This document shows positions 1-64,000 of a stretch of DNA of 64,000 nucleotides, in pieces; the first letter of the stretch is position 1, and the number at the start of each line of letters is the position of its first letter. The DNA is taken from the NCBI GenBank assembly GCA_944323875.1, contig CALUUH010000002.1:1-64000 (forward strand), in the 5' to 3' direction. Under the pieces are notes generated by a model, which did not search any database, was not told the DNA's origin, and worked only from the letters and a program-made list of their open reading frames with translations. A program made the position numbers and the translations under genes. The DNA is from Candidatus Gastranaerophilales bacterium (GTDB taxonomy: Bacteria; Cyanobacteriota; Vampirovibrionia; Gastranaerophilales; Gastranaerophilaceae).

Positions 1-486
1 GATAAATGCTTAAAGTTATTTGATTAATTTTATCTTATTGTGTTTTAAATATTATTATGATAGTTTATTTATACTGGGACATTGAGACGAGGGAAAATTA
101 ATAAAAAATCAAACAGACAGCACGATTGAGGCTGTTGTTTAGTATTGAGATGTACCGGTCTTTTTGTCTTGGATTATTCGGGGTGTCGGCGGAGTTACGT
201 CCGACCGACACCTTACGGGCTTGCTCGGCTAGTCTCGCATCGCCCTACCGAAAATCCGCTGCACTCAACTACTCAATTCTTGCACTCTTTTGCACTAAAA
301 TTTTGTCACCCTGAACTGGCTGCAAAATCCGTTGAGACTAAGTCGAAACGTGATTTTATGCCCCTACCTGGTGTTTCAGGGTTTAACCCGCTCACAAAGC
401 CTATTTTAAGCCGGTGCAAATAAGTGCAATTTATTTTCACTTGTAAAATGAGATGTGCCTAATTGTCCATGAGATTTAGATGCTAA
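1..486. other. Gene-free stretch with dispersed-repeat remnants
   Basis: I see no convincing gene here. Overlapping short open frames exist, but their content matches repeat sequence found elsewhere in the window. The part around 190-265 resembles the 'aaagcggattt/gcggacgga' element seen near 13750, 27755 and 39970. The part around 305-360 has the CACCCTGAACTGGCTGCAAA character of intergenic 'HPELxxxS'-type palindromic repeats. No ribosome binding site precedes the possible starts. Confidence 0.5.
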
Positions 487-699
487 CTAAAAATTTAAAA
501 ATTCAGCTAATGTTAAATTAAAAGCCTTTGATATTTTATTTAATTTGGAAAAGGTTACATCATTTTGAGCCGTTTCAATATTCCCTAATGTAGAACGTGC
601 AATTTGGGCTAAATCTGCTAAATCATCTTGAGTATATTTATGTAATTTTCTTAACTCTTTTATACGATTTGCTAATTTTTGTAATAACACCTTGTCCAT
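487..699 (-). CDS. Small XRE-family HTH regulator
   Basis: This is a 70-residue protein that is almost only a Cro/C1-type helix-turn-helix. It opens MDKVLLQKLANRIKELRK, followed by a YTQDDLADLAQIARSTLGNIE recognition region and an 'ISKAFNLTLAEFL' tail. A longer frame reaches 750, but its extra residues are not HTH-like and would be encoded across the promoter and inverted repeat, so I chose the ATG at 699. It is divergent from a truncated HAD gene. The TTGTCCGC/GCGGACAA repeat between them could be its operator. No cognate toxin is visible, so it may be an orphan antitoxin or a relic of a mobile element. Confidence 0.75.
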   Translation of the reverse strand: MDKVLLQKLANRIKELRKLHKYTQDDLADLAQIARSTLGNIETAQNDVTFSKLNKISKAFNLTLAEFLNF

Positions 700-706
700 A
701 ATCAAA

Positions 707-750
707 TTGTCCGCTATAATGACAATATAGACAAACCGTGAGGCGGACAA
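707..750. promoter_or_regulatory. Inverted repeat in divergent promoter region (possible XRE operator)
   Basis: TTGTCCGC (707-714) and GCGGACAA (743-750) form a perfect 8-bp inverted repeat with a 28-bp spacer. The spacer holds a TATAAT hexamer (715-720). A smaller TTGTC/GACAA pair lies inside. It sits just upstream of the XRE start at 699 and the HAD start at 759. Operator function is inferred from position and symmetry only. Confidence 0.45.
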
Positions 751-758
751 AATGGCTT

Positions 759-998
759 ATGCTTGTTAAAAAGATACTTATAGATTTAGATGGTGTGCTA
801 AATGAATATGGAAAAGATACGTTTAATGAAAATCATATTCCTGAAATTAGGGCTGGGGCTTATGAATTTTTAGAAACTTTATCTCAATGTGCAGAGCTGT
901 ATCTTTTTACGTCCAGAAATTTAATGCTTGCGACTAAATGGTTAATAAGTAACAATTTAGACAAATTCTTTAAAGATGTTACTAACGTAAAATATTAA
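759..998 (+). pseudogene. Truncated HAD-superfamily phosphatase
   Basis: The 79-residue product has HAD motif I near its start (LIDLDGVLNEYG, nucleophile and acid/base aspartates) and a motif II-like 'LFTSRN' about 45 residues later. It stops right after 'KDVTNVKY', where relatives continue to motif III lysine and motif IV acidic residues. Without these the protein should not be an active phosphatase. The 170 bp that follow hold no recognisable continuation. A GTG start at 738 is possible, but the ATG at 759 begins at the usual N-terminus for the family. Likely a gene remnant. Confidence 0.6.
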
Positions 999-1168
999 AC
1001 AATGTTTTTAAAAAGAAAATTTTTACTGTTTTATATTTGTGTTCATTTGGTATACAACCTTTAGGAGCTAAAGACAGTGACGTCCATTCTCCTGTTTTTT
1101 CTCATTTTTTATAAATTTTTTGTGGAAAACTTTTCTTGTGATTATTTCAACATATATTTAATTCTAAA

Positions 1169-3676
1169 TTAATTTTTATTCAGATATCGGCCGGTAATGC
1201 TTTCTGAGCAGACTGCAATTTCTTGAGGTGTGCCTGTTGCAACAATCCGTCCGCCGTCCTCGCCGCCGCCGGGGCCCATATCTATTACATAATCGGCATT
1301 GTTTATCACGTCAAGGTCATGTTCTATGACAATAACCGTTGCATTATTTTCAATCAGTTTTTGGAACACGCCGAGTAAAGACTGAACATCAAGCGGGTGC
1401 AATCCTATTGTCGGTTCATCAAATACAAATACAGAATCTTCCTGACGACGTCCCATTTCTGATGCAAGCTTTAACCGCTGCGCTTCGCCGCCGGAAAGGC
1501 TCGGCGTTGCTTCCCCGAGCGTGAGATATCCAAGCCCTAAATCCTTTAAAACCTGAAGCCGCTGTTTAACAATGTTTAAATCTTTACAGGCAACAAGTGC
1601 ATGGTTTATATCCATTGCCATAAGCTCCGGCAAAGAGTAGCTTTCGCCGCTTTTTGCCGTATATTTTATGCTTTCTGCTTTTTTAGAATAACGTGACCCT
1701 CTGCATTCAGGACAGGTTACTTCCACATCAGGCAAAAATTGGACATCAAGGCTGATACTGCCTGTACCGTCACAATTCGGACAGCGAAGATCACCGGTAT
1801 TATAAGAAAAATCACCGGCTTTATAGCCAAGTTCTTTTGCCATTGCTGTTCTTGCAAACACTTTTCTGAGTTCATCATGCACATTTGCATAAGTCGCAAC
1901 TGTAGAACGCACATTTATACCGATAGGAGTTGCATCTATAAGTTTTACCTGTTTAATTCCTTCTGCTGTAATACTTTTAACATGTTCCGGCAATTTTTTC
2001 TCAGCAATATAATTTTCCAGAGCAGGAATAAGGCTTTCCAAAATCAGTGTTGTTTTGCCGGAACCGGAAACCCCTGTAATGACAGTTAAACGTCCTTTAG
2101 GAATTTTGACTTCAAGAGGTTTTACAGTATGTATTGAGGAAGTTGAAAGACAAATTTCGCCTTTATCAAACATTTCAGTACTCTTTATCTGCGGCCGGAT
2201 TTTGGTTTTAGTATTATCGGACAAAAAAGGCCCTATTTTAGAAACAGGATTTCGGGTTATTTCCGGAATTGTGCCCTGTGCAAGGACTTCTCCGCCATCA
2301 GCCCCTGACTCAGGGCCCATTTCAATAATCCAATCAGATTCCGATAAAATTTGTGTGTCATGATCAACCAGCACTACGGAGTTTCCGTCAGATATAAGGT
2401 CATGCATTACGGCATTCAACCCTTTAATATTTGCGGGATGCAAACCGATAGAAGGTTCGTCAAGTACATATAAAACACCTGTGGTGCGGTTTCTCACAGA
2501 ACGCGCAAGCTGCATTCGCTGTCTTTCTCCTGTAGAAAGTGTGGAGGCTGCACGGTCAAGAGAAAGATATCCCAGCCCCAAATCGGTCAGACGTTTTGCT
2601 GTGGCCTGAAAGGATTCGCAAATGGCGTCGGCCATTGGACGCATCTCTTCAGGGAGTGAGGCAGGAACACCTGCAACCCATTTTATTAACTCTGTCAGTG
2701 TCATTTCGCAAGCTTCGTCAAGCGATATGCCGCGGAGTTTCGGGGCTCTTGCCGTTTCTGACAGGCGTGTGCCATGACAATAAGGACAAATATCTTCTTT
2801 CAAAAATTTTTCAACACGCTTCATGCCCTTTTCATCTTTTACTTTTTTAAGTGCATTTTCAACCGTATAAACAGCATTATAGTATGTAAAGTCTATTTCG
2901 CCGGCTTGATTGGAATTTTTTGCTTTGTAGAAGATATGTTTCTTTTCTGCCGGCCCGTGGAATACAATATCGCGTTCTTCTTTCGTAAGTTGATTAAACG
3001 GAACATCTGTACGTACACCCATTGCGCGGCATACATCAGTCATTAGCGACCACATAAGAGAATTCCACGGAAGCACAGCCCCTTCATCTATTGTAAGAGA
3101 TTCATCAGGAACAAGAGTAGATTCATCTACAGTTCTGATCGTACCGACTCCGCCGCAATGCTCGCACGCGCCCTGACTGTTGAATGCAAGTTCTTCGGCG
3201 CCCGGGGCATAAAAGTGAACACCGCATTCAGGACAAATTAGTTCTTTGCCTGCAGCAACCAGAAGTGTCGGCTCAAGATAATGTCCGTTTGGGCACCTGT
3301 GATGTGCCAGACGGGAATACATAAGCCTTAAACTGTTTAATAATTCCGTACCTGTGCCGAAGGTACTGCGTATTCCGGGAACTCCGGGACGCTGGTGCAG
3401 CGCAAGCGCTGCCGGAACATATAAAATCTCATCGACCTGCGCTTTTGCAGCCTGTGTCATTCTCCGGCGTGTATAAGTGGATAATGCTTCAAGATATCGG
3501 CGTGAGCCTTCTGCATACAAGACACCTAATGCAAGAGAAGATTTGCCGGAACCCGATACGCCGGCTATGCCGACAATTTTATTAAGCGGAATATCGACAT
3601 CAATGTTTTTCAGGTTGTGTACATTTGCCCCGCGGACAAGGATTTTATCAGGTTTTAACTCTTTTTCTTCCGGCAT
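1169..3676 (-). CDS. UvrA-like ABC ATPase (UvrA2-type paralogue)
   Basis: The 835-residue protein has two ABC ATPase modules. There are Walker A motifs GVSGSGKSS (~residue 40) and GVSGSGKTT (second half), and signature motifs LSTGERQRMQLA and LSGGEAQRLKLA. Zinc-type CxxC pairs occur (CPNG, CPECG, CEHCGG, CPYCHG, CPNCDG, CPECRG). Canonical UvrA has about 940 residues. Paralogues near this size usually lack part of the UvrB-binding/insertion region and are often linked to drug or antibiotic tolerance rather than core excision repair. An HxlR regulator lies 60 bp upstream on the same strand, suggesting co-regulation. The UvrA family is certain; the paralogue subclass is inferred from length and context. 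Confidence 0.88.
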   Translation of the reverse strand: MPEEKELKPDKILVRGANVHNLKNIDVDIPLNKIVGIAGVSGSGKSSLALGVLYAEGSRRYLEALSTYTRRRMTQAAKAQVDEILYVPAALALHQRPGVPGIRSTFGTGTELLNSLRLMYSRLAHHRCPNGHYLEPTLLVAAGKELICPECGVHFYAPGAEELAFNSQGACEHCGGVGTIRTVDESTLVPDESLTIDEGAVLPWNSLMWSLMTDVCRAMGVRTDVPFNQLTKEERDIVFHGPAEKKHIFYKAKNSNQAGEIDFTYYNAVYTVENALKKVKDEKGMKRVEKFLKEDICPYCHGTRLSETARAPKLRGISLDEACEMTLTELIKWVAGVPASLPEEMRPMADAICESFQATAKRLTDLGLGYLSLDRAASTLSTGERQRMQLARSVRNRTTGVLYVLDEPSIGLHPANIKGLNAVMHDLISDGNSVVLVDHDTQILSESDWIIEMGPESGADGGEVLAQGTIPEITRNPVSKIGPFLSDNTKTKIRPQIKSTEMFDKGEICLSTSSIHTVKPLEVKIPKGRLTVITGVSGSGKTTLILESLIPALENYIAEKKLPEHVKSITAEGIKQVKLIDATPIGINVRSTVATYANVHDELRKVFARTAMAKELGYKAGDFSYNTGDLRCPNCDGTGSISLDVQFLPDVEVTCPECRGSRYSKKAESIKYTAKSGESYSLPELMAMDINHALVACKDLNIVKQRLQVLKDLGLGYLTLGEATPSLSGGEAQRLKLASEMGRRQEDSVFVFDEPTIGLHPLDVQSLLGVFQKLIENNATVIVIEHDLDVINNADYVIDMGPGGGEDGGRIVATGTPQEIAVCSESITGRYLNKN

Positions 3677-3736
3677 AATATTATCCCTTATACAAACAGA
3701 TTATAACATATAAATTTTCAATAGCGATGTTTTCGA

Positions 3737-4078
3737 TTATCTATGTTCCTCGCCCCATTCGCAAAGTGCATACAAAATCGGGATAAAGGATTCTCCTTTT
3801 GGCGAAAGCGAATACTCAACTTTTGGCGGGATTTGCGGATATTCTTTTCTTGTTATCAAATTATCCTTTTCAAGCTCTTTTAACACGCCGCTCAAAGTTT
3901 TATGCGATACCATATTCAAATATCTTTGCAGACTGTTAAATCTTATAACTTTATGCCTGTAAATTGCATAAAGAACGGTTAATTTATACTTGCCGCTGAC
4001 AAGAGAGAGGGTATAATTAAACCCTGTTTTGTCAAAGCTTTCAACCTCTTTTAAGCAGTCTTTCTCTTTTGTTGTCAT
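3737..4078 (-). CDS. HxlR-family transcriptional regulator
   Basis: The 113-residue winged-helix protein has the HxlR pattern: 'LVSGKYKLTVLYAIYRHKVIRF' helix region, 'LQRYLNMVSHKTLSGVLKELEKDNLI' recognition helix, and the 'YPQIPPKVEYSLSPKGESF' wing. HxlR proteins are usually redox- or electrophile-responsive dimeric regulators that control a neighbouring gene. Here the neighbours are a UvrA paralogue downstream and a divergent NTF2-like gene. A GGTAA/TTACC palindrome lies 15 bp upstream of the start and could be its operator. This lineage has a second HxlR at 43152. Confidence 0.9.
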   Translation of the reverse strand: MTTKEKDCLKEVESFDKTGFNYTLSLVSGKYKLTVLYAIYRHKVIRFNSLQRYLNMVSHKTLSGVLKELEKDNLITRKEYPQIPPKVEYSLSPKGESFIPILYALCEWGEEHR

Positions 4079-4092
4079 AATGCATCCCTTTT

Positions 4093-4107
4093 GGTAAGAT
4101 AGTTACC
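4093..4107. promoter_or_regulatory. GGTAA-N5-TTACC palindrome, candidate HxlR operator
   Basis: GGTAA (4093-4097) and TTACC (4103-4107) form a 5-bp inverted repeat in the divergent intergenic region between the HxlR gene and the NTF2-like gene. HxlR dimers commonly bind such short palindromes near their own promoter; assignment here is by position only. Confidence 0.4.
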
Positions 4108-4179
4108 TTTTTATCCGTACTTGAATAAACTACCATTATAATTTATCATAATAAATGCAAAAAAGAAAGGCGGTAAAAA

Positions 4180-4560
4180 ATGAGAGAGCAAATCGAAGAA
4201 TTTAATGCAGTTGAAAATCTTGCATGGAAATTTGTGGAAGCAGTAAAGAACGGAAACAGCGAAATTGTTAAACCATATTTTTATGAAAAGGCAAATTTTT
4301 ACGGACAGTTAAATGAAACAGAATATCAGTCAGGTTCAATTCAGGGATTTTACGACACTATTGATAAAATGGGCGCATGCGGTGAAGAATAGGTTGCAAG
4401 GGTTGACGTAATAACACTGGAAAAAACAATTGCGGCCGTAAGAGTTATTGAAGATAACTGGCATGGATATAAATTCACGGATTTACTTGTTATGAATAAG
4501 ATAAACGGTGAATGGAAAATCGTTGCTAAAGTCTATGATACCCTGTCTTATGAAGGCTAA
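4180..4560 (+). pseudogene. NTF2/SnoaL-like protein interrupted by in-frame amber stop
   Basis: The first 70 codons (MREQIEEFNAVENLAWKFVE start, good GAAAGGCGG ribosome site) stop at a TAG at 4390-4392. Reading continues in the same frame for 56 more codons to a TAA at 4558-4560, and the extension is clearly coding: it includes 'VRVIEDNWHGYKFTDLLVM' and ends 'KIVAKVYDTLSYEG'. Together they make a full ~126-residue lumazine-binding-2/NTF2-like fold. A single C-to-T change (CAG to TAG) explains it. TAG ends intact genes in this window (for example the prepilin at 6519), so amber recoding is unlikely. Either a recent nonsense mutation or a sequencing error. Divergent from the HxlR gene. Confidence 0.75.
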
Positions 4561-4708
4561 TTCTATGCACTTCCGGTATTGTTTATTAATAAATAATACC
4601 GGAATATTACTATTTATGGCGGCAATCGCAAAATCGTACGATATTGCTAATCATGTTGCATAAATTCCAAGCCATGTTAGAATAAAATTAAATAAGGAGA
4701 GGATAATA

Positions 4709-5143
4709 ATGATTAAATTATCTGGTATAAATGCAGAGGGCGAAGAAAAAGAATATTCTTTAGAAGATTTTAAAGGGCAAAAAGTTATATTATATTTTTA
4801 TCCTAAAGACAATACTTCAGGTTGCACACAGGAAGCGTGTGATTTTAGGGACAATTTAAACCGTCTGACTTCAAAAGCAGTTGTTGTCGGAGTTAGTCCT
4901 GACAGTATTAAAAGTCATATAAATTTTCAAACAAAACACGGGTTGAATTTTATCCTGCTTTCAGATCCTGAACATAAACTTTCCGAGCAGTTTGGTGTCT
5001 GGGGTGAAAAATCTATGTACGGCAAAAAATATATGGGGATTATCCGTTCAACATTCATTCTTGATGAAGCGGGAAATATTCAAAAAGAATGGCGGAAAGT
5101 CAAGGTTAAAGGTCATGTTGATGAAGTTTTGGAGGCATTATGA
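4709..5143 (+). CDS. bcp: Peroxiredoxin, Bcp/PrxQ type
   Basis: This 144-residue thiol peroxidase reduces hydrogen peroxide and organic peroxides using thioredoxin-type donors in the cytoplasm. The active-site stretch YPKDNTSGCTQEACDFRDN holds the peroxidatic Cys39 and a candidate resolving Cys44, five residues apart as in atypical 2-Cys Bcp proteins. Length fits the family (about 150). An AAGGAGAGG ribosome site precedes the ATG. It overlaps the following GNAT gene by ATGA, so the two are translationally coupled. Confidence 0.92.
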   Translation: MIKLSGINAEGEEKEYSLEDFKGQKVILYFYPKDNTSGCTQEACDFRDNLNRLTSKAVVVGVSPDSIKSHINFQTKHGLNFILLSDPEHKLSEQFGVWGEKSMYGKKYMGIIRSTFILDEAGNIQKEWRKVKVKGHVDEVLEAL

Positions 5144-5673
5144 TTTTTAAAAGTATTGACCGTTCGGAGTTCAGAACAATATATGATGATATGACAGAGC
5201 AGTTTCCGCCGGAGGAATTAAAGTCCTACACGCGTTTTTGCGAATTGATTGACGGCGGAGATTACTTTGTCCAATCGGTGATTGATGGGGCACTGACTAT
5301 CGGATACGTAATTTTTACAAAAGTGAATAATAGTTTGTGGCTTGATTATGTTGCTGTTTTAAAAGAGTTTCATTCAAAAGGATATGGAAGTAAGATTTTG
5401 AACGCATTAAAAGATGAGTACCAAAAGGGGATTTATCTTGAGGTGGAAAAACCGGATGAAAGCCGTCCGAATACACTCCGCAGAATTAAATTTTATACAA
5501 ATCTCGGGGCGCAAAAACTGGATTACGATTATTTTTATCCGTCAGAAAAAGCACCATTACCTATGGATTTATATTATTTGCCTTATGATAATATTTTGCC
5601 TGTTGATATAGAAGGCGATATAAACACGGTATTTCGTCTGCTTCATAGCGACATTTCTTATTTAAACAGTTAA
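5140..5673 (+). CDS. GNAT-family N-acetyltransferase
   Basis: The 177-residue protein has a GNAT fold. A central 'LWLDYVAVLKEFHSKGYGSKILNAL' segment carries the acetyl-CoA pyrophosphate-binding motif A (R/Q-x-x-G-x-G/A variant, here HSKGYGS), followed by 'LEVEKPDE' and an 'RIKFYTNLGAQKL' motif B. Substrate cannot be told from sequence. It is translationally coupled to the peroxiredoxin (ATGA overlap). Its last 12 bp overlap the convergent HicA-like gene. Confidence 0.85.
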   Translation: MIFKSIDRSEFRTIYDDMTEQFPPEELKSYTRFCELIDGGDYFVQSVIDGALTIGYVIFTKVNNSLWLDYVAVLKEFHSKGYGSKILNALKDEYQKGIYLEVEKPDESRPNTLRRIKFYTNLGAQKLDYDYFYPSEKAPLPMDLYYLPYDNILPVDIEGDINTVFRLLHSDISYLNS

Positions 5674-6006
5674 ATCCAGTGAATTTTCGTCATCCGGTTT
5701 CGTCTTTTTGTAAAACCGTTGTAATAGTGCTTTGAATTTAACTTTATCCGTTGCCGTAAGTTCTTTTTTGTTGTTATGCGGGGTAACGAATGAAATATTT
5801 TCTGTTTCGGAAATTTTAAAGGACATGTGCGAGCCGCGTTTTTTATTGCGTGAAAATCCTAAAGATTCGCAAATTCTTTCTACATCGTCGGCCAGAATTT
5901 TTATTTTTTTCGGGGTATCTGAATTGATTATTTTCTCAATAAATTTATCTCTTGAACCTTGAAATTTCGGTGAAGATTGATAAGGTTGTATATTATTAAT
6001 TTTCAT
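5662..6006 (-). CDS. HicA-like (YcfA) toxin-fold protein, solitary
   Basis: The C-terminal two thirds of this 114-residue protein match the HicA/YcfA double-stranded-RNA-binding fold: 'VERICESLGFSRNKKRGSHMSFK' with the GSH catalytic histidine, then a short beta segment and 'DKVKFKALLQRFYK'. HicA toxins cleave mRNA and are usually 60-80 residues beside a HicB antitoxin. Here about 35 extra N-terminal residues (MKINNIQPYQSSPKFQG) precede the domain and no HicB is adjacent. The gene upstream on the same strand is an XRE regulator. It may be a domesticated HicA-like protein rather than a working toxin. Confidence 0.65.
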   Translation of the reverse strand: MKINNIQPYQSSPKFQGSRDKFIEKIINSDTPKKIKILADDVERICESLGFSRNKKRGSHMSFKISETENISFVTPHNNKKELTATDKVKFKALLQRFYKKTKPDDENSLDLTV

Positions 6007-6043
6007 ATCAGTGTATTATAAAACGCTGAAATATAAATTTCAA

Positions 6044-6358
6044 TTAGTAAACTATTTTATATATCTGATAAACTAACCTCAATTTTTCATCGCTTTCATT
6101 AATTGCGCTAATCAATTCTTGTTTAATTTCAGAAAGATTTTGCTGGTGGTCAAAATCGAATAAATCCTTTGGTTTAACATTCAGAGCATCGGCCAGCTTG
6201 CTAAGTTTTTCAGCGCGTATAAAATTAATGCCACATTCGATTTTACTCAAATTTCTTTCGGCGATATCAATTTTTTCGGCCAGTTCTTCCTGTGATAATT
6301 TATTTTTCACTCTTAACTCTTTAATCCGCCTGCCAAGAAGTTTTTTAATGTCATCCAT
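6044..6358 (-). CDS. XRE-family HTH regulator
   Basis: This 104-residue regulator begins at the ATG at 6358, supported by GGAG eight bases upstream; a longer frame to 6397 lacks support. The HTH runs from 'RRIKELRVKNKLSQEELAEK' through 'DIAERNLSKIECGINFI'. A 'LADALNVKPKDLFDF' helix follows, then a ~35-residue helical tail that may dimerise. It lies 37 bp upstream of the HicA-like gene on the same strand and diverges from a prepilin gene. It could control either; an antitoxin role for the HicA-like protein is possible but unproven. Confidence 0.82.
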   Translation of the reverse strand: MDDIKKLLGRRIKELRVKNKLSQEELAEKIDIAERNLSKIECGINFIRAEKLSKLADALNVKPKDLFDFDHQQNLSEIKQELISAINESDEKLRLVYQIYKIVY

Positions 6359-6433
6359 ATTCTGCTCCGTATAATATTGTAATTTTAACGGCAACAATCA
6401 GTCAGTTTAACGATATAAAAAATTCTTTAAATA

Positions 6434-6462
6434 TTGACAAAGTATTTAAAAAATAGTATAAC
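6434..6462 (+). promoter_or_regulatory. Sigma70-type promoter for prepilin gene
   Basis: TTGACA (6434-6439), a 17-bp spacer and TATAAC (6457-6462) give a near-consensus promoter 57 bp upstream of the prepilin start at 6519, in the divergent region after the XRE gene. Confidence 0.65.
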
Positions 6463-6518
6463 ATGATTTAATAGATTTATTAATCGAGAATTTACTACTT
6501 TTTAAATAGGAGATAAAC

Positions 6519-7220
6519 ATGGTTAGAGAAACAGAAAATTCTATGGCGTTAGCCTTTACCTTGGCCGAGGTGCTAATCACCCTCGCCGTTATAGGCATTG
6601 TGGCGGCATTGACGTTACCTTCTTTTATTGAGAAATATCAGGAAAAAATACTGATAACCAAGCTTAAAAAATTCTATTCAGAATTAGCCTTTGCGCATAA
6701 TATGAATATTGCTAATGAAAAAACAGGTTTTACCTCAGAAGATCTTTTGGAATATTTTAAAACATACAAAATTTGTGAACATACCTATGAGGGATGCGCT
6801 GACAATACCTATGTAAATGTTAAAAATGGCAGAGCTAATTGGGGCAAAACAGATAGCTTTGCCAGTACTTCAAATTATGCAATTTTGCAAAACGGGATGA
6901 TTTTAAGGTACTTTTCGTGGGGTAATACTTGTTCAAATGATGCCGGCACAGGTGCTTTAAGTAATGTATGCAGTGAGTTTAGTATTGACATTAACGGCTC
7001 ACAAAAACCAAATCAACTGGGTAAAGATGTTTTCTATTTTTATGTGACACAAAAAGGTATAGTACCTTTTGGCACAAAAGAGGAGACTCGGTATCCGTTT
7101 GAAACGGCTTGTGCATTACAGTCAGGAACATCCTGTGCAGCATGGGTACTGGAAAATGAAAACTTTGACTATTTTAAATGTGATGATTTAAGTTGGAATG
7201 GAAAAAAGACCTGTGAATAG
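6519..7220 (+). CDS. Type IV pilin-like prepilin, short leader (P0)
   Basis: The 233-residue protein has a 12-residue leader followed by the prepilin motif FTLAEVLITLAVIGIVAALT: cleavage expected between Ala12 and Phe13, with the conserved Glu at +5. A prepilin peptidase should process it and the helix would anchor it in the inner membrane or a filament. The ~190-residue globular part has several cysteines (CEHTYEGC, CSNDAG, CSEFSID, CALQSGTSC, FKCDDL) and no recognisable lectin-like end. Unlike the prepilins at 14296, 28116 and 39795 it has a normal short leader and no flanking repeats. ATAGGAGAT supports the start. Confidence 0.88.
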   Translation: MVRETENSMALAFTLAEVLITLAVIGIVAALTLPSFIEKYQEKILITKLKKFYSELAFAHNMNIANEKTGFTSEDLLEYFKTYKICEHTYEGCADNTYVNVKNGRANWGKTDSFASTSNYAILQNGMILRYFSWGNTCSNDAGTGALSNVCSEFSIDINGSQKPNQLGKDVFYFYVTQKGIVPFGTKEETRYPFETACALQSGTSCAAWVLENENFDYFKCDDLSWNGKKTCE

Positions 7221-7306
7221 CCGGCTTAAGTTTGTAAAATTCCTCTGCTGTGGGATGTCGTAACTTGTAATTTCCTTTTTATTAAATTAAAAAAGGAGGA
7301 TTAGTG

Positions 7307-8041
7307 ATGACTGATGAGATGGAAAATATGGAGTTTGTCGAGGATGCAGTTGTTATTGAAGATGTGCATTGTCAGTTGCCCAAGCGGATTTTAATGGTTG
7401 TAACCAATGCGTGTGAAGCCCAAAATCATGACAGAACTGGAGTTTGGCTTGAAGAATTTGCAGTGCCGTATCTTGCATTTATAAAACAGGATTATATGGT
7501 TACGGTGGCGACCCCGACAGGTGATATTGCACCTGTTGATCCGGCCAGTGAAAGTTTGATAAGGGATATTAAATGGAATGAGGCTAAAAAGGCGCTGAAT
7601 GATACCTTGCCTCTGGATACTGTAGATTATACTGTTTATGATGCAATAGTGCTTCCTGGCGGACACGGGCCAATGTTTGATCTGGCAAAATGCGAAATTT
7701 TAGGCGAAATAATTAACTATTTCAATAAACATCACAAACTTATTGCCGCAATATGCCATGGGCCGGCAGGGCTTTTACCGGCGGTTAGTGACGGTATTCC
7801 TTTTGTTAACGGCCGCAAGCTTACCTGTTTTACAAACGATGAGGAGCAGGCATATAAAAAAGTGAATATGCTGCCTTTTTCTTTGGAGGACGCACTGAAA
7901 GATGCAGGCGCGGATTTTGTTAAGGACGGAGTCGGAGCGGTTAATGTAATTCAGGATGATAATTTGATTACGGCACAGAATTTTCAATCGTCAGAAGCAT
8001 TCACTAAATCAATTATAAAATATCTGACCGAGAATGAGTAA
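7307..8041 (+). CDS. DJ-1/PfpI (Hsp31-like) glutamine amidotransferase-fold protein
   Basis: The 244-residue protein has the class-I GATase-like fold of the DJ-1/PfpI family. 'YDAIVLPGGHGPMFDL' holds the acidic/glycine turn, and 'LIAAICHGPAGLLPAV' carries the nucleophilic elbow Cys with the following His. Relatives are glyoxalase III/deglycase-type or chaperone proteins acting on reactive carbonyl damage. AAAGGAGG lies seven bases before the ATG at 7307; a GTG at 7304 is less likely. The unit ends in a strong terminator at 8054. Exact activity is not resolved. Confidence 0.85.
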   Translation: MTDEMENMEFVEDAVVIEDVHCQLPKRILMVVTNACEAQNHDRTGVWLEEFAVPYLAFIKQDYMVTVATPTGDIAPVDPASESLIRDIKWNEAKKALNDTLPLDTVDYTVYDAIVLPGGHGPMFDLAKCEILGEIINYFNKHHKLIAAICHGPAGLLPAVSDGIPFVNGRKLTCFTNDEEQAYKKVNMLPFSLEDALKDAGADFVKDGVGAVNVIQDDNLITAQNFQSSEAFTKSIIKYLTENE

Positions 8042-8053
8042 TAATAAAAATGT

Positions 8054-8083
8054 AAAGCGCCTTTGTTAACAAAGGCGCTTTTT
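8054..8083 (+). terminator. Rho-independent terminator after DJ-1/PfpI gene
   Basis: A perfect 12-bp stem (AAAGCGCCTTTG and its complement) with a TTAA loop runs into a T-tract, 13 bp after the stop codon. Confidence 0.9.
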
Positions 8084-8126
8084 GTGGTATAATTTTTTTA
8101 CAAGTAGTTTATTTCAGAGGTGAAAG

Positions 8127-8606
8127 ATGTTTAGGATTGGATTAGGGTACGATATTCATAAACTAACCGGGGGACGCGATTTGATAATTGGCGGAGTGAA
8201 GATTACGCATGAAAAAGGTCTTTTGGGGCATTCGGATGCGGATGTTTTAATACATGCAGTTATAGACGGCTTGCTTGGCGCACTTGCTCTGAGTGATATC
8301 GGGACTCTTTTCCCTGACACTGACCCGATGTATAAAGATGCAGACAGTACGGTGTTGTTAAAGCATGTTTACGCGCTTATTAAAGAACACGGATATATCC
8401 TGAACAATATGGACTGTAATATTATTGCGCAAAGACCTAAAATGATGCCGTATATTCCTAAGATGAAAGAAGTCTTGTGTGATATTTTGGAAACAGAGCA
8501 TGAAAATGTTTCTATAAAGGCTAAAACTAATGAAAAAATGGATGCAGTCGGAAAAGAACTTGCAATAGAGGCACATGCAGTTGTAATGTTAAAGAAAGCG
8601 GAGTGA
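8127..8606 (+). CDS. ispF: 2-C-methyl-D-erythritol 2,4-cyclodiphosphate synthase
   Basis: IspF converts CDP-ME 2-phosphate to MEcPP in the non-mevalonate isoprenoid pathway. The 159-residue length and motifs are typical: 'RIGLGYDIHKL' with metal ligands Asp9 and His11, 'GLLGHSDADVLIHAVIDGLLGA' with the third histidine and signature, 'IGTLFPDTDPMYKDADS', and 'KAKTNEKMDAVGKELAIEA'. AGAGGTGAAAG precedes the ATG. The CDF transporter gene begins two bases after its stop, so the two are co-transcribed, though no functional link is evident. Confidence 0.97.
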   Translation: MFRIGLGYDIHKLTGGRDLIIGGVKITHEKGLLGHSDADVLIHAVIDGLLGALALSDIGTLFPDTDPMYKDADSTVLLKHVYALIKEHGYILNNMDCNIIAQRPKMMPYIPKMKEVLCDILETEHENVSIKAKTNEKMDAVGKELAIEAHAVVMLKKAE

Positions 8607-8607
8607 T

Positions 8608-9504
8608 ATGGATATAGCTGTAGAAAAGAAATTTGCGGCAGGATTGTCAATAACTTCTAATATAGTGATAATTATTTTGAAACTTATTGCCGGCATGATA
8701 ACAGGCAGTATAAGTATAATTTCAGAGGCAATACATTCACTGAGTGATGTTTTGGCATCAGTGCTGACATTTTTTGCAGTTATGCGCTCCTCAGAACCTG
8801 CAGATAAGGCGCACCCTTTCGGACACGGAAAATACGAGGATGTATCCGGTTTTATCGAAGGCGGACTTATAATTTTTGCTGCATTTTATATTATTTTTGA
8901 GGCTTGTAAAAAACTTTTTTGGGGCGGCAGCGGCGAAATAGATTCTACGATTGGCATTTATGTCATGCTGGCGTCAGTTGCGGCTAATTATTTTGTCAGC
9001 AGTTACCTGTTCCATGTCGCAAAAAAGTCTGATTCGGTTTCCCTGTACGCTGATGCGCAGCATTTGAGAACAGATATATATTCATCATTTGGCGTTATGC
9101 TGGGGCTTTTGCTGATAAAACTTACCGGTATTGTGATATTAGACCCGCTTATTGCAATTATTATGGCATTATTTATCTTAAGAGCCGGTTTTGCTATATC
9201 AAAATCCACCTTGAATAACTTGCTGGACGGTGCATTGCCGGAGGAGGATTTGCACAAGATAGAGAATATTATAGAGAGTTTTAAATCACGCGGAGTGATA
9301 GATTATAAGAATTTGAAAACGCGTAAGGTCGGGGCAGAAAAAGATATTGAAATAACACTTATATTTCCGGAAGATATGACAATACTCGAATGCCATAAGA
9401 TTTGTGATGAGATTGAAGAAGCTGTAGAAAGTAAATTAGGCAAAGCAGATATATTGATTCATCCGGAACCTTATTGCGAACGGTGTGAATGCAGCTATCG
9501 ATGA
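8608..9504 (+). CDS. Cation diffusion facilitator (CDF) metal transporter
   Basis: The 298-residue inner-membrane protein has the CDF layout of about six transmembrane helices and a cytoplasmic C-terminal domain. Metal-site motifs are 'EAIHSLSDVLAS' in TM2 and 'AQHLRTDIYSS' in TM5, both HxxxD. The loop 'ADKAHPFGHGKYED' is the family's typical TM2-TM3 region. The C-terminal 'TRKVGAEKDIEITLIF' and 'ECHKICDEIEEAVESKL' form the ferredoxin-like dimer domain. Such proteins export Zn, Mn or Fe by proton antiport. A C-terminal CERCEC cluster may bind metal. Confidence 0.93.
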   Translation: MDIAVEKKFAAGLSITSNIVIIILKLIAGMITGSISIISEAIHSLSDVLASVLTFFAVMRSSEPADKAHPFGHGKYEDVSGFIEGGLIIFAAFYIIFEACKKLFWGGSGEIDSTIGIYVMLASVAANYFVSSYLFHVAKKSDSVSLYADAQHLRTDIYSSFGVMLGLLLIKLTGIVILDPLIAIIMALFILRAGFAISKSTLNNLLDGALPEEDLHKIENIIESFKSRGVIDYKNLKTRKVGAEKDIEITLIFPEDMTILECHKICDEIEEAVESKLGKADILIHPEPYCERCECSYR

Positions 9505-9610
9505 GTAAATCGTTTAATAATCTGTTCAGTAACAAGTAATAGTCATTGTAATAAAGGATATATTACATGGATATAAGCCTGACGGTAACACTAAAAAAGC
9601 TGACATAGAA

Positions 9611-9642
9611 CAAAGAGTCAGCAGATATTTGCAGACTCTTTG
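9611..9642. terminator. Hairpin downstream of pgi
   Basis: CAAAGAGTC (9611-9619) and GACTCTTTG (9634-9642) form a 9-bp stem between the convergent CDF and pgi genes. No immediate T-run follows on either strand, so it is a weak terminator candidate. The rest of 9505-9666 shows no gene. Confidence 0.4.
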
Positions 9643-9666
9643 GCATTCAAATATTCTAATTAATAA

Positions 9667-10965
9667 CTATTTAGAAATTCTTCCCGGAACTACAACTCCG
9701 CCTTTCAAATTCTTTTTATAGAATTCTACGTGTGGCTGTAATACACTGTCAAGAACTTCAGGCAAAGCTTTGTCTGCCATTATTTTTTCAACAATTTCCT
9801 GATAAACTGTCGCAAATGCACGTAATTGAGTCATTGCACCTGCAGCTTGCGGAGTTAATCCTAAAGTTGCTGTTTCAACTTCTTCTTTAAAGAATGCACC
9901 TGTGATTTCGTAGGATTTTGTAAGTGCATCAATATAGCTTTCAGCATTTTCACGACAAACGCCATTGTCAACCGGAACTGTCAGGGCAAATACAAGTTTG
10001 TTCGCCGGATTAAAGTGTGCTTCTGCACTATGGTGCATTGCATCCGGAACTTTCGCTACCTGTTTTAAGGTGTCTTTAACTGATTCATTTTGCATTTGAG
10101 CATGCCAGTAAACTGTATTTTCAAACATAGATCCCATATACTGATGAACAGATGCTTCAATATTGTTCATTTTTGCATCAGCCCAGAAAATACCTTCTTT
10201 CAATGCGTCATTGTCTTCAAGATTGTCTGATAAGGACAGTGAAGAAACTTCTTGAGCGGCATTTAACAAAGCTTTCAGGTCATCTTTTTTCATGCCTGCA
10301 AAAATAAGCGTAAATAAAGCATGGTCGTCAAATGCAGAAAATCTTCCGCCAACATCATCATGGATAAACAAATCACCAAGCCAGTTGTCAGCAATTGATG
10401 TGCGGCGAAGTTCGCTTTTTTCTGAGTTTGCATCAGTAACTGCAATAAAATGTTTTGCAGTTGCTTTTTTAGCTTCCTCTTCTGACATACCTTGTGCTTT
10501 ATAAGTATCAATCAACATTTCCTGTATTCTTAAAAATCCGTCTTTTGTTTCAAAAGTTGAACCGGATTTTGATGCAACCATGTAGTTTGCTTTTGTAATG
10601 TCGCCTAATTTGTTCAAAAATCTTGCAAGACTTACTGAATCAACATCTGAATAGAAGTATACAGTTTCGCCGTCAATATTCAGACCGTTAATTCCTAACA
10701 TGTGTTCTACGGTATGTTTTGAACCGCCGATACCGAGAACAGCCAATTTTGTAACATTGGTTTGAGCTTTAAATTTTTCTGCCATTTCATAAAGTTCGTC
10801 AACTCTTTTTAACTGTTCCTGCGGCAGGTTTACCCAGTTTAAAAATTGACCTTTTTGATTTGCACGTGATGAAAATTCTTTAACAAATTCAGAAGTTTTT
10901 GATGCATATTTTGAAAAATCAACTCCTGAAAAACTTGTTCTTATTACAGAGCTTTTTGTTGTCAT
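9667..10965 (-). CDS. pgi: Glucose-6-phosphate isomerase
   Basis: The 432-residue cytoplasmic enzyme interconverts glucose-6-phosphate and fructose-6-phosphate. SIS-fold motifs are clear: 'VLGIGGSKHTVEHML' early, 'MVASKSGSTFETKDGF' phosphate-binding loop, 'VGGRFSAFDDHALFTLIFAG', and the late 'ESYIDALTKSYEITGAFFKEEVET' region. Length fits the short bacterial PGI type. The ATG at 10965 is preceded by AAAAGGAGAAA; the frame extends 45 bp further without support. It is monocistronic and convergent with the CDF gene. Confidence 0.9.
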   Translation of the reverse strand: MTTKSSVIRTSFSGVDFSKYASKTSEFVKEFSSRANQKGQFLNWVNLPQEQLKRVDELYEMAEKFKAQTNVTKLAVLGIGGSKHTVEHMLGINGLNIDGETVYFYSDVDSVSLARFLNKLGDITKANYMVASKSGSTFETKDGFLRIQEMLIDTYKAQGMSEEEAKKATAKHFIAVTDANSEKSELRRTSIADNWLGDLFIHDDVGGRFSAFDDHALFTLIFAGMKKDDLKALLNAAQEVSSLSLSDNLEDNDALKEGIFWADAKMNNIEASVHQYMGSMFENTVYWHAQMQNESVKDTLKQVAKVPDAMHHSAEAHFNPANKLVFALTVPVDNGVCRENAESYIDALTKSYEITGAFFKEEVETATLGLTPQAAGAMTQLRAFATVYQEIVEKIMADKALPEVLDSVLQPHVEFYKKNLKGGVVVPGRISK

Positions 10966-11093
10966 AATTTTTCTCCTTTTCTTTTTATTCTCAAAAATAT
11001 TATATAACAAAAAGATTTATTTTACTTTATAGGATAAATTAACTAGTCGAAAAAGAGAAAATAAATATACATGTGTTCAATATATAACGATGT

Positions 11094-13712
11094 ATGAAAC
11101 TTTATTATAATTTTATGCAAAAATTATTTTCAATAATAATTGTTTTATTTTTTACAAGTTTACAGTGCAGTGCGGATGAATATTCGGTATCGACATTCGG
11201 GCAGCTAATGGATATTAATCCTGAAAATGGAGATACCATAGCTATCGATGAAAATTTGCTTTCAACGGAAGATATAGGGAGCAATTTTGAAAATGCCGAT
11301 TTAACTTTCGAAGGTAATGACCATTATATTGACGGAGGGGATAACTTTTCAGGATTTGTGTTTAATCAAGATACATTATTTTATGAAGTAGGGGTTAGAA
11401 ATTGTAAAGGACAAACATATAATAATTCGACATTTGCCGGAGCTGTATACAATAATGGCGGCAATTTGAATATTGACAGTTCAGCATTTAATGACAATTT
11501 CGTAGATTCAAACGGATTAAATTTCGGGATTGGCGGAGCGGTATATAATCTTAATAATGGCCATATTAATGTTAATAACGCACTTTTTGCAAATAATTAT
11601 AGTAATGGTGCCGCCTCATATGGAGGTGCGATCGCAAATGGAAGTCTGACAATAAATACAGGAACTGTAGACATTAGTAACAGTACATTTTTATATAATT
11701 ACACAGAAGGTACTGTTGCCCCCTACGGCGGTGCTATTTTTAACAATGGTGATATGACCATTAATAATACCAGATTATATTACAATTTTATTAAAAGTGA
11801 GGAAGGGTTATTTTCAGCGGGTGGAGCAATATATAATATTGGTGATTTGACTATAAATGGGGGTACAATAAATAATAATCACGGAGAAGGCGGATCAGGT
11901 ACTCTTGTTAGAGGCGGAGCAATTTATAACAACAATAAACTAACTATAAATGACACTAATATTCGTAACAATTATGCAGATTCCGGATTAGGTGCTGAAG
12001 GTGGTGCTATATTTAATGATACAAATGGAGATTTAACAATTACAAACTCAACAGTAGAAAATAATAATGTTAATAATGCGCAGTTTGGTGAAGGCGGGGC
12101 GATCTATAACAACAATATAATGAGAATCAGTAATTCTACATTCAGAAACAACTATGACAGAAACGGGGAATTAAACGATATTTATAATAATTCAACAGGT
12201 ACAATCGAATTTAACTCAAATGGTACAACTAACATATTGAGCGGCATAGCAGGCACTGGTACCATAGACAAAAACGACAGCGGAACACTAAATCTGGGCG
12301 GGATTAACGAGAATTATACAGGTACATTTAATCTTAACGAAGGCACGGTAAAACTTCTTAAAGACAGTAGTTATTTCAATGCTTCAAATACAAATTTTGC
12401 GAACAATGTGAATTTTGATATGCAAAATGGTCAGATAAACAATATAAACTTCGGGAGTTTATCACTTTCCGGCCAGAGCAATATTTTACCGGATGTTAAT
12501 TTCAACACCAATACAATGGATACAATAAGTGCATCCTCCCTTAACGGCAGCGGCTCAATCTTTGTACCTTCACTCGCTCTTGAAGGTTCACCGGAAAACA
12601 GCTTTATCTCAATACCTTTTGCAGACAGTGTGTTAAAAGACTATGTACATTATAATTCAACAACAATTCACACTCCGATTTACAATTACACAGCAAGCTA
12701 TGATTCGGCAAACGGACATTTCGATTTTAGACGCGGCGGTTTTAATTCCGCGATTTTATCCGGAGAAGTTGCGGCACAGTTAGCCGGTTATTTGACTCAA
12801 ATTGACACTTACAAAAATGTATTCGCAAACCTTGATATGGTAATGATTACACCGCCCGATACACGCGGCAGCTATGCTGCACAAAACAAAATTGCTGCAT
12901 CCGGCCGAACTTTTGCATTTTCACCGTTTCTGATGCCGGAACAGCGCAGAGGTGTTTGGCTCAAACCTTATTCTACTTTTGAAAATGTTCATCTTGATAA
13001 CGGACCGCGTGTAAGTAACGTAAGTTATGGAAGTATGTTCGGGGTAGAAAGTGAATTAACAAAACTGAAAAAAGGCTGGTACACGTTGTATGGCGGCTAC
13101 GCTTCTTATAACGGCTCTCATCAGGCGTTTGACGGCAATGGCATTTACAATAACGGCGGTCTGTTAGGGGTCGATGCCGTGTTTTACAAGGGCAAATTTT
13201 TCAGCGCCTGGACAGCAAATGTCGGTGCTAATTCAGCAGAAGCCTCAACAAATATGGGAAATGATAATTTTTCAATGTTAAATACAGGTATTGCACAAAA
13301 AACAGGGTACAATTTTGAAACCCTGAAACGAAGATTGATAATACAGCCGAGTATCTTAACCTCATACACTTTTGTTAACACATTCAATTACACTGATCCG
13401 GGCGGAGTAAACATTAATACCGAACCTCTGCACGCGTTACATATTGAACCGCAGATAAAACTGATAGGAAATTTCAAAGAGTATTTACAGCCATACATAG
13501 CAGTATCAATGGTCTGGAATATAATAGATCACGCAAGATTTCAGGCAAACGATGTTTATCTTCCTGATTTGTCAGTCAAACCGTTTGTACAGTATGGTGC
13601 AGGTATACAAAAAAGATATGGTGACAGGTTTACGGGTTTTTTGGAAGCAATGATAAGAAACGGCGGACGAAATGGTATTGCTTTGCAGCTTGGATTTAGG
13701 ATTAGTTTATAA
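11094..13712 (+). CDS. Autotransporter 1 with Pmp-like GGAIYN passenger
   Basis: The 872-residue protein starts with a signal peptide (core 'LFSIIIVLFFTSLQCSA'). Residues ~100-390 are a passenger of ~25-40-residue repeats around GGAIYNNG/LTIN, with 'STFxNN' turns, as in chlamydial polymorphic membrane proteins and other right-handed beta-helices. A spacer and beta-rich linker follow. From about residue 619 (GVWLKPYSTFENV) to the C-terminus is an autotransporter beta-barrel ending in 'GFRISL'. It should be secreted through the outer membrane and displayed or released as an adhesin. The barrel resembles that of autotransporter 2 at 49709 (shared 'YNGxHQ' and 'YNNGGLLG' segments). A start at 11115 would also keep the signal peptide. 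Confidence 0.88.
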   Translation: MKLYYNFMQKLFSIIIVLFFTSLQCSADEYSVSTFGQLMDINPENGDTIAIDENLLSTEDIGSNFENADLTFEGNDHYIDGGDNFSGFVFNQDTLFYEVGVRNCKGQTYNNSTFAGAVYNNGGNLNIDSSAFNDNFVDSNGLNFGIGGAVYNLNNGHINVNNALFANNYSNGAASYGGAIANGSLTINTGTVDISNSTFLYNYTEGTVAPYGGAIFNNGDMTINNTRLYYNFIKSEEGLFSAGGAIYNIGDLTINGGTINNNHGEGGSGTLVRGGAIYNNNKLTINDTNIRNNYADSGLGAEGGAIFNDTNGDLTITNSTVENNNVNNAQFGEGGAIYNNNIMRISNSTFRNNYDRNGELNDIYNNSTGTIEFNSNGTTNILSGIAGTGTIDKNDSGTLNLGGINENYTGTFNLNEGTVKLLKDSSYFNASNTNFANNVNFDMQNGQINNINFGSLSLSGQSNILPDVNFNTNTMDTISASSLNGSGSIFVPSLALEGSPENSFISIPFADSVLKDYVHYNSTTIHTPIYNYTASYDSANGHFDFRRGGFNSAILSGEVAAQLAGYLTQIDTYKNVFANLDMVMITPPDTRGSYAAQNKIAASGRTFAFSPFLMPEQRRGVWLKPYSTFENVHLDNGPRVSNVSYGSMFGVESELTKLKKGWYTLYGGYASYNGSHQAFDGNGIYNNGGLLGVDAVFYKGKFFSAWTANVGANSAEASTNMGNDNFSMLNTGIAQKTGYNFETLKRRLIIQPSILTSYTFVNTFNYTDPGGVNINTEPLHALHIEPQIKLIGNFKEYLQPYIAVSMVWNIIDHARFQANDVYLPDLSVKPFVQYGAGIQKRYGDRFTGFLEAMIRNGGRNGIALQLGFRISL

Positions 13713-13834
13713 TAATTTGTTTTTCTTTATTGAACCTTCTTTAGCCGTAGAGTGTGGCAAAGCGGATTTGCGGACGGATGGAGCGAAGCGAGTGAAGGCG
13801 CTAAGTTACTAAGGCACTGAGGCAGTAAGGAGAT

Positions 13835-13890
13835 ACAAAAATAGGGCAACGTGAGAATATTTTCGCATTACCCTATTTTGAAATAACAGT
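13835..13890. repeat. 56-bp hairpin repeat, copy 1
   Basis: This 56-bp sequence recurs without change at 14195-14250. Its ends AAAATAGGG and CCCTATTTT pair as a 9-bp stem around a loop containing AACGTGAG. A shortened relative, AAGGCAACGTGAGA, makes the terminator-like hairpin near P2 at 27985. Confidence 0.85.
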
Positions 13891-13954
13891 ACACTGTTTA
13901 CAGTTCACTGTTCACAGATGTAGGTTGGTGCATTCTTGCCCAACAAAAAAAATT

Positions 13955-14112
13955 GAGATCCCGCAAGGCAACAATTCTGGCGTATTGCACTCAAAAATTG
14001 CTCGCGATAAACGGCACCGTTCCGCCTTCAACGAAAACTGACCGTTTCCGTTTCGGCGTCACCTCTCGCGCTGTGCGCTCGTGCCTCTGCTCGCAATTCG
14101 CTGCGGGATGAC
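13955..14112. repeat. GATCCCGCA...TGCGGGATGAC palindromic element, long form
   Basis: The ends (GAGATCCCGCAAGGCAACAA and TGCGGGATGAC) match the two short elements at 15511 and 15653, but this copy carries about 100 extra bases in the middle. It belongs to the broad class of GCGGGATGAC-type intergenic palindromes. Confidence 0.7.
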
Positions 14113-14194
14113 TGAATAAAAGGCAACGTGAGAAAAGTTCCACATTGCTTAAAAAAGTTACTAAGGGGCTAGGGCACTAAGGCACTAAGTATTT

Positions 14195-14250
14195 ACAAAA
14201 ATAGGGCAACGTGAGAATATTTTCGCATTACCCTATTTTGAAATAACAGT
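14195..14250. repeat. 56-bp hairpin repeat, copy 2
   Basis: Identical to 13835-13890, placed 360 bp downstream and just before the P1 stop-codon hairpin. In the P1 reading direction it follows the gene and could end or stabilise its transcript. Confidence 0.85.
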
Positions 14251-14276
14251 TCACGGTTCACTGTTCACAGTTCACA

Positions 14277-14303
14277 CCAACTAAGGACTTTGTCCTTAGT
14301 TGG
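14277..14303. promoter_or_regulatory. Perfect hairpin overlapping P1 stop codon
   Basis: CCAACTAAGGAC (14277-14288) and its exact complement (14292-14303) form a 12-bp stem with a 3-base loop. The stop codon of P1 (14296-14298) lies inside one arm. A hairpin just after the variable region is a known feature of diversity-generating retroelement targets. It could alternatively be a transcript-end structure; there is no T-run directly after it. Confidence 0.75.
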
Positions 14304-15360
14304 ATATACAAACAGCGCGGTGGTCGCTGTAGTACTTGGGGCTCCAGCCATAGTCACTGCCGGTCGTGTTGGTAGTGAGGAAGTGCCGGTCGTACGCGTT
14401 GTTAGCATTGTACTCCTCACTGGACCAGTAGAGGTAGCTATTGTATTTGATTGGAGGATTTTGGGTGTATTCGTCCCTTACTTTTAGGCCGCTTGTGTAT
14501 CCTTCTGTTATATTCGCTTCTGTTCCGTCGCTATTTACATATAATGCTTGTGCTAATTGCGTTAGTTGAGCGCTTGTTGGAAGGCTCATTCCTTTTTCTT
14601 GACAAGTTAGTTTTGCTCCTGCCCAATAATTATTTGCACAGTATGAATTACTTGAGCCGTAGCTATCTAAATCTTCATATTCACTTCCATCACAGGTATT
14701 AACTGCTCTATTCGCCAGAAACTCTGTTGACCAGCACATGTCACCTATCGGGTTATCGCAGGTGGAGAATGCTACGCCGGAAGATAATTGAATATCTTTA
14801 CCTACTCTATTCGGCCCTTTCTTTCCATTTACATCTACCATATAGCCCATGCAAGATACCTGTGATCCTGTATCTTCTATAGGATCAGCATAAGGGCATT
14901 CCGGCTGGTATGCCATAATAACTGTTGTTCCGTCCGCGACAACAAAGCTCATGGTATTAGTATTCGTTTGCCAGTCGCTCAGACCCATGCTAGAAGCATT
15001 TGTAAGGCTGTCTGTTTCAACTTCCATAGGTTCTTCGTTGCTTCCTGTAGTAACGACTTTAGGTGAATAACATTTATTTATATCATTATTGTCACAGGTT
15101 TTAATCACTTTCATATATTGTTTGAAAGTGTCCATAAAGTCCTCTGTGGTATCATGTCCGGTCATGACGCCGTCGGTGTTCATACGTCTGACTGTTTCTG
15201 TGAGTTTCTTTTCCCACAAATCTTTGGCCGTAGACCATGCCTTCTCGTTATGATTTTGGATTAGGCCGGGCAAGGTCAGTGCGGCAACTATTCCAATAAC
15301 CGCGAGAGTGATTAGGACCTCGGCTAAAGTGAATGCTGATTTAGTGTTTTTTGTTGTCAT
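14296..15360 (-). CDS. Prepilin P1 with C-terminal lectin-like, putative DGR-variable domain
   Basis: The 354-residue protein opens MTTKNTKSAFTLAEVLITLA: an expected prepilin-peptidase cut between Ala9 and Phe10 with Glu at +5. 'PGLIQNHNEKAW' and paired-cysteine segments follow. From about residue 245 ('YWAGAKLTCQEKGMSLPTSAQL') a C-type-lectin-like domain runs to 'WSSEEYNANNAYDRHF' and ends 'AVCISN'. The last ~40 codons are GC-rich and NNC-rich, unlike the AT-rich body (see 14299-14430). AAAGGAGATG lies just before the ATG at 15360. A second start at 15411, also with AAGGAG, overlaps the upstream leader ORF by ATGA. P1 is likely an inner-membrane-anchored or pseudopilus-displayed ligand-binding protein. 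Confidence 0.85.
   Translation of the reverse strand: MTTKNTKSAFTLAEVLITLAVIGIVAALTLPGLIQNHNEKAWSTAKDLWEKKLTETVRRMNTDGVMTGHDTTEDFMDTFKQYMKVIKTCDNNDINKCYSPKVVTTGSNEEPMEVETDSLTNASSMGLSDWQTNTNTMSFVVADGTTVIMAYQPECPYADPIEDTGSQVSCMGYMVDVNGKKGPNRVGKDIQLSSGVAFSTCDNPIGDMCWSTEFLANRAVNTCDGSEYEDLDSYGSSNSYCANNYWAGAKLTCQEKGMSLPTSAQLTQLAQALYVNSDGTEANITEGYTSGLKVRDEYTQNPPIKYNSYLYWSSEEYNANNAYDRHFLTTNTTGSDYGWSPKYYSDHRAVCISN
14299..14430 (-). other. Putative DGR variable region in P1
   Basis: The final ~44 codons read WSSEEYNANNAYDRHF..AVCISN. Codons are mostly NNC/NNG (gag, tac, aac, gcg, gac, cgg, cac, ttc), a sharp break from the AT-rich gene body. Aligned to the end of P2, 16 residues from the Trp stay in register, with invariant anchors (gcg tac, ttc) and changes falling mainly at first and second codon positions. 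This is what adenine-directed mutagenesis of AAC codons gives. No template repeat or reverse transcriptase was found in the window. Confidence 0.6.
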
Positions 15361-15407
15361 TAGTTCATCTCCTTTCATGCTTGTATTAACTTTAATTAAA
15401 CTATTTT

Positions 15408-15938
15408 TCATGCAATTCTCCTTATTGATTTATATTGTACAATAATTCTATTCATTAAGCCACCTTTGTTTGGTTTATATGTTTTGTCACAAGTATTCAA
15501 CTTATGTTTTGAGATCCCGCAAGGCAACAACTGTGGCGTATTGCACTCAAACCGCTGCGGGATGACGGAAAGATTTTGTATGTCTTTAGCGTTAAGCTGA
15601 GTGGTGGTGCAGGCTGGCCTGCCGGTCTGCCAATGTGTAAAAGTGGACTTGGCCACCCCGCAAGGCAACAATTCTGGTGTGTTGCACTCAAACTGTTGCG
15701 GGATGACGGAATGGTTTATATATATAATATTTCCATTTTTAGCAAAATCAAGTCGCTCAGCGGGCCTTAAATGTTTTGTCCCCCCCCCCCCCGTAAAGCC
15801 AGTAATAGCAAGGGTTTCAGGCAATTGGGCGATTAAGTAGGTTTTCGAAATTTCTTCTGTTAACACTTTCGTCACTTTACTCACTCTACTCACCTTACTC
15901 ACTCCAGTCACTTTTTTACTTCTCTGCGTTTCCGACAT
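15408..15938 (-). CDS. Phase-variable leader ORF upstream of P1
   Basis: This 176-residue frame starts MSETQRSKKV after GAGGAAATAGG and carries a VSK-type tripeptide repeat (9-bp units). It passes through a G13 tract (15780-15792, read as Thr-Gly4) and continues through two palindromic repeat elements read as 'VIPQ.FECNTP.LLPCG'. It ends in an ATGA overlap with a possible P1 start at 15411. The repeat composition argues against a folded protein. Its likely role is in expression: translation through the frame could couple to P1, and a one-base change in the G-tract would stop it early, as seen in the P2 copy. Function is inferred. Confidence 0.5.
   Translation of the reverse strand: MSETQRSKKVTGVSKVSRVSKVTKVLTEEISKTYLIAQLPETLAITGFTGGGGTKHLRPAERLDFAKNGNIIYINHSVIPQQFECNTPELLPCGVAKSTFTHWQTGRPACTTTQLNAKDIQNLSVIPQRFECNTPQLLPCGISKHKLNTCDKTYKPNKGGLMNRIIVQYKSIRRIA
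15511..15566. repeat. GATCCCGCA...TGCGGGATGAC palindromic element
   Basis: About 56 bp opening GAGATCCCGCAAGGCAACAA and closing TGCGGGATGAC. It shares 'gcgtattgcactcaaa' with the copies at 13955 and 15653. It lies inside the P1 leader ORF and is read in frame. Confidence 0.8.
15653..15707. repeat. GATCCCGCA-type palindromic element, second copy in P1 leader
   Basis: Opens CCACCCCGCAAGGCAACAAT and closes TTGCGGGATGAC. The flanking 15590-15630 segment (ggtggtgcaggctggcctgc) also recurs in the P2 and P3 leaders, where it is read as PACTTT/PACTHT. Confidence 0.8.
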
Positions 15939-15980
15939 CCTATTTCCTCTTTTGCAAACTCGTTATTTTTAGTTTAACAT
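15719..15980 (-). repeat. ~260-bp upstream repeat of prepilin loci, copy 1 (G13)
   Basis: This stretch recurs at 29609-29881 with few differences: shared AGTCGCTCAGCGGGCC, a homopolymer (C13 on the + strand at 15780-15792), 'cagtaatagcaagggtttca', the 9-bp ACTCACTCT-type tandem units, the leader-ORF start and a common upstream AGTTTAACAT. The units differ in number between copies. It probably carries the promoter and 5' leader of the prepilin locus. Confidence 0.88.
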
Positions 15981-16033
15981 ATAATCCCAAAAATTTCAAC
16001 CCCTTGTCCTGGTTCTCCACATATTAGATTATC

Positions 16034-16063
16034 AAAAAACGTCCCTTTATAGGGACGTTTTTT
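16034..16063. terminator. Bidirectional terminator between glnA and the P1 locus
   Basis: AAAAAACGTCCCT and its complement form a 13-bp stem with a TTAT loop, A-rich on one side and T-rich on the other, 11 bp after the glnA stop codon. Confidence 0.88.
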
Positions 16064-16074
16064 GAATTAAAATA

Positions 16075-17439
16075 TTAGTATCTTTCCAGATATTTGTCTA
16101 ATTCCCATTGAGAAACGTACGTTCTGAATGAATCCCATTCTTTTGATTTTGCGTTCATAAATTCATTGAAAATATGTTCCCCGAGAGCAGCGCGGCCGAC
16201 GAGTGATTTGTCAAGGCAGTCAAGCGCTTCTGAAAGGTCACCCGGCAGTGAATCAATTCTCTGTTTTTTGCGTTCTTTTGATGTTAATTTGTATATGTTG
16301 CTTTCAACCGGAGCCGGCGGATCGATTTTATTTCTTACACCGTCCAGACAAGCCTCGAGAATTGCCGCAAAAGCAAGGTAAGGGTTGCAGGAAGGATCCG
16401 GAGAACGGAGTTCTATACGGGTTGCATTGCCGCGTTTTGCCGGAACTCTGACAAGTGCGCTTCTGTTAGCGAGTGACCATGCCTGATAAACCGGTGCTTC
16501 ATAACCCGGAACAAGACGTTTATAACTGTTTACGGTCGGATTTAAAACTGCTGTAATAGATTTTACGTGTTTCAAAATACCGCCGATAGAATATTTTGCG
16601 ACATCTGATAACTGATACTGTGCATTTTCATCATAAAAAGCATTTTTACCGTCTCTGAACAGAGAGATATTGCAGTGCATACCGGATCCGTTAATACCGT
16701 AAATCGGTTTCGGCATAAATGTTGCGTGAAGGTTATGTCTGTCAGCAACAGCCTTAACAGCAATTTTGAAGGTTGCAACATTGTCAGCGGTTGTCAAAAT
16801 ATCAGCGTATTTAAAGTCAACTTCATGCTGTCCGTCTGCAACTTCGTGGTGTGATGCCTCAATATCAAATCCCATTTCCTGCAAGGTTAAAACTATATCG
16901 GTACGTACATCTTCGCCAAGATCATCCGGCCCTACATCGTAATAACCGGCATGGTCTGATGTTTTGGTCGTAATTGTGCCGTTTGCATCTTTTTCAAATA
17001 AAAAGAATTCCGCTTCCGGCCCCATGTTCATAGAAAATCCCATTTTTTCGGCTTCTTGCATTACTCTTTTCAGGTTGCAGCGCGGGCAGCCTTCAAACGG
17101 TGTTCCGTCAGCGTTGTGAATATCACAAATTAATCTTGCCGCATTCACGCCGCCGCGTTCACGCCATGGCAGGATTTGGAATGTGTTTTTATCAGGATAG
17201 AAAAACATATCTGAAGTTTCAATGTTTCTAAAACCTTTGATTGATGAACCGTCAAGCATAATTTCGTTTGCCAGAACTTTTTCTATATGTTCGGAAGGTA
17301 TAGACAAATTCTTAACCTGACCGTTTATGTCAACAAATTGTAATTTAATGAACTTGATATTATTTTCTTTGATAAGCTTTTTAATATCATCGTCCGTGTA
17401 ACTCCTGTTGTTGAGAGGAATGTGGTGAAAATCTGTCAT
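16075..17439 (-). CDS. glnA: Glutamine synthetase, type I
   Basis: The 454-residue enzyme makes glutamine from glutamate, ammonia and ATP. Family motifs are intact: 'LDGSSIKGF' beta-grasp latch region, 'GPEAEFFLF' metal-binding motif, 'EASHHEVADGQHEVDFK', 'PIYGINGSGMHCNISLF' and 'RVPAKRGNATRIELRSPDPS' substrate/ATP loops. The length (~450, no ~25-residue insertion) fits the GSI-alpha group of Firmicutes-like enzymes, normally feedback-inhibited rather than adenylylated. I see no clear adenylylation-site motif. It is divergent from a glutamate synthase-type gene, so the pair plausibly forms the ammonia-assimilation module. Confidence 0.96.
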   Translation of the reverse strand: MTDFHHIPLNNRSYTDDDIKKLIKENNIKFIKLQFVDINGQVKNLSIPSEHIEKVLANEIMLDGSSIKGFRNIETSDMFFYPDKNTFQILPWRERGGVNAARLICDIHNADGTPFEGCPRCNLKRVMQEAEKMGFSMNMGPEAEFFLFEKDANGTITTKTSDHAGYYDVGPDDLGEDVRTDIVLTLQEMGFDIEASHHEVADGQHEVDFKYADILTTADNVATFKIAVKAVADRHNLHATFMPKPIYGINGSGMHCNISLFRDGKNAFYDENAQYQLSDVAKYSIGGILKHVKSITAVLNPTVNSYKRLVPGYEAPVYQAWSLANRSALVRVPAKRGNATRIELRSPDPSCNPYLAFAAILEACLDGVRNKIDPPAPVESNIYKLTSKERKKQRIDSLPGDLSEALDCLDKSLVGRAALGEHIFNEFMNAKSKEWDSFRTYVSQWELDKYLERY

Positions 17440-17597
17440 GTTTACCTTCTTTCTTCTTATGTAAAAACTAAAAACTTAACCTATATATTAAAGACTTTTT
17501 TTCAAAAAAGGTCAAGTGGTTTCATATTAAGATTTGATAAAGAAAACAGCCATACTAAGCCACTAGAAAAACTTGATAACTTAAATATAGAAATTTC

Positions 17598-17626
17598 TTG
17601 CATATAAGATATCTTTGCTCTATAAT
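17598..17626 (+). promoter_or_regulatory. Sigma70-type promoter of gltD-like gene
   Basis: TTGCAT (17598-17603), a 17-bp spacer and TATAAT (17621-17626) lie 41 bp upstream of the gltD-like start. I looked for a cyanobacterial NtcA-type GTA-N8-TAC site in this divergent region and did not see a convincing one. Confidence 0.6.
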
Positions 17627-17667
17627 AAAAGTAATAAATTAATATTATTGAATAAAGGGGATATAAG

Positions 17668-19038
17668 ATGGCAATAGAAAGACAACGTGTGCAAGAACAG
17701 GACAAAATGGAAAGACGTCACAATTTTGATCCTGTAGAGAGTAACTTAACAGAAGAACAGGTAAAACTGGAAGCATCAAGATGTTTGAACTGTAAAAATC
17801 CGAGATGTGTTCAGGGATGCCCTGTAAATATTCAAATACCGCAATTTATTCAGGCAATAAAAGAAGGCGACCTGAACAAAGCCGGAGAAATTATTCGCGA
17901 AACAAGTATGCTTCCGTCTGTATGCGGCCGTGTCTGCCCGCAGGAACGCCAGTGTGAAGGCAACTGTGTATTAGGTATTAAAGGACTTCCGGTTGCAATA
18001 GGTGCATTAGAAAGATATGTCGGTGACAATACAAAAGCTGACATGCCGGCAATCAAACCTTCAGGTAAAAAAGTGGCAGTTGTCGGGTCAGGCTGCGCGG
18101 GTATCACAGCGGCAGCTGATTTGAGAAAAGCAGGTCATGAAGTCGTTGTATTTGAAGCATTGCACGAACTCGGCGGTGTTTTGCGTTATGGTATTCCGCC
18201 ATTCAGACTTCCGCGTACAGTGCTTGACAGAGAAATAGAAAACCTGAAAGCAATGGGCGTTGAATTCCATACAAACGTAATTGTAGGTAAATCAATCACT
18301 CTTAAACAGTTAAAAGAGGACGGATTTGACGCAATATTTATCTGTTCCGGTGCAGGACTTCCTAAAATGCTCCATGTTCCGGGTGAAAACCTTAACGGCG
18401 TTTTCTCAGCAAACGAATTTTTAACCCGTGTAAACTTGATGCATGCCGGTCAGCCTGATAGCCCGACACCTTTGAGAGTCGGCAAAAAAGCTGCAATATT
18501 CGGCGGCGGCAACGTTGCTATGGATGCGGCAAGAACTGCTGTCAGAGTAGGTTTTGAAGAAGTTTACATTATCTACAGACGTACGGAAAAAGAACTTCCT
18601 GCACGATTGGAAGAAATACGCCACGCAAAAGAAGAAGGCGTTGTATTCAAATTCCTGTATGCACCAAAAGAAATTATCGGTGAGGACGGATATGTTAAAG
18701 CCGTTGATCTGGAAGTTATGGAACTCGGCGAACCAGATGAAAGCGGCCGCCGCAAACCTGTTGCAACAGGCAAAGTAGAAAGAATGGAACTCGATACTGT
18801 AATTGTTGCATTGGGAACAGGCCCGAACCCGATTATCCAGCGTTCAGCAGAAGCAGAAGGACTTGAGATTATTACCGACAAACGCGGCTACATAACTGTT
18901 GACGGAGAAACAAGATGTACAAACATTCCGACTGTATATGCAGGCGGTGACGTTGCTCCTGTCGGAGAATCCAACGCTATCAATGCAATGGGCGCAGGCA
19001 AAAAAGCGGCTAAAGCAATTAACGATTTATTAAAATAA
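17668..19038 (+). CDS. gltD: NADPH-dependent glutamate synthase, small-subunit type
   Basis: The 456-residue flavoprotein has an N-terminal iron-sulfur region with two cysteine clusters ('CLNCKNPRCVQGCP' and 'CGRVCPQERQCEGNC'). An FAD-binding 'VAVVGSGCAGITAAADL' Rossmann motif and an NADPH-binding 'KAAIFGGGNVAMDAARTAVR' motif follow, ending with 'YAGGDVAPVGESNAINAMGAGKKAAKAI'. It matches the GltD/homotetrameric GltA type. No large GltB subunit is within the window, so it may act as the stand-alone form or as a partner of another oxidoreductase. AAGGGGAT supports the start. It is divergent from glnA. Confidence 0.88.
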   Translation: MAIERQRVQEQDKMERRHNFDPVESNLTEEQVKLEASRCLNCKNPRCVQGCPVNIQIPQFIQAIKEGDLNKAGEIIRETSMLPSVCGRVCPQERQCEGNCVLGIKGLPVAIGALERYVGDNTKADMPAIKPSGKKVAVVGSGCAGITAAADLRKAGHEVVVFEALHELGGVLRYGIPPFRLPRTVLDREIENLKAMGVEFHTNVIVGKSITLKQLKEDGFDAIFICSGAGLPKMLHVPGENLNGVFSANEFLTRVNLMHAGQPDSPTPLRVGKKAAIFGGGNVAMDAARTAVRVGFEEVYIIYRRTEKELPARLEEIRHAKEEGVVFKFLYAPKEIIGEDGYVKAVDLEVMELGEPDESGRRKPVATGKVERMELDTVIVALGTGPNPIIQRSAEAEGLEIITDKRGYITVDGETRCTNIPTVYAGGDVAPVGESNAINAMGAGKKAAKAINDLLK

Positions 19039-19057
19039 ACTAAGAGGAAAAAGGGCT

Positions 19058-19993
19058 GTGTTAAGTTCGTTTTTCAAAAAGATATTAAGCATAATGCTGG
19101 CATTGTCAATGTTTTCAATGTCAGCATTGGCTTTAGAGCTTGACACCTCCGTTGATGAAGAAATACGGAAGCACTATAATCCCTCTCAAATAGAAAAAGA
19201 TTTGCTACCGCCGCTTCCTAAAACCTCTCCTACAGTAAATCAAACACCCAAAACAGCGCCGGCAAGGAATATGAAAACTGTTGAAACAACAACTCCGCCG
19301 CCAAAAACACTCCCGACTGTTGATACAAGCAAAAAAGCACCGCGACGAATTCAAACACTTCCAAACCAGCAGCCTACCAACTCTCAGAAAAGTAAAATTG
19401 CGCGTGAAGGCATTGCTGCAATAAAAATTAAAAAAGGTACTAAATTTAAAGTCAAATCACTGACCGCTATTTCTGACTACACCCCTGTCAGTGCAAATAT
19501 GTCTTTCAAAACAACAGAGAGCGTAACACAAAGATATGTGACAGTTCCGGCCGGAACTATTTTCAAGGCCGTGATAGAAGATTCACACCCGCCGCAGATG
19601 TCAGGCAATGGCGGACTTATAGTTATCAATATAAACCGTATGGTTTTCAGAGGCAAAACAAGAAATATTCAGGCAAAAGTTACCAAAGCCAACGGCAAAA
19701 AGATTTTTGTAAACAACATAAAAGGCAAACGCCAATACTGGAAAGGTGTTGCAAATTCTACCAAACCGGGGGCTAAATTCTACAAAAAATCAATGCGCGG
19801 CACAGTAAAACTTGCCCAAAATCCGTGGACGCTCATCTTAACACCTTTCACGGCCGTTGCAGGTGTTGTGGTTTATGGTGTAAACATTATCGGCTCTCCT
19901 GTGTTTGCGATTTTCTCTAAGGGCGGACGAATTTCAATTCCGGCAGGTACCGAGTTTGAAATTAAGCTTCTTGAAGATGTTTACCTTGATTAA
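19058..19993 (+). CDS. Exported protein of unknown function, proline-rich linker
   Basis: I do not recognise this 311-residue protein. It starts with a GTG (AAGAGGAAAAAGGG ribosome site), then a signal peptide with core 'ILSIMLALSMFSMSALA'. Residues ~45-110 are rich in Pro/Thr/Lys (for example 'TTPPPKTLPTVDTSKK') and look like a disordered periplasmic linker. From ~residue 120 a beta-rich domain contains 'KKGTKFKVKSLTAISDY', 'VTVPAGTIFKAVIEDS' and, at the end, 'ISIPAGTEFEIKLLEDVYL'. The repeated PAGT.F pattern suggests a duplicated beta module. A hydrophobic 'PFTAVAGVVVYGVNIIGSPVF' stretch near the C-terminus may insert in a membrane. It lies 20 bp after gltD. Confidence 0.6.
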   Translation: MLSSFFKKILSIMLALSMFSMSALALELDTSVDEEIRKHYNPSQIEKDLLPPLPKTSPTVNQTPKTAPARNMKTVETTTPPPKTLPTVDTSKKAPRRIQTLPNQQPTNSQKSKIAREGIAAIKIKKGTKFKVKSLTAISDYTPVSANMSFKTTESVTQRYVTVPAGTIFKAVIEDSHPPQMSGNGGLIVININRMVFRGKTRNIQAKVTKANGKKIFVNNIKGKRQYWKGVANSTKPGAKFYKKSMRGTVKLAQNPWTLILTPFTAVAGVVVYGVNIIGSPVFAIFSKGGRISIPAGTEFEIKLLEDVYLD

Positions 19994-20029
19994 CTTGCAT
20001 TCAGCGTTTTTTACTAATAAAATACGCTT

Positions 20030-22396
20030 ATGGATATAGAAACTAAAACACTGAATACTCTCGAATTTAATAAAATTACGGAAAAGATATCAGGCTTTGC
20101 AAAAACTTCTCAGAGTAAAGCTCTTTGCCTTGCAGCCAAACCGCATAATTCAGTTTCTGACATAAAAAGAGAGTTGCAGTTTACCCGTGAAGCAAAATAC
20201 ATCCTTGATTTGCCGGCCGAGCTGCCTGTAGGATTTGTCGCCAATGTAAAAAAATTGCAATCCACAATGATGACAGGCTATCTGTCAGAAGAAGAGTTGT
20301 CAGATACCGCGCAAACGCTGCGTTCTTCACGTCTTGTCAAAAAATTCCTTAACGATAATCTTGAAGAAAATTCTCTTTTGCGGACAATGGCAAAAGACTT
20401 AATCTCAGACAGAGAACTTGAAGAACAGATATTTGACACTTTTGATGATGCCCTGAACATCCGTCCTGACGCAACTCCTGAATTAAAAGGCTTGTATTCT
20501 TCTTTAAAAGATACTGAAACTAATTTGAGAAAACAGGTTAATGCACTTCTTAATAATGCGGATTTTCAAAAACATTTACAGGAAAATATATATACAACCC
20601 GTGACGACAGAATAGTTTTTCAGGTAATGGCTTTCTCCAAAAGTAAAGTCCCCGGCATTGTTCATGATGTTTCGGCGTCCAACAAAACTTTTTATATTGA
20701 GCCGGAGGCAATAGTTCCGATAAACAACAAAATAAGAGAAATCAAGTCGCAAATACACTCCGAACTCATACGCATTCTCGTCACGCTGACAAACCTTGTA
20801 CGCGAAAGAATTACCGAAATAGCACTCAGCGAAAAATTACTGACGCAAATTGATTATCACTTTGCAAAAGCAAGATATGCAATAAAAATTCACGCAATAG
20901 AACCGGAAATATCAGAAAGCAAAATCGTTGCGTTTGAAAAAATGAAACATCCATTACTTATCGGCAATGTTGAAAATGTTGTGGCCAATGATTTTGAATT
21001 AGGCAAGGATTACAAATCCGTCATCATAACAGGCTCCAACACAGGCGGAAAAACAGTTACCCTAAAAACAATAGGGCTTTTCATTCTAATGGCAAAGTCC
21101 GGATTTTTCCTGCCATGTACAATGGCAAAAGTTTATCCGTTCAGACAAATCTTCGCCGATATAGGTGATGAACAGAGTATTTTGCAGAACCTGTCAACAT
21201 TTTCTTCCCACATGACAAATATTATAGAAATATTAAATAAAAGTGACGATAACACTTTTGTATTACTGGATGAAATTTGTGCCGGTACAGACCCGCAGGA
21301 AGGTGCTGTTCTGGCCAGAACAATACTGGAACATCTTGCGCAAAAAGGTGTTTATTCCACTATTACAACTCATTACGGCGAATTAAAAGCGCTGGAATAT
21401 CTTAATCCGTATTTTAAAAACGCATCAGTTGAGTTTGACACAAATTCCTTGAAACCGACTTATCGTCTGCTGCTTGGTATTCCGGGAATGAGTAATGCAA
21501 TATTGATAGCTTCCAATCTCGGGCTTGCGTCAGATATTGTAGAAGAAGCTAAAAATCTTCTTGTGTCCCAGAAAGATCCGTCTATACTTGTTGTTGAAAA
21601 ATTACAGGAAACACAGCAAAAACTTTCCCAGAACTTGCAGGAAGCCGAAACGTTAAAGGAAAAATCGCTTTCCACACAGAAAGAATATGAAGAAAATCTT
21701 TCTGAAATTAAAAAAGACAAGAAAAAAACAATCAAGAGAATAAAAGACAAATTCGACTATGAACTTTTATCCGTTAAAGCAGAAATAAAAGATATTCTGG
21801 ATGAACTAAGGCGTGAAAAATCCGAAAAAATTGCCCGCCGCTCTTATGCGCGTCTTGCAGGTCTTGAACAAAAATTCCGTTCAAAACTCGACGATTACGA
21901 GGAAAAAACCGAATACACCGAAGTTCAGTGGGATAAAGTACAGGTAAATGATAAACTTATTCTGAAAGAACTTAATCAGGTTGTTACAATACTCGGAATA
22001 CCTGATAAGCATGGCAAAGTCCCCGTTCTTATGGGAAATATAAAAACGCAGATAAAAAAAGACAAACTTGCTGCATTTGACAAAAAATATGAAAAGAAAC
22101 CTAATACCTACAAACCGGGCAGTCTTGAAGCTTTTACCCTGAAAAAATACAGTGTATCAAACACTTTAGACATCCGTGGTTACAGAGTGGAAGATGCGCT
22201 GGATACGCTGGAAGGCTGGCTTGATGAGGCAAGTCTTGCAAACATATCTCCTGTCACTGTCATCCACGGCCATGGCACAGGCGCTTTGAAAAGTGCTGTT
22301 CGTGATTTTTTGTCCACTTCACCTTATGTGGCCTCTTTCCGCGCAGGTAACAACTCCGAGGGCGGTGACGGCGTGAGTGTTATTGAAATAAAATAA
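20030..22396 (+). CDS. mutS2: MutS2 ATPase/endonuclease
   Basis: The 788-residue protein follows MutS2 architecture: helical core, ATPase with Walker A 'ITGSNTGGKTVTLKTIG' (~residue 338), Walker B 'FVLLDEICAGTDPQEGA' and 'TITTHYGELKAL', then a long coiled-coil-like Lys/Glu region (~residues 515-620) and a C-terminal Smr nuclease domain ('LDIRGYRVEDALDTLEGWL', 'VTVIHGHGTGALKSAVRDFL'). MutS2 acts on branched DNA or on collided ribosomes rather than in mismatch repair. No strong ribosome site precedes the ATG, 36 bp after the upstream stop. Confidence 0.95.
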   Translation: MDIETKTLNTLEFNKITEKISGFAKTSQSKALCLAAKPHNSVSDIKRELQFTREAKYILDLPAELPVGFVANVKKLQSTMMTGYLSEEELSDTAQTLRSSRLVKKFLNDNLEENSLLRTMAKDLISDRELEEQIFDTFDDALNIRPDATPELKGLYSSLKDTETNLRKQVNALLNNADFQKHLQENIYTTRDDRIVFQVMAFSKSKVPGIVHDVSASNKTFYIEPEAIVPINNKIREIKSQIHSELIRILVTLTNLVRERITEIALSEKLLTQIDYHFAKARYAIKIHAIEPEISESKIVAFEKMKHPLLIGNVENVVANDFELGKDYKSVIITGSNTGGKTVTLKTIGLFILMAKSGFFLPCTMAKVYPFRQIFADIGDEQSILQNLSTFSSHMTNIIEILNKSDDNTFVLLDEICAGTDPQEGAVLARTILEHLAQKGVYSTITTHYGELKALEYLNPYFKNASVEFDTNSLKPTYRLLLGIPGMSNAILIASNLGLASDIVEEAKNLLVSQKDPSILVVEKLQETQQKLSQNLQEAETLKEKSLSTQKEYEENLSEIKKDKKKTIKRIKDKFDYELLSVKAEIKDILDELRREKSEKIARRSYARLAGLEQKFRSKLDDYEEKTEYTEVQWDKVQVNDKLILKELNQVVTILGIPDKHGKVPVLMGNIKTQIKKDKLAAFDKKYEKKPNTYKPGSLEAFTLKKYSVSNTLDIRGYRVEDALDTLEGWLDEASLANISPVTVIHGHGTGALKSAVRDFLSTSPYVASFRAGNNSEGGDGVSVIEIK

Positions 22397-22476
22397 AAAT
22401 TTTTAAATTTTTACTTGTATTTTTTTTTAATAAGTATTATGATACTGTAAACATGATTAATAACGGAGGGAACTTT

Positions 22477-23637
22477 ATGGAATTAAGTGAATTAAGAAAA
22501 AACAACGAATTAATAGATTTATTCTGCAATCTTGCCGAAATACCTTCACCATCTCTACAAGAAGAAAAAGTTTCTAATTGGATTATAGATTATTGCGGAA
22601 AAAATAACATCCCTGCAAAACACGATGATTACGGCAATGTTTATATAAATGTTCCTGCAACAGATACTTCAAAACAATCTTTGCTTTTGTCCTCACACAT
22701 GGACGTAATCGGCGACGACAGCCCTGTGAAAACATATCTTGACGGTGATTTAATCCGCGCTGAAGACCGCACTCTCGGCGGAGATGACAAAGCAGGTGTT
22801 GCCAATGCTCTTTTACTGGCTAAAGAAGTCGCTAATTCAGATACAAAACACGGCGGACTTGAATTGATGTTCACGCGCGATGAAGAATCCGGTATGTCAG
22901 GAATTAAACATGTAGATTTTTCAAAACTTAATTCCAAATACATTCTCGTATGCGACAGTGACTCGCTCGGTCAGCTTGAAGTATCAGGTGCAAGCTATAC
23001 ACTCGTAAAAATAGCTGTTACAACCTTCAAAGGCGGTCATTCAGGTATTGATATCGGAGACACAACAAGAGAAAACGCTGCTAAATTACTTGCCGATATC
23101 ATCGCAGCATTGCCTCAAGGTGTTTACCATTCCGAGGACGGTCAGGTTATAACCTCCTGCAACATAGGCGGAATAAAAGCCGGCGATATAAACGTTACAA
23201 ACGTTATTAACACTTATGCAGAAGCAAGTTACTCCATTAGAAGTGCAAGCAAGTCTGTTGAAGAAGAACTTAAAAATCTTATGCGTGACGAAATAGACTA
23301 CTGCAATCAGGAATATGAAGGCGTTGCAAAAGCGGAAATAACTTTTGAAGAACATCTGCCGCCTTTTGAAAAGGTTGAAGATGAATATATTCCGATACTA
23401 TTTGAAACAGCAGCGAAAAAAACAGGTATAGACTACAAAATTTCATCATTCCATGCCGGTGCAGAAACTCATATTTATGCAGGCAAGAAAAATGCAAACG
23501 GTGAAGTTTTTGCTCCGTATCTTGTCGGGCTTGCAACTGTTTACAACATGCACTCAAAAGATGAAGCTCTTGATTATAAATCAATATTGAAAGGTCATGA
23601 GTTGTTAAAAGCGTTCTTTGAAGCATTTAATGCTTAA
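22477..23637 (+). CDS. M20-family zinc peptidase (PepT-like)
   Basis: The 386-residue metallopeptidase has the M20 metal-site series: 'LLSSHMDVIGD' (first His/Asp), 'LGGDDKAGVANALLL' (bridging Asp), 'FTRDEESGMSGI' (catalytic Glu and ligand), 'LVCDSDSLGQ' and a late 'FHAGAETHIYAGK' histidine. It matches the PepT-like group, aminopeptidases acting on small peptides. The ATG at 22477 is preceded by GGAGGG; a start 24 bp upstream is less likely. A strong terminator follows at 23652. Confidence 0.9.
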   Translation: MELSELRKNNELIDLFCNLAEIPSPSLQEEKVSNWIIDYCGKNNIPAKHDDYGNVYINVPATDTSKQSLLLSSHMDVIGDDSPVKTYLDGDLIRAEDRTLGGDDKAGVANALLLAKEVANSDTKHGGLELMFTRDEESGMSGIKHVDFSKLNSKYILVCDSDSLGQLEVSGASYTLVKIAVTTFKGGHSGIDIGDTTRENAAKLLADIIAALPQGVYHSEDGQVITSCNIGGIKAGDINVTNVINTYAEASYSIRSASKSVEEELKNLMRDEIDYCNQEYEGVAKAEITFEEHLPPFEKVEDEYIPILFETAAKKTGIDYKISSFHAGAETHIYAGKKNANGEVFAPYLVGLATVYNMHSKDEALDYKSILKGHELLKAFFEAFNA

Positions 23638-23651
23638 ATAAAGTATTAAAA

Positions 23652-23681
23652 ACGGGGGCCGAACAGCCCCCGTCATTTTTT
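23652..23681. terminator. Rho-independent terminator after M20 peptidase
   Basis: ACGGGGGC pairs with GCCCCCGT across a short loop, followed by CATTTTTT, 14 bp after the stop codon. It sits between convergent genes. Confidence 0.9.
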
Positions 23682-23704
23682 ATCTGAAAATTATAGCTCT
23701 AAAC

Positions 23705-24511
23705 TCAATACACAAGCATAAATGATTTTACACTGCGGCCGGCTCCGTCTCCGTGTGAGGTAACTTCAATTTTATTTTTGTAATTCATTGATGTTGAACT
23801 GCCGCCGTCAAAAGCCATTGCTCTGTCAAATCCCAGTTTTTTACAAAGTTCATGCACTTCATATAAATCCATAGGGTTTTCATCCGTAATAATAAGAATA
23901 TGCGCTTCACCGTTTTTCAGCCCGATAATTGTTCGTGATGTCTTATGCAAAACAGACGCACTTTCTCTGACGACTTTGCCGTCTTTTTTCTGAACAAAAA
24001 ATTCTTCTTCCAACTTCAACTCAGGATAAACAAGCGGGCCGCCCTGTGCTGAATTTTCAATGTGGCATGCAAAATCTACAGAACTTTTGTGCGGGGTTAT
24101 TTCATAACGCCATGAATTGTCATCATCACACTGTATAACACGAAATTCCGTACGATTAAGTATCTTATCTATATTCTGACGCAATACAGGATCACGCATC
24201 AGATTTTCGTTAAACAATGGATCATCTGCGGTTTGTCTGTCAGTTACAATATAGGAAATCGTTTTTTCGTTTTTTGGGTCAAAAAATCCCGCATTAACCG
24301 TTAATCTCGGTTTTGCAAGCTGGTGCATTTCACGCGCTGTAATAAGATGTTCACTTGATACAAATTTGACACGCTTTTTGATTTTATCGCCCTTCAAAAC
24401 AATATGATAAATTCCGTTTTCATAATCCACACGTATCGGCGGATCGCCAAGTGCGTAAACACTTGTACTCAAACACAACAAAGAAAGTATTGTTAAAAAT
24501 ATTTTTTTCAT
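23705..24511 (-). CDS. Exported phosphodiester glycosidase (NAGPA-domain) protein
   Basis: The 268-residue protein has an N-terminal signal peptide (core 'IFLTILSLLCLSTSVYA') and a NAGPA-like domain. Diagnostic parts are 'TVNAGFFDPKNEKTISYIV', 'AQGGPLVYPELKL', 'KTSRTIIGLKNGEAHILI' and 'FDRAMAFDGGSSTSMNYKN'. Members of this family cleave sugar phosphodiesters, in bacteria often linked to exopolysaccharide or wall glycans. It begins at the last base of the LptF/G-type permease gene, so it is in the same operon as lptB and the permease and probably acts in the periplasm on envelope glycans. Confidence 0.82.
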   Translation of the reverse strand: MKKIFLTILSLLCLSTSVYALGDPPIRVDYENGIYHIVLKGDKIKKRVKFVSSEHLITAREMHQLAKPRLTVNAGFFDPKNEKTISYIVTDRQTADDPLFNENLMRDPVLRQNIDKILNRTEFRVIQCDDDNSWRYEITPHKSSVDFACHIENSAQGGPLVYPELKLEEEFFVQKKDGKVVRESASVLHKTSRTIIGLKNGEAHILIITDENPMDLYEVHELCKKLGFDRAMAFDGGSSTSMNYKNKIEVTSHGDGAGRSVKSFMLVY

Positions 24512-25611
24512 TATAAATCCTTAGACTTGTAAAACCCTATAATAGCCGCCAGAAATGCCAGAGGCGGAAATGCAGCCGTTATCAATGGCGGTAAAACACC
24601 TTTTTCGGCCAGCAAATCAAAAAACGGCAGAGTTATATAATACAGAAATATACATCCGATAGCAATAGTAAAACCGATAAGTCTTTGCTCACGAGGTTTG
24701 CTAAATCCCAGCAATGTCCCCATAATTGCAAGCAACACACATACAAACGGGTGGAAAAATCTTTGCAAATATTTGTTCAGCATATATCTGTATTCTTCAT
24801 CCAGACCTTCTCGTTTAAGCAAATCAATATATTTTTTCAGATTAGCGTTTGTAATTTCGCGTTCTTTTTTCATTGAATACGTCATGAGAATGTATGCGTC
24901 CTGCGCTGATGTGCCTTCTTCCAGAATATTCATGGACGGAAGTTTTTCAATATTGGTAAAAATGCCGTCACTGTTGATTTTGTAATGCGCAACATCATCC
25001 AAAACCCATTTGTCCTGATAAGTTGTGCCGGTTTTAGCCGAATAAATATCTGATAACTGGTGAACATCGTTATACATTTTGGTTGAAAAATCCAGCACAA
25101 TAACATTTTCCATGTGATTATCTCTAAAATGCGAAATAACAACGGCCATGGTTGGAACATTGTTTTTATCTTTCTGGGTATAAATATATTGCGTTGAAGG
25201 ATGTTTTTCCCGCTTTGTAACAGAATACGGGATAAGTTTGTCATAAGTCACAAAACACATGCCGGTAACAATAAAACTTAAAACAAGCACAGGAGCTAAA
25301 ATGCGTTTAAAAGACAGACCTACCGCGCGAAAAATTGTCAACTCGGAATCCTTACTCAATTTATCAAAAGTAAAAAGTGTACCGAGAAGCAATCCGACAG
25401 GGAACGCCTTGCCTAAAATTTTAGGAAGTTCAAGTATTAACACCCAGACAGCTTCTTTTGCAGTATAAACGCCTTCCAGCGTCTTTTTAATAGTGTTCAA
25501 AAGCATTTCAGGCGCGATCCAGACAACCGTAAACAGCAAAATCGCAACAAAAGTTGTGATTAGCACCTGATTAAAAATATATTTGTCATAAATTGATATG
25601 CGGAGTTTCAT
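24511..25611 (-). CDS. LptF/LptG-family LPS export permease
   Basis: The 366-residue inner-membrane protein has the YjgP/YjgQ layout: three N-terminal TM helices ('YIFNQVLITTFVAILLFTVVW' first), 'LLGTLFTFDKLSKDSELTIFRAVGLSFKRI' typical of LptF/G coupling helices, a periplasmic beta-jellyroll (~residues 120-260), and three C-terminal TM helices from 'FHPFVCVLLAIMGTLLGFS'. LptF/G with LptB extracts LPS from the inner membrane. It is directly downstream of lptB. Only one permease is present here; the partner may be elsewhere, or a homodimer may form. Confidence 0.9.
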   Translation of the reverse strand: MKLRISIYDKYIFNQVLITTFVAILLFTVVWIAPEMLLNTIKKTLEGVYTAKEAVWVLILELPKILGKAFPVGLLLGTLFTFDKLSKDSELTIFRAVGLSFKRILAPVLVLSFIVTGMCFVTYDKLIPYSVTKREKHPSTQYIYTQKDKNNVPTMAVVISHFRDNHMENVIVLDFSTKMYNDVHQLSDIYSAKTGTTYQDKWVLDDVAHYKINSDGIFTNIEKLPSMNILEEGTSAQDAYILMTYSMKKEREITNANLKKYIDLLKREGLDEEYRYMLNKYLQRFFHPFVCVLLAIMGTLLGFSKPREQRLIGFTIAIGCIFLYYITLPFFDLLAEKGVLPPLITAAFPPLAFLAAIIGFYKSKDL

Positions 25612-26336
25612 TATAACGCAAAATCCTTTCCGAGATAAAATTCTTTAGCAACCGGATCAACAGCAACTTCCTGACTGCGGCCCTGAATTTTGATTTTACC
25701 GTCAAAAATAACATAAGCACGGTCAGTAATTGAAAGTGTTGCTTTCGGGTTGTGGTCAGTAATCAAAACTCCTAAACCCTTATCCTCTGACAATTTTCTG
25801 ATATTGTCTTTAATTTCACCTATCGCAATAGGGTCAATACCTGTAAACGGCTCATCAAGTAAGATAAAGTCCGGACTTGCGGCCAGCGCTCTTGCAAGTT
25901 CAACCCTTCTTCTTTCACCGCCGGACAAAGATACAGCCGAGTAATTTCTCAATCTTGTAACACCAAATTCGTCCAGCAGTTCTTCCAGTTTTCTTTTCTT
26001 TTCGTTTTCTGTAAGCTTGTCATTCATCTGCAAGACTAATTTAATATTATCTTCAACAGTTAATTTTCTAAAAATAGAGGCTTCTTGCGGCAAATACCCG
26101 ATACCTGCTTTTGCACGAATATTCATCGGCCATGACGAAATATCCTGTCCGTCAAGCAAAATTTGGCCTTTATTAGGTTTAACAAGCCCGACAACCATGT
26201 AGAATGTTGTTGTTTTACCTGCACCGTTCGGCCCCAAAAGACAGACAACTTCACCCTTATTTACATCAAAAGAAACATCGTTTACAACGCTTCTGTCGCC
26301 ATATATTTTGATTAAATTTCTTGCCTCAATTCTCAT
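25611..26336 (-). CDS. lptB: LPS export ABC transporter ATP-binding protein
   Basis: The 241-residue ATPase has Walker A 'LLGPNGAGKTTTFYMVVGL', signature 'VSLSGGERRRVELARALA', Walker B 'FILLDEPFTGIDPIA' and an 'GVLITDHNPKATLSI' H-loop. The PDF-type opening MRIEARNLIKIYG and the 'IGYLPQEASIFRKLTVEDNI' Q-loop region are typical of LptB. The ATG at 26336 has AGAGGGGAT upstream; a longer frame to 26480 reads into the trpS promoter. It heads the operon lptB, LptF/G permease, NAGPA-like glycosidase, and is divergent from trpS. Confidence 0.94.
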   Translation of the reverse strand: MRIEARNLIKIYGDRSVVNDVSFDVNKGEVVCLLGPNGAGKTTTFYMVVGLVKPNKGQILLDGQDISSWPMNIRAKAGIGYLPQEASIFRKLTVEDNIKLVLQMNDKLTENEKKRKLEELLDEFGVTRLRNYSAVSLSGGERRRVELARALAASPDFILLDEPFTGIDPIAIGEIKDNIRKLSEDKGLGVLITDHNPKATLSITDRAYVIFDGKIKIQGRSQEVAVDPVAKEFYLGKDFAL

Positions 26337-26408
26337 TTCATATCCCCTCTGTTTATCCAACATATTAACCGAAAAAACTTTGCCTTGCAACAAAATATAA
26401 ATTTTTTG

Positions 26409-26417
26409 TGATATAAT
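26409..26417 (+). promoter_or_regulatory. Extended -10 promoter element of trpS
   Basis: TGATATAAT is an extended -10 (TGnTATAAT) preceded by a T-run, 24 bp before the trpS start. The same TTTTTTGTGATATAATCA context recurs before the DprA-like gene at 32480. Confidence 0.6.
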
Positions 26418-26440
26418 CAAACAAGAAAGAGGGCTGAAAT

Positions 26441-27448
26441 ATGACAGAACAAAAAAGAATAGTATCAGGAATGAGATCAACCGGCAAACTACACTTCGGA
26501 CATTATCTGGGTGTAATACAAAACTGGGTTAAATTACAAAGAGAATATGAAAGTTTCTTTTTTGTTGCTGATTGGCACGCCCTGACGACAAAATATGACA
26601 ATACCGCAAATCTTAAACAAGATGTTGTGGATGTTGTAATAGATTGGCTTGCATGCGGCATCGATCCTGAAGTTTCCACAATCTACGTCCAATCACTTGT
26701 CCCGGAAATTGCGGAATTGAATATATATTTAAGCATGATTACCCCGCAAAACTGGGTAGAACGCGATCCGACCTTAAAGGATATGGCAAAAATCTTACGC
26801 ACAAAAGAGGGTGCAAACTCTCAAGTCAGTTACGGTTTATTAGGCTATCCTGTCCTGATGAGTGCTGATATTATGATGTTCAATGCCGAGGCTGTACCTG
26901 TTGGAATTGATCAGGTTGCGCATCTTGAGTTCACACGTGATGTGGCAAGAAGATTTAACAACATATATAAAACAGATTTCTTTAAAGAAGCCAAGCCGCT
27001 TTTGAACGAATGTTCTCTTATCTGCGGGCTTGACGGAAACAAAATGGGTAAATCTTTCGGCAATGACATAAAAATTTCTGATACCGAAGACGTCACAACC
27101 AAAAAGATTATGACAGCGATTACAGACAGAAGCCGTTTGAGAAAGACTGATTTAGGACATCCGGATCAGTGCGAAGTTGCATACAAATACTGGCAGATTT
27201 TCGGAACTCCGGAGCAGGTAGAAACCGTAAAAAGCGAATGCGAACAGGGTTTGCGCGGCTGTGCTGACTGCAAACGCCAGCTTGCGGCGGTTATTAATGA
27301 ACGGTTTGCGCCAATCAGAGAAAAACGCCGTTATTATGAAGAACATCCACAAGAAGTTGCCAAAATCATTACGGAAGGTTCAGCACGCGCAAGAGCCGAA
27401 GCGCAAAAAACTCTTAAAGAAGTCCGTAAACTCGTTGGGATGTATTAA
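26441..27448 (+). CDS. trpS: Tryptophanyl-tRNA synthetase
   Basis: The 335-residue class I synthetase charges tRNA-Trp. The HIGH-type motif is 'STGKLHFGHYLG' (residues ~14-25) and the KMSKS-type motif is 'GNKMGKSFGNDI' (~residues 194-205). 'FFFVADWHALTTKYD', 'MITPQNWVERDPTLKD' and 'PVGIDQVAHLEFTRDVARRFN' are characteristic of TrpS. AAGAGGG lies eight bases before the ATG. It is followed by the repeat-rich region of P2. Confidence 0.97.
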   Translation: MTEQKRIVSGMRSTGKLHFGHYLGVIQNWVKLQREYESFFFVADWHALTTKYDNTANLKQDVVDVVIDWLACGIDPEVSTIYVQSLVPEIAELNIYLSMITPQNWVERDPTLKDMAKILRTKEGANSQVSYGLLGYPVLMSADIMMFNAEAVPVGIDQVAHLEFTRDVARRFNNIYKTDFFKEAKPLLNECSLICGLDGNKMGKSFGNDIKISDTEDVTTKKIMTAITDRSRLRKTDLGHPDQCEVAYKYWQIFGTPEQVETVKSECEQGLRGCADCKRQLAAVINERFAPIREKRRYYEEHPQEVAKIITEGSARARAEAQKTLKEVRKLVGMY

Positions 27449-28096
27449 AACTGTGAACAGTGAACCGTGAACTGTTGTTACCAATAAGGCACTAAGTTAC
27501 TAAGGCACTGAGGCACTAAGGAGTTACAGAAGTAGTGAACTGTGAATGGTGAACAGTGAACAGTTGTTTCCAAAAGGCACTAAAGAGTTAATAAAGACGT
27601 TAAGTCCTTTACATAAATCAGGCAATATGGAATGCCACATTGGCGGTAATATTTCATGTCCTCCCCTTGAGACTCTGCCGAACAAAAACAATCCGGTGGA
27701 TTGTTTATGTGAGAGGAAACCGAAATCTCTGATTTCGAGGAGGGGTGGGTAGGCGTAGGGTGCGGCAAAGCGGATTTCCGTACGGACAAAGTCCGGATAG
27801 CGAACGGAACGAGCCGACTGGAGCAATGCTCCTCAGGCGAGTCTCCGTGAGCGTGGAGAGCGAGTGAGCGAAGAGTTAAAGCGTAAGCGTACTCGTTATT
27901 CGCGAACGATGCGACAGGCAAATCCAAGACAGCGTAAGCGTGCCCACCGCTTTATCCTGAAACGAGTTCAGCATGACGGAATAAAAGGCAACGTGAGAAA
28001 AGTCTCACGTTGCCTTATTTTTATAACCACTCACTCACCTACTCACCTTACTCACTTATTCACTCAATCACTTAGTCACCTATTCACTTATTCACA
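27449..28096. other. Repeat-rich gene-free stretch between trpS and P2
   Basis: No gene is supported. Present are 7-bp GTGAACA/GTGAACT-type repeats (27452-27475, 27537-27565), an 8-bp AAGGCACT-type run (27484-27520), the long 'gtgcggcaaagcggattt' dispersed element (27755-27876), a GAAACGAGTTCAGCATGACG remnant (27960), a terminator-like hairpin (27985-28016), and an 8-bp TATTCACT-type run (28027-28096). The same families flank P1. Confidence 0.75.
27985..28016. terminator. Terminator-like hairpin downstream of P2
   Basis: AAGGCAACGTGAGA pairs perfectly with its complement across an AAAG loop, followed by ATTTTTAT on the + strand and TTTTATT on the - strand. A decayed relative lies at 14121-14150 near P1. 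Confidence 0.75.
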
Positions 28097-28123
28097 CCAA
28101 CTAAGTCCAAAGTCCTTAGTTGG
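28097..28123. promoter_or_regulatory. Hairpin overlapping P2 stop codon
   Basis: CCAACTAAG and CTTAGTTGG pair as a 9-bp stem enclosing a 9-base loop. The P2 stop codon (28116-28118) is in one arm. It is the counterpart of the 12-bp hairpin at P1 (14277), with the same outer sequence but two mismatches inside. Both are followed, reading out of the gene, by GTGTGAA. Confidence 0.7.
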
Positions 28124-29516
28124 ACAGACAAACCGCGAGGAATCTGCGGCCGTAGCGGCCGTGGCCGTACCAGTACGTGCTGGTAGGGTCGAAGTAGCGG
28201 AGGTACGCGATGGTCTGGCTGGTCTCCCGCCCTGACCAAACAAAGACTCCTAGGGAACCGCTTGGGGTTTGAGCAATGAAGAGTGAAGCTCGATCTGCAT
28301 CCCAGTTTGCATTTGTTGTACCTGAGCTGCTTATTGAATCTGCTGTTGGATATATGTATGCAGCTAATTGTTCTAGCTGGGCTTGGGTTGGCATGTTTTG
28401 AATACCCCCGCATGCTTTCACTGCTCCTGCCCAATAATCACTTGTATAGCCTCCACAATATGCTTTATTATTTCCATAGCCTTCATCTGCTATTTGTTCA
28501 CATTCTGCTTTGCTCAGGGCACTATATCCTGTTCCTGGAGCTAATATCTGTGTTATACACATTGTATCTGCTAATTCCGGTATCATACAGCCTGTTACGC
28601 CTGCTAATTCTTCTACGTTTATCTTACCTATATCTTTACCATTCGTATTAGGATTTTTGTTGCCTGATACATCGTAAAGAATTGCCATGCTGTTTGAAGT
28701 TGCACTAAACTGGTTGTTAAACGGGTCCTGTGTCGCATTTGGGTTATATGCAATAACAGCATTTACTCCATTTGCAAACTGTACCGCTACAGTATCAGAT
28801 TCCCAGTCCAAACCAAAGCTTTGCGCATTCTTGATTGCGGACATGTCAACAGGTTCTTCACCTTCATTCCAGATTACTTGTTTGTCAAAACACTTTGTAA
28901 TTTCTGAATTGTCGCAAACTCTGGTGATTTTGATGTATTTTTTCAACTCATTAACAAAGTCCATAGTGCTTGAATAACCTGCTAATTTTTCTTCTGTATT
29001 CATTTGACGTGTAGCGACTTCTAGGCGCTTGGTGAATACATCTTGAGCAGTGCTCCATGCTTTTTCGTTATGGTTCTTTATTAAGCCCGGAATTGTCAGA
29101 ACAGCTACAACACCGATAATCGCCAGAGTTATCAAGACTTCGGCTAAGGTGAAAGCTGCTTTTGCGGCCACCTGAGTGGTGGTGCAGGCTAGCTTGCCCT
29201 CGGCGAGGGTGAAGGCGGCGCGCATTCCTCGCCCCTTCCGGAAGAGGATAGCAAGGCTTGACGTTGACCGTACTTCTTTAGCGGTCTCCAGAGTGTGGGT
29301 GCAGGCTGGCCTGCCTTGGTGAGGGGTCATGTCAGCCGTGTCGAATTTGTAAGACCCCTCATCCTGACCTTCTCCCCAAGGGGCGAAGGAATGTAACGAT
29401 TGTTGTTCGCCTTGTTTTGACATCTTACTCACTTCACTCACTCTACTCACTTCACTCACCTTTGATGTGTAAGAGCGGACCTGTCCGCCATAACTGTTTG
29501 TTTTTTGGTTGTACAT
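28116..29516 (-). CDS. Prepilin P2 with ~120-residue repeat-derived leader and putative DGR-variable end
   Basis: From the ATG at 29516 (AAGGAGACT upstream) the protein has 466 residues. The prepilin motif AAFTLAEVLITLAIIGVVAV begins near residue 120, preceded by an unusual leader: VSx tripeptide repeats (~18-33), 'SFAPWGEGQDEGS', 'RPACTHTLETAKEVRST', then a first AAFTLAE copy at ~100. A start at 29225 (MRAAFTLAEG) would give a shorter leader. After the N-helix come 'PGLIKNHNEKAWSTAQDVFTK' and a cysteine-containing domain nearly identical to P3. The C-terminal lectin-like domain ('YWAGAVKACGGIQNMPTQAQL') ends 'WSGRETSQTIAYLRYF...LAVCLSN' with GC-rich variable codons as in P1. Confidence 0.82.
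   Translation of the reverse strand: MYNQKTNSYGGQVRSYTSKVSEVSRVSEVSKMSKQGEQQSLHSFAPWGEGQDEGSYKFDTADMTPHQGRPACTHTLETAKEVRSTSSLAILFRKGRGMRAAFTLAEGKLACTTTQVAAKAAFTLAEVLITLAIIGVVAVLTIPGLIKNHNEKAWSTAQDVFTKRLEVATRQMNTEEKLAGYSSTMDFVNELKKYIKITRVCDNSEITKCFDKQVIWNEGEEPVDMSAIKNAQSFGLDWESDTVAVQFANGVNAVIAYNPNATQDPFNNQFSATSNSMAILYDVSGNKNPNTNGKDIGKINVEELAGVTGCMIPELADTMCITQILAPGTGYSALSKAECEQIADEGYGNNKAYCGGYTSDYWAGAVKACGGIQNMPTQAQLEQLAAYIYPTADSISSSGTTNANWDADRASLFIAQTPSGSLGVFVWSGRETSQTIAYLRYFDPTSTYWYGHGRYGRRFLAVCLSN
28119..28237 (-). other. Putative DGR variable region in P2
   Basis: The last ~40 codons (WSGRETSQTIAYLRYF to LAVCLSN) consist mainly of NNC codons (acc agc atc tac ctc cgc ggc cac). They share anchor codons gcg tac, cgN, ttc, gtt tgt and tcc aac taa with P1, while intervening codons differ at first and second positions. 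Length differs from P1 by three codons. This is consistent with adenine-specific retrohoming mutagenesis from related but not identical templates. Confidence 0.6.
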
Positions 29517-29608
29517 AGTTTAGTCTCCTTTCAGTTTTCTTTTGTAATCTATTCTTCTTTTATTCTTTTTTTGCAGCACTAGTTCCACAAGCTATAAATA
29601 ACTTGTGG

Positions 29609-29881
29609 ATAATATATAATATTTCTGTTTTATGACAGGGTTAAGTCGCTCAGCGGGCCTTAAATGTTTTGCCCCCCCCCCCCGTAAAGCCAGTAATAGC
29701 AAGGGTTTCAGGCAATTGAGTGATTAAGTGGGGTTTCAAAATTTCTTCTGTTAACACTTTCGTCACTTTACTCACTTTACTCACTCTACTCACCTTACTC
29801 ACTCCACTCACTTTTTTATTTCTCTGCGCTTCCGACATCCTATTTCCTCTTTCGCATACTCATTATACTTAGTTTAACATA
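29609..29881 (-). repeat. ~260-bp upstream repeat of prepilin loci, copy 2 (G12)
   Basis: Counterpart of 15719-15980. The homopolymer is C12 on the + strand (29672-29683) instead of C13, and there is one extra 9-bp tandem unit. The upstream end (AGTTTAACAT) and AGTCGCTCAGCGGGCC are identical. The one-base difference changes which frame the leader ORF takes. Confidence 0.88.
29650..29838 (-). CDS. Leader ORF upstream of P2, stopped by G12 frame
   Basis: The 62-residue frame (MSEAQRNKKVSGVSK start) matches the first part of the leader ORF at 15408: VSK/VSR tripeptide repeats, 'VLTEEI', 'LPETLAITGFTGGGG'. After the G12 tract it reads 'KTFKAR' and stops, while the G13 copy at P1 continues for ~125 residues. 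The two copies look like alternative states of one slippage-prone switch. Its stop lies 134 bp before the P2 start, so no direct coupling is seen here. Whether the peptide itself matters is unknown. Confidence 0.5.
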   Translation of the reverse strand: MSEAQRNKKVSGVSKVSRVSKVSKVTKVLTEEILKPHLITQLPETLAITGFTGGGGKTFKAR

Positions 29882-29908
29882 TCGCGCTTATATTTTCAAG
29901 GCTTACAA

Positions 29909-32452
29909 TTAAAACTTTTTCAATTTCGCATAAGCTGCGTCCATTGCTTTCTTGCCCTGTTTGCCAAAATCAATCGTATAAAGAGTACTTTCACCCATTT
30001 GTGTCACTTCTTCAATATGACCGACACCAAGTTTGTCATGGAAAACACGATCGCCTACGTTATAAATAAACTCTGCGTTTCTTTGTTCTGTCATCTGGCG
30101 TTCGCGTTCCTGTTCCGCAATCATCTGTTCGCGTTCTTTTTGACGCTTTTCTTCAAGCATACGTTTTATCGCGTTATCTTTGAAAAACTCCTTAACCTTT
30201 TCTTCGTCGCGTTTTTTATTAACTTCGGATTTAACCAAAATTGTTCTGGAAGGGGTTCTGGAGGGTTGCGAATACCTTTGTGTTGAATTATCACGTGTTC
30301 CGTAATCTGTTTTTTTCTGTGTATTGGAAGCAAGGCCTCTGGTCGGAGCAACAAACCCCTTGCCAAATCCGCTGGAAGGTTTTACAAACCCGTAGCTGTC
30401 AGACTGAGCCGCGGAGTATGAGTAGTCGGAAGTTCCGGTTTTTGCCTTTGAAACAGCGTTTCTAAAGGTAGATGTGTCATTGCGGCTGCCTTCAAATGAA
30501 ATAACATTCAGCAATTGACGCGGAATTTCTTCAATAAACCGGCTCGGGTTGTAATATTTATATTCACCCCACATCTGGCGGCGTTTTGCTGATGTTAAAT
30601 ACAGTTTTTCCTCGGCGCGGGTAACACCTACATACATCAAGCGGCGTTCCTCTTCCATTTCAGAAGGTACGTTAAATGTTCTCTGGTGCGGAAAAACACC
30701 TTCATCACATCCAACGAGAAATACAACCGGAAACTCCAGTCCTTTTGCCGAATGCAATGTCATCAATGTTACATTGTTGCTGATATCATCCATACCGTCA
30801 ATATCTGACACCAGTGCAACCTGCTGCAAAAAGTCACCGAGAATATTGCTTTCGTCTTCCGGCACAAATTCACCCGCAACATTAACAAGTTCCTGCAAGT
30901 TTTCAATATCGGCTTCGCTCTCCGGAGTATTCTGCGCCTGCAATTCTGCAAGATATCCCGTCTTTTCTATAACAAGCGTTACAAAATCAGGCAAACTGTA
31001 CGATGCCGCAGCATCCTTAAATTTCAATATCAATTCCGCAAATTCTTTTAATTTTGCCCGTGTTCTCGGTGCAATTTCCAGCGCATCATCAATATGTTTT
31101 ATGGCTTCAAAAAGGCTCATATCCCCTTTGTCCGCAAAATCCTGAAGATTTTTCACCGTAGTATCACCTATAGAACGTCTCGGGACATTGACTATACGTC
31201 TGAAACTCTGAGAGTCATCCGGATTATAAATCAGTTTCAAATAGGCAATAATATCTTTAATTTCTTTACGGTCATAGAATTTCAGCCCGCCATAAATCCT
31301 ATACGGAATACCTGCCGCCATGCAGGCTTCTTCCAGTGCACGGGATTGTGAATTTGTACGGTAAAGTATTGCGTACTGATTATAATTGCCGCCACTGTCC
31401 TGTTTAATTCTGCTTACGACAAAATTCGCTTCATCCGCCTCGTCCTGCGCTTCGAAGTAATCAATCAATTCTCCGTCTCCTTTTTGGGAGTAAAGGACTT
31501 TATCCACGCGTTCGGTATTGTTTTCAATAATCGCGTTTGCTACATTCAAAATATTTGCGGTTGAACGGTAATTTTGCTCCAGTTTAATCATTTTTGTATT
31601 TTTAAAATCATTCTGGAAGTTCATAATAATTGTATAATCAGCCCCGCGCCAGCTGTAAATTGACTGGTCAACATCTCCCACAACACACAAAGAGCGTTCC
31701 GGCGGTACTTCTGACTGTTTATTTGTGTAAAGCATATTCACAAGTTTGTACTGTGCAAGGTTTGTGTCTTGATATTCATCAACCAGAATGTGTTGAAATC
31801 TTTCATAGTAGTTTCTTCGCACTTCTTCGTTCTGTTCAAATAATTTAACCGTCAAAAGAAGCATATCATCAAAGTCTATGGCATTATTGTTATTAAGTGT
31901 ATTTTCGTATTCTTCAAAAATCGCCGCTATCTTCTGTGATTTAAAATCTCTTGCAAATGTCGCAAATGTATATGCATCCTGCATTTTATTCTTTGCATTG
32001 GAAATAATTGATTTTACGAGTTTTGGCTGGTAAAGTTTATCGTCAAGATTCAACTTTTTAATGGCCTGTTTAATAACCGCATTAGTATCAGCGTCGTCAT
32101 AAATCGTAAAGTTTTTATCCAGTTTTTTGCCTGACTGGAAGCTGTATTGTTCAATATTTTCACGCAAAATCCTTCCGCAAATACCGTGGAAAGTGCCAAC
32201 CCACATATATTTGACAACATTTTCGCCAAGCATATTGCCAAGACGCTCTTTCATCTCCCTTGCCGCCTTGTTGGTAAAAGTTACGGCAAGAATATTCCTC
32301 GGTCTGACACCGTTTTGTATCAAATACGCAATTCGTGAAGTTAACACTTTTGTCTTTCCACTCCCTGCACCGGCAAGGATTAACAGCGGCCCTGCAACGG
32401 TTTGCACCGCTTCTCTCTGTTCTTTGTTAAGATTATCTAATAAATTTTCCAT
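29909..32452 (-). CDS. pcrA: PcrA/UvrD-family DNA helicase
   Basis: The 847-residue SF1A helicase has 'LAGAGSGKTKVLTSRIAYLI' (Walker A), 'AVTFTNKAAREMKERL' (Ia), 'ILVDEYQDTNLAQYKLVN' (II), 'VVGDVDQSIYSWRGAD' (III), 'KLEQNYRSTANIL' (IV), 'LMTLHSAKGLEFPVVFLVG' (V) and 'EERRLMYVGVTRAEEKL' (VI). A ~150-residue C-terminal extension rich in Ser/Gly and then Glu/Arg ends in a Tudor-like 'YNVGDRVFHDKLGVGHI' domain, which in PcrA binds RNA polymerase. It unwinds DNA in repair and in removing transcription conflicts. The ATG at 32452 has AATAGGGAT upstream. Confidence 0.95.
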   Translation of the reverse strand: MENLLDNLNKEQREAVQTVAGPLLILAGAGSGKTKVLTSRIAYLIQNGVRPRNILAVTFTNKAAREMKERLGNMLGENVVKYMWVGTFHGICGRILRENIEQYSFQSGKKLDKNFTIYDDADTNAVIKQAIKKLNLDDKLYQPKLVKSIISNAKNKMQDAYTFATFARDFKSQKIAAIFEEYENTLNNNNAIDFDDMLLLTVKLFEQNEEVRRNYYERFQHILVDEYQDTNLAQYKLVNMLYTNKQSEVPPERSLCVVGDVDQSIYSWRGADYTIIMNFQNDFKNTKMIKLEQNYRSTANILNVANAIIENNTERVDKVLYSQKGDGELIDYFEAQDEADEANFVVSRIKQDSGGNYNQYAILYRTNSQSRALEEACMAAGIPYRIYGGLKFYDRKEIKDIIAYLKLIYNPDDSQSFRRIVNVPRRSIGDTTVKNLQDFADKGDMSLFEAIKHIDDALEIAPRTRAKLKEFAELILKFKDAAASYSLPDFVTLVIEKTGYLAELQAQNTPESEADIENLQELVNVAGEFVPEDESNILGDFLQQVALVSDIDGMDDISNNVTLMTLHSAKGLEFPVVFLVGCDEGVFPHQRTFNVPSEMEEERRLMYVGVTRAEEKLYLTSAKRRQMWGEYKYYNPSRFIEEIPRQLLNVISFEGSRNDTSTFRNAVSKAKTGTSDYSYSAAQSDSYGFVKPSSGFGKGFVAPTRGLASNTQKKTDYGTRDNSTQRYSQPSRTPSRTILVKSEVNKKRDEEKVKEFFKDNAIKRMLEEKRQKEREQMIAEQERERQMTEQRNAEFIYNVGDRVFHDKLGVGHIEEVTQMGESTLYTIDFGKQGKKAMDAAYAKLKKF

Positions 32453-32479
32453 ATCCCTATTCCCAAAATTATTTTTTTG

Positions 32480-32488
32480 TGATATAAT
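32480..32488 (+). promoter_or_regulatory. Extended -10 promoter element of DprA-like gene
   Basis: TGATATAAT in a TTTTTTGTGATATAATCA context like that of trpS, 56 bp upstream of the ATG at 32544. It is divergent from pcrA. Confidence 0.55.
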
Positions 32489-32543
32489 CAGCATAATCGA
32501 AAAATATAATTATTGCAATTAAAAAGTAAAAGGGTGGAAACAT

Positions 32544-33128
32544 ATGAATGTTAAAATGAATTCTGAAGATGAAAAAAAGACAAACCAACAATCAATTGTA
32601 GTACCTATTGATGACGATATGGACAAAATTTCATCGGATTCACCCGACACGGTTGACGAATTGGCAATGGAGCTGGCAACAATTCAACAATCAGCAAAAA
32701 GAATTGCAATAATTGGCAGCCGTAATCTGCCTATTACTCACCAGCAAATGATTGAGACACTTACAACAGCGCTCGTTATGCAGGGAAACACAATTATTAC
32801 ATCAGGCGGTTCATCAGGAACTAACGCTGCAGCTATCCGCGGTGCAATGAAAGCTAATCCGGATAAATTGAAAGTTATCCTCCCACAAACAATCGGTCAG
32901 CAGCCAAGTGATGTTCAAAACCAGCTTATTGGTGTTCCAAATATAGTTGAACACTCTGACAGAGCAATGATGACTCTCGCTGACGCGTCACGTGTTTGCA
33001 ACAGAGAAATTATTGATGACTGCAACCAGTTGATTTGTTTTCTTTCTCACACAAGTAAAACTCTGCACAACGCTGTTCAATACGCAGAAGAAGGCCACAA
33101 AGTTATTACAGTGTTCTATTTAGACTAA
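32544..33128 (+). CDS. DprA/SLOG-like Rossmann-fold nucleotide-binding protein
   Basis: The 194-residue protein has an acidic, probably flexible N-terminus (~50 residues) and a SLOG-type Rossmann domain: 'RIAIIGSRNLPITHQQMIE', 'NTIITSGGSSGTNAAAIRGAM', 'LKVILPQTIGQQPSDVQNQL', and 'CNQLICFLSHTSKTLHNAVQYAEEGHKVITVFYL'. The GSR and SGG.SGT motifs resemble the ligand loops of DprA. It lacks the N-terminal SAM and C-terminal winged-helix domains of full DprA, so a DNA-uptake role is uncertain; SLOG domains also sense nucleotide ligands. AAGGGTGGAAA supports the start. Confidence 0.72.
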   Translation: MNVKMNSEDEKKTNQQSIVVPIDDDMDKISSDSPDTVDELAMELATIQQSAKRIAIIGSRNLPITHQQMIETLTTALVMQGNTIITSGGSSGTNAAAIRGAMKANPDKLKVILPQTIGQQPSDVQNQLIGVPNIVEHSDRAMMTLADASRVCNREIIDDCNQLICFLSHTSKTLHNAVQYAEEGHKVITVFYLD

Positions 33129-33152
33129 TTCAGTCTTTATTGACCGGAAAGC

Positions 33153-34334
33153 ATGACCTTTATGTCAGAGGATTTGATAAAAAAATTAACCGGCAAAAAT
33201 AAAAATGACTATGGACAGGCGGCAAGTCATTTAGTTAATAATGCTGACGTTGAAATGTTTAAAGAACTTGCTGCAAAAGACGATTTTTTGTTCGATTTTG
33301 TTAAACAAAATGTTAATGAACGCCTGACGGCAGCGGTTACTGAAGAAAATTACAAAAACATTTTTGCATTAATGAAGGTTTATTCACCGTCTTACGAGGA
33401 TTTTATCATCAATTCACTTGTAAAATACGCAAATGAAGATGTGACTGATAAGATGCTTAGTTTACTTGAGAATGGCTGTGTTGAAGAAAAAATATATTCA
33501 GCCAAATACTTTTCCCGTATTCAAGACCCGCTGGCAATTGAAGCATTAAGACAGAATGCTTTTTCTGACAACGAGTTTTTGAACATAAATTGTGCAATAG
33601 CGCTCGGGCAATTCGAGGATAAGGAGTCGTTTAACACAGCGCTAAACATGCTCAAAAGCGCGGATGAGTTTGAAAAGTTAAGCGGTACAAAGTTTTTGTC
33701 AGCCTATGGTGACACATCTGCAATACCTGCCATCATAAAATCAATGAAAGAGTCATCAATGAGTGAAAATATAGCCGGCGAAATTCCATATTTGATGGAC
33801 ATGTTTCAGTTATTGGACAACTACTACGATGACGCCTTACTTGTTCTAAACAACATAATCAATGGTTTGGGCGAAATTCTTGCACTTTCGCTTGTGTTGG
33901 ATTTCGAATTATTTGAGGTCTTTGAACGACTTATTTACAAATCAGAGGACAGTAAAGCCGCTGTTGTACTGCTAAACTCTCAGGAGAAATTTAATACCCT
34001 AACCGAAAATGACGAATATCTTTTTGATGAAGATAAAGACACCAAAAACGAAGTCTATGACATCAAAAAACTTCTTTCAACAATAGATACTCAAAAGCTG
34101 GAAAAAATGATTTACGCAGAACTTAACGAAGAAAGTCCGTTTGTCTATACCGCACTTGACTTTGCAACGGATTTATACGCTATCAGAGAGCTTTTGAAAT
34201 CCAACAATCAAACCCTGATACTTAAAACAGCAGAAGTGCTTAAAAAGTTGAATAATCTGGATGAAAACACCAAAACCGTTGCTCTTTTAAAGGTTACTGA
34301 CACGAATATCAAATCAATCATCCGTGCATTGTAG
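33153..34334 (+). CDS. HEAT-repeat protein of unknown function
   Basis: The 393-residue, largely helical acidic protein has HEAT/PBS-lyase-type repeats, clearest in the middle ('DPLAIEALRQNAFSDNEFLNINCAIALGQFEDKESF' style units and 'DTSAIPAIIKSMKES'). There are no catalytic motifs, signal peptide or TM segments. HEAT proteins are protein-binding scaffolds. It lies 24 bp after the DprA-like gene, likely in one operon, but no function follows. The start may be at 33153 or the ATG nine bases later. Confidence 0.68.
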   Translation: MTFMSEDLIKKLTGKNKNDYGQAASHLVNNADVEMFKELAAKDDFLFDFVKQNVNERLTAAVTEENYKNIFALMKVYSPSYEDFIINSLVKYANEDVTDKMLSLLENGCVEEKIYSAKYFSRIQDPLAIEALRQNAFSDNEFLNINCAIALGQFEDKESFNTALNMLKSADEFEKLSGTKFLSAYGDTSAIPAIIKSMKESSMSENIAGEIPYLMDMFQLLDNYYDDALLVLNNIINGLGEILALSLVLDFELFEVFERLIYKSEDSKAAVVLLNSQEKFNTLTENDEYLFDEDKDTKNEVYDIKKLLSTIDTQKLEKMIYAELNEESPFVYTALDFATDLYAIRELLKSNNQTLILKTAEVLKKLNNLDENTKTVALLKVTDTNIKSIIRAL

Positions 34335-34445
34335 GGTTTAAAAACAAGGCATAAAAATCAACATTTTGGAAAAAATCGCAAATCAATTCGGGCAAACTCC
34401 GGCGGAATTTCTATTAGAGTTTGAAAAACAGACAGAATTATAGCT
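34335..34445. other. Short intergenic stretch with possible microORF
   Basis: A TTG-started 25-codon frame (34371-34445, ending EFEKQTEL) lies here, but no ribosome binding site or homologue supports it. Nothing else is seen. Confidence 0.2.
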
Positions 34446-35405
34446 TCATTCTGTTTGATGATTAAGATTAATTATCGGAATTGACATAATTGTATTAACA
34501 GCAGCATCTATAGCATTTCCTATTGGTGTGAGTGTTCTGTCTATTCCATACCAGATTCCTTCGCCTATCGGTTTTAAAAAATGACGTGAACTGTAATCCA
34601 TACCGCTTTCGATAGTTTTGGCTCCCCAAATAAGTCCTTTCCCTACAGGTACAACCGTATATTTTGCTCCGACAATAAGATTTTTAGTTATCGGAGCAGC
34701 CACAAATTTTGCCCCTTTATAAACTCCTTTTGTAAACGGGATAACAACATAATCCATACCGATATCAGTTCCGTAGTAGACCCCCTTCCCTACAGGTACT
34801 AATACATATATAAATGTCTTATCAATTACCCAAAAAACGGTATAGTCAAGAGTTTTATCAGTAACCCAAAACGTACTTTTTAATGCATAATAAACAGCCT
34901 TATCAAGCACAAGTTCAAAAAGCCAATCCGTTGCTGGCACAACAATATGATCCCAGCCCCAGCAAAAAGTCTCCACCACCGGCGTAGTTGTATACTGAAA
35001 AGCCAAATCTATACCGCTGCCAACCGGACGAATAACATTATCTATAGTCCAGCCAACAGACATGCCGGCGATATCAACTCCCAGATAAACAGGAGCAACA
35101 ACCCCGCCTATTGCCCATCCGATTGGAGAAAGAATTTTGTCAAAAATATTTTCTGACTCATCAGATACCTCTGTATCGTAAAAAGCAGGTTCATCCATAA
35201 TCCTATCATCACCTTCTACGGCCCCAAAAACCTCTTTTTCTATGGCTTCTTTTATAGGTGAATAATTTTCTACAGATAAAATGACATCAATTATAGGCGA
35301 CTCATACGATACAGCAGTTGAAATTTCTGATGACGCTATAGTGATAGGCATAAATGCCGTATATATCAATCCTAAAATCAAAACACGTATAATATCTAAT
35401 TTCAT
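34446..35405 (-). CDS. Exported repetitive hydrophobic protein, unknown function
   Basis: I do not recognise this 319-residue protein. From the ATG at 35405 (GGGAAAATAT upstream) it starts with a signal peptide (core 'VLILGLIYTAFMPITIA'). From about residue 100 it is built of imperfect ~18-22-residue units with the pattern V-P-V/I-G/T-K-G-V-x-x-G-A/T, for example 'VPVGKGVYYGTDIGMDYV', 'IPFTKGVYKGAKFVAA', 'VPVGKGLIWGAKTIESG' and 'KPIGEGIWYGIDRTLTPIG'. The glycine, aromatic and beta-branched pattern suggests a beta-strand-rich or membrane-associated repeat fold. It is convergent with the HEAT gene. Confidence 0.6.
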   Translation of the reverse strand: MKLDIIRVLILGLIYTAFMPITIASSEISTAVSYESPIIDVILSVENYSPIKEAIEKEVFGAVEGDDRIMDEPAFYDTEVSDESENIFDKILSPIGWAIGGVVAPVYLGVDIAGMSVGWTIDNVIRPVGSGIDLAFQYTTTPVVETFCWGWDHIVVPATDWLFELVLDKAVYYALKSTFWVTDKTLDYTVFWVIDKTFIYVLVPVGKGVYYGTDIGMDYVVIPFTKGVYKGAKFVAAPITKNLIVGAKYTVVPVGKGLIWGAKTIESGMDYSSRHFLKPIGEGIWYGIDRTLTPIGNAIDAAVNTIMSIPIINLNHQTE

Positions 35406-35570
35406 ATATTTTCCCAGCCTAAACAGTGTAACTGACCCCAATATAATATATAACATTAATATTGAAATATGTTAAGTCCTTCTTATTTTACTCAAAAGTT
35501 TTAAAAAAGAACTTTTTTGCTGTAATTAAATATTCCTGTATGTTAGAAGCAGTCAAAAAAGGAGAATGTA

Positions 35571-36113
35571 ATGACAACAGTTGAACCAATCAGGAATATT
35601 GAAAACATAAGAAAAATAGAAGCCTATTTTGCAAAAAACAACACCAGAGATTTAGTGCTCTTTGTTATGGGCATTAATTGCGGACTTAGAATTTCTGATA
35701 TAGTTGCTCTGAATGTAGGTGATGTAAAAGACAAATCTTATATACAAATTATAGAAAAGAAAACGGGTAAGTTCAAAAAATTCCCGATAAATTCAAAACT
35801 TAAGCCTATGCTTAACGAATTTACAAGAGAGAAACATGCAAATGAACCGCTTTTTACAACCATATTTAAAAACCGGATGAATAGATTTGCTGCATACTAT
35901 ATTCTTAAAACTGCCTGTAATACAATTGGATTAGAAGAAAAAGTCGGTACGCATACAATGCGAAAAACTTTCGGGTATCACCATTATAAAAAATTCAAGG
36001 ATGTTGCTATACTGCAAAAAATCTTCAATCATTCAAGCCCGTCAATAACACTAAAATATATTGGAATAGAGCAAGATCAGATTGATGAAAGTTACGCAAA
36101 CTTTATCTTATAG
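35571..36113 (+). CDS. Compact tyrosine recombinase adjacent to invertible segment
   Basis: The 180-residue integrase-family protein consists of little more than the catalytic domain. The full active-site set is visible: Arg40 ('NCGLRISDIVALNVGDV'), a lysine in the beta-hairpin ('IIEKKTGKFKKFPI'), 'HTMRKTFGYHHYKK' (His128, Arg131), 'IFNHSSP' (His154) and the nucleophile Tyr163 ('TLKYIGIEQDQ'). Size and lack of an N-terminal arm-binding domain resemble FimB/FimE-type invertases. A strong AAAAGGAGAATG precedes the ATG. It ends 44 bp before a 17-bp inverted repeat whose partner lies just before a glycan operon, which strongly suggests that this DNA segment is its substrate. Confidence 0.9.
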   Translation: MTTVEPIRNIENIRKIEAYFAKNNTRDLVLFVMGINCGLRISDIVALNVGDVKDKSYIQIIEKKTGKFKKFPINSKLKPMLNEFTREKHANEPLFTTIFKNRMNRFAAYYILKTACNTIGLEEKVGTHTMRKTFGYHHYKKFKDVAILQKIFNHSSPSITLKYIGIEQDQIDESYANFIL

Positions 36114-36157
36114 CCTCAATATCTATCAAATAAACAAATCTTTCTAACATCACAATA

Positions 36158-36174
36158 TAGCCAATTTGTTAAGA
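36158..36174 (+). repeat. Left inverted repeat of putative invertible segment
   Basis: TAGCCAATTTGTTAAGA, 17 bp, perfectly complementary to 36310-36326 on the other strand. It lies 44 bp after the recombinase stop codon. Confidence 0.85.
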
Positions 36175-36309
36175 TAAAAATAATTTCAACAGCAATATAT
36201 TATCACAAAGAAGAAACAGCAAAACATTAATGTTATAAAATATTAAGTTTTTCACAAAAATATTAAAATTCCTGTTCTAAAATGCACTGAACACGGGATT
36301 TTTTTATTT
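36175..36309. promoter_or_regulatory. 135-bp putative invertible promoter segment
   Basis: The segment between the two 17-bp repeats contains no gene. In the present orientation it carries a terminator-like hairpin facing the glycan operon (36271-36305). On the opposite strand a GATAATAT -10-like element (around 36205-36212) with a T/G-rich upstream region could be a promoter facing the recombinase. Inversion would turn that promoter toward the operon. The orientation-dependent model is inference; the promoter match is weak. Confidence 0.55.
36271..36305 (+). terminator. Terminator-like hairpin inside invertible segment
   Basis: CCTGTTC (36271-36277) pairs with GAACACGG (36289-36296) as a 7-bp stem with one bulged base, followed by a run of seven T residues. 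In this orientation it would stop transcripts from the recombinase before they reach the glycan operon. Confidence 0.6.
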
Positions 36310-36326
36310 TCTTAACAAATTGGCTA
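36310..36326 (-). repeat. Right inverted repeat of putative invertible segment
   Basis: The reverse complement is TAGCCAATTTGTTAAGA, identical to 36158-36174. It ends 36 bp before the glycosyltransferase start. Confidence 0.85.
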
Positions 36327-36362
36327 AAAAGTTAAGAGATTTATTACAAGGATAGAAAAAAT

Positions 36363-37301
36363 ATGAATATTGATATGTTGAAGTCTGAAATTGATACCTA
36401 TGCACAAATGGAAAATTTAACTAAACCATTAATCTCAATAATAGTTCCGGCATATAATGTTGAGGATTACATAGGTATCTGCCTTTTGTCATTAATAAAA
36501 CAGACATTACGCGATATTGAAATTATTGTCATCAATGACGGGTCTACGGATAAAACAGGTGAGATAATAAACTTGTTTACGCAGGATAAAAGGATAAAAG
36601 TCATAACACAAACAAATCAAGGTCCTTCTATGGCAAGAAATGCCGGTTTAGATGCTGCGCAAGGAGATTATATAGGTTTTGTTGATTCAGATGACTGGGT
36701 TGATGAAAATTATTATGAAACATTATACGCGGCCGTAACTAAATATGATGCAGATATTGGAATTACGAGTATACTAAAACATAAAAAAAATCGTAATAAA
36801 TACAATGTAATTCATAAACGAGAAAAATATGTAACCCGCTTAAAAGATAAAATAAAAATTTGTGAAGATAAAAAACACTCAATTTTTTATGTGTGGAACA
36901 GACTGTATAAAAGAAATGTGATAGAAAAAAATAAATTGAGATTTCCTGCCGGCAGAATATGGGAGGATGTGACATTCAGCACAAGAGCTATATTTTATGC
37001 TAACGGTATAGTATCAGTTCCCCAAGTTAAATATCATTACATTGAAAGAGAGCATTCTATTGTCAAATCAAAAGATATCAAAGAGAAAAAAATAAGAGAT
37101 AAAGAATGGGTTTATACCGATATGATAAAATTTGCCCGCCGGAATAATATCATTTTGCCTGACAGGCTAAACTATGTAAAAAGTTACTGGAAAACACCGT
37201 TTTTTAAGGTTTACACAGGCAAATACAAAAATAAAATAACGCTGTTTGGCTTGATACCACTGCTTATATACACAAAAAATGAAGGAGAAAATGATGACTA
37301 A
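36363..37301 (+). CDS. GT2-family glycosyltransferase
   Basis: The 312-residue cytoplasmic or membrane-peripheral enzyme has a GT-A fold. 'LISIIVPAYNVEDYIGICLLSLI' opens the nucleotide-binding domain, 'IIVINDGSTDKT' carries the first acidic motif, and 'GDYIGFVDSDDWVDENYYETLY' holds the metal-binding DxD. Acceptor residues follow around 'GRIWEDVTFSTRAIFYA' (the ED motif). The C-terminal 60 residues are basic. It is the first gene of the operon with LicD, TagD-like and DUF115/GT42-like genes, so it probably builds a surface glycan. The inverted-repeat segment just upstream may set its expression on or off. Confidence 0.9.
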   Translation: MNIDMLKSEIDTYAQMENLTKPLISIIVPAYNVEDYIGICLLSLIKQTLRDIEIIVINDGSTDKTGEIINLFTQDKRIKVITQTNQGPSMARNAGLDAAQGDYIGFVDSDDWVDENYYETLYAAVTKYDADIGITSILKHKKNRNKYNVIHKREKYVTRLKDKIKICEDKKHSIFYVWNRLYKRNVIEKNKLRFPAGRIWEDVTFSTRAIFYANGIVSVPQVKYHYIEREHSIVKSKDIKEKKIRDKEWVYTDMIKFARRNNIILPDRLNYVKSYWKTPFFKVYTGKYKNKITLFGLIPLLIYTKNEGENDD

Positions 37302-38235
37302 TCTATTGAAAAATATTTTTTCTGTAAGTAATTTGTCAGAACAGCGTATTTTGATTACGATATTAGGTTTTAAAATAAAGACACCTAAAGCATATTATGC
37401 ACATGCCAGACGCCACAACCCGTATTTAAAATATAAAAAAGAAAACGTTGACATAACCAAACTTCCGCCTGCAAACGGACAAGCACGTGAAGTCCAGCTT
37501 GCAGGATTATATCTTTTAGACGAATTGGATTACACCTGCAAACAATTAAACATTCAATATTGGCTGGATTTTGGGGCATTATTAGGTGCTGTCCGGCATA
37601 AAGGTTTTATCCCGTGGGATGATGATATTGATATCGGAATAATGAGAAAAGATCATGATACCTTGATAGAATATTTTGATTCTGTTAAACGTGACAAAGA
37701 TTTATACTTACATTTCAACTACAACAAGGCTAAAAGAAGTGTATTATTGAAACTTCGGCATAAAAAATCATCCCATTTATTTTTGGATATATTCCCTTAT
37801 GATTTTTTAAATAAAAAGCTGCTGCCCAAAGAACAAATATCTTTCACTAAAACTTGTAAACAAAACCGAAAAAAATTTATTAAAAAAATCAAATATACGA
37901 CGGAAACTGAACTATATGAAAGTTATAAAGTTTTAAGAAGCGATTTTAACAAAGCGGATTGTCAAAATACAGATGTAATATGGGGGTATGAGTTCGGACA
38001 TAACTGGCCCAAATGGGTACACTCTTACGATACCATTTTTCCGCTTCAACAAATTGAATTTGAAGGTAAAATGTACCCTTGTATAAATGATTACGAAAAA
38101 TATCTCAAAGATGTATACGGAAATTATTTTGCATACCCTAAAAAAATATCATTAGGACATATTATGTATCTCAATTTTCCTCCCGAAGAAAAAGAATTGA
38201 TACAGGAATTATCAGAGAAAGCGAGGGCTAAGTGA
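37294..38235 (+). CDS. LicD-family phosphotransferase
   Basis: The 313-residue protein has the LicD/fukutin signature 'YWLDFGALLGAVRHKGFIPWDDDIDIGI' (DFG..LG..R and DDDID) and a later 'LDIFPYDFL'. LicD enzymes move a phospho-alcohol such as phosphocholine from a CDP carrier to a sugar. The next gene encodes a TagD-type cytidylyltransferase, which would make the CDP donor. AAGGAG six bases before the ATG at 37294 favours it over the frame start at 37279. It overlaps the GT2 gene by 8 bp. The N-terminal ~60 residues are not part of the core. Confidence 0.88.
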   Translation: MTNLLKNIFSVSNLSEQRILITILGFKIKTPKAYYAHARRHNPYLKYKKENVDITKLPPANGQAREVQLAGLYLLDELDYTCKQLNIQYWLDFGALLGAVRHKGFIPWDDDIDIGIMRKDHDTLIEYFDSVKRDKDLYLHFNYNKAKRSVLLKLRHKKSSHLFLDIFPYDFLNKKLLPKEQISFTKTCKQNRKKFIKKIKYTTETELYESYKVLRSDFNKADCQNTDVIWGYEFGHNWPKWVHSYDTIFPLQQIEFEGKMYPCINDYEKYLKDVYGNYFAYPKKISLGHIMYLNFPPEEKELIQELSEKARAK

Positions 38236-38630
38236 AAAGAGTGATAACATACGGAACTTTTGATGTTTTGCATTACGGACATATTAACCTTTTAAAAAGA
38301 GCCAGAGCCTTTGGGGATTACCTGATAGTGGCGCTGTCAACAGATGAATTTAACGCAGTCAAAAACAAAAAGTCATATTATACTTACGAACAAAGAAAAT
38401 CTATTTTAGAAGGCTGCAGATATGTAGATCTGGTTATTCCGGAAAATAATTGGGAGCAGAAAATTCAAGACATACAGAAATATCAGGCAGATATTTTTGT
38501 AATGGGAGATGATTGGCTGGGAAAATTTGATTTTCTCAAAGACTATTGCGAAGTTATCTATCTTTCGAGGACTCCAGATGTTTCAAGTACACAAACAAAG
38601 GAATACTTAAATGAAAAATTTACTAAATAA
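38232..38630 (+). CDS. tagD: Glycerol-3-phosphate cytidylyltransferase-like (TagD type)
   Basis: The 132-residue nucleotidyltransferase has 'TYGTFDVLHYGHINLLKRA' (HxGH), 'VALSTDEFNAVKNKKSYYTYEQR', 'YVDLVIPENNWEQK', 'DIFVMGDDW' and the 'SRTPDVSSTQTK' loop (RTxGxST-like). These match TagD/GCT, which makes CDP-glycerol from CTP and glycerol-3-phosphate; related proteins use other phospho-alcohols. It starts with GTG overlapping the licD stop (GTGA), so it is translationally coupled. In this setting it should supply the CDP-activated group for LicD. Confidence 0.88.
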   Translation: MKRVITYGTFDVLHYGHINLLKRARAFGDYLIVALSTDEFNAVKNKKSYYTYEQRKSILEGCRYVDLVIPENNWEQKIQDIQKYQADIFVMGDDWLGKFDFLKDYCEVIYLSRTPDVSSTQTKEYLNEKFTK

Positions 38631-39432
38631 GTTCATAAAAATTACTTACACCAACAAACACACTATTTACCAAATCTCTAAAATAAAAATCAAAGTTAAG
38701 AGAAAAATAAACATGCGTGTGACACTGGATGATTTGAGGGCATATTCTCTTGCATCAAAATTTCACCCTAATTTGGAAAAATATCGAGGAATTTATACCG
38801 GCAAATCGGTAGTCGTGGTCGGCGGCGGCGCAACGGTAAAGTATTATAAAAACCCTATGCCTGATGCGGTACACATAGGCTTAAATAGGGCCTATGAACT
38901 AAAACATATTAATTTTGATTATCTGTTTGCACAGGATAATTTTCCAAATAAAGAAAATATTGAAGAATTTATAAACTATAGACCTGATACGTGTATAAAA
39001 TTTCTGGGGTTACATTCACGCAACATGAATTTTAGAATCAGACCGTCAACAATAGCAAGGATAAAGAACAAAGAAATTTATGTTCTAAATTGCAGACGTC
39101 CTAAAAAGACTTTTTATCCTATTGATATCACCGCAGAGCCTTTCGTTTATTTTTGCGGTACTATTTTTGCTGTCTTGCAATTTCTATTATTAACTAATGC
39201 CGAAAAAATCTATCTTGTCGGTTTTGATTGCAACGTGAGCCATGCCTTTACTTCAAATCTCAAAGAACAGGATCTAAGAATACAATACCCTTACTGGTAT
39301 CAATTTGCCCAATACAAAAATATGTATTTTGAAAATACACGTATAATTTCTGTAAATCCTGTTGCTTTAAAGGGGCTGTTTAAAGATATTTACACTCAAA
39401 ACTATATTGACGAACATCCGGAGTTAAGTTAA
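38611..39432 (+). CDS. DUF115/GT42-like Rossmann-fold protein of glycan operon
   Basis: The 273-residue protein has a nucleotide-binding-like opening 'GKSVVVVGGGATVKYYKN', then 'VHIGLNRAYELKHINFDYLFAQD', and a central 'PFVYFCGTIFAVLQFLLLTNAEKIYLVGFDCNVSHAF' segment. It ends near 'TRIISVNPVALKGLFK'. The layout, with a GxG start and a late 'E.I.L.G.D' strand, recalls DUF115/MAF-type and GT42 sialyltransferase-like enzymes that work on surface glycans. I cannot assign a substrate. It overlaps tagD by 20 bp and is the last gene of the operon. Confidence 0.55.
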   Translation: MKNLLNKFIKITYTNKHTIYQISKIKIKVKRKINMRVTLDDLRAYSLASKFHPNLEKYRGIYTGKSVVVVGGGATVKYYKNPMPDAVHIGLNRAYELKHINFDYLFAQDNFPNKENIEEFINYRPDTCIKFLGLHSRNMNFRIRPSTIARIKNKEIYVLNCRRPKKTFYPIDITAEPFVYFCGTIFAVLQFLLLTNAEKIYLVGFDCNVSHAFTSNLKEQDLRIQYPYWYQFAQYKNMYFENTRIISVNPVALKGLFKDIYTQNYIDEHPELS

Positions 39433-39457
39433 AGGTTATTAGAAGTTTTGCGGGATT

Positions 39458-39691
39458 TTAAATTTCCAAATTGTTAAAGATAAGAAGTTCGTAAGGTTCG
39501 ACGTTTAGTGCATTAGCGATTTTTTCGACAACATCAAGAGTAGGTGATGAGGTTTGGCCTTCTATTTGTGTCAATGTTGTCCGGCCAATTCCGGCCATTC
39601 CCGCAAGCTTTTCTTGAGAGAGTTTTCGCTTTACCCGCTCAAATTTTATTCGTATTGCAAACTTTTTGGATAATGTCGATATAGTAGTCAT
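39458..39691 (-). CDS. XRE-family HTH regulator divergent from prepilin P3
   Basis: The 77-residue protein is essentially an HTH: 'FAIRIKFERVKRKLSQEKLAGMAGIGRTTLTQIEGQTSSPT', then 'VVEKIANALNVEPYELL'. The ATG at 39691 is chosen; upstream codons to 39766 run through the promoter region. It is divergent from P3 and separated from it by three direct repeats ATAACGACA that overlap the P3 promoter, so it is a candidate repressor of P3. No partner toxin is seen. Confidence 0.82.
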   Translation of the reverse strand: MTTISTLSKKFAIRIKFERVKRKLSQEKLAGMAGIGRTTLTQIEGQTSSPTLDVVEKIANALNVEPYELLIFNNLEI

Positions 39692-39712
39692 ATTGTTAGT
39701 TATAATAACATA

Positions 39713-39741
39713 TTGACAAAATAACGACAATACGCTATATT
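39713..39741 (+). promoter_or_regulatory. Sigma70 promoter of prepilin P3
   Basis: Consensus TTGACA (39713-39718), a 17-bp spacer and TATATT (39736-39741). The first ATAACGACA repeat (39721-39729) lies inside the spacer, and two more follow at 39757-39765 and 39777-39785, the last touching the ribosome site. A regulator bound to them would block the promoter. Confidence 0.7.
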
Positions 39742-39785
39742 GATACAGTAGTCTATATAACGACAATTAACATGTTATAACGACA
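39721..39785 (+). promoter_or_regulatory. Three ATAACGACA direct repeats, candidate operator array
   Basis: Perfect copies of ATAACGACA at 39721-39729, 39757-39765 and 39777-39785, with an imperfect reverse copy (TGTCGATAT, 39675-39683) in the start of the XRE gene. Their position over the P3 promoter and leader suggests control by the divergent XRE protein. Confidence 0.6.
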
Positions 39786-39794
39786 GGAGAAAAT

Positions 39795-41150
39795 ATGATT
39801 ATTAAAAAAGCATACACACTTACGAAATGCAAGCCAGCCTGCACCACCACTCTGGAGACCGCTAAAGAAGCACGGTCAACAATAATTCATGACAAAACCC
39901 GTCACAAAGCTACAGAGCCAGCCTCATGTAAATTCTTAATCACTCAATCACTTGTCTTGGATTTGCTTCACGCTCGCAGAGTTTCGCCTATAGTGCTAGC
40001 GCACAAGTCGGCTCAATCTGCTCGCTACCCGGATTTGCTCACTTCGTTCGCACCATCCGTCCGCAAATCCGCTAGTCACTTAATCACTTCCCAGAAGGCC
40101 GCTTTCACCCTTGCAGAGGTCCTAATCACCCTCGCGGTTATCGGTATAGTCGCAGTTCTGACAATCCCCGGTTTAATAAAGAACCACAATGAGAAGGCAT
40201 GGTCAACTGCACAAGATGTATTCACAAAGCGCTTGGAAGTTGCAACACGTCAGATGAATACTGAGGAAAAATTAGCGGGTTATTCTTCAACCATGGATTT
40301 TGTAAATGAGTTGAAGAAATACATCAAGATAACAAGAGTTTGCGATAATAGCGAGATAACAAAGTGTTTTAACAAACAAGTTATCTGGAATGAAGGCGAA
40401 GAGCCTGTGGATATGTCAACAATAAAAAATGCAGCATCACTCGGTCAGGAAGATTGGGATACGGATACAGTGGCTGTACAATTTGCAAATGGCGTGAATG
40501 CAATTATTGCATATAATCCGAACACAACGCAGGATCCGTATAACAATCAATTCAGCGCGACATCAAACAGCATGGCTATTCTTTACGATGTATCAGGAAA
40601 TAAGAACCCTAACACAAACGGTAAAGATATTAATCACATAAATGTGACAGAATTAGCCGGTGTAACCGGCTGCATGATACCGGAAGAAACACTGGGGTAC
40701 TGCATAACACAAATACTTGGACCGGATACAGGATATAGCCCTATGACAAAAGCTGAATGCGAACAGGCTCGCGCAAATGGAGAGTATAAAATTACTGAAT
40801 GCAGTTATGATTACAATTATTGGCTTGGTGCGGTCAGAGTCTGCAAAGGTTGGGATAAAATGCCAACTCAGCAAGAACTTGCTACCTTGGCAAAATACAT
40901 ATATGATACCGAAAATATAAATTCCGGCGGCCACACATATAATATCGTCAGAAATAATGAAAAAGCACAGCCATTTATTGCTGTTACCAGTTCTGATAAC
41001 GGTTATTTTTATATATTATCTGACGACTATGATGACGGATTCGGTTTTGCATGGACATTTAACAACTCGCAAACAGGTTTTGCAAGCATCGGCCATACAA
41101 GTAAGGATCCTAACTATGCAAAGGGCGGGCTTGCTGTCTGTGTTGAATAA
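39795..41150 (+). CDS. Prepilin P3 with ~100-residue repeat-derived leader, no DGR-like end
   Basis: The 451-residue protein starts MIIKKAYTLTKCKPACTTTLETAKE after AGGAGAAA. The prepilin motif AAFTLAEVLITLAVIGIVAV does not begin until residue ~102, and no ATG lies between. The leader contains the PACTTTLETAKE element and, read in frame, the dispersed '...ccggatttgctc...cgtccgcaaatccgc' element (39966-40074). After the helix the sequence is nearly identical to P2 in protein ('PGLIKNHNEKAWSTAQDVFTKRLEVATRQMNTEEKLAGY') but differs at many silent sites. The C-terminal lectin-like part ('YWLGAVRVCKGWDKMPTQQEL') has ordinary AT-rich codons and ends LAVCVE without a hairpin. Confidence 0.82.
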   Translation: MIIKKAYTLTKCKPACTTTLETAKEARSTIIHDKTRHKATEPASCKFLITQSLVLDLLHARRVSPIVLAHKSAQSARYPDLLTSFAPSVRKSASHLITSQKAAFTLAEVLITLAVIGIVAVLTIPGLIKNHNEKAWSTAQDVFTKRLEVATRQMNTEEKLAGYSSTMDFVNELKKYIKITRVCDNSEITKCFNKQVIWNEGEEPVDMSTIKNAASLGQEDWDTDTVAVQFANGVNAIIAYNPNTTQDPYNNQFSATSNSMAILYDVSGNKNPNTNGKDINHINVTELAGVTGCMIPEETLGYCITQILGPDTGYSPMTKAECEQARANGEYKITECSYDYNYWLGAVRVCKGWDKMPTQQELATLAKYIYDTENINSGGHTYNIVRNNEKAQPFIAVTSSDNGYFYILSDDYDDGFGFAWTFNNSQTGFASIGHTSKDPNYAKGGLAVCVE

Positions 41151-41156
41151 CAAGTT

Positions 41157-41951
41157 TTACCGGCAAAACCTGTCTATAGCTTTGACAAAGCCGTCGTTTG
41201 TAACAGTGTCGGTTACGTAATCCGCGCAAGCCTTTAATTCATCCGTTGCGTTGCCCATTGCGACTTTTACGCCGCCTGCTTTCAAAAGTTCTATATCATT
41301 ATTTTGATCGCCAATGGTTAAAACTTCTTCCTGTTTTATTCCCCAGAGTTTACACAAATACTCTACAGCCGTGGATTTTTTTGCATCAGGATGGGATATT
41401 TCGCAAAAATAAGGTGTTGAGGTCACTACATAAAGCTGCGGATATTCTTTGTTTAAGTATTCAACCCAGCTGTTAACTTTTGCAGGGCTGTCATAGTTTA
41501 TCAAAAGTATTTTATTTATCTTTTCAAGTTTTAATTCACTAAATGATGACACTTTAAACGCAATATACCTGGCTTCGGTGTAACGCCTGATTGTTTCGTC
41601 ATCCTTCTCGACGTACAGAACATCATCCATATAAAGATTTATATGAATATTATTCTGCTTTGCCCAATCAATGATTTTTTTCGCATATTCCGGCTCTAGA
41701 TACTTGTTATAATACACCTTTCCGTCAAGCGAATTGTCCTTAATCATCCCCCCTTGATAAGAAACAATCGGGGTGTCAAGTCCGAGTTCCTGCGCAAGTT
41801 TCAATGCTGCACAATGCATTCTGCCCGTCACCAGAACAACCTTAATTCCGCGTTTACACAACCCACGAACGCATTCTTTAACAGCAGGACTAAACCCGAA
41901 ATCACCGCGCAATATAGTCCCGTCAATGTCCGTTGCTACCATTTTTATCAT
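41157..41951 (-). CDS. Cof-type HAD-IIB sugar phosphatase
   Basis: The 264-residue phosphatase has motif I 'VATDIDGTILRGDFG', motif II 'VVLVTGRMH', a lysine-containing cap/core junction ('SHPDAKKSTAVEYLCKLWG') and motif IV 'VLTIGDQNNDIELLKAGGVKVAMGNA'. These are diagnostic of the HAD-IIB (Cof/YidA) group, which dephosphorylates sugar phosphates or other small metabolites. It overlaps the NUDIX gene by ATGA, so the two are coupled. Substrate unknown. Confidence 0.92.
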   Translation of the reverse strand: MIKMVATDIDGTILRGDFGFSPAVKECVRGLCKRGIKVVLVTGRMHCAALKLAQELGLDTPIVSYQGGMIKDNSLDGKVYYNKYLEPEYAKKIIDWAKQNNIHINLYMDDVLYVEKDDETIRRYTEARYIAFKVSSFSELKLEKINKILLINYDSPAKVNSWVEYLNKEYPQLYVVTSTPYFCEISHPDAKKSTAVEYLCKLWGIKQEEVLTIGDQNNDIELLKAGGVKVAMGNATDELKACADYVTDTVTNDGFVKAIDRFCR

Positions 41952-42499
41952 AATTCAACCCCGCTAAAGGCTCTGTGAATTGCGCAAATAGTCTTTGCAT
42001 CGTTAATTCCGCCGCTTGAAATCCTTTTTTCTATATCAGACAGCTTGAATTCATAAGCCTTAATAATTTCTCCTTCGTCAGGATGCTCTCCGACAAACTC
42101 AAGTCCGGTGGCAAGATAAAGATAAAGTTTCTCATCGCAAAATCCCGGTGAAGTGTTTATATATCCCAGTGAACGCCAGTTTGCAGCTCTGTAACCGGTT
42201 TCTTCTTCCAACTCTCTTTTGCAGGCGTCATCCGGATTTTCACCCTTTTCCAGCTTGCCGGCCGGAAGCTCATAAACAACTTCTTTTATTGGATAACGAA
42301 ACTGTTTAACCATAAGAATTACAGGATCGCCAAGCTCTGCAGCATCTTTTACGGCCACAATCACGACCCCGCCGGAGTGCTTTACGACTTCACGAAAGGA
42401 GTGACGGCCTGTTGCTATTTCGACCTCGTCACGTATAACTTCAATAACCTTGCCATTATAAATGCACTCTGACGTTAAAGTTTTTTCTCCAAATTCCAT
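41948..42499 (-). CDS. NUDIX hydrolase, ADP-ribose pyrophosphatase type
   Basis: The 183-residue enzyme has a perfect NUDIX box, 'GKLEKGENPDDACKRELEEE' plus TGY (G-x5-E-x7-RE-U-xEE-x-G-U), preceded by the 'VKQFRYPIKEVVYELPAG' strand typical of ADP-ribose pyrophosphatases and followed by 'SPGFCDEKLYLYLATGL'. It hydrolyses ADP-ribose or related nucleoside diphosphates. It sits between a sugar O-acetyltransferase (12 bp upstream) and a HAD phosphatase (overlapping) in one operon. Confidence 0.92.
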   Translation of the reverse strand: MEFGEKTLTSECIYNGKVIEVIRDEVEIATGRHSFREVVKHSGGVVIVAVKDAAELGDPVILMVKQFRYPIKEVVYELPAGKLEKGENPDDACKRELEEETGYRAANWRSLGYINTSPGFCDEKLYLYLATGLEFVGEHPDEGEIIKAYEFKLSDIEKRISSGGINDAKTICAIHRAFSGVEL

Positions 42500-42511
42500 A
42501 TAAATTCCCTG

Positions 42512-43051
42512 TTATTCCAAACTTTTAATAACTTTGCACGGATTGCCGACAGCCACGGAATTTGCCGGAATATCCTTTGTTACAACGCTTCCGGCGCCAA
42601 TTACACAATTATCACCAATAGTGACATTCGGCAAAACAACAACACCGCCGCCAAGCCAGCAGCTTTTTCCGATAGAAACCGGTTCCGCCCATTCTACAGC
42701 TTCATTTCTTGTTTTTGCGTCAAGCGGGTGGCAAGGCGTATATATCTGAACATTCGGTCCAAAGAAAGTATTGTCACCAATTTTAACCTTTGCACAATCA
42801 AGGATTGTACAGTTAAAATTCATATAAACGTTTTTTCCTAATTCAATATTACAGCCGTAATCGCAATAAAACGGCGCTTCAATATATAAATTTTCAGGTT
42901 CAGACCCGAGTAAATCTTTTAAAACAGTTTTGTCAAAAGTTCCGTTGTATTGACGGACAAGCCTGTGAGCCTTGTCACGCATAGCCTGCAAGTCCTTGTC
43001 CCAGGGCTGGTAAACTTCACCGCCAATCATTTTTTGATACTCTGTCTTCAT
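42512..43051 (-). CDS. Maltose/galactoside O-acetyltransferase-like protein
   Basis: The 179-residue protein opens with the MAC domain ('KMIGGEVYQPWDKDLQAMRDKAHRL') and continues as a left-handed beta-helix of hexapeptide repeats ('IGDNTFFGPNVQIY', 'IGKSCWLGGGVVVLPNVTIGDNCVIGAGSVVTKDIP'). The catalytic His is in 'YTPCHPLDAKTR'. Such LacA/Maa enzymes acetylate sugars from acetyl-CoA, often for detoxification. The ATG at 43051 gives the standard N-terminus; no clear ribosome site precedes it. A 27-bp near-perfect palindrome lies directly upstream. Confidence 0.9.
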   Translation of the reverse strand: MKTEYQKMIGGEVYQPWDKDLQAMRDKAHRLVRQYNGTFDKTVLKDLLGSEPENLYIEAPFYCDYGCNIELGKNVYMNFNCTILDCAKVKIGDNTFFGPNVQIYTPCHPLDAKTRNEAVEWAEPVSIGKSCWLGGGVVVLPNVTIGDNCVIGAGSVVTKDIPANSVAVGNPCKVIKSLE

Positions 43052-43066
43052 ACAAAAAATACTACA

Positions 43067-43093
43067 GTGAAGTTGACAAATTGTCAACTTCAC
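43067..43093. promoter_or_regulatory. 13-bp-arm palindrome between acetyltransferase and HxlR genes
   Basis: GTGAAGTTGACAA and its exact complement flank one central base. It overlaps a possible TTGACA -35. It could be an operator for both divergent genes or a leader hairpin. Confidence 0.6.
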
Positions 43094-43109
43094 GATATAT
43101 AAATATACG

Positions 43110-43130
43110 TTAGTATACAAAAGATACTAA
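43110..43130. promoter_or_regulatory. TTAGTAT-N7-ATACTAA palindrome, candidate HxlR operator
   Basis: TTAGTAT (43110-43116) and ATACTAA (43124-43130) are a perfect inverted repeat 21 bp upstream of the HxlR start. HxlR dimers usually bind this kind of site in the divergent promoter region. Confidence 0.5.
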
Positions 43131-43151
43131 TATACATTTTAAGGAGAATAA

Positions 43152-43496
43152 ATGGAATTAAAAGAGCTGCCGGACTGTCCTGTAGAAACAACATTCAAAC
43201 TTATGGGCGATAAGTGGAAAGTGTTGATTATCAGGGATCTATTAACCGGAACTAAAAGATTTGGGGATCTTAAAAAATCTGTAAAAGGTATTTCACAAAA
43301 GGTTTTAACCACGAATTTGCGTTCGCTGGAGGAGGACGGACTTGTTGAACGCCGGGTATATAAACAGGTTCCGCCGAAGGTTGAATATACACTTACAGAT
43401 GTAGGCTACAGCCTCATGCCGGTGTTAAATGCAATGGCAAGCTGGGGGACGGACTATAAAGAATTTCGCCGACTTATCAATAAATTAAATAAATAG
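43152..43496 (+). CDS. HxlR-family transcriptional regulator
   Basis: The 114-residue winged-helix protein opens with 'LPDCPVETTFKLMGDKWKVLIIRDLL', placing Cys10 at the conserved redox/electrophile-sensing position of HxlR/YodB proteins. 'RFGDLKKSVKGISQKVLTTNLRSLEEDGLV' is the DNA-binding part and 'VPPKVEYTLTDVGYSL' the wing. It is divergent from the acetyltransferase-NUDIX-HAD operon, which it may control. AAGGAGAATA supports the start. Confidence 0.92.
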   Translation: MELKELPDCPVETTFKLMGDKWKVLIIRDLLTGTKRFGDLKKSVKGISQKVLTTNLRSLEEDGLVERRVYKQVPPKVEYTLTDVGYSLMPVLNAMASWGTDYKEFRRLINKLNK

Positions 43497-43631
43497 TCAC
43501 TATATAATGATATATTTGGAGCCGGTATTACGGTAATATTGCCCCACTGTCTTATACATACAGATTTTCGCCTTTGTTATAATTCTTCAAAACAAATGGA
43601 AATTACCATTGATACAATAAGGAGAATTATT

Positions 43632-44417
43632 ATGAACGCACTGGTTTTGGCAGAAAATTTGCCTGTAAAATTTGTAAGTAAAACAGCGAAAAACGAATAT
43701 GTTGCCCCTATAGAAATAGAAAAACTTCCCAAACCTGAAATACGAAAAGAAACTGTTTACAGAAGGAATAAACTTTCAGTAGACAGGGTTATAGAATATG
43801 ACGCCCAAACCGGTGACAAATTAAGAGTCGTGCATTATGATTATTTTAACAACGAAAAAATTCGTGCGATTGATGAATTTATCCCGCACTCAGGCAAAAA
43901 ATACCGTACAATAAATTACATCCTGTACAAATCAATTGATGAATTTGATACTGACACAGGCAAAAGGATAAGAACAATAAATTATGACATTCGTAACGAA
44001 AACCGCGTGACCTCTATTCAGGAATATGACACAGAAACCGGCAAAATCAAAAAAGTTACTCTGTACAGACGCGACGGCCAGACAATAAGTACAATAAAAG
44101 AAATAAACCCTAAAACAGAAAACGTAATCCGCTGGACAAGCTTCCGCGAAAGTCAAACAATAAGTTCTATTTCGGAATACAATGCGCAAAACGGCCGGCC
44201 GTCAAAAACAACCTATTTTTACCGTGACGGCCAAACCGTCAGAGAAGTGCATAATTACAACCCATTGAACGGCGAATGGAAACAGTTTATAAGATATGAT
44301 AAGCATGATAAAATTATAGAAACCGAAGTTGCGCCAAAATATCAGAGTGAGCAGGAAAAAGAAAATATTGCACAGCTAATAGACAGCCTGTATAATAAGA
44401 ATTTGAGATTTGAATAA
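43632..44417 (+). CDS. Repeat protein with DUF2963-like 'EYDxxTGK' units
   Basis: The 261-residue cytoplasmic-looking protein has about seven tandem units of 24-29 residues with the pattern I-x-E-Y/F-D/N-x-x-T/N-G-K-x-x-x-T-x-Y, for example 'IDEFDTDTGKRIRTINYD', 'IQEYDTETGKIKKVTLYRR' and 'ISEYNAQNGRPSKTTYFYR'. Such units resemble the DUF2963/MORN-like beta-hairpin repeats known from phytoplasmas; no function is assigned to them. There is no signal peptide or TM segment. The ATG at 43632 has ATAAGGAGAATTA; upstream codons to 43539 lack support. Confidence 0.65.
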   Translation: MNALVLAENLPVKFVSKTAKNEYVAPIEIEKLPKPEIRKETVYRRNKLSVDRVIEYDAQTGDKLRVVHYDYFNNEKIRAIDEFIPHSGKKYRTINYILYKSIDEFDTDTGKRIRTINYDIRNENRVTSIQEYDTETGKIKKVTLYRRDGQTISTIKEINPKTENVIRWTSFRESQTISSISEYNAQNGRPSKTTYFYRDGQTVREVHNYNPLNGEWKQFIRYDKHDKIIETEVAPKYQSEQEKENIAQLIDSLYNKNLRFE

Positions 44418-44498
44418 TGTTATGTTACAATCATAAAAAATAGCGGCAATTAGGAATAACTTCAACTAAATGTCATTATATAATGAAAGTATTGTAAC

Positions 44499-45314
44499 AT
44501 GGAAACAAAAGCAGGTGTATTATGCGTACAGTTTAGACCAAAATTAGGCAACAAAAAAGCCAATCTAAAAAAGGTCGAAGATTTAATAAAACCATACGCC
44601 GATAAGCAGCTTGATTTAATACTCATTCCTGAATTTTTTAGCACGGGCATCTGCCACAAAGCTATGATTAATGAGCCGGAAAACGAAGCCGGCGGCCCTG
44701 CTATTGAAACCGTCGCAAATCTTGCAAAGCAATACAATTCTAATATTCTGGCCGGTTCAGTTATTGAAAAATCCAATGACAAGCTTTACAACACCTGTTT
44801 TGCAATAAACCGCAGCGGCCAAACCATTGCGAAATACCGCAAAATACATCTTTTTAATTATCTTGGCGGCACTGAAGGCGAACGGATTACAGCCGGCAAT
44901 CAACCGGTTGTCGTTGATTTTGATTTTGCAAAAGTAGGGCTGAATATATGTTTTGACATAAGATATCCGCTTCATGCCAGAAAACTCCTCCAAATGGGCG
45001 CAGAAATAATGGTTTGTCCGACAGCCTGGGCTTACCTTAATTCCGCATCTGATGAGGAAAAAGAAACAACCAAACAGGTATGGCAAGCGCTCAACGTTGC
45101 ACGTGCCGCTGAAAATCTTGTTTATTTTATATCTGCTGACATATGCGGTAAAGTGGATTCATTCCTATCCGCTTCCGGACATTCCATGATAGTTTCGCCG
45201 CTCGGCACTGTTTTACAAAACGCTCAGGATGAAGAAAAAGCTATTTACGCCCAAATCGATCTGCAAATCGTACGCGAGCTTAAAAAATCTTACCCTGTTG
45301 TCGAAATTGAATAA
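44499..45314 (+). CDS. Carbon-nitrogen hydrolase (nitrilase superfamily)
   Basis: The 271-residue enzyme has the Glu-Lys-Cys triad of the superfamily: Glu45 in 'LILIPEFFSTGI', Lys ~114 in 'AKYRKIHLFNY' and Cys151 in 'VGLNICFDIRYPLHARKL'. It resembles omega-amidase/Nit or carbamoyl-putrescine amidase-type members that act on small amides. It lies 18 bp upstream of a histidine kinase gene on the same strand. Substrate unknown. Confidence 0.9.
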   Translation: METKAGVLCVQFRPKLGNKKANLKKVEDLIKPYADKQLDLILIPEFFSTGICHKAMINEPENEAGGPAIETVANLAKQYNSNILAGSVIEKSNDKLYNTCFAINRSGQTIAKYRKIHLFNYLGGTEGERITAGNQPVVVDFDFAKVGLNICFDIRYPLHARKLLQMGAEIMVCPTAWAYLNSASDEEKETTKQVWQALNVARAAENLVYFISADICGKVDSFLSASGHSMIVSPLGTVLQNAQDEEKAIYAQIDLQIVRELKKSYPVVEIE

Positions 45315-45332
45315 ATTTGTTATAATAAGTTT

Positions 45333-46055
45333 ATGGATAACGAAAAGAATGATTTTATTTCAACAGTAAGCCACGAACTCAGAACGCCGCTGACCTCAAT
45401 AAGAGGTTTTTCCCAAACACTTCTGGGCTCATGGGACAGGCTTGATGATGAAAGCAAAAAAAAATTTGTTAAAATTATAGAAGAACAGTCCAACAGGCTC
45501 ATTAACCTAGTTGAAAATATGCTCTCGGTCAGTAAGCTGCAATATGGCAATGAAAATTTAATCCTGAAAGAAGTTGCAGTGAAACCTGTCATTGAAACAG
45601 TTATTTCGCTTGTTAAAACCCAGTATCCTGACAAAAATTTTGAAATGAAAATCAGCAGCTCCACACAGAATATTCTGGCTGACAAAGACAAATTTCACCA
45701 AATAATGACTAATTTAATTGAAAATGCCGCAAAATATTCTGATGACAATAGCACAATTACCATAGAAACTGACCCGTGTGAGAACTGTGAATATGTTACG
45801 CTTCGAGTAACAAATTCCGGCATAGAGATTAAAGAGGAAGATTACGATAAAATATTCACCAAATTTTCCCGCATTGACAATCCTCTGACCCGCAAAGTGC
45901 AAGGCAGCGGGCTCGGACTTTTTATAACAAAAAATCTGGTAGATAAAATGAACGGTAAAATATCAGTTCGTTCAAAAAATCATCAAACAACTTTTGAGGT
46001 ACTTTTGCCTGTGGCAAATATTGAAAAACAAGCGAGGGCAAAATGCAGTCAGTAA
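45333..46055 (+). CDS. Soluble histidine kinase without sensor domain
   Basis: The 240-residue protein begins almost directly with the dimerisation/phosphoacceptor helix: 'NDFISTVSHELRTPLTSIRGF' with phosphoacceptor His14. The ATPase has an N-box 'NLIENAAKYSDDN' and a G-box 'RKVQGSGLGLFITKNLV'. It has no TM segment or PAS/GAF input, so it either receives signal through another protein or is a naturally truncated kinase. It overlaps the following multi-receiver protein by 13 bp, making that its likely partner. Confidence 0.9.
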   Translation: MDNEKNDFISTVSHELRTPLTSIRGFSQTLLGSWDRLDDESKKKFVKIIEEQSNRLINLVENMLSVSKLQYGNENLILKEVAVKPVIETVISLVKTQYPDKNFEMKISSSTQNILADKDKFHQIMTNLIENAAKYSDDNSTITIETDPCENCEYVTLRVTNSGIEIKEEDYDKIFTKFSRIDNPLTRKVQGSGLGLFITKNLVDKMNGKISVRSKNHQTTFEVLLPVANIEKQARAKCSQ

Positions 46056-47347
46056 CACTAATTATTGATAAAAGACGCGAACTTTCAACCAAGTACAAAA
46101 AACTTCTGGCAAGCAAGCAAAACAAATGTCTGATATCCAAAAGTCTGATTTCTGCAATGAAAACAATTCAGGAACAGGAACCTGATTTGATAATAATATC
46201 AGACAGCAATGAAGGCGAACTTGCCGATTATTGCAAGCAAATCAGAGCGCTTACATATAATATGCGGCCGATTATTGTTGCGACATCAAAATCCGCCGAG
46301 TTTAACGATAAAATCAGGGTTTTGGAAAGCGGTGCAGATGATTTTATAAGCGAACCGGTTAATTCCGAAGAATTTACAATGCGTATGAAAGCACACCTGC
46401 GTCGTGAATACGAAACCAATCTGGACAAAAAATGCTTTGTACCGGGGAAAAACTATTCTCTGCGCGTCATAAAACGAACATTAAACCAAAAGCAGCCTTG
46501 GGCCTGCCTTCTTGTAAGTATTGAGAATTTTGACAACTACAAAGAGACGTATACTGAATTAGCCTCTGATAAATTGCTGCAGACATATTCTGCGATAATC
46601 CGTTCCGCATTGAATGAAAATGATTTTCTCGGCAGCATGTCAGAAAAAGAATTTTTAATAGTTACAGACCCGCTTAAAGCAGAAAAAATAGCGAATTTTC
46701 TCACCTTTGCCTTCGATTCTGTTGCCGCAAAGTTCTATTCTCCGCAAGATATAAAACGCGGCTATATGATGATGAGAGGGGATGAATTTGCGGGCCGGCG
46801 CTCCAATTTTGTACACACAACCATCGGCGTTGTAACAAATGAATTTATTCAATATAAGGACACAACAAGCCTAATTAGCGCCTTACAGCAAATGCACAGA
46901 ATGGCGGATCTTCCGTCCAAATCAAACTATTTAATAGAAAGGCCGCAAATCAGCGCCGAGGACGCCATAAATGAAAATGTTTACAACAATAAAATACTCA
47001 TAATAGAAAACGATGAAGCTATGAAACTGCTCTTGACAACTATTCTGAATCTCCAGGGTTATGAAGTCTCAACAACGGACAATCTTGATAAAAAAGAGTT
47101 TTCGCAGAACCAGCCGGCTATAATTATTCTGGATGCAGGCACTCTTGAAGAAATGAACGGATTGGAACTTTGCAGACAAATCAAGCAAGATGAGCAATTT
47201 AACCGGACAAAAATTATTATAACATCAATCGTTCATGACAAAGAGCTTGTTTTGAGTTCCGGAGCAGATTTATATATCCCGAAACCTTTTGAAATTCCAA
47301 ATTTAATCAGATGGGTAGAATTGTTTATCAAAGAAATAAACAATTAA
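46043..47347 (+). CDS. REC - degenerate GGDEF - REC response regulator
   Basis: This 434-residue protein starts with a receiver-like domain ('LIIISDSNEGEL' at the phosphoacceptor strand, ending 'GADDFISEPV'). A ~170-residue GGDEF-like domain follows in which the signature is lost ('LGSMSEKEFLIV' at the expected place). A second receiver has an intact core ('ILIIENDEAMKLL', Asp in 'AIIILDAGTLEEMNG', 'YIPKPFE'). The middle domain should lack diguanylate cyclase activity and may bind a nucleotide or protein instead. Its start overlaps the upstream kinase, suggesting a phosphorelay. Confidence 0.8.
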   Translation: MQSVTLIIDKRRELSTKYKKLLASKQNKCLISKSLISAMKTIQEQEPDLIIISDSNEGELADYCKQIRALTYNMRPIIVATSKSAEFNDKIRVLESGADDFISEPVNSEEFTMRMKAHLRREYETNLDKKCFVPGKNYSLRVIKRTLNQKQPWACLLVSIENFDNYKETYTELASDKLLQTYSAIIRSALNENDFLGSMSEKEFLIVTDPLKAEKIANFLTFAFDSVAAKFYSPQDIKRGYMMMRGDEFAGRRSNFVHTTIGVVTNEFIQYKDTTSLISALQQMHRMADLPSKSNYLIERPQISAEDAINENVYNNKILIIENDEAMKLLLTTILNLQGYEVSTTDNLDKKEFSQNQPAIIILDAGTLEEMNGLELCRQIKQDEQFNRTKIIITSIVHDKELVLSSGADLYIPKPFEIPNLIRWVELFIKEINN

Positions 47348-47532
47348 TCCAGAAGCTGTTCAAGAACTTTAGCATTATCTTCGGCTCTTTGCGGATTAAC
47401 TATCGCTGATCTGCGGATATATACGCGCAAAGCTTCTCTGATAAGCTCGCTGCGGCTTCTCTGTTCACTGTTTGCAACCCCGTCAATACGATTCAGAAAT
47501 TCATCTGACATAGATACCAATATTTTAGCCAT
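47344..47532 (-). CDS. Ribbon-helix-helix (CopG-like) DNA-binding protein
   Basis: The 62-residue protein has an RHH fold: 'KILVSMSDEFLNRIDGVANSEQRSRSELIREALRVYI', with the initial strand and 'RSRSELIREAL' helix typical of CopG/NikR-N antitoxins. AAAGGAGTAGGC precedes the ATG at 47532. No toxin is adjacent, so this is an orphan regulator or solitary antitoxin. It is convergent with the receiver protein, overlapping it by 4 bp. Confidence 0.85.
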   Translation of the reverse strand: MAKILVSMSDEFLNRIDGVANSEQRSRSELIREALRVYIRRSAIVNPQRAEDNAKVLEQLLD

Positions 47533-47642
47533 ACTGCCTACTCCTTTTTTTAGACAGTATATCATACAAATATGCTATAGACAAGTGCCAATTATTATAA
47601 ATACTATAAAATGTAACACAAATAATGAAAGGAGTTTCCAAA

Positions 47643-48191
47643 ATGGACGAGAACAACAACTACGAAAATCACGAACATCATCACCACCACGATTGCTGGT
47701 TGTGCAACCACCCTGTATTTAAACACATTATTACGGCGTTAATGGTATTTTTAGGCGCGTATCTTGCATTTTACACTGTTGCGGATTGGCATTTTAAAAG
47801 AATGATGGATCCGGCAATACAAATGCGTCGTATCGAACGCAAAATGATGCACGAACAAAAACAAATAGAAAACATGTACAGAAGAAATATGGAACGCGGA
47901 ATACGCCTTGAGGAACAGAATTCCGGCTATATTCGTGCTGAAAAAAAGCCTGATGCGTATGAAATAATCGTAAACTTACGCCCTTTTGACAATAGTGAAA
48001 AGAATGTAGAGGTGCGCACGGAGGATGATACTCTCACGGTTATTGCAGCAGGAGAAAAAGAAACAAGACATCACGAAAAAATGATAAAAGTAATTCAACA
48101 ATTCACATTTGATGACAACGTGGATTTATCAGCAATTACAAAAACAAGAAAAGGCAACGACTACGTAATTACAGTACCTCTTGTAAAATAA
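47643..48191 (+). CDS. Membrane-anchored Hsp20-like protein with His-rich N-terminus
   Basis: The 182-residue protein opens with a His/Cys-rich stretch ('HEHHHHHDCWLCNHPVF') that could bind metal. One TM segment ('IITALMVFLGAYLAFYTVA') and a charged coiled-coil-like region (~residues 48-90) follow, then a C-terminal alpha-crystallin-like beta-sandwich ('YEIIVNLRPFDNSEKNVEVRTE', 'LTVIAAGEKE', 'ITKTRKGNDYVITVPL'). A small heat-shock domain tethered to the membrane is unusual. The ATG at 47643 follows AAAGGAG at eight bases; an in-frame ATG at 47625 precedes that ribosome site. A perfect terminator follows. Confidence 0.68.
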   Translation: MDENNNYENHEHHHHHDCWLCNHPVFKHIITALMVFLGAYLAFYTVADWHFKRMMDPAIQMRRIERKMMHEQKQIENMYRRNMERGIRLEEQNSGYIRAEKKPDAYEIIVNLRPFDNSEKNVEVRTEDDTLTVIAAGEKETRHHEKMIKVIQQFTFDDNVDLSAITKTRKGNDYVITVPLVK

Positions 48192-48201
48192 AAATAATTT
48201 T

Positions 48202-48231
48202 AAAGCCTTGAATTGTATTCAAGGCTTTTTT
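48202..48231 (+). terminator. Rho-independent terminator after Hsp20-like gene
   Basis: AAAGCCTTGAAT and its exact complement form a 12-bp stem with a TGT loop running into a T-tract, 10 bp after the stop codon. Confidence 0.92.
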
Positions 48232-48247
48232 GTGCTAATTTTTAGGT

Positions 48248-48622
48248 ATGAAAATACTTATCGTTGATGACTCAAAAAACTGGCTGGATTATCATAGCTT
48301 TGCAATAAAAGAATTATATCCTGATTATACAATAGAAACCGCAAATTCCGCACACGCCGGAATCGCCAAAATTACGGCTAATATTGATAATCCGTATGAT
48401 ATAGTTATTACTGATTTGCAAATGGAAATTGATTTTCTGCCACTGTATGCCGGAGAATGGCTTGTTCGGGAAATACAGATGTATAAAGAATACAAAAATA
48501 CCCGAATAATTATTGTTTCCGCAACTAGCAGTATCAAAAATGTTGCAGAAAAATATCATGTCGAATATATTCCGAAATACATGTGCAAGACCATCGACGC
48601 ATACAAGATAATATCAAAATAA
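48248..48622 (+). CDS. Stand-alone response-regulator receiver domain
   Basis: The 124-residue protein is a single CheY-like receiver: acidic pocket 'ILIVDDSKNW', phosphoacceptor Asp in 'YDIVITDLQMEID', the Ser/Thr of 'RIIIVSATSS' and Lys of 'YIPKYMC'. No output domain is attached, so it would act by protein-protein contact or in a phosphorelay. It lies close to the kinase/multi-receiver pair, though separated by the RHH and Hsp20-like genes. The ATG follows the upstream terminator closely and has only weak ribosome-site support (TTTTTAGGT). Confidence 0.85.
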   Translation: MKILIVDDSKNWLDYHSFAIKELYPDYTIETANSAHAGIAKITANIDNPYDIVITDLQMEIDFLPLYAGEWLVREIQMYKEYKNTRIIIVSATSSIKNVAEKYHVEYIPKYMCKTIDAYKIISK

Positions 48623-48694
48623 TTTTCATTATATATTAATATATTTCACCATATAATGACACATATTTCAATACTCAGCATAAGGGAGACTAAC

Positions 48695-49618
48695 ATGGCA
48701 ACAGCAACAATCAATAAAGAGGAACTGCTAAAACTATACAATTCCAATCTGGATGAATTACTAAAAATCGCATCAAAATACGTTCAAAATACAGTAGAGA
48801 TTTGTTCTCTTGTCAATGCGCGTAATGGCAAATGTTCCCAAAACTGCAAATATTGCGCCCAAAGCTCTCATTATTGCACCGATATAGAATCTTATCCGCT
48901 TGTCAGTGTTGAAACAGTTAAAAAAGCGGCAACAGATGCAAAAGAACATCATGCAAGCCGTTTTGCAATTGTAACCTCAGGTAAAACACCTGATGAAAGC
49001 GATTTTGACGTAATGCTTGAAATGATAAAAGAAGTTAATAAAATTGAGGGACTCAAAAGTTGTGCCTCTATTGGAATTCTTAATGAAGAACAAGCCAAAA
49101 GGCTTGCAGATGCAGGATTAAAACGTTTTCATCATAACATTAACACCAGCAGATCATATTATCCAGAAGTTTGTACAACTCACACATTTGAGGACAGAAT
49201 AAACACCTGCCGCCTTGTTAAAAAATACGGAATGGAATTGTGCTGCGGGGTTATTCTCGGTATGGGCGAAAGTATTGAGCAAAGAGTTGAAATGGCACTG
49301 AATCTTGCAGAAATAGAGCCGGATTCAATCCCAATAAACATTCTAATGCCAATTCCGCAAACACCTTTCGCAAACTATCTTAACAAAATTGATGAAGAAA
49401 ATGTATTAAGAACTCTTGCGATTTTCAAAATTGCCAACCCGAAATCAGTACTTCGTTTTTGCGGGGGGCGGATGAGATTGTCAAAAGAAAATCAGGAAAA
49501 AGCGCTTCAGACTTGCGTTGAAGGCATCATGACAGGAAACTATCTTACAACAACCGGCAGTTCACCGGAAGATGATATCCTTATGATTAAAAAATTAAAT
49601 AAAAATATTTCATATTAA
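48695..49618 (+). CDS. bioB: Biotin synthase
   Basis: The 307-residue radical-SAM enzyme inserts sulfur into dethiobiotin. The SAM-cluster motif 'NGKCSQNCKYCAQSSHY' gives Cys47, Cys51 and Cys54. 'FAIVTSGKTPDESDF', 'GLKRFHHNINTSRSYYPEVC', 'LCCGVILGMGESIEQRVEMA', 'ILMPIPQTPF' and 'RFCGGRMRLSKENQE' are characteristic of BioB, including the cluster-ligand arginine of the last motif. The ATG at 48695 is supported by AAGGGAGAC. No other biotin genes are in the window. Confidence 0.96.
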   Translation: MATATINKEELLKLYNSNLDELLKIASKYVQNTVEICSLVNARNGKCSQNCKYCAQSSHYCTDIESYPLVSVETVKKAATDAKEHHASRFAIVTSGKTPDESDFDVMLEMIKEVNKIEGLKSCASIGILNEEQAKRLADAGLKRFHHNINTSRSYYPEVCTTHTFEDRINTCRLVKKYGMELCCGVILGMGESIEQRVEMALNLAEIEPDSIPINILMPIPQTPFANYLNKIDEENVLRTLAIFKIANPKSVLRFCGGRMRLSKENQEKALQTCVEGIMTGNYLTTTGSSPEDDILMIKKLNKNISY

Positions 49619-49631
49619 TTCAAATATACTA

Positions 49632-49660
49632 TTGCGTTTTTTTAGCGTTTGGTATATATT
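49632..49660 (+). promoter_or_regulatory. Sigma70-type promoter of autotransporter 2
   Basis: TTGCGT (49632-49637), a 17-bp spacer and TATATT (49655-49660), 49 bp upstream of the ATG at 49709. Confidence 0.55.
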
Positions 49661-49708
49661 TTAAACAGGAATTATAATTATAATTTAAATACTGGAGAGC
49701 TTTTAAAA

Positions 49709-52700
49709 ATGAGAAGATTATTGCTAAGTGCAACAGTTGTGGCGTTGTCAGTAAATCTGGCAACAAATTTGGCGTATGCACAAACGATTAATCCACAGGG
49801 GACAACACTTGATATTACAACAGATGTTACGGGACAAACCGGACAAGGGGAAGGCGGCGCATATCACAACTCGGGAACAATGACAGTCGGAACACAGGAT
49901 GGACAGGCTGTTAATATTACCGGAAACAGCGTTACGGCAGGCGGTGACGGCTACGGCGGATATGGCGGTGCTATATGGAGCGGTGACGGAAATGATCCAC
50001 AGGGACAGCCGCTTGAAGCTCAAAGCAGTTTAACTATTTATGATAATGTCACATTTGGAAGTAACACATCAGATTTTGCCGGAGGTGCACTTAGTCTTAA
50101 CGGCGGGTTAAAAACTGTTATTCATAATAATGTAAAATTCAATAGCAATACCGCAACTAATAGTGACAGTTATGGCGGTGCAATTTATATAACCACAACA
50201 AGAGATGAAATAAATCTCGCAATAGGCAATTCTATTCAATTTGCCCAAAATACAGCCGGCAGCGGAGGTGCAATTTATTCTAATGATGCGCAAATAACTA
50301 TTGGTAGCGGGGCAATATTCAATGAAAACAAGGCTCTATCTGAGTCCGGCGGTGCTATTTACAGCTGGGATTCAGACGAATCTGACAGCAGCGGTGCTGT
50401 AACCATTGGAGAAAGAGCACAATTTACTTCAAATGAGGCGGCATGGAGCGGCGGTGCAATATTTAATACTGACGGAAAGGTTGCTGTTGGCCAGGGTGCG
50501 CAATTCACTTCTAACAAAGCTCTTGACGGTAATGGTGGGGCTATTGCAAATAATATCTCAATTGGAACTGTTGCAAATACACAGTTAAATATAGCAGGTA
50601 ATACGACTTTTAACGGAAACAGCGTTGCAAGTGCAAGCGACGGATATGGCCGTGGCGGTGCTATTTATAATGCAGGAACATTGAATATTGATTCCACGGC
50701 AGGAAATGTAACCTTCAGTAGTAACACAGCATCTGATACTGGTAAAGACGTTTATCTTGCCGATAGTTCTATAATGAACGTAACCGGTTCAAACACTGTA
50801 TCTTTCCAATCCGGAGAAGGTGCTATTGCGGGAACAGGAGCCATTAACAAAACCGGTACAGGTACTTTTGAACTCGTAAACAGTGATATTTCAAGCAGTT
50901 ACACAGGTACTTACACTCAGGAAGCCGGTACATTATCACTTGACGGCTCAACTATGTCAAATAATTTCCAAATTAACGATGGAAACCTTGTTTTAAGAAA
51001 CGGCTCAAAATTGTTCTTGAGTGAAAACGGAAAAATTGCAAACGGTACAATTACCGTAGGTGACAGTATTACAAGAGCGGCAGGAGACGCAAGTGTATTG
51101 ACACTGAAAAACGGCGGTCAGATTGCCAGCGTTGTCGACCTTATCCTGCGCGCAAACAATGAAGTTGTGATTGAAACCGGTTCTACGACTGTTTACGGCG
51201 GTCAGGGCGGCGACCTTTGGGCCGGCAAAGTTACACTTAGCGGCGGTACTTTAAATTATGAAGGTCTGGATACAAACGGACAGCTTATTGCTACATCCGG
51301 AACATTAAATATTAACAACGGTACATTAAATATTGCCGGTGCTGACAGTACGACAGGTGCATCTTCTGTAAGCGGCGATGTTACTGTTAATATAAATTCA
51401 AACACAACTATGGCTATCGGCGATAACGGAAGTGCCGTTATTAACAACAGCGACAGCTGGCGCGGCAACATAAATATGACAGGCGGACAGTTGGATTACA
51501 GTCTGAACAGTAACGGCAAATTAACAGCGTCAGCAGGAACACTTAATATTACGGGTGCTGACAGCCTGTTGACCCTGCAAAACGGTTCTTCAATCAGCGG
51601 CACGACTGTAGCTAATGTTACAAACGGTACGTTAAGTGTGGGCAATAACGGTTCTATTAGCGGCGGTACAAATACCTTTGATAACGGTAAGTTAGAAGTT
51701 ACTAACGGAGGTAATATATCCGGCGGAGATAATACTTTTAACAATGGTTCTTCATTAACCGTAAGTAATGGCGGTCTTGTTTCTGGCGGAACAAACTCTA
51801 TCAACTCCGGCAGTTCAATTACTGTGGAACAAGGCGGACGCGTAACAGGCGGTACAACAACTGTTGAAAGCGGAGCAACTTTTGATAACGCAGGTATAAT
51901 ATCTGACAATGCTGATATTGATATTTCAACAGGTGATGCAACAAACAGCGGTACTATTTCCGGCGGCACAGTAGATATCGCAAATGGCGGGGCGCTGGAA
52001 AACAGCGGTACAATCTCAGGCGGTACAACAACTATCGCAAACGGCGGTTCTGTAACGGTCACTGCTGACGGCCAGATTACCGGCGGTACTGTTGATGCGC
52101 AGACCGGCTCTACATTTAGTAATGCCGGTACGATTTCCGGCAATGCCGATATTGATATTTCAACGAATGATGCAACAAACAGCGGTACTATTTCCGGCGG
52201 CACAGTAGATATCGCAAATGGCGGGGCGCTGGAAAACAGCGGTACAATCTCAGGCGGTACAACAACTATCGCAAACGGCGGTTCTGTAACGGTTACTGCT
52301 GACGGTGAAATCACCGGCGGTACTGTTGATGTTTCAGGAACATTAAATAATAATGGAAATATTGAAGGTACAACTAATTTAACCGTTAACCAAAATGGTG
52401 AAATAATTGTCGGCAACGGTGCATCAATTGACACTACAGGTGCAATTGAGATTGCTACAGGCGGTAAATTAACAATTAATCAAGGCGGCGAAGCTACTCT
52501 TAAGGAAGATGACATTTGGAGTGGTACTATTGTTAACGAAAACGGTACATTAACTCTTGTGGATAGAAACGATTCCGGCAAAGATTATTCACAAACCGGC
52601 GGTGAATTAGTTCTTGACGGTACAAGTTTTGAGCTAGGCGGTACAATTACAGGCGGTCAAGTTACAGTAAGCGACGGCTCTAATTTTGATATTCTGGACG

Positions 52701-55700
52701 GCGCTAGTATGACCGGCGGTGATGTTGTATTTGTCGGCACAGGCAACACCGTAAATGTTGACGGAGAAGTTACTGCAGATGCAGAATATGAAATAAACAA
52801 CAATAATACTATTAATATTAAAGAAAACGGAAGTTTTGTTGCGAACAATAATGATATCTGGACTGACGGTAAAATAACAGTTAACGGTGGTAAATTAGAT
52901 TTTCAGGGTACTGTTGATGAGGACGGCGCGTCTGCAAACGGTATACTGCAAGCCAATGAAGGTGAAGTTGATATAAATAGTGATTTCACAATGATTAATG
53001 GCAGCTATATTGCAGCGGCAGTAGATACTGACATTAATCAAGATACAACTCTGGATTCCGGCAGTTCTCTTGAATTAAATACTGGTGATACTTGGGCTTC
53101 TGATGCAACTATTACTATTGACGGCGGTAAGTTAGTTTATAATGATTTAACTTCAAATGGCCATATTGATGCAAATAAAGGTGCCTTAACCGTAAAATCC
53201 GGCACACTAACAGTAGATGATCAAAGTGAAATAAGCAGTGGTGTTAATACAACTATTTCAACTGACGCAATCGTTAATATTGCTGGCGGCAAAGTTTCAT
53301 TAAATAATAATGATAGCTGGGATGGTGAAATCACCATCAATGGCGGTTCACTTGAATATGCAATGCAGGAAAACGGTAAAATTCAGGCTAATACAGGTGA
53401 ATTAAATATTGTCGAAGGCGGTACTTTGACAATGGTTGATTCTAATGATGTTATTGCGGATGCCGTTGAAACAACTGTTAACGGTACATTAAATGTACAA
53501 AACGGTAATGCAACTCTTAACGATAATGACATTTGGAGCGGTACAGTCCATGTAAGTGATGACGGTACATTGAACCTTAACAATGTTGTTAACGGAACTT
53601 TAATCGCTGACGGCGGCACATTGAATTTCCAGAACGGCGTTTTAAACATGACCGGAGACAGTGTAATAACAGGTGATGCTACAACCAACCTGACACAGGG
53701 TACTGTAAATATTAATAACGGTACAAATGACGGCGGAAGTGTTACACTCAATGACAGTGACAGCTGGGCATCTGACGTAACGGTAAACCTTGGTCAGGGC
53801 GGTAAGTTAGATTACGACCTGACATCTAACGGAACTCTTAAAGCCGACGGCGGACAACTTACAACTCAGGATGACAGTCAATTAACACTTAACGGTGACA
53901 GCTATATTAATAAAGAAGTTAGTGCAAATCTTGCCGGTGATACAACTATTCAAAACGGTGCAACAGTAAGCCTTGGTGATGACGGTGTTACAACAACCGG
54001 CGGCAACGATATTTTAACAGGTGACGTAACCATTGATAACGGCGGTACGCTAAACTTGTTCAATGATGTTGCAATGAAAGATCCTGTTGCAGGTGCTGTT
54101 AACCAATCTATCGCCGTTAACGGCACAATGAACCTTGAAACAACCGGCGAACTTCATCTTAACGCTGATTTAAGCGGTGCCGGTGATATCAATAAAAACG
54201 GCGAAGGTGATGTTTGGTTCCACGGTCAAAATGGCGGATACACAGGTACAATTCTTGTAGATAACGGCGGCGATCTGTTGTTTGAAAACGGACTTGCAGG
54301 TAATCTGGTATTCGGTGACATAGATGGAGAAACCATTGGTATTCACGCTGATGAAATTACCGGTGACCTTACTCAAGACAGAGAAGCAACTATCATGTAT
54401 ACAACTTATCATGATGATGTTGACTTAGATCTTAACGGAAATATTGATGTTTCAAAAGGTACATTGATAGCTGAATCAAAAGGTGACAGAGATATCAATT
54501 TCGGCGGTACGATAAATGTTTCTGCGGCTGCCGATGCGCAAAATCCGGTATCAATGGATGCAATAAGCAACGGAACTATAACTTTTGCAAACACTGTTGA
54601 TGTTAATAAGGCAACAATGAATGTATCTTCCGGTTCAGGAACAATATTCCAAAACAATGTCACACTTACAGATAGTATTCTTAATGCGACAAGCGGAGCA
54701 GTAGATTTCAGCAACCTTGTATTTGCAGATGATACGTCTATTGTTAACTCAATGAACGGTCAAATTAATGCAAATACTATCGACAATCTTGACATAACAA
54801 ACAGTCAGAATGCTAATTTCCAAATTGATATTTCATCCCGTGACTGGAAGCATGACTCATTTGACTTAAACGGTCTTGCTGCTGCAAACGGTGGAAAAAT
54901 CAATATCAGCGATTGGCAGTTTATCGGTAAAGCTCCAATTGACAGACATATTAAAATCAATGTATTTGACGTAGATGATATTGACCCGACTTTACTCGGC
55001 CAGATTGAATTTACGCAAACAGATAAACAGATATTCACGCCTATCGGCTGGTATCAAATGTTTAACCAGAAACAATTAAACCCTATAACAGGAGCTTACG
55101 AAAGTATCCCTGGTGCTATGACAGCAAGCCTTGTAGAATATAACCCTCAGGTATTCAGAGGTCAGGTTTCTACTGTTGCATCTTACGCAAACCAGTTAGT
55201 TACAAATAATATCCTGTTTGACCACATCTTTACGGTAAGCAACCAGCTTCTTGCAGAAAATAACGCAAACAAATATGCTGCTATATATCCGCAATTTGCG
55301 CCATATCAATACAGCAGAAAAGACGGAAGCTTATGGTACAAAGCTTACGGTACATTAGAACAACTCAATATGAACCGTGGTTTAGAAGTTGACAACACAG
55401 CTTATGGCGCATTGGTCGGTGCAGACTTCCCTGTAATAGAAATGAAAAAAGGATGGAGCTTTTTACCGACAGCTTACGTAGGATATAACGGTGCTCACCA
55501 GTCATACAGCGGAGTCGGAATGTATCAAAACGGCGGCCAATTGGGTGCTATGGGTACATTTATGAAAGATGACTTCTTAGGTTCATTACTGGTATACGGC
55601 GGCGGCTACGGTAACCAGATGGATGTTGCCGGATATCACGACCATACCGGAAACTGGTTTGTTGGTACTGCAGCTAAAGCAGCTTACAACTTCCACCCGA

Positions 55701-56089
55701 CAAAACACTTTACTATCCAGCCGACATTACTCGCATCTTATAACTACTTCCATACTCAAAACTGGTTTACCGAGTTTGGTGATATGAGAATGAATGCCGG
55801 CCGATTGAATGGTGTTAACATAGCTCCAGGATTGAACTTAATCTATGGACGCGAAACATGGAGTATGTATGCAACTATCCAATACATGTTCAACATACTG
55901 GGTACATCCTCAGGTAATGCCGGTAATGTAGTTCTCCCTGATATGAGAATGCAGCGTTCTTACATTGAATATGGCGTAGGTGCTACAAAAACATGGAAAG
56001 ATCGTTTCAGCGCTTACTTACAGATTACAGTAAGAAACATCGGAAGAACAGGTATCGGCTTCCAGGGCGGTTTCAACTTCAAATTATAA
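49709..56089 (+). CDS. Giant autotransporter 2 (2126 residues)
   Basis: The protein starts MRRLLLSATVVALSVNLA with a signal peptide ending ~AYA; GGAGAGC supports the ATG at 49709. Residues ~25-350 contain Pmp-like GGAIYN/GGALSLN repeats. Residues ~350-1830 are a very long beta-helical passenger of short Asn/Gly/Thr-rich units ('GGTVDIANGG', 'SGGTTTIANGG', 'NNDIWSGTI', 'LNDSDSWASDVTVN'), including a nearly exact 234-bp duplication. From ~residue 1870 ('DGSLWYKAYGTLEQLN') to 'GGFNFKL' is the autotransporter beta-barrel, like that of autotransporter 1. It should be a large surface adhesin or stalk. It stands alone between bioB and a strong terminator. Confidence 0.9.
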   Translation: MRRLLLSATVVALSVNLATNLAYAQTINPQGTTLDITTDVTGQTGQGEGGAYHNSGTMTVGTQDGQAVNITGNSVTAGGDGYGGYGGAIWSGDGNDPQGQPLEAQSSLTIYDNVTFGSNTSDFAGGALSLNGGLKTVIHNNVKFNSNTATNSDSYGGAIYITTTRDEINLAIGNSIQFAQNTAGSGGAIYSNDAQITIGSGAIFNENKALSESGGAIYSWDSDESDSSGAVTIGERAQFTSNEAAWSGGAIFNTDGKVAVGQGAQFTSNKALDGNGGAIANNISIGTVANTQLNIAGNTTFNGNSVASASDGYGRGGAIYNAGTLNIDSTAGNVTFSSNTASDTGKDVYLADSSIMNVTGSNTVSFQSGEGAIAGTGAINKTGTGTFELVNSDISSSYTGTYTQEAGTLSLDGSTMSNNFQINDGNLVLRNGSKLFLSENGKIANGTITVGDSITRAAGDASVLTLKNGGQIASVVDLILRANNEVVIETGSTTVYGGQGGDLWAGKVTLSGGTLNYEGLDTNGQLIATSGTLNINNGTLNIAGADSTTGASSVSGDVTVNINSNTTMAIGDNGSAVINNSDSWRGNINMTGGQLDYSLNSNGKLTASAGTLNITGADSLLTLQNGSSISGTTVANVTNGTLSVGNNGSISGGTNTFDNGKLEVTNGGNISGGDNTFNNGSSLTVSNGGLVSGGTNSINSGSSITVEQGGRVTGGTTTVESGATFDNAGIISDNADIDISTGDATNSGTISGGTVDIANGGALENSGTISGGTTTIANGGSVTVTADGQITGGTVDAQTGSTFSNAGTISGNADIDISTNDATNSGTISGGTVDIANGGALENSGTISGGTTTIANGGSVTVTADGEITGGTVDVSGTLNNNGNIEGTTNLTVNQNGEIIVGNGASIDTTGAIEIATGGKLTINQGGEATLKEDDIWSGTIVNENGTLTLVDRNDSGKDYSQTGGELVLDGTSFELGGTITGGQVTVSDGSNFDILDGASMTGGDVVFVGTGNTVNVDGEVTADAEYEINNNNTINIKENGSFVANNNDIWTDGKITVNGGKLDFQGTVDEDGASANGILQANEGEVDINSDFTMINGSYIAAAVDTDINQDTTLDSGSSLELNTGDTWASDATITIDGGKLVYNDLTSNGHIDANKGALTVKSGTLTVDDQSEISSGVNTTISTDAIVNIAGGKVSLNNNDSWDGEITINGGSLEYAMQENGKIQANTGELNIVEGGTLTMVDSNDVIADAVETTVNGTLNVQNGNATLNDNDIWSGTVHVSDDGTLNLNNVVNGTLIADGGTLNFQNGVLNMTGDSVITGDATTNLTQGTVNINNGTNDGGSVTLNDSDSWASDVTVNLGQGGKLDYDLTSNGTLKADGGQLTTQDDSQLTLNGDSYINKEVSANLAGDTTIQNGATVSLGDDGVTTTGGNDILTGDVTIDNGGTLNLFNDVAMKDPVAGAVNQSIAVNGTMNLETTGELHLNADLSGAGDINKNGEGDVWFHGQNGGYTGTILVDNGGDLLFENGLAGNLVFGDIDGETIGIHADEITGDLTQDREATIMYTTYHDDVDLDLNGNIDVSKGTLIAESKGDRDINFGGTINVSAAADAQNPVSMDAISNGTITFANTVDVNKATMNVSSGSGTIFQNNVTLTDSILNATSGAVDFSNLVFADDTSIVNSMNGQINANTIDNLDITNSQNANFQIDISSRDWKHDSFDLNGLAAANGGKINISDWQFIGKAPIDRHIKINVFDVDDIDPTLLGQIEFTQTDKQIFTPIGWYQMFNQKQLNPITGAYESIPGAMTASLVEYNPQVFRGQVSTVASYANQLVTNNILFDHIFTVSNQLLAENNANKYAAIYPQFAPYQYSRKDGSLWYKAYGTLEQLNMNRGLEVDNTAYGALVGADFPVIEMKKGWSFLPTAYVGYNGAHQSYSGVGMYQNGGQLGAMGTFMKDDFLGSLLVYGGGYGNQMDVAGYHDHTGNWFVGTAAKAAYNFHPTKHFTIQPTLLASYNYFHTQNWFTEFGDMRMNAGRLNGVNIAPGLNLIYGRETWSMYATIQYMFNILGTSSGNAGNVVLPDMRMQRSYIEYGVGATKTWKDRFSAYLQITVRNIGRTGIGFQGGFNFKL
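51902..52369 (+). repeat. 234-bp in-frame duplication in autotransporter 2
   Basis: Two units 234 bp (78 codons) apart; the nearly identical core runs from about 51935 to 52070 and from 52169 to 52304 (DATNSGTISGGTVDIANGGA onward). The unit length keeps the frame. It is a recent tandem duplication and a likely site of length change by recombination. Confidence 0.88.
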
Positions 56090-56110
56090 TCGCCGGAATA
56101 AACATATTAA

Positions 56111-56143
56111 AAAAGGACGGGAATTTGCTTCCCGTCCTTTTTG
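56111..56143 (+). terminator. Rho-independent terminator after autotransporter 2
   Basis: AAAAGGACGGGAA and its exact complement form a 13-bp stem with a 5-base loop, running into a short T-tract, 21 bp after the stop codon. Confidence 0.92.
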
Positions 56144-56239
56144 TAAAGGAATTTTAAAAAATCATGTTTAAATCCTAAAGTTTGCGGGAAAAATATCCGT
56201 ACAATTATGCAAAAGTTGTAGAAGAAAGGATTAAAGAAG

Positions 56240-57094
56240 ATGCCGGATGATAATGACATTAAAATTAATCAAAAGGTTAACTATACACTTCCGCAAGAAC
56301 ATTATGTTGCCCCGCAGGACAATACAAAAGTTGTAATAAATTTTAAACTGCCGCCTGTTAAGCAGAAAAACGCTGATTTTAATAAGGCGCTGCAAAAAGC
56401 ACTAAACATTAAACAGGAACAATTAAAGCCATTAAAAGAAAACAAACCGGATACTTCTGATCAGCTTGCAACTGCTGTGAGAAAAGCTGTTCCGGAGGTT
56501 TCTGATAAATTCATCAGCCAGATAGAAGATATGGCTAAAAAACTTAAATGTGACCCATTGGATGTTGCAGCACTTTTATTTAAAGAATCACGTTTTGACC
56601 CATCACAAAGCCACGGCTCATTCAGGGGTATAGGGCAAATGAATAGAAACTCGTTAAAGGCGGCCATAAAATATATTGAAAAACACCCGCAAGAAGCAGA
56701 AGGCATAGATCCAGATATGACCATTGAAGAATTTGTCAAACTCTCCCGTGAAGAACAAATGCCTTATGTAAAAAACTATACACTTGCAATGAAAAATACT
56801 TACCTCGGAAAAGATACAAAAATAACAGGAGCAGATTTATATGCTCTGTTCTATACGCCGGCTTATGCAAAAAAAGACACTTTAACAAGTGCAGACAGCC
56901 CGAGTGCCGATGTACGCAAAATGTACAGAAATAACAGGTGGCTTGACAAGGTTGACGATAATAACAATTACCGCAAAGACGGTAAAATCACCAAACGCGA
57001 TTTGCAATTTACCCTCGATTCTATTAAAACAGAAGTATTTAAAATCCCTGAACATATAGTCAAGAGCAAAGTTCACATTGATCAGAAGGGTTAA
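56240..57094 (+). CDS. SLT-like lytic transglycosylase domain protein, no signal peptide
   Basis: The 284-residue protein has a Lys/Gln-rich, probably disordered N-terminus (~80 residues) and an SLT-like core: 'LKCDPLDVAALLFKESRFDPSQSH' contains the ES catalytic motif, and 'FRGIGQMNRNSLKAAI' matches the GIGQM substrate motif. A later 'DDNNNYRKDGKITKRDL' looks like an EF-hand calcium loop. Lytic transglycosylases cleave peptidoglycan. I see no signal peptide or TM segment, so it may leave the cell by another route or act with a secretion or pilus machine. Its last 35 bp overlap the convergent thiF gene. Confidence 0.72.
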   Translation: MPDDNDIKINQKVNYTLPQEHYVAPQDNTKVVINFKLPPVKQKNADFNKALQKALNIKQEQLKPLKENKPDTSDQLATAVRKAVPEVSDKFISQIEDMAKKLKCDPLDVAALLFKESRFDPSQSHGSFRGIGQMNRNSLKAAIKYIEKHPQEAEGIDPDMTIEEFVKLSREEQMPYVKNYTLAMKNTYLGKDTKITGADLYALFYTPAYAKKDTLTSADSPSADVRKMYRNNRWLDKVDDNNNYRKDGKITKRDLQFTLDSIKTEVFKIPEHIVKSKVHIDQKG

Positions 57095-57776
57095 TCTTCA
57101 ACAATCTGAACGCCATTTTAAGCGCATCTATTGTAAGCAAATGTCCTTGTTGTAGTGGTGATACAATACCCGAAATCAATTTTAAGGCCTCCAGCGCCTC
57201 AATTGATGCGACTAAATTCACAACAGGACTAATATTGCCTTTTGGAATTTCTACTTCTAAATCCGCCTCAGGGAACAGGCATTTTAAGCACGGCGTCTTA
57301 TGCGGCACAACAACAGTCACCTGCCCGCTAAACTCGCTTACACCGCCATGCACAAGCGGTTTATCTGTCTTGACAGAAATTTCGTTGAGTAAAAATTTCG
57401 ATCTATAGCTGTCAAAACAATCCACAATAACATCATAATCCTTAACCACATCCCGATAGTTTGTTTCATCCAGCCGCATTGCGAAAGTATCAACTAAAAT
57501 CTCAGGATTAATCTCCTTAATCCGCGCCTTTGCCGAAAGCACTTTTAATTTGCCTATATCTTCCGTTTTATGAATAAACTGGCGGTTAAAATTTGACTCC
57601 TCAATAACATCATTATCGACAAGTCCGATATGTCCGACGCCGGCCGCCGCAAGTGTTGATATTACACCGGCCCCAAGTCCGCCGCATCCGCAAATAAGAA
57701 CACGGGCCGCGCAAATGCGTTCCTGTCCGCTTGGGCCTATTTCTTTTATTGCAATATTTCTCAAGTATCTTTCCAT
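57060..57776 (-). CDS. thiF: ThiF/MoeB-family adenylyltransferase (E1-like)
   Basis: The 238-residue enzyme adenylates the C-terminal glycine of a sulfur carrier protein. 'RVLICGCGGLGAGVISTLAAAGVGHIGLVDNDVIEESNFNRQ' is the ATP-binding Rossmann motif with the D.D and SN..RQ signature. Zinc-type CxxC pairs occur in 'TPCLKCLFPE' and 'SDQCELCS'. The ATG at 57776 gives the normal N-terminus (MERYLRNIAIKEIG); upstream codons to 57953 overlap the thiS gene. It is divergent from thiS, which encodes the likely partner. Confidence 0.9.
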   Translation of the reverse strand: MERYLRNIAIKEIGPSGQERICAARVLICGCGGLGAGVISTLAAAGVGHIGLVDNDVIEESNFNRQFIHKTEDIGKLKVLSAKARIKEINPEILVDTFAMRLDETNYRDVVKDYDVIVDCFDSYRSKFLLNEISVKTDKPLVHGGVSEFSGQVTVVVPHKTPCLKCLFPEADLEVEIPKGNISPVVNLVASIEALEALKLISGIVSPLQQGHLLTIDALKMAFRLLKINPSDQCELCS

Positions 57777-57816
57777 AAACCGAATTTTATTATAAAATAA
57801 CAAAGGAGGCAAAATT

Positions 57817-58026
57817 ATGTCGAAAATTAAGATTACAGTGAACGGCAACTCTGTTGAGATAGAAGAAAATTCTACAATCAATGACTTTATAAAAGAGCGG
57901 AATGTCACAGGCAAAATGTTTGCAGTAGAAAAAAATCTTGAAATAATCAACAAAGACCGTTACGACTCAGAAGTAATAAACGAAGGCGACAGCCTCGAAA
58001 TAGTCGGTTTCTTCGGCGGCGGCTAG
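57817..58026 (+). CDS. thiS: ThiS-like sulfur carrier protein
   Basis: The 69-residue beta-grasp protein opens 'IKITVNGNSVEIEENSTINDFI', includes 'GKMFAVEKNLEIINKDRY', and ends 'EIVGFFGGG', with the C-terminal di-glycine that ThiF adenylates and that carries the thiocarboxylate sulfur for thiazole synthesis. ACAAAGGAGGCAAA precedes the ATG. It is divergent from thiF. No thiG or other thiamin genes are in the window, so use in another sulfur-transfer route is possible. Confidence 0.93.
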   Translation: MSKIKITVNGNSVEIEENSTINDFIKERNVTGKMFAVEKNLEIINKDRYDSEVINEGDSLEIVGFFGGG

Positions 58027-58030
58027 GCAG

Positions 58031-58142
58031 ACAGGTCTGCTCTTATACTCTGGAACGGCTATGGAAAAGCCGCCTTTTGTTTAAACTTAGAATGCATTTC
58101 AAACCTAAGTATCGGCTTTTTATCATTCATGTCTTGTAACGG
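58031..58142 (+). repeat. 112-bp structured repeat, copy 1
   Basis: This unit recurs at 58171-58282 with about three differences. It contains CGGCT/AGCCG as a small hairpin, CTTAG/CTAAG as another, and AAAGCCG/CGGCTTT as an outer stem ending in a T-run. The AGCCG segment can pair either way, so two structures exclude each other. Inside is ATGGAAAAGCCGCCTTTTGT plus a TAA, a seven-codon frame (MEKPPFV) preceded by GGAA. Confidence 0.75.
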
Positions 58143-58170
58143 TTGCCGTTACCCTTGTCACGCTTTGAAT

Positions 58171-58282
58171 ACAGGTCTGCTCTTATACTCTGGAACGGCT
58201 ATGAAAAAGCCGCCTTTTGTTTAAACTTAGAATGCATTTCAAACCTAAGTATCGGCTTTTTATCATACATGTCTTGTAACAG
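58171..58282 (+). repeat. 112-bp structured repeat, copy 2
   Basis: Second copy, 140 bp after the first. The microORF reads MKKPPFV here (GAA to AAA), with start, PPFV and stop preserved, and the stems are unchanged. The pair lies after thiS and 220 bp before the EndoQ-UvrD gene. Confidence 0.75.
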
Positions 58283-58503
58283 CTAAAAATAGGTAAGGAT
58301 TCAGCCCGACAACACGATATGTAGGTCAGCTTTACTAAGCTGACAATTAAATTTTTGCTGAAACACTAGGTTATGAGATAATATTCCGTAACAAAACAAA
58401 TTAAAATACGCTATAATTAGAATTCAATACAAATACGTCACTATTTTATGTTGCGCCGCAGAAATATTTCTGATACAATCCTTTTAAGTTTGAAAGGGGT
58501 ATT
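58283..58503. other. Intergenic stretch before EndoQ-UvrD gene
   Basis: Contains a perfect 8-bp stem GTCAGCTT/AAGCTGAC (58325-58344) with a weak T-rich tail, and the promoter listed separately. No gene is seen. Confidence 0.55.
58451..58479 (+). promoter_or_regulatory. Sigma70-type promoter of EndoQ-UvrD gene
   Basis: TTGCGC (58451-58456), a 17-bp spacer and TACAAT (58474-58479), 24 bp before the ATG, which also has GAAAGGGGT upstream. Confidence 0.6.
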
Positions 58504-61410
58504 ATGTTTTTCTATGCTGATTTACACATTCATTCCAAATATTCCAGAGCCACCAGCAAAAATTGTAATCTTGAAGAACTTGCACTCTGGGCCAAGAAAA
58601 AAGGATTGAGTGTAATTTCAACCGGAGATTTTACGCATCCGGCATGGTTTAATGAGATAAAAGAAAAACTTGTGCCCGCAGAAGCCGGCGTTTTCAGACT
58701 GAAACCGGAAATTGAAAAACAAATTTTCCCTGACGGCTGTCCTGTCAGATTTGTATTATCAGTAGAAATTTCAACAATTTACAAAAAATGGGACAGAACA
58801 AGAAAAGTACACCATGTTGTATTTGTTCCTGATATGCAAACAGCAGAAAACTTCCGCAACAAACTGGATGCTATAGGAAATATCAAATCAGACGGACGCC
58901 CGATTTTAGGATTGGATTCAAGAAATCTGCTTGAAACAGCCCTTGAATCCGGCGAAGGCGCTTACATAATTCCGGCTCATATATGGACCCCGTGGTTTTC
59001 AGTTCTGGGGTCAAAATCCGGATTTGACTCTATTGAGGACTGTTATGGCGATTTAGCGGAACATATCTTTGCAGTCGAAACCGGATTATCTTCTGATCCG
59101 GAAATGAATTGGCGTGTATCTAAGCTTGACAAATTCAGACTTGTATCAAATTCCGATGCGCATTCTCCGGCAAAACTCGCACGCGAAGCAACGGTTTTTG
59201 ATACTTCTACTGACTATTACAGCATTATGAATGCCTTAAAAACAGGTGACGGATATGTCGGCACAGTAGAATTTTTTCCGGAAGAAGGCAAATACCACGA
59301 GGACGGACATAGAAAATGCAATGTCTGTATGACACCTGAAGAAACCCGCAAACATAACGGCATTTGTCCTGTTTGCGGCAAGCCAATGACAATCGGAGTG
59401 CTAAACCGTGTTTGCGAACTCGCTGACCGCGATTGCAACAACACATTTAAACCCGCAACAGCCGGAAAAGTGTTTAGTCTTGTGCCGCTGCCTGAAATTC
59501 TGTCCGAAATTATGCAGGTCGGAACTTCCAGCAAATCCGTTTCGCTTGAATATGAGCGGCTTATAAATAAATTTGGTTCGGAATTTTCAATTCTGCAAGA
59601 CATACCGACCGACGAAATTTCTAAAGATTCACCGCTTCTCGGCGAAGGAATTTCCAGACTGCGTGAAGGAAAAGTCATCAAGCATGCCGGTTATGACGGA
59701 GAATACGGCGTTATAAGACTATTCGATGACAGCGAACTTGTTAAAAAAAATTTTATAAATTTGAAACTTGATATCAATATACCCCGGGCCGTCAAGCAAG
59801 AAACAAAAACTTTTGACATAAAACCTGCTGTGCAGGCTCCGACTATTGAACAGCAAAAAAATCATACCTCAAAAGGGCTTGATGAATTTCAACAGGCGGC
59901 AATAGAAAACACCGGCAATCAACTGCTTATCGTTGCAGGCCCCGGCTCCGGTAAAACAACGGTTTTAACAAGGCGTATTGCATATCTGATAAAAGAAAAA
60001 AATATTCCGCCGCAAAGCTGTCTTGCCATAACTTTTACCCGCAAAGCCGCTCAGGAAATGCGCGAAAGGCTTGTAACGCTCTTAGGGGCAAAAGCCGAAT
60101 TGATTAACATTCATACATTCCACTCACTTGGACTTGCAATACTCAAAGAGCATTGTGACAAAGCAGGCCTCAATGAAAACTTTAAAGTAATAAGTGAGCA
60201 GGAAAAAGCATTATACAACGGGGATTTGCCTCAAGACACTCTGGAATTTGACGATTTAATCAAGTTGACCGTAAAACTTTTTACGGACTATCCGGAAATA
60301 GTAAAGTCTTATCAGGAGAGATTTCAATATATCTCTGTAGACGAGTATCAGGATATCGACGAAAACCAGTACGCGTTAATACGTCTGCTTGTTCCGCCCA
60401 ACGGCAATATTTGTGCAATAGGCGACCCAAATCAGGCAATTTACGGTTTTCGCGGCGGCAGTGCGAAATTCTTCAATAATTTTGAGCAGGATTATAAAAA
60501 TGTCCAAATAATAAACCTGAAAAACAACTACCGTTCAACAGAAAGCATTGTTAACGCCTCAAACCAGATGATAGATTGTTTTAACATAATATCGCAATAC
60601 GACAGGCCGCATGAGAAAATCACAATACATACAGCCCCGACTGACAAAGCAGAAGCCGAATTTGTAGTGAGTTCAATCGAAAAATTAATCGGCGGTCACA
60701 GCTTTTTCTCAATAGATTCCGACCGTTCCACAGGTGAAGAAAATGAGTTGTCCTTCGGCGATTTTGCAATTCTATACCGCACATCCGCACAATTAACACC
60801 AATTACGGAAGCTTTAAAAAGATCCGGCATGCCTTTTGTCAAGCTATCTGACGATCTGTTATGCGACAAAAAACCTATCAGGCAATTACTGAAAAATTTA
60901 ACAGATATTCAGCCGGTTACAGAACAGCTAGAAAATCTTTCACCTGAAATTAAAGAAGGTATTGAAGATTATATCTTCAAATATCTGTATGAATTTGCAC
61001 AGCAATATAATACGCGTGATGAATTTATACACGAAGTTTCTCTGCTAAAAGAATCAGACACACTTGATGAGCGTGCGGACAGAATATCTTTGATGACTCT
61101 GCATTCCTCCAAAGGGCTTGAATATAAATGTGTCTTTATTGTGGGGCTGGAAAACGGGATTTTACCGCTGTACAGAGCACAAACTCCGGAAGAAATTGAA
61201 GAAGAAAGGCGGCTTTTGTATGTGGGTATGACCCGTGCAAAGCAGCGGCTTTTCCTGAGCCGCGCGCTCAAAAGGCACATGTACGGCAAAGTCGAACACT
61301 TTGATATCTCACCGTTTTTAGCAAAAATAGAAAATGATTTACTCACACTTTCAAAATACGAAAGAGAACTGCAAGAAAAAGAAAATTCTCAGCAGTTAAG
61401 TTTATTTTAA
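58504..61410 (+). CDS. EndoQ-like PHP nuclease fused to UvrD-type helicase
   Basis: The 968-residue protein joins two repair modules. Residues 1-~420 match EndoQ/YqfU-type PHP proteins: 'YADLHIHSKYS' (metal ligands His8, His10), 'VISTGDFTHPAW', 'IIPAHIWTPWFS', 'LVSNSDAHSPAKLA', then a four-cysteine zinc site ('CNVCM' and 'CPVCGKP', ~residues 272-300) followed by 'GVLNRVCELADRD'. Residues ~455-968 form a compact SF1A helicase: 'VAGPGSGKTTVLTRRIAYLI', 'AITFTRKAAQEMRERL', 'ISVDEYQDIDENQYALI', 'AIGDPNQAIYGFRGG', 'LKNNYRSTESIVNAS', 'LMTLHSSKGLEYKCVFIVG', 'EERRLLYVGMTRAKQRL'. Helicase subdomains 1B and 2B are short. The C-terminus is QLSLF, a canonical beta-clamp-binding motif. EndoQ nicks DNA at deaminated bases or abasic sites. 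Confidence 0.88.
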   Translation: MFFYADLHIHSKYSRATSKNCNLEELALWAKKKGLSVISTGDFTHPAWFNEIKEKLVPAEAGVFRLKPEIEKQIFPDGCPVRFVLSVEISTIYKKWDRTRKVHHVVFVPDMQTAENFRNKLDAIGNIKSDGRPILGLDSRNLLETALESGEGAYIIPAHIWTPWFSVLGSKSGFDSIEDCYGDLAEHIFAVETGLSSDPEMNWRVSKLDKFRLVSNSDAHSPAKLAREATVFDTSTDYYSIMNALKTGDGYVGTVEFFPEEGKYHEDGHRKCNVCMTPEETRKHNGICPVCGKPMTIGVLNRVCELADRDCNNTFKPATAGKVFSLVPLPEILSEIMQVGTSSKSVSLEYERLINKFGSEFSILQDIPTDEISKDSPLLGEGISRLREGKVIKHAGYDGEYGVIRLFDDSELVKKNFINLKLDINIPRAVKQETKTFDIKPAVQAPTIEQQKNHTSKGLDEFQQAAIENTGNQLLIVAGPGSGKTTVLTRRIAYLIKEKNIPPQSCLAITFTRKAAQEMRERLVTLLGAKAELINIHTFHSLGLAILKEHCDKAGLNENFKVISEQEKALYNGDLPQDTLEFDDLIKLTVKLFTDYPEIVKSYQERFQYISVDEYQDIDENQYALIRLLVPPNGNICAIGDPNQAIYGFRGGSAKFFNNFEQDYKNVQIINLKNNYRSTESIVNASNQMIDCFNIISQYDRPHEKITIHTAPTDKAEAEFVVSSIEKLIGGHSFFSIDSDRSTGEENELSFGDFAILYRTSAQLTPITEALKRSGMPFVKLSDDLLCDKKPIRQLLKNLTDIQPVTEQLENLSPEIKEGIEDYIFKYLYEFAQQYNTRDEFIHEVSLLKESDTLDERADRISLMTLHSSKGLEYKCVFIVGLENGILPLYRAQTPEEIEEERRLLYVGMTRAKQRLFLSRALKRHMYGKVEHFDISPFLAKIENDLLTLSKYERELQEKENSQQLSLF

Positions 61411-61529
61411 TATATCAATTTATTAATTTTTTATTTATTCCATCAGCAGGAGTTCCTATTGCTACAAATAAACTCCCGAGATTTTGGGGATTTGGTAATT
61501 TATAAACTCAAAAATAATATTATTAAACC

Positions 61530-61558
61530 TTGACAAAATCAAACGTTTGTTTTATAAT
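61530..61558 (+). promoter_or_regulatory. Consensus promoter with palindromic operator, leaderless TetR transcript
   Basis: Perfect TTGACA (61530-61535), 17-bp spacer and TATAAT (61553-61558). The spacer contains CAAACGTTTG (61540-61549), a perfect 10-bp palindrome and likely TetR operator. The predicted transcription start, seven bases after the -10, is the A of the ATG at 61565, so the mRNA should be leaderless. Confidence 0.75.
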
Positions 61559-61564
61559 TTAAGT

Positions 61565-62200
61565 ATGGGTAAGAATATTGCTAAAGATGAAAGTTCAAAA
61601 ACAAGAATTTTAGAAGCTGCTACTGCTCTTTTTGCACAAAAAGGGTTTGATGGTACAAGTATCAGAGAGATTTGCAGAAAGGCAAATGTTAATCTCTGTA
61701 TGATTTCATATTACTGGGGCGGAAAACAAGAACTCTATCAGGGAATTATAGAAAATCTGCTTGAAAAACAGATTGAATACTCCAAAAATTTTCTTGACTT
61801 AAATAAACATCCGAAAGACATGAGTATTGATGAATGTGCCGATTTGTTATTGATTATTGCTGATAAATTCGTTGATTTCTTTTACACAAACATTTCGTCA
61901 GACTTAATTATTTTACTCTTAAAAGAGCAGCAAAAACCCGATTTTATCGTAAAGTCTCCGGTATTGGACTATATGAGAAATGTTGTGGCAAGGATTTTAA
62001 ACAAGGATGCAGATGACAGGCTTGTTGTATTTAAAACTCTTTTTATGCTTTCACAGATAAATTCACCGCGTATTCTTCCTGCGTTCTCGCTTAGGCTGCT
62101 CGGGCAGGATGATTTTTCTCAAGAAGATATTAAAATTATAAAAGAAAATGTAAGGCTATATATTAATGCTGTTATAAAGGAGGGGAGAAATGGCAACTAA
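61565..62200 (+). CDS. TetR-family regulator of efflux operon
   Basis: The 211-residue regulator has an N-terminal TetR HTH: 'KTRILEAATALFAQKGFDGTSIREICRKANVNLCMISYYWGGKQELY'. The C-terminal ligand domain ('SIDECADLLLIIADKFVDFFY', 'VVFKTLFMLSQINSPRILP') resembles the CecR/YbiH group that controls multidrug efflux. It heads the operon with TolC-like and HlyD-like genes, and its palindromic operator lies in its own promoter, so it should repress itself and the pump until a ligand binds. No ribosome site precedes the ATG, consistent with a leaderless transcript. It overlaps the TolC gene by 11 bp. Confidence 0.92.
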   Translation: MGKNIAKDESSKTRILEAATALFAQKGFDGTSIREICRKANVNLCMISYYWGGKQELYQGIIENLLEKQIEYSKNFLDLNKHPKDMSIDECADLLLIIADKFVDFFYTNISSDLIILLLKEQQKPDFIVKSPVLDYMRNVVARILNKDADDRLVVFKTLFMLSQINSPRILPAFSLRLLGQDDFSQEDIKIIKENVRLYINAVIKEGRNGN

Positions 62201-63509
62201 AAAACTGCTCCTCACATTGGTTTTGTTACTTACTTCTCAGATGTGTTTTGCGGTCAATATTCAAGAATTAAACATTGATTTCTTTGGCCGGTTTAACGAT
62301 GAGTATCTTAACTGCTATATTCAGGAGGCGTTGAATAATAACCACGATTTAAAAAAGGCACAGCATGTTGTTGAACAATACCGCCAACAGACAAAATATT
62401 CGCTGGGAAAAGAGCTGCCGTCATTCAGCGTAAGCGCAAATTATCTCGGGATTAAAGTACCGGAGTTAGACAATTTTCAGTTAAAAGATAACGCCTTTAT
62501 ACTTCCTTTTATGGCAAGTTATGAAGCAGATTTTCTTTTGAAAAACAGAGATAAAACGAGATCTGTCAAAAAAAGTTACGAAGCCGCACAATTTAATGAA
62601 AAAGCGGTTTATATCACGCTTTTGACAGATGTTGCGACTGTTTATACAAATATTTTGCAATATGACGATTTAATAGAAAAGCAGTTGACCGTTTTAAGAA
62701 ATCAGGAAGAAATACTGAATAGAAGCAACAAAAAATTTGAACGTGGAGTTATAAACTCTACAGAACTCAACAATTCAAAAAAGAATGTTGAAACAGCCAA
62801 AAGTACTCTTGAAAAATTTCAAAAAGAACGTGAACTTTTGATGATGCAATTAGCTGTTTTGACCGGCAATTCTTCATCTAATATTTCGGATATGAAAGTC
62901 GGGGATTTGGACAACTTTGAATATTCCGGTAAAATCCCTGATGAGATAAGTTCTGACGTTATTTTTTCCAGACCTGATGTAAAAATGGCCGAGGCAAACC
63001 TTGAAAAAGCAAAGATTGATGTGAGAGTTGCCAAAAAAGAATTCTTTCCGCGATTTAATATTGTAGGTGTTTGGGCATTTAATACAATTGCACCGGGTTC
63101 ATTTTTCTCATGGGAATCTTCTCTTGCGGCAATATTAGCCGGCGCAACTCAGGATATTTTTAAAGGCGGAATGAAAATTGCGAATTTAAAAATTTACAAA
63201 GCTAAGTACGAAGAACTTTTTGAGGATTACAACCAGACAAATTTAGAGGCCGTAAAAGAAGTTAATACCGCTCTTTGTATAATCAAGCATGACCGGAATG
63301 TTGAGGATAATACAAAATCGGAACTGGACTTTGAAGCTGCTAATTTTAGTAATGCTCAAAAGAAAATTAATCAAGGCGTTATCTCTGCACCTGAATTTTT
63401 ACTGGAAGAAAATAAGTATATCAACTCTCAAACAAATTACGCACAGGCTAAAACGCAGAGAATAGTTAATTATTTCACATTATATAAAGCCGTCGGAGGT
63501 CAGTTATGA
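62190..63509 (+). CDS. TolC-like outer membrane efflux protein
   Basis: The 439-residue protein has a signal peptide (core 'LLLTLVLLLTSQMCFA') and two OEP domains. The first has 'INIDFFGRFNDEYLNCYIQEALNNNHDLKKAQHVVEQYR' and long helices such as 'LTVLRNQEEILNRSNKKFERGVINSTELNNSKKNVE'; the second has 'DVIFSRPDVKMAEANLEKAKIDVRVAKKEFFPRFNIVG' and 'KINQGVISAPEFLLEENKYINSQTNYA'. These match the TolC/NodT outer-membrane factor family. A strong AAAGGAGGGGAGAA precedes the ATG within the TetR gene. It overlaps the HlyD gene by ATGA. Confidence 0.93.
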   Translation: MATKKLLLTLVLLLTSQMCFAVNIQELNIDFFGRFNDEYLNCYIQEALNNNHDLKKAQHVVEQYRQQTKYSLGKELPSFSVSANYLGIKVPELDNFQLKDNAFILPFMASYEADFLLKNRDKTRSVKKSYEAAQFNEKAVYITLLTDVATVYTNILQYDDLIEKQLTVLRNQEEILNRSNKKFERGVINSTELNNSKKNVETAKSTLEKFQKERELLMMQLAVLTGNSSSNISDMKVGDLDNFEYSGKIPDEISSDVIFSRPDVKMAEANLEKAKIDVRVAKKEFFPRFNIVGVWAFNTIAPGSFFSWESSLAAILAGATQDIFKGGMKIANLKIYKAKYEELFEDYNQTNLEAVKEVNTALCIIKHDRNVEDNTKSELDFEAANFSNAQKKINQGVISAPEFLLEENKYINSQTNYAQAKTQRIVNYFTLYKAVGGQL

Positions 63510-64000
63510 AGAAAAAAATATTGATTTTAATATTAGTAATATTAGTTATTTTCGGTACTCTGGTATTTTTATATTTTAAGAACAGGCAGGTAAGCGACGA
63601 ACTTACGCTTTACGGAAATATTGAAATCCGTCAGGTTGATTTAAGTTTTCAGGTGGCCGGCAAAATAGAAAAGATGTTGAAAGAAGAAGGCGACACAGTA
63701 AAAACAGGTGAACTGATAGCAATTCTTGATGACAAAGATTATGTTTCAAATCTGGAAAAGGCAACTGCTGATGTTGAAAAAACACAGGCTATTAAAGCTG
63801 ATGCCGAGTCTAAATTTGAGCGTCAGGCTCCTTTAGTCAATGACAATACTATTTCAAAACAGGATTATGACACTCTCTTAAACACGAGAGATAAATCCAA
63901 AGCTGATTATGACGCAGCAATTGCCCAGAAAAATTTTGCCCAAAACCAGCTTGATTATACAAGGGTTTACGCACCTGAGGATGGTATCATAATGATACGT
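63506..64000 (+). CDS. HlyD/YbhG-like membrane fusion protein (cut by window end)
   Basis: The first 165 codons are present. The protein has an N-terminal TM anchor ('ILILILVILVIFGTLVFLYF'), then 'LTLYGNIEIRQVDLSFQVAGKIEKMLKEEGDTVKTGELIAILDDKDY' (barrel-sandwich/biotinyl-like half motif) and a helical hairpin ('ADVEKTQAIKADAESKFERQ', 'QNQLDYTRVYAPEDG'). It links an inner-membrane transporter to the TolC-like protein; in the YbhG type the partner is an ABC transporter, which should lie beyond the window. It is translationally coupled to the TolC gene. Confidence 0.9.
   Translation, partial: MKKKILILILVILVIFGTLVFLYFKNRQVSDELTLYGNIEIRQVDLSFQVAGKIEKMLKEEGDTVKTGELIAILDDKDYVSNLEKATADVEKTQAIKADAESKFERQAPLVNDNTISKQDYDTLLNTRDKSKADYDAAIAQKNFAQNQLDYTRVYAPEDGIIMIR

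Follow-up and report, generated by a model that had tools for sequence, protein, structure and literature searches.

Does a run of thirteen G residues in a leader reading frame upstream of a type IV prepilin gene act as a genetic switch for that gene? We think that it probably does, and that this G13 tract is one of about 28 at which slippage during replication would gate, by phase variation, a large family of type IV prepilins. The window, by which we mean the whole stretch of DNA that was analysed (64,000 nucleotides, contig C2:1-64000), belongs to a 1.94-Mb Gastranaerophilales genome that is 97% complete in 49 contigs. Nine-base G matches would be expected in it 0.04 times by chance; it holds two runs of at least nine G and no others, one at each of the prepilin loci that we call P1 and P2 (Table 1).

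Table 1. Positions of the P1 and P2 features in the window, with the basis of each assignment
Feature	Position	Strand	Basis
P1 leader promoter, predicted: TTGAAA, 17 nt, (TG)n TAAACT	15971..15999	-	consensus scan and block conserved in nine copies
Shine-Dalgarno-like GAGGAAATAG of P1 leader ORF	15940..15949	-	sequence; conserved in nine copies
P1 leader ORF, 176 codons, ON in the assembly	15408..15938	-	ORF and frame arithmetic
G13 tract, putative phase-variation tract	15780..15792	- (C13 on +)	sequence
Small inverted repeat ATAAG-N7-CTTGT between tract and P1 prepilin start	15489..15505	-	motif count
ATGA, leader stop (TGA) overlapping P1 prepilin start (ATG)	15408..15411	-	sequence, ORFs
P1 type IV prepilin ORF, 371 codons	14296..15411	-	PF07963 and TIGR02532 above cut-off
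Variable region of P1 prepilin, in putative C-type-lectin-like domain	14296..14431	-	adenine-directed hypermutation signature
P2 copy of leader element	29612..29882	-	sequence search of genome
P2 leader ORF in its assembled state, 62 codons, not switchable	29650..29838	-	frame arithmetic
G12 tract of P2	29672..29683	-	sequence
Small inverted repeat of the type A[CT]AAG-N4..12-CTTGT at P2	29587-29606		
P2 prepilin ORF, own start, N-terminal extension; processed part from 29153	28116..29516	-	TIGR02532
DGR-type variable region of P2 prepilin C-terminus (DGR, diversity-generating retroelement)	28119-28260	-	sequence

The P1 and P2 loci

The product of P1 matches PF07963, which describes the cleavage/methylation motif and hydrophobic helix of such proteins, with 24.2 bits against a cut-off of 21.2, and it scores 22.9 with TIGR02532, for which P2 reaches 16.6, the cut-off being 16.3 in both cases. 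The processed P1 protein would start at 15333 with FTLAEV, and its predicted structure has a long N-terminal helix. The consensus scan for promoters, which returned five promoter-like sites against 2.1 expected in shuffles, is weak on its own.

Much of what the first-pass annotation said of these loci holds up. G13 keeps the P1 leader open for all of its codons, so that it ends in the ATGA overlap with the prepilin start, and the proposed switch does sit in an upstream leader and not in the pilin gene; the two tract lengths read as G13 and G12 in the sequence; and the P2 leader closes six codons past its tract, reading ...GGGGKTFKAR and then a stop. The repeat of about 260 bp reported upstream of both genes is real, with seven further copies elsewhere in the genome, but "nearly identical" was too generous, the P1 and P2 copies sharing only 88% identity over the 263 nt that align. 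The two loci do not differ by a single G: P1 reads G13-A-C and P2 reads G12-C, a net difference of +2 nt and not +1. Nor are they two states of one switch, given the extra A in P1 and the fact that P2 is broken downstream, where all three frames stop (after 9, 19 or 77 nt) and where AAG stands in place of the coupling ATG found in related copies. With every frame closed and the coupling ATG gone, no tract length opens P2. P1 is open because G13 plus the A amounts to +2 nt relative to the G12 copies, and a further copy, on contig C9, is open too because its G11 is -1 relative to them. As a side observation, the N-terminal extension of P2 carries a partial second prepilin motif at 29150-29240 on the minus strand (RAAFTLAEGKLACTTTQVAAKAAFTLAEVL), as do some loci of the relative G005.

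Poly-G leaders across the genome

The P1 leader element, 281 nt long, occurs in nine copies in the genome (P1 and P2 included), which have in common a promoter-like block, a Shine-Dalgarno-like block and the leader start. Eight of them contain the run, with lengths of 13, 12 (interrupted by an A), 12, 12, 11, 12, 12 and 10 (interrupted), and the ninth (L036/L103, C10:2790-2935) has no G run, its leader being fused in frame with its prepilin, so that this locus would, to judge from the sequence, always be ON. In exact form the leader DNA is found at full length only in this genome, a search of 59 genomes giving short weak matches.

Across the genome, 67 overlapping nine-G matches group into 28 runs of at least nine G, and 27 of these lie upstream of a prepilin gene, on the coding strand and all reading G there; the 28th, on contig C27, belongs to a type B leader located where its contig ends. 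By class, six are type A (like P1) and 20 are type B, in which TATAAT is followed by an ATG, M..LARIVMDIEDLAG...ARLSDV and typically G10; the other two are the C27 run and a run on C44 that lies 148 nt upstream of another prepilin. This distribution, together with the runs inside prepilin leader peptides that we describe below for related genomes, supports the earlier suggestion of a phase-variation type of tract. The nominal binomial P for 27 of 28 is about 2e-41, which is overstated, the loci being paralogues; indeed, all our counts are interdependent because the leaders are homologous. The prepilin family itself is large: the first 194 residues of processed P1 have 89 matches in the genome, 33 of them full-length copies at least 94% identical, and 79 of the 89 were taken for the locus analysis.

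What do the reading frames say? By frame arithmetic on 27 leaders (L174, which has a different kind of leader, was left out, and L127 was kept as an exception), 24 are switchable, two of them ON (P1 and the C9 locus) and 22 OFF, and three are not switchable. In type B the leader frame gets to the tract in all 20 cases and, with the tracts as assembled, mostly G10, meets a stop 2 to 17 nt beyond it in 18; in L143, which has G11, the stop comes 142 nt past the tract, and in L127 the frame continues and misses the prepilin. In 18 loci the frame would stay open as far as the prepilin start if the tract had one base fewer, and in L143 if it had one more; L127 is again the exception. Between the end of the tract and the coupling ATG lies a multiple of three nucleotides in 19 of the 20, all but L127, and this distance takes six values (144, 228, 234, 237, 333 and 369) that derive from different inserted repeats. 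Of the ORFs that begin at the coupling ATG in the 27 leaders, 18 continue in frame into the prepilin and eight end between -4 and +6 nt from the prepilin's own Shine-Dalgarno and ATG, P2 having none; an ATGA overlap or a relay is present in 26 of the 27. These leaders show two features of poly-G phase-variable loci, a homopolymer of at least nine in the 5' region and a frame that flips with a change of one unit, as well as the overlapping stop and start of a translationally coupled pair.

Several smaller repeats accompany these leaders. An inverted repeat (A[CT]AAG-N4..12-CTTGT) lies downstream of 26 of the 28 tracts, in one of 51 tract-less prepilin loci and behind 14 of 38 tracts in relatives, and it recurs across L097-L152; we have considered it as a possible promoter, operator or processing site. 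Dispersed palindromic repeats (CCCGCAAGGCAACA...TGTTGCGGGATGACGG) are seen at 15516-15576, 15657-15717 and 13960-14020, and where they are inserted in leader ORFs they leave the frame unbroken and are read as SVIPQQFECNTPELLPCG; in-frame palindromic elements resembling them occur in other bacteria. Finally, nine-base repeats (GTGAGTNNN, read VSKVSRVSK) stand at 15845-15920, 29402-29459 and 29736-29820, and also in leaders, in N-terminal extensions of prepilins and in many other places in the genome.

Slippage and its alternatives

How might such a unit work? As we picture it, it would consist of a promoter, a leader ORF that starts before the tract, the poly-G, a stretch open in one frame only, and the prepilin ORF. 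In one length class modulo 3, ribosomes on the leader would reach the prepilin start through the ATGA overlap, a short relay ORF or direct fusion, and in the remaining two classes they would be stopped within a few codons. At the ATGA, ribosomes of the ON class would re-initiate or pass on, and the OFF state may mean the loss of coupled initiation or, possibly, decay of the untranslated mRNA. With most loci OFF, a cell would display a small and randomly changing part of its prepilin repertoire. We infer that tract length varies between cells and that the ON state would yield more prepilin, with translational coupling through the ATGA as the probable link from leader to prepilin. A set that is mostly OFF, a position at the 5' end of surface genes, a frame that flips and mixed directions of change all fit slipped-strand phase variation. 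Among the points against it is the uniformity of the type B tracts: although their flanks have clearly diverged, 16 of 20 are G10 to the base, and hypermutable tracts would be expected to vary more.

That uniformity also speaks for programmed frameshifting, according to which the tract is a fixed slippery site where polymerase or ribosome slips, giving a constant ON fraction while the DNA length hardly varies. Relatives are instructive here, since 50 of 59 carry runs of at least nine G and one, G026 (another genus of the family), has 91. In 20 stretches sampled from it, with 51 runs, 37 lie between an ATG and a frame fused to FTLAEV, that is, inside the prepilin leader peptide, with the ATG mostly 27-30 nt upstream of the run behind an AAGGAG-type Shine-Dalgarno; these 37 comprise 31 of G10, five of G11 and one of G12, and four are ON. 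G10 is the commonest length there as well (40 of all 51), and within either genome most loci would need the same single-base change to be open, just as a fixed site would have it. The direction, however, is not conserved, being mostly -1 in our genome and mostly +1 in G026 (30 of 35), and in 21 loci drawn one per genome 13 need -1 and seven need +1, with one ON and lengths from 9 to 13 (this table required an ATG and a Shine-Dalgarno-like site, so that L327, with no start found, and L337, with GTG only, were dropped). The existence of ON loci speaks against a fixed site too, and modal lengths of 9 or 10 are likewise typical of phase-variable poly-G in Neisseria, according to the parts of PMC5953494 drawn on here. 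Because the direction needed differs between lineages, we consider directional programmed slippage less likely than slippage phase variation, and in absolute terms unlikely.

In the wider family, a pattern search for a run within a leader peptide gave 263 places, spread over 36 of the 146 genomes and 15 of the 41 genera, and the reversed pattern, a weak control, gave none. Next to each other in G026 stand two copies that match base for base over the 60 nt upstream of the tract, yet one has G10 and the other G12. Among the matches listed, a prepilin is within reach downstream in 18 of 30 loci from seven relatives, and several of the others are cut by contig ends. In CALVEB01, whose loci recur as G003, the prepilins are near-identical, but a tract is present in few of the loci sampled and the leaders could not be aligned with ours for a locus-by-locus comparison of lengths. 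Not all runs in relatives accompany prepilins: one in G007 (L211) is inside an acyltransferase gene (PF01757), and those of L215, L218, L225 and L284 are in genes that look by eye like glycosyltransferases or nucleotidyltransferases. Runs also turn up within about 100 nt of contig starts (G005 C3:53, C22:8, C23:20, C37:74 and C38:40; G002 C33:56-74; G003 C13:15; G026 C17:2 and C29:63) and are sometimes very long (G24, or G19 or more), as if assemblies broke at poly-G tracts, and repeated leaders could act alike.

Might the leader instead be inert? It could be a promoter and untranslated leader spread by recombination along with the prepilin family, with the G run arising incidentally and synthesis of the prepilin depending at all times on the gene's own Shine-Dalgarno and start. 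The start does have its own Shine-Dalgarno, three leaders (that of P2 among them) cannot be switched, and selection on the leader is hard to see: pN/pS is 0.71-0.90 for the downstream part of the coding frame and 0.85 for the upstream part, other frames being no higher, and stop-creating substitutions in the coding frame number 0, 1 and 0 against 0.43, 2.47 and 0.57 expected, which is not significant. With neither amino-acid constraint nor significant stop avoidance, the case for leader translation rests on frame and architecture only, and the absence of purifying selection on the peptide speaks against a leader protein that acts in its own right, with the open frame kept all the same. Frame and architecture are nonetheless what an inert leader struggles with, since the frame survives in 19 of 20 leaders over six insert lengths, overlap or relay is near-universal, G runs in this genome go exclusively with prepilins, in related genera the prepilin has no possible coding start other than the one that contains the run, and the tract-less L103 is fused in frame to its gene. 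We regard an inert leader as rather improbable. Since a separate Shine-Dalgarno serves the coupling ATG and no fold hides this start, a certain amount of prepilin may be produced whatever the state of the tract.

The least credible alternative is that the G13/G12 difference is a homopolymer sequencing or assembly error, which we find highly improbable even though the nearest relatives are on record as short-read metagenome bins and deposited G-tract lengths in Bifidobacterium differ from those in culture (PMC9187656, in the parts drawn on here), since a single-base error would explain neither the extra A in P1 nor the system-wide association, and the type A tracts of G11 to G13 have different flanking bases and consistent frames.

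Other ways of gating the gene were considered and rejected. RNA structure fell for want of a folding signal at P1, where no structure masking the Shine-Dalgarno was found: the leader end does not fold more stably than shuffled sequence (z 0.62), and the centroid leaves the Shine-Dalgarno unpaired. Terminator-based leader-peptide attenuation fell because a scan of 15300-16120 for intrinsic terminators gave no terminator-like site separating the leader from the gene, and Rho-dependent polarity with the failure to find Rho in this 97% complete genome, in which the best match to TIGR00767 has 52 bits against a cut-off of 509.

A variable product and what it may mean

The gene behind the slippage-prone tract has a variability of its own. 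In 33 near-identical prepilins of this genome the first 195 residues are almost invariant and the last 50 variable, and the variable codons have any base at positions 1 and 2 and nearly always C at position 3, with fixed codons between them. This NNC pattern is the mark, as far as the sequences can tell, of AAC codons whose adenines have been mutated by a DGR; variable C-termini of the same type are also seen in L097-L129. In G002, of the same genus, a variable region, a template repeat and, directly behind the latter, a reverse transcriptase lie in one stretch (L321, 162-287, 1571-1696 and 1725-2888), all 15 differences between template and variable repeat fall at template adenines, and the enzyme has the motif GLPIGNLTSQ, which we take to be typical of DGRs. 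Within our own assembly, neither RVT_1 nor the G002 reverse transcriptase as query (run without a positive control) gave a match, and a search for the template repeat gave 41 matches, of which none could be recognised as one and the strong ones fell in prepilin genes; a contig missing from the assembly is a possible reason.

Our model of P1 has a mean pLDDT of 73.5, and structure comparison of residues 190-345 gave nearly exclusively C-type-lectin-like domains among its top rows (best Z 9.3, rmsd 2.5 over 97 residues; Mtd, 1yu4, Z 6.2), with Foldseek alone giving no E below 0.001 on this model. The loci resemble DGRs in prepilin C-termini that vary at NNC between invariant codons in a putative C-type-lectin-like domain, and differ in that neither reverse transcriptase nor template repeat was found in this assembly. 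We put forward tentatively, as about as likely as not, that antigens and adhesins are diversified in two layers in gut Gastranaerophilales, a retroelement writing random C-type-lectin-like variants into dozens of prepilins and stochastic poly-G gates in their leaders silencing most of these and exposing one or a few per cell. We know of no case in which a DGR is combined with a poly-G switch.

How does this compare with known systems? Poly-G phase variation is itself classical in Neisseria and Helicobacter. The closest in behaviour is Bifidobacterium breve UCC2003, where, in the sections of PMC9187656 drawn on here, a poly-G switch of sortase-dependent pili is described for bbr_0113 and bbr_1889, with a tract of 9-12 G in the first pilus gene, mixed lengths by deep sequencing, and a deposited state of two ORFs in different frames that the ON state joins. 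Both are gut commensals with a poly-G frame switch for pili, but B. breve has two loci with the tract within the pilin gene (PMC9187656), and our genome has some 28 tracts, its pilins are type IV prepilins and the tract lies in a leader ORF of its own upstream. In Neisseria, runs of nine or more lie near 5' ends and those of pilC span 9-20, an ON/OFF frame switch that is pilus-related like ours; unlike here, where 28 serve one family, the 15-19 tracts of each pathogenic or N. lactamica genome serve many gene types (PMC5953494, in the parts used). Helicobacter canadensis shares long poly-G in 5' regions, with runs of at least 10 in 5' coding regions or promoters and mixed targets, and the parts of PMC2823697 used here contain no upstream leader ORF coupled to a pilin. 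Our literature search, with most subscription journals and preprints outside its reach, found nothing that joins Gastranaerophilales with phase variation or DGRs, and no design in which the switch sits in a leader ORF distinct from the pilin gene to which it passes ribosomes; the main text of PMC8144416 mentions neither Melainabacteria, Gastranaerophil*, pilin nor phase variation. What is new is how many tracts serve a single family, the lineage in which they occur, the coupling through a leader of its own and the presence alongside of retroelement-type hypermutation.

If our reading is true, a practical consequence is that in most Gastranaerophilales genomes these prepilins will be overlooked or shortened by gene callers, their start lying in a different frame. 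This would, to our knowledge, be among the largest single-family sets of poly-G switches, and a non-pathogenic commensal lineage on the cyanobacterial side of the tree would join poly-G switches with retroelement hypermutation on one surface family. Each gut cell would then be a mostly silent library of prepilins of which a random sample is displayed, which makes commensal surface variation towards host, diet glycans or phages testable.

Follow-up and report, generated by a model that had tools for sequence, protein, structure and literature searches.

The locus beginning at position 35571 of the window (the whole 64-kb stretch of DNA that was analysed) is very probably a self-contained ON/OFF switch, in which inversion of a promoter controls a GT2-LicD-TagD operon. 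According to the mechanism that we propose, the recombinase encoded at 35571-36113 would act on a pair of 28-bp sites in opposite orientation (36147-36174 and 36310-36337), strand crossing would take place in or close to the central TAGCCA, and the ~160 bp between the sites would invert. In the OFF state the promoter would read toward the 3' end of the recombinase gene, with a hairpin standing between the recombinase and the operon. In the ON state, reached by inversion, transcription from it would pass the right site and enter an overlapping four-gene operon. The likely outcome would be a phase-variable glycerol-phosphate modification of a surface glycan. As for the biochemical steps, namely catalysis by the window recombinase, transcription, and the chemistry and display of the glycan, we infer them from the DNA.

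The recombinase and its putative sites

The proposed invertase (180 aa, plus strand) is a tyrosine recombinase reduced to the catalytic domain. It matches Pfam Phage_integrase (PF00589) over residues 15-164 with 77.9 bits against a cut-off of 27.1, and R40, K64/K67, H128, R131, H154 and Y163 are at least 97% conserved among 80 relatives. The product of 35571-36113 has, in other words, the R-K-H-R-H-Y catalytic domain by which tyrosine site-specific recombinases are recognized, and the first-pass annotation, which had reported a recombinase with all catalytic residues, is borne out by the ORF, the Pfam match and the conservation. Its best sequence matches in the PDB are the C-terminal parts of XerA/XerC-like enzymes. 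Membership in the curated families had to be rejected both for FimB and FimE (25.8 and 29.6 bits versus cut-offs of 221 and 222) and for XerC/XerD/XerA (64-83 bits versus cut-offs of 220-335, the alignment being to C-terminal parts only). Among named families the best match is to PHROG 216, which comprises short recombinases from prophages of Firmicutes and from satellite phages of Streptococcus; its profile covers residues 1-178 at E 5.2e-58. A tblastn search with the recombinase returned 195 phage records; among the matches listed, identity is 47-50% and the sources are mostly Streptococcus phages and satellite phages. These enzymes have the same length as the window recombinase and are the nearest found outside the order. 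Judged by sequence, it is to them and not to FimB/FimE that the recombinase appears closest. Thus, the earlier label 'fim-like' fits the principle of the switch but not the protein, which falls outside the FimB/FimE family.

The left 17-bp repeat TAGCCAATTTGTTAAGA (36158-36174) has its exact complement at 36310-36326, with 135 bp in between, just as the first-pass annotation had described. The whole window contains no second perfect inverted repeat that is 14 bp or longer and has a 40-400 bp gap. None of 2000 dinucleotide shuffles of 35571-36363 reached the score of 17 that this pair has (the best shuffle scored 15), in agreement with the earlier judgement that such a pair is very unlikely by chance. 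The 135-bp segment that it encloses (36175-36309) is predicted to invert, its equivalents being inverted between relatives. Each recombination site is ~28 bp long and consists of a 7-bp arm, a 14-bp spacer and another 7-bp arm. The left site (36147-36174) reads ACATCAC-AATATAGCCAATTT-GTTAAGA with the central 6 bp TAGCCA at 36158-36163, and the right site (36310-36337) reads TCTTAAC-AAATTGGCTAAAAA-GTTAAGA with the central 6 bp TGGCTA at 36321-36326. This AC-N14-GT anatomy was derived from relatives; our site script mis-centred some of the sites, and the left site of the window was placed by hand. Across loci the sites take the form ...AC-N14-GT... with a short asymmetric centre, e.g. TAGCCA, and their centres often lie ~160-167 bp apart.

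The right site is a full TCTTAAC-N14-GTTAAGA dyad, and compared with TCTTAAC the left outer arm ACATCAC of the window is degenerate. Given this poor match, the family switch might be real and the window copy nevertheless locked OFF or flipping only seldom. Decayed relatives do exist: L018 and L046 are without repeats, and in L014, whose segment aligns in the opposite orientation to that of L015, an in-frame stop interrupts the recombinase, the left site has been lost and the promoter faces the gene, a combination that fits loss of switching in this single MAG. However, the window recombinase is intact, the inner 17 bp are the same in both sites, and L025 and L049, which have strong repeats, also carry a left outer arm unlike the right one. 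We therefore regard a locked or sluggish window copy as unlikely, though the least unlikely of the alternatives.

An active switch worked by its neighbouring recombinase is also to be weighed against inversion in trans by some other recombinase (e.g. XerC/D), with the adjoining gene a mere bystander. Two further tyrosine recombinase genes with longer reading frames (~300 aa) are indeed present on the same contig, but their products are just 23% identical to the window recombinase. Furthermore, in many species the repeats track the clade of the window recombinase and occupy a fixed place after its stop codon. The arms vary with the recombinase clade as well, the types being TCTTAAC, TTACAA, TCACATT and GATAC; similarity of recombinases and similarity of site arms are correlated weakly, in the expected direction (Mantel r 0.18, p 0.012, n=32). 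Action in trans is thus improbable. A half-site-like element of the ACATAACATTTTTT type is found at 36225-36248 of the window, upstream of the promoter inside the segment, and has equivalents in many relatives. Its covariation with the site arm of its own locus was not significant (p 0.17); it is a possible place of recombinase binding near the promoter.

The promoter segment and its orientation among relatives

Inside the segment, at 36196-36209 on the minus strand, lies an extended -10 promoter, TTTGTGATAATATA, an exact consensus match that points away from the operon. This shared element is of the extended -10 type (TGTGATAAT) and is without a clear -35, and a sigma-70 consensus scan missed it. 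With up to 2 mismatches allowed, it occurs downstream of the recombinase in 30 relatives (69 having the full 450 bp) compared with 1 of 76 stretches of upstream control DNA. In an enlarged set of 102, it is directed toward the gene in 13 cases and away from it in 17. The segment also contains, on the plus strand at 36271-36305, a terminator-like hairpin (CCTGTTC / GAACACGGG) with a T-rich run (-11.3 kcal/mol, z -4.2), which in the present orientation would presumably block transcription running on from the recombinase gene. A consensus terminator scan, whose loop limit is 8, did not list this hairpin, and nothing like it was seen by eye in the few relatives inspected, so it is not obviously common to relatives. 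The assembled state of the switch would be OFF, because TTTGTGATAATATA on the minus strand faces away from the operon and because the first operon gene, starting 25 bp past the right site, leaves scant room for another promoter. Altogether, the locus presents inverted repeats around an intergenic promoter segment that adjoins a recombinase, the arrangement by which promoter inversion is recognized.

The first-pass annotation had suggested comparing the orientation of the segment among strains. We made this comparison among relatives and found both orientations. In L079 and L080 the upstream flanks are 99.7% and the downstream flanks 100% identical, and the 129-bp segment agrees at 129 of 129 positions only after reverse-complementing; L081 equals L080 in this respect. 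L079 and L080 are short-read MAGs, and for that pair taken alone misassembly is possible. More diverged pairs in which the segment aligns on the opposite strand are L037/L063, L015/L075, L059/L079 and L019/L075. Contigs end within 400 bp after the recombinase more often than they should (11 seen versus 2.2 expected; 4 on the upstream side), a pile-up that fits mixed orientations in the reads, which would cause it. In a genome set with one genome per species, no strain showed the window's own segment inverted, and the viral collection yielded no copy of it; it is from the relatives that we infer inversion of the window copy. The earlier reading of the locus as an inversion switch therefore stands: segments are flipped between relatives with identical flanks, the repeats track the recombinase clade, and the promoter stays inside the segment whichever way round it lies.

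Targets and spread in Gastranaerophilales

The operon under the switch lies on the plus strand and begins with a GT2 glycosyltransferase gene (36363-37301), followed by genes for a LicD-family phosphotransferase (37279-38235; PF04991) and a glycerol-3-phosphate cytidylyltransferase, TagD (38232-38630; TIGR01518, 195.7 bits versus a cut-off of 165.4). This order had been given correctly before; to it we add a fourth and last gene (38611-39432), which overlaps the TagD gene and encodes a 273-aa protein without a Pfam match. Since LicD and an above-cut-off glycerol-3-phosphate cytidylyltransferase occur together in this four-gene operon, its gene content suggests glycerol-phosphate decoration of a glycan. 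According to a simple script working on ORFs, the gene after the recombinase is co-directional in 65 of 67 loci. The 57 first downstream proteins (56 from relatives, plus the GT2 of the window) include 11 GT2 glycosyltransferases, alongside Stealth proteins, GT1 enzymes, sugar epimerases and FdtA; a GerE-type HTH match is present in 5 of the 57 and a Phage_integrase match in 7. A nested array occurs in L072 (6001-12436), where recombinase 1 and switch 1 are followed by an HTH gene, a second recombinase, switch 2 and a large PMP-type-repeat protein, so that switch 1 may control the second recombinase. L071 has a similar gene order, as does L077 by ORF sizes.

The 80 recombinase relatives retrieved by contig search come nearly all from Gastranaerophilales MAGs where the organism is named. 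Of 383 species of the order that were sampled, 250 contain a recombinase match at E 1e-20 or better, and at genus level the figure is 37 of 52, a tally that refers to presence of the recombinase and not of the switch, and the maximum number of copies per genome is at least nine. Across a sample of the whole phylum, nearly every match belongs to Gastranaerophilales, and three other genomes match weakly. L065 (CAMZGT010000025.1), whose record bears the title uncultured Acinetobacter, has a recombinase of the Gastranaerophilales type and is probably a misnamed bin. Within 450 bp after the recombinase stop, a repeat pair with a score of at least 13 and a gap of 85-330 bp was found in 44 of 68 loci, compared with 1 of 75 upstream regions and 1 of 68 shuffles. 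At scores of at least 15 and at least 17, the numbers were 38 and 31 of 68, and at both thresholds upstream (0/75) and shuffled (0/68) DNA gave none. Nineteen relatives are without a repeat pair at the scan threshold; some of these are three-site loci and some appear decayed. The distant subfamily (~54-60% identity) is mostly without repeats, L007 being the one exception, which would confine the switch to one part of the recombinase family. A subfamily at 57-60% identity (L221-L236), likewise without downstream repeats, is present in many Gastranaerophilales genera. In L015, L016, L075, L032, L042 and L037, there are apparently three sites delimiting two adjoining ~150-bp segments, with the promoter in the second.

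This distribution also bears on two readings other than a regulatory switch, namely that the locus is a remnant of phage or satellite integration, or that it is an integron-like attC structure. The PHROG 216 match (47-50% identity among the matches listed) speaks for the former and weak NCBIfam matches of the recombinase to integron integrases for the latter. Nonetheless, phage genes and a cassette array are absent beside the recombinase in the window stretch inspected, the recombinase recurs in those 250 of 383 species, the loci examined have a conserved promoter and co-directional targets, and between relatives the segments are inverted, not excised. We reject both the integron and the mobile-element readings as highly improbable, and for the family they are contradicted by the L079/L080 inversion. 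Short repeats do arise easily in AT-rich DNA, but a chance pair or a hairpin feature without recombination has next to no standing against the shuffles, the recurrence of the repeats across the family and the inversions seen in relatives.

For a promoter switch paired with its own recombinase, a broader evolutionary scenario can be considered. With some reservation, we lean toward the view that Gastranaerophilales have domesticated a short phage-type recombinase as a modular multi-copy switch. Such switches would have sites of their own specificity and share a single type of promoter; they would stand ahead of many surface loci and in places be built into nested arrays (as in L072). The system would also offer a clear example of how a phage-type recombinase has been put to new use as a local regulator. 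Members of this order, which is related to the cyanobacteria, are frequent in the guts of animals and mostly uncultured; about two-thirds of the sampled species have the recombinase, often with a promoter switch before glycosyltransferase or other surface genes. This implies that a clonal population is probably a mixture of surface types, with consequences for phage resistance, host recognition and strain tracking. Inversion of the switches may also explain some of the contig breaks in MAGs.

Known inversion systems and phage-borne relatives

In the fim system of E. coli, short tyrosine recombinases without an N-terminal domain (FimB/FimE) invert a promoter segment, fimS, flanked by short inverted repeats. 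The window locus resembles it in having a short tyrosine recombinase next to a promoter segment between inverted repeats, but it has a single recombinase, its sites are 28 bp long and contain 17-bp repeats, its segment measures ~135 bp instead of ~300 bp, and its target is a glycan operon. The capsule switches of Bacteroidota (Mpi, Tsr) are invertible promoters ahead of surface-glycan operons, again in gut commensals. Mpi, however, belongs to the serine recombinases and acts on many promoters lying far away, whereas here each copy has its own neighbouring tyrosine recombinase. Inversion by a tyrosine recombinase before surface-structure genes has been described for RecV of Clostridioides difficile (PMC5903667, PMC5386303). 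RecV acts on more than one switch, while in the present system recombinase and switch are paired locally and the arms differ between recombinase clades. The available text on the cps1 inverton of Akkermansia, also a gut commensal, describes an invertible element regulating a capsule locus; the repeat motif it gives, CGGATT..AATCCG, is unlike the window sites, and that text does not name the invertase (PMC13343947). On phase variation or invertible elements in Gastranaerophilales or Melainabacteria, a literature search found no report, although an earlier mention in the main inverton survey (doi 10.1126/science.aau5238) is possible. Consequently, promoter inversion as a principle is known, and the order-wide module built on a phage-type recombinase is apparently undescribed.

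A group of prophage contigs has a TAAC-N14-GTTA dyad just upstream of a related recombinase, with the same geometry as in the switch sites. These PHROG 216 prophage copies differ from the switch loci in that, in those examined, the downstream repeat pair is absent. In L134, L137, L143 and L150, the dyad, TCTAATGTAAC-N14-GTTACATTAGA, and accompanying half-sites are located ~30-160 bp upstream of the prophage recombinase. The upstream dyad might possibly serve the phage enzyme as a recombination or autoregulatory site. Three IMG/VR contigs classified as viral (L121, L124 and L128) encode a recombinase with downstream repeats; either these are switches carried by prophages, or the contigs are chromosomal DNA wrongly classed as viral.
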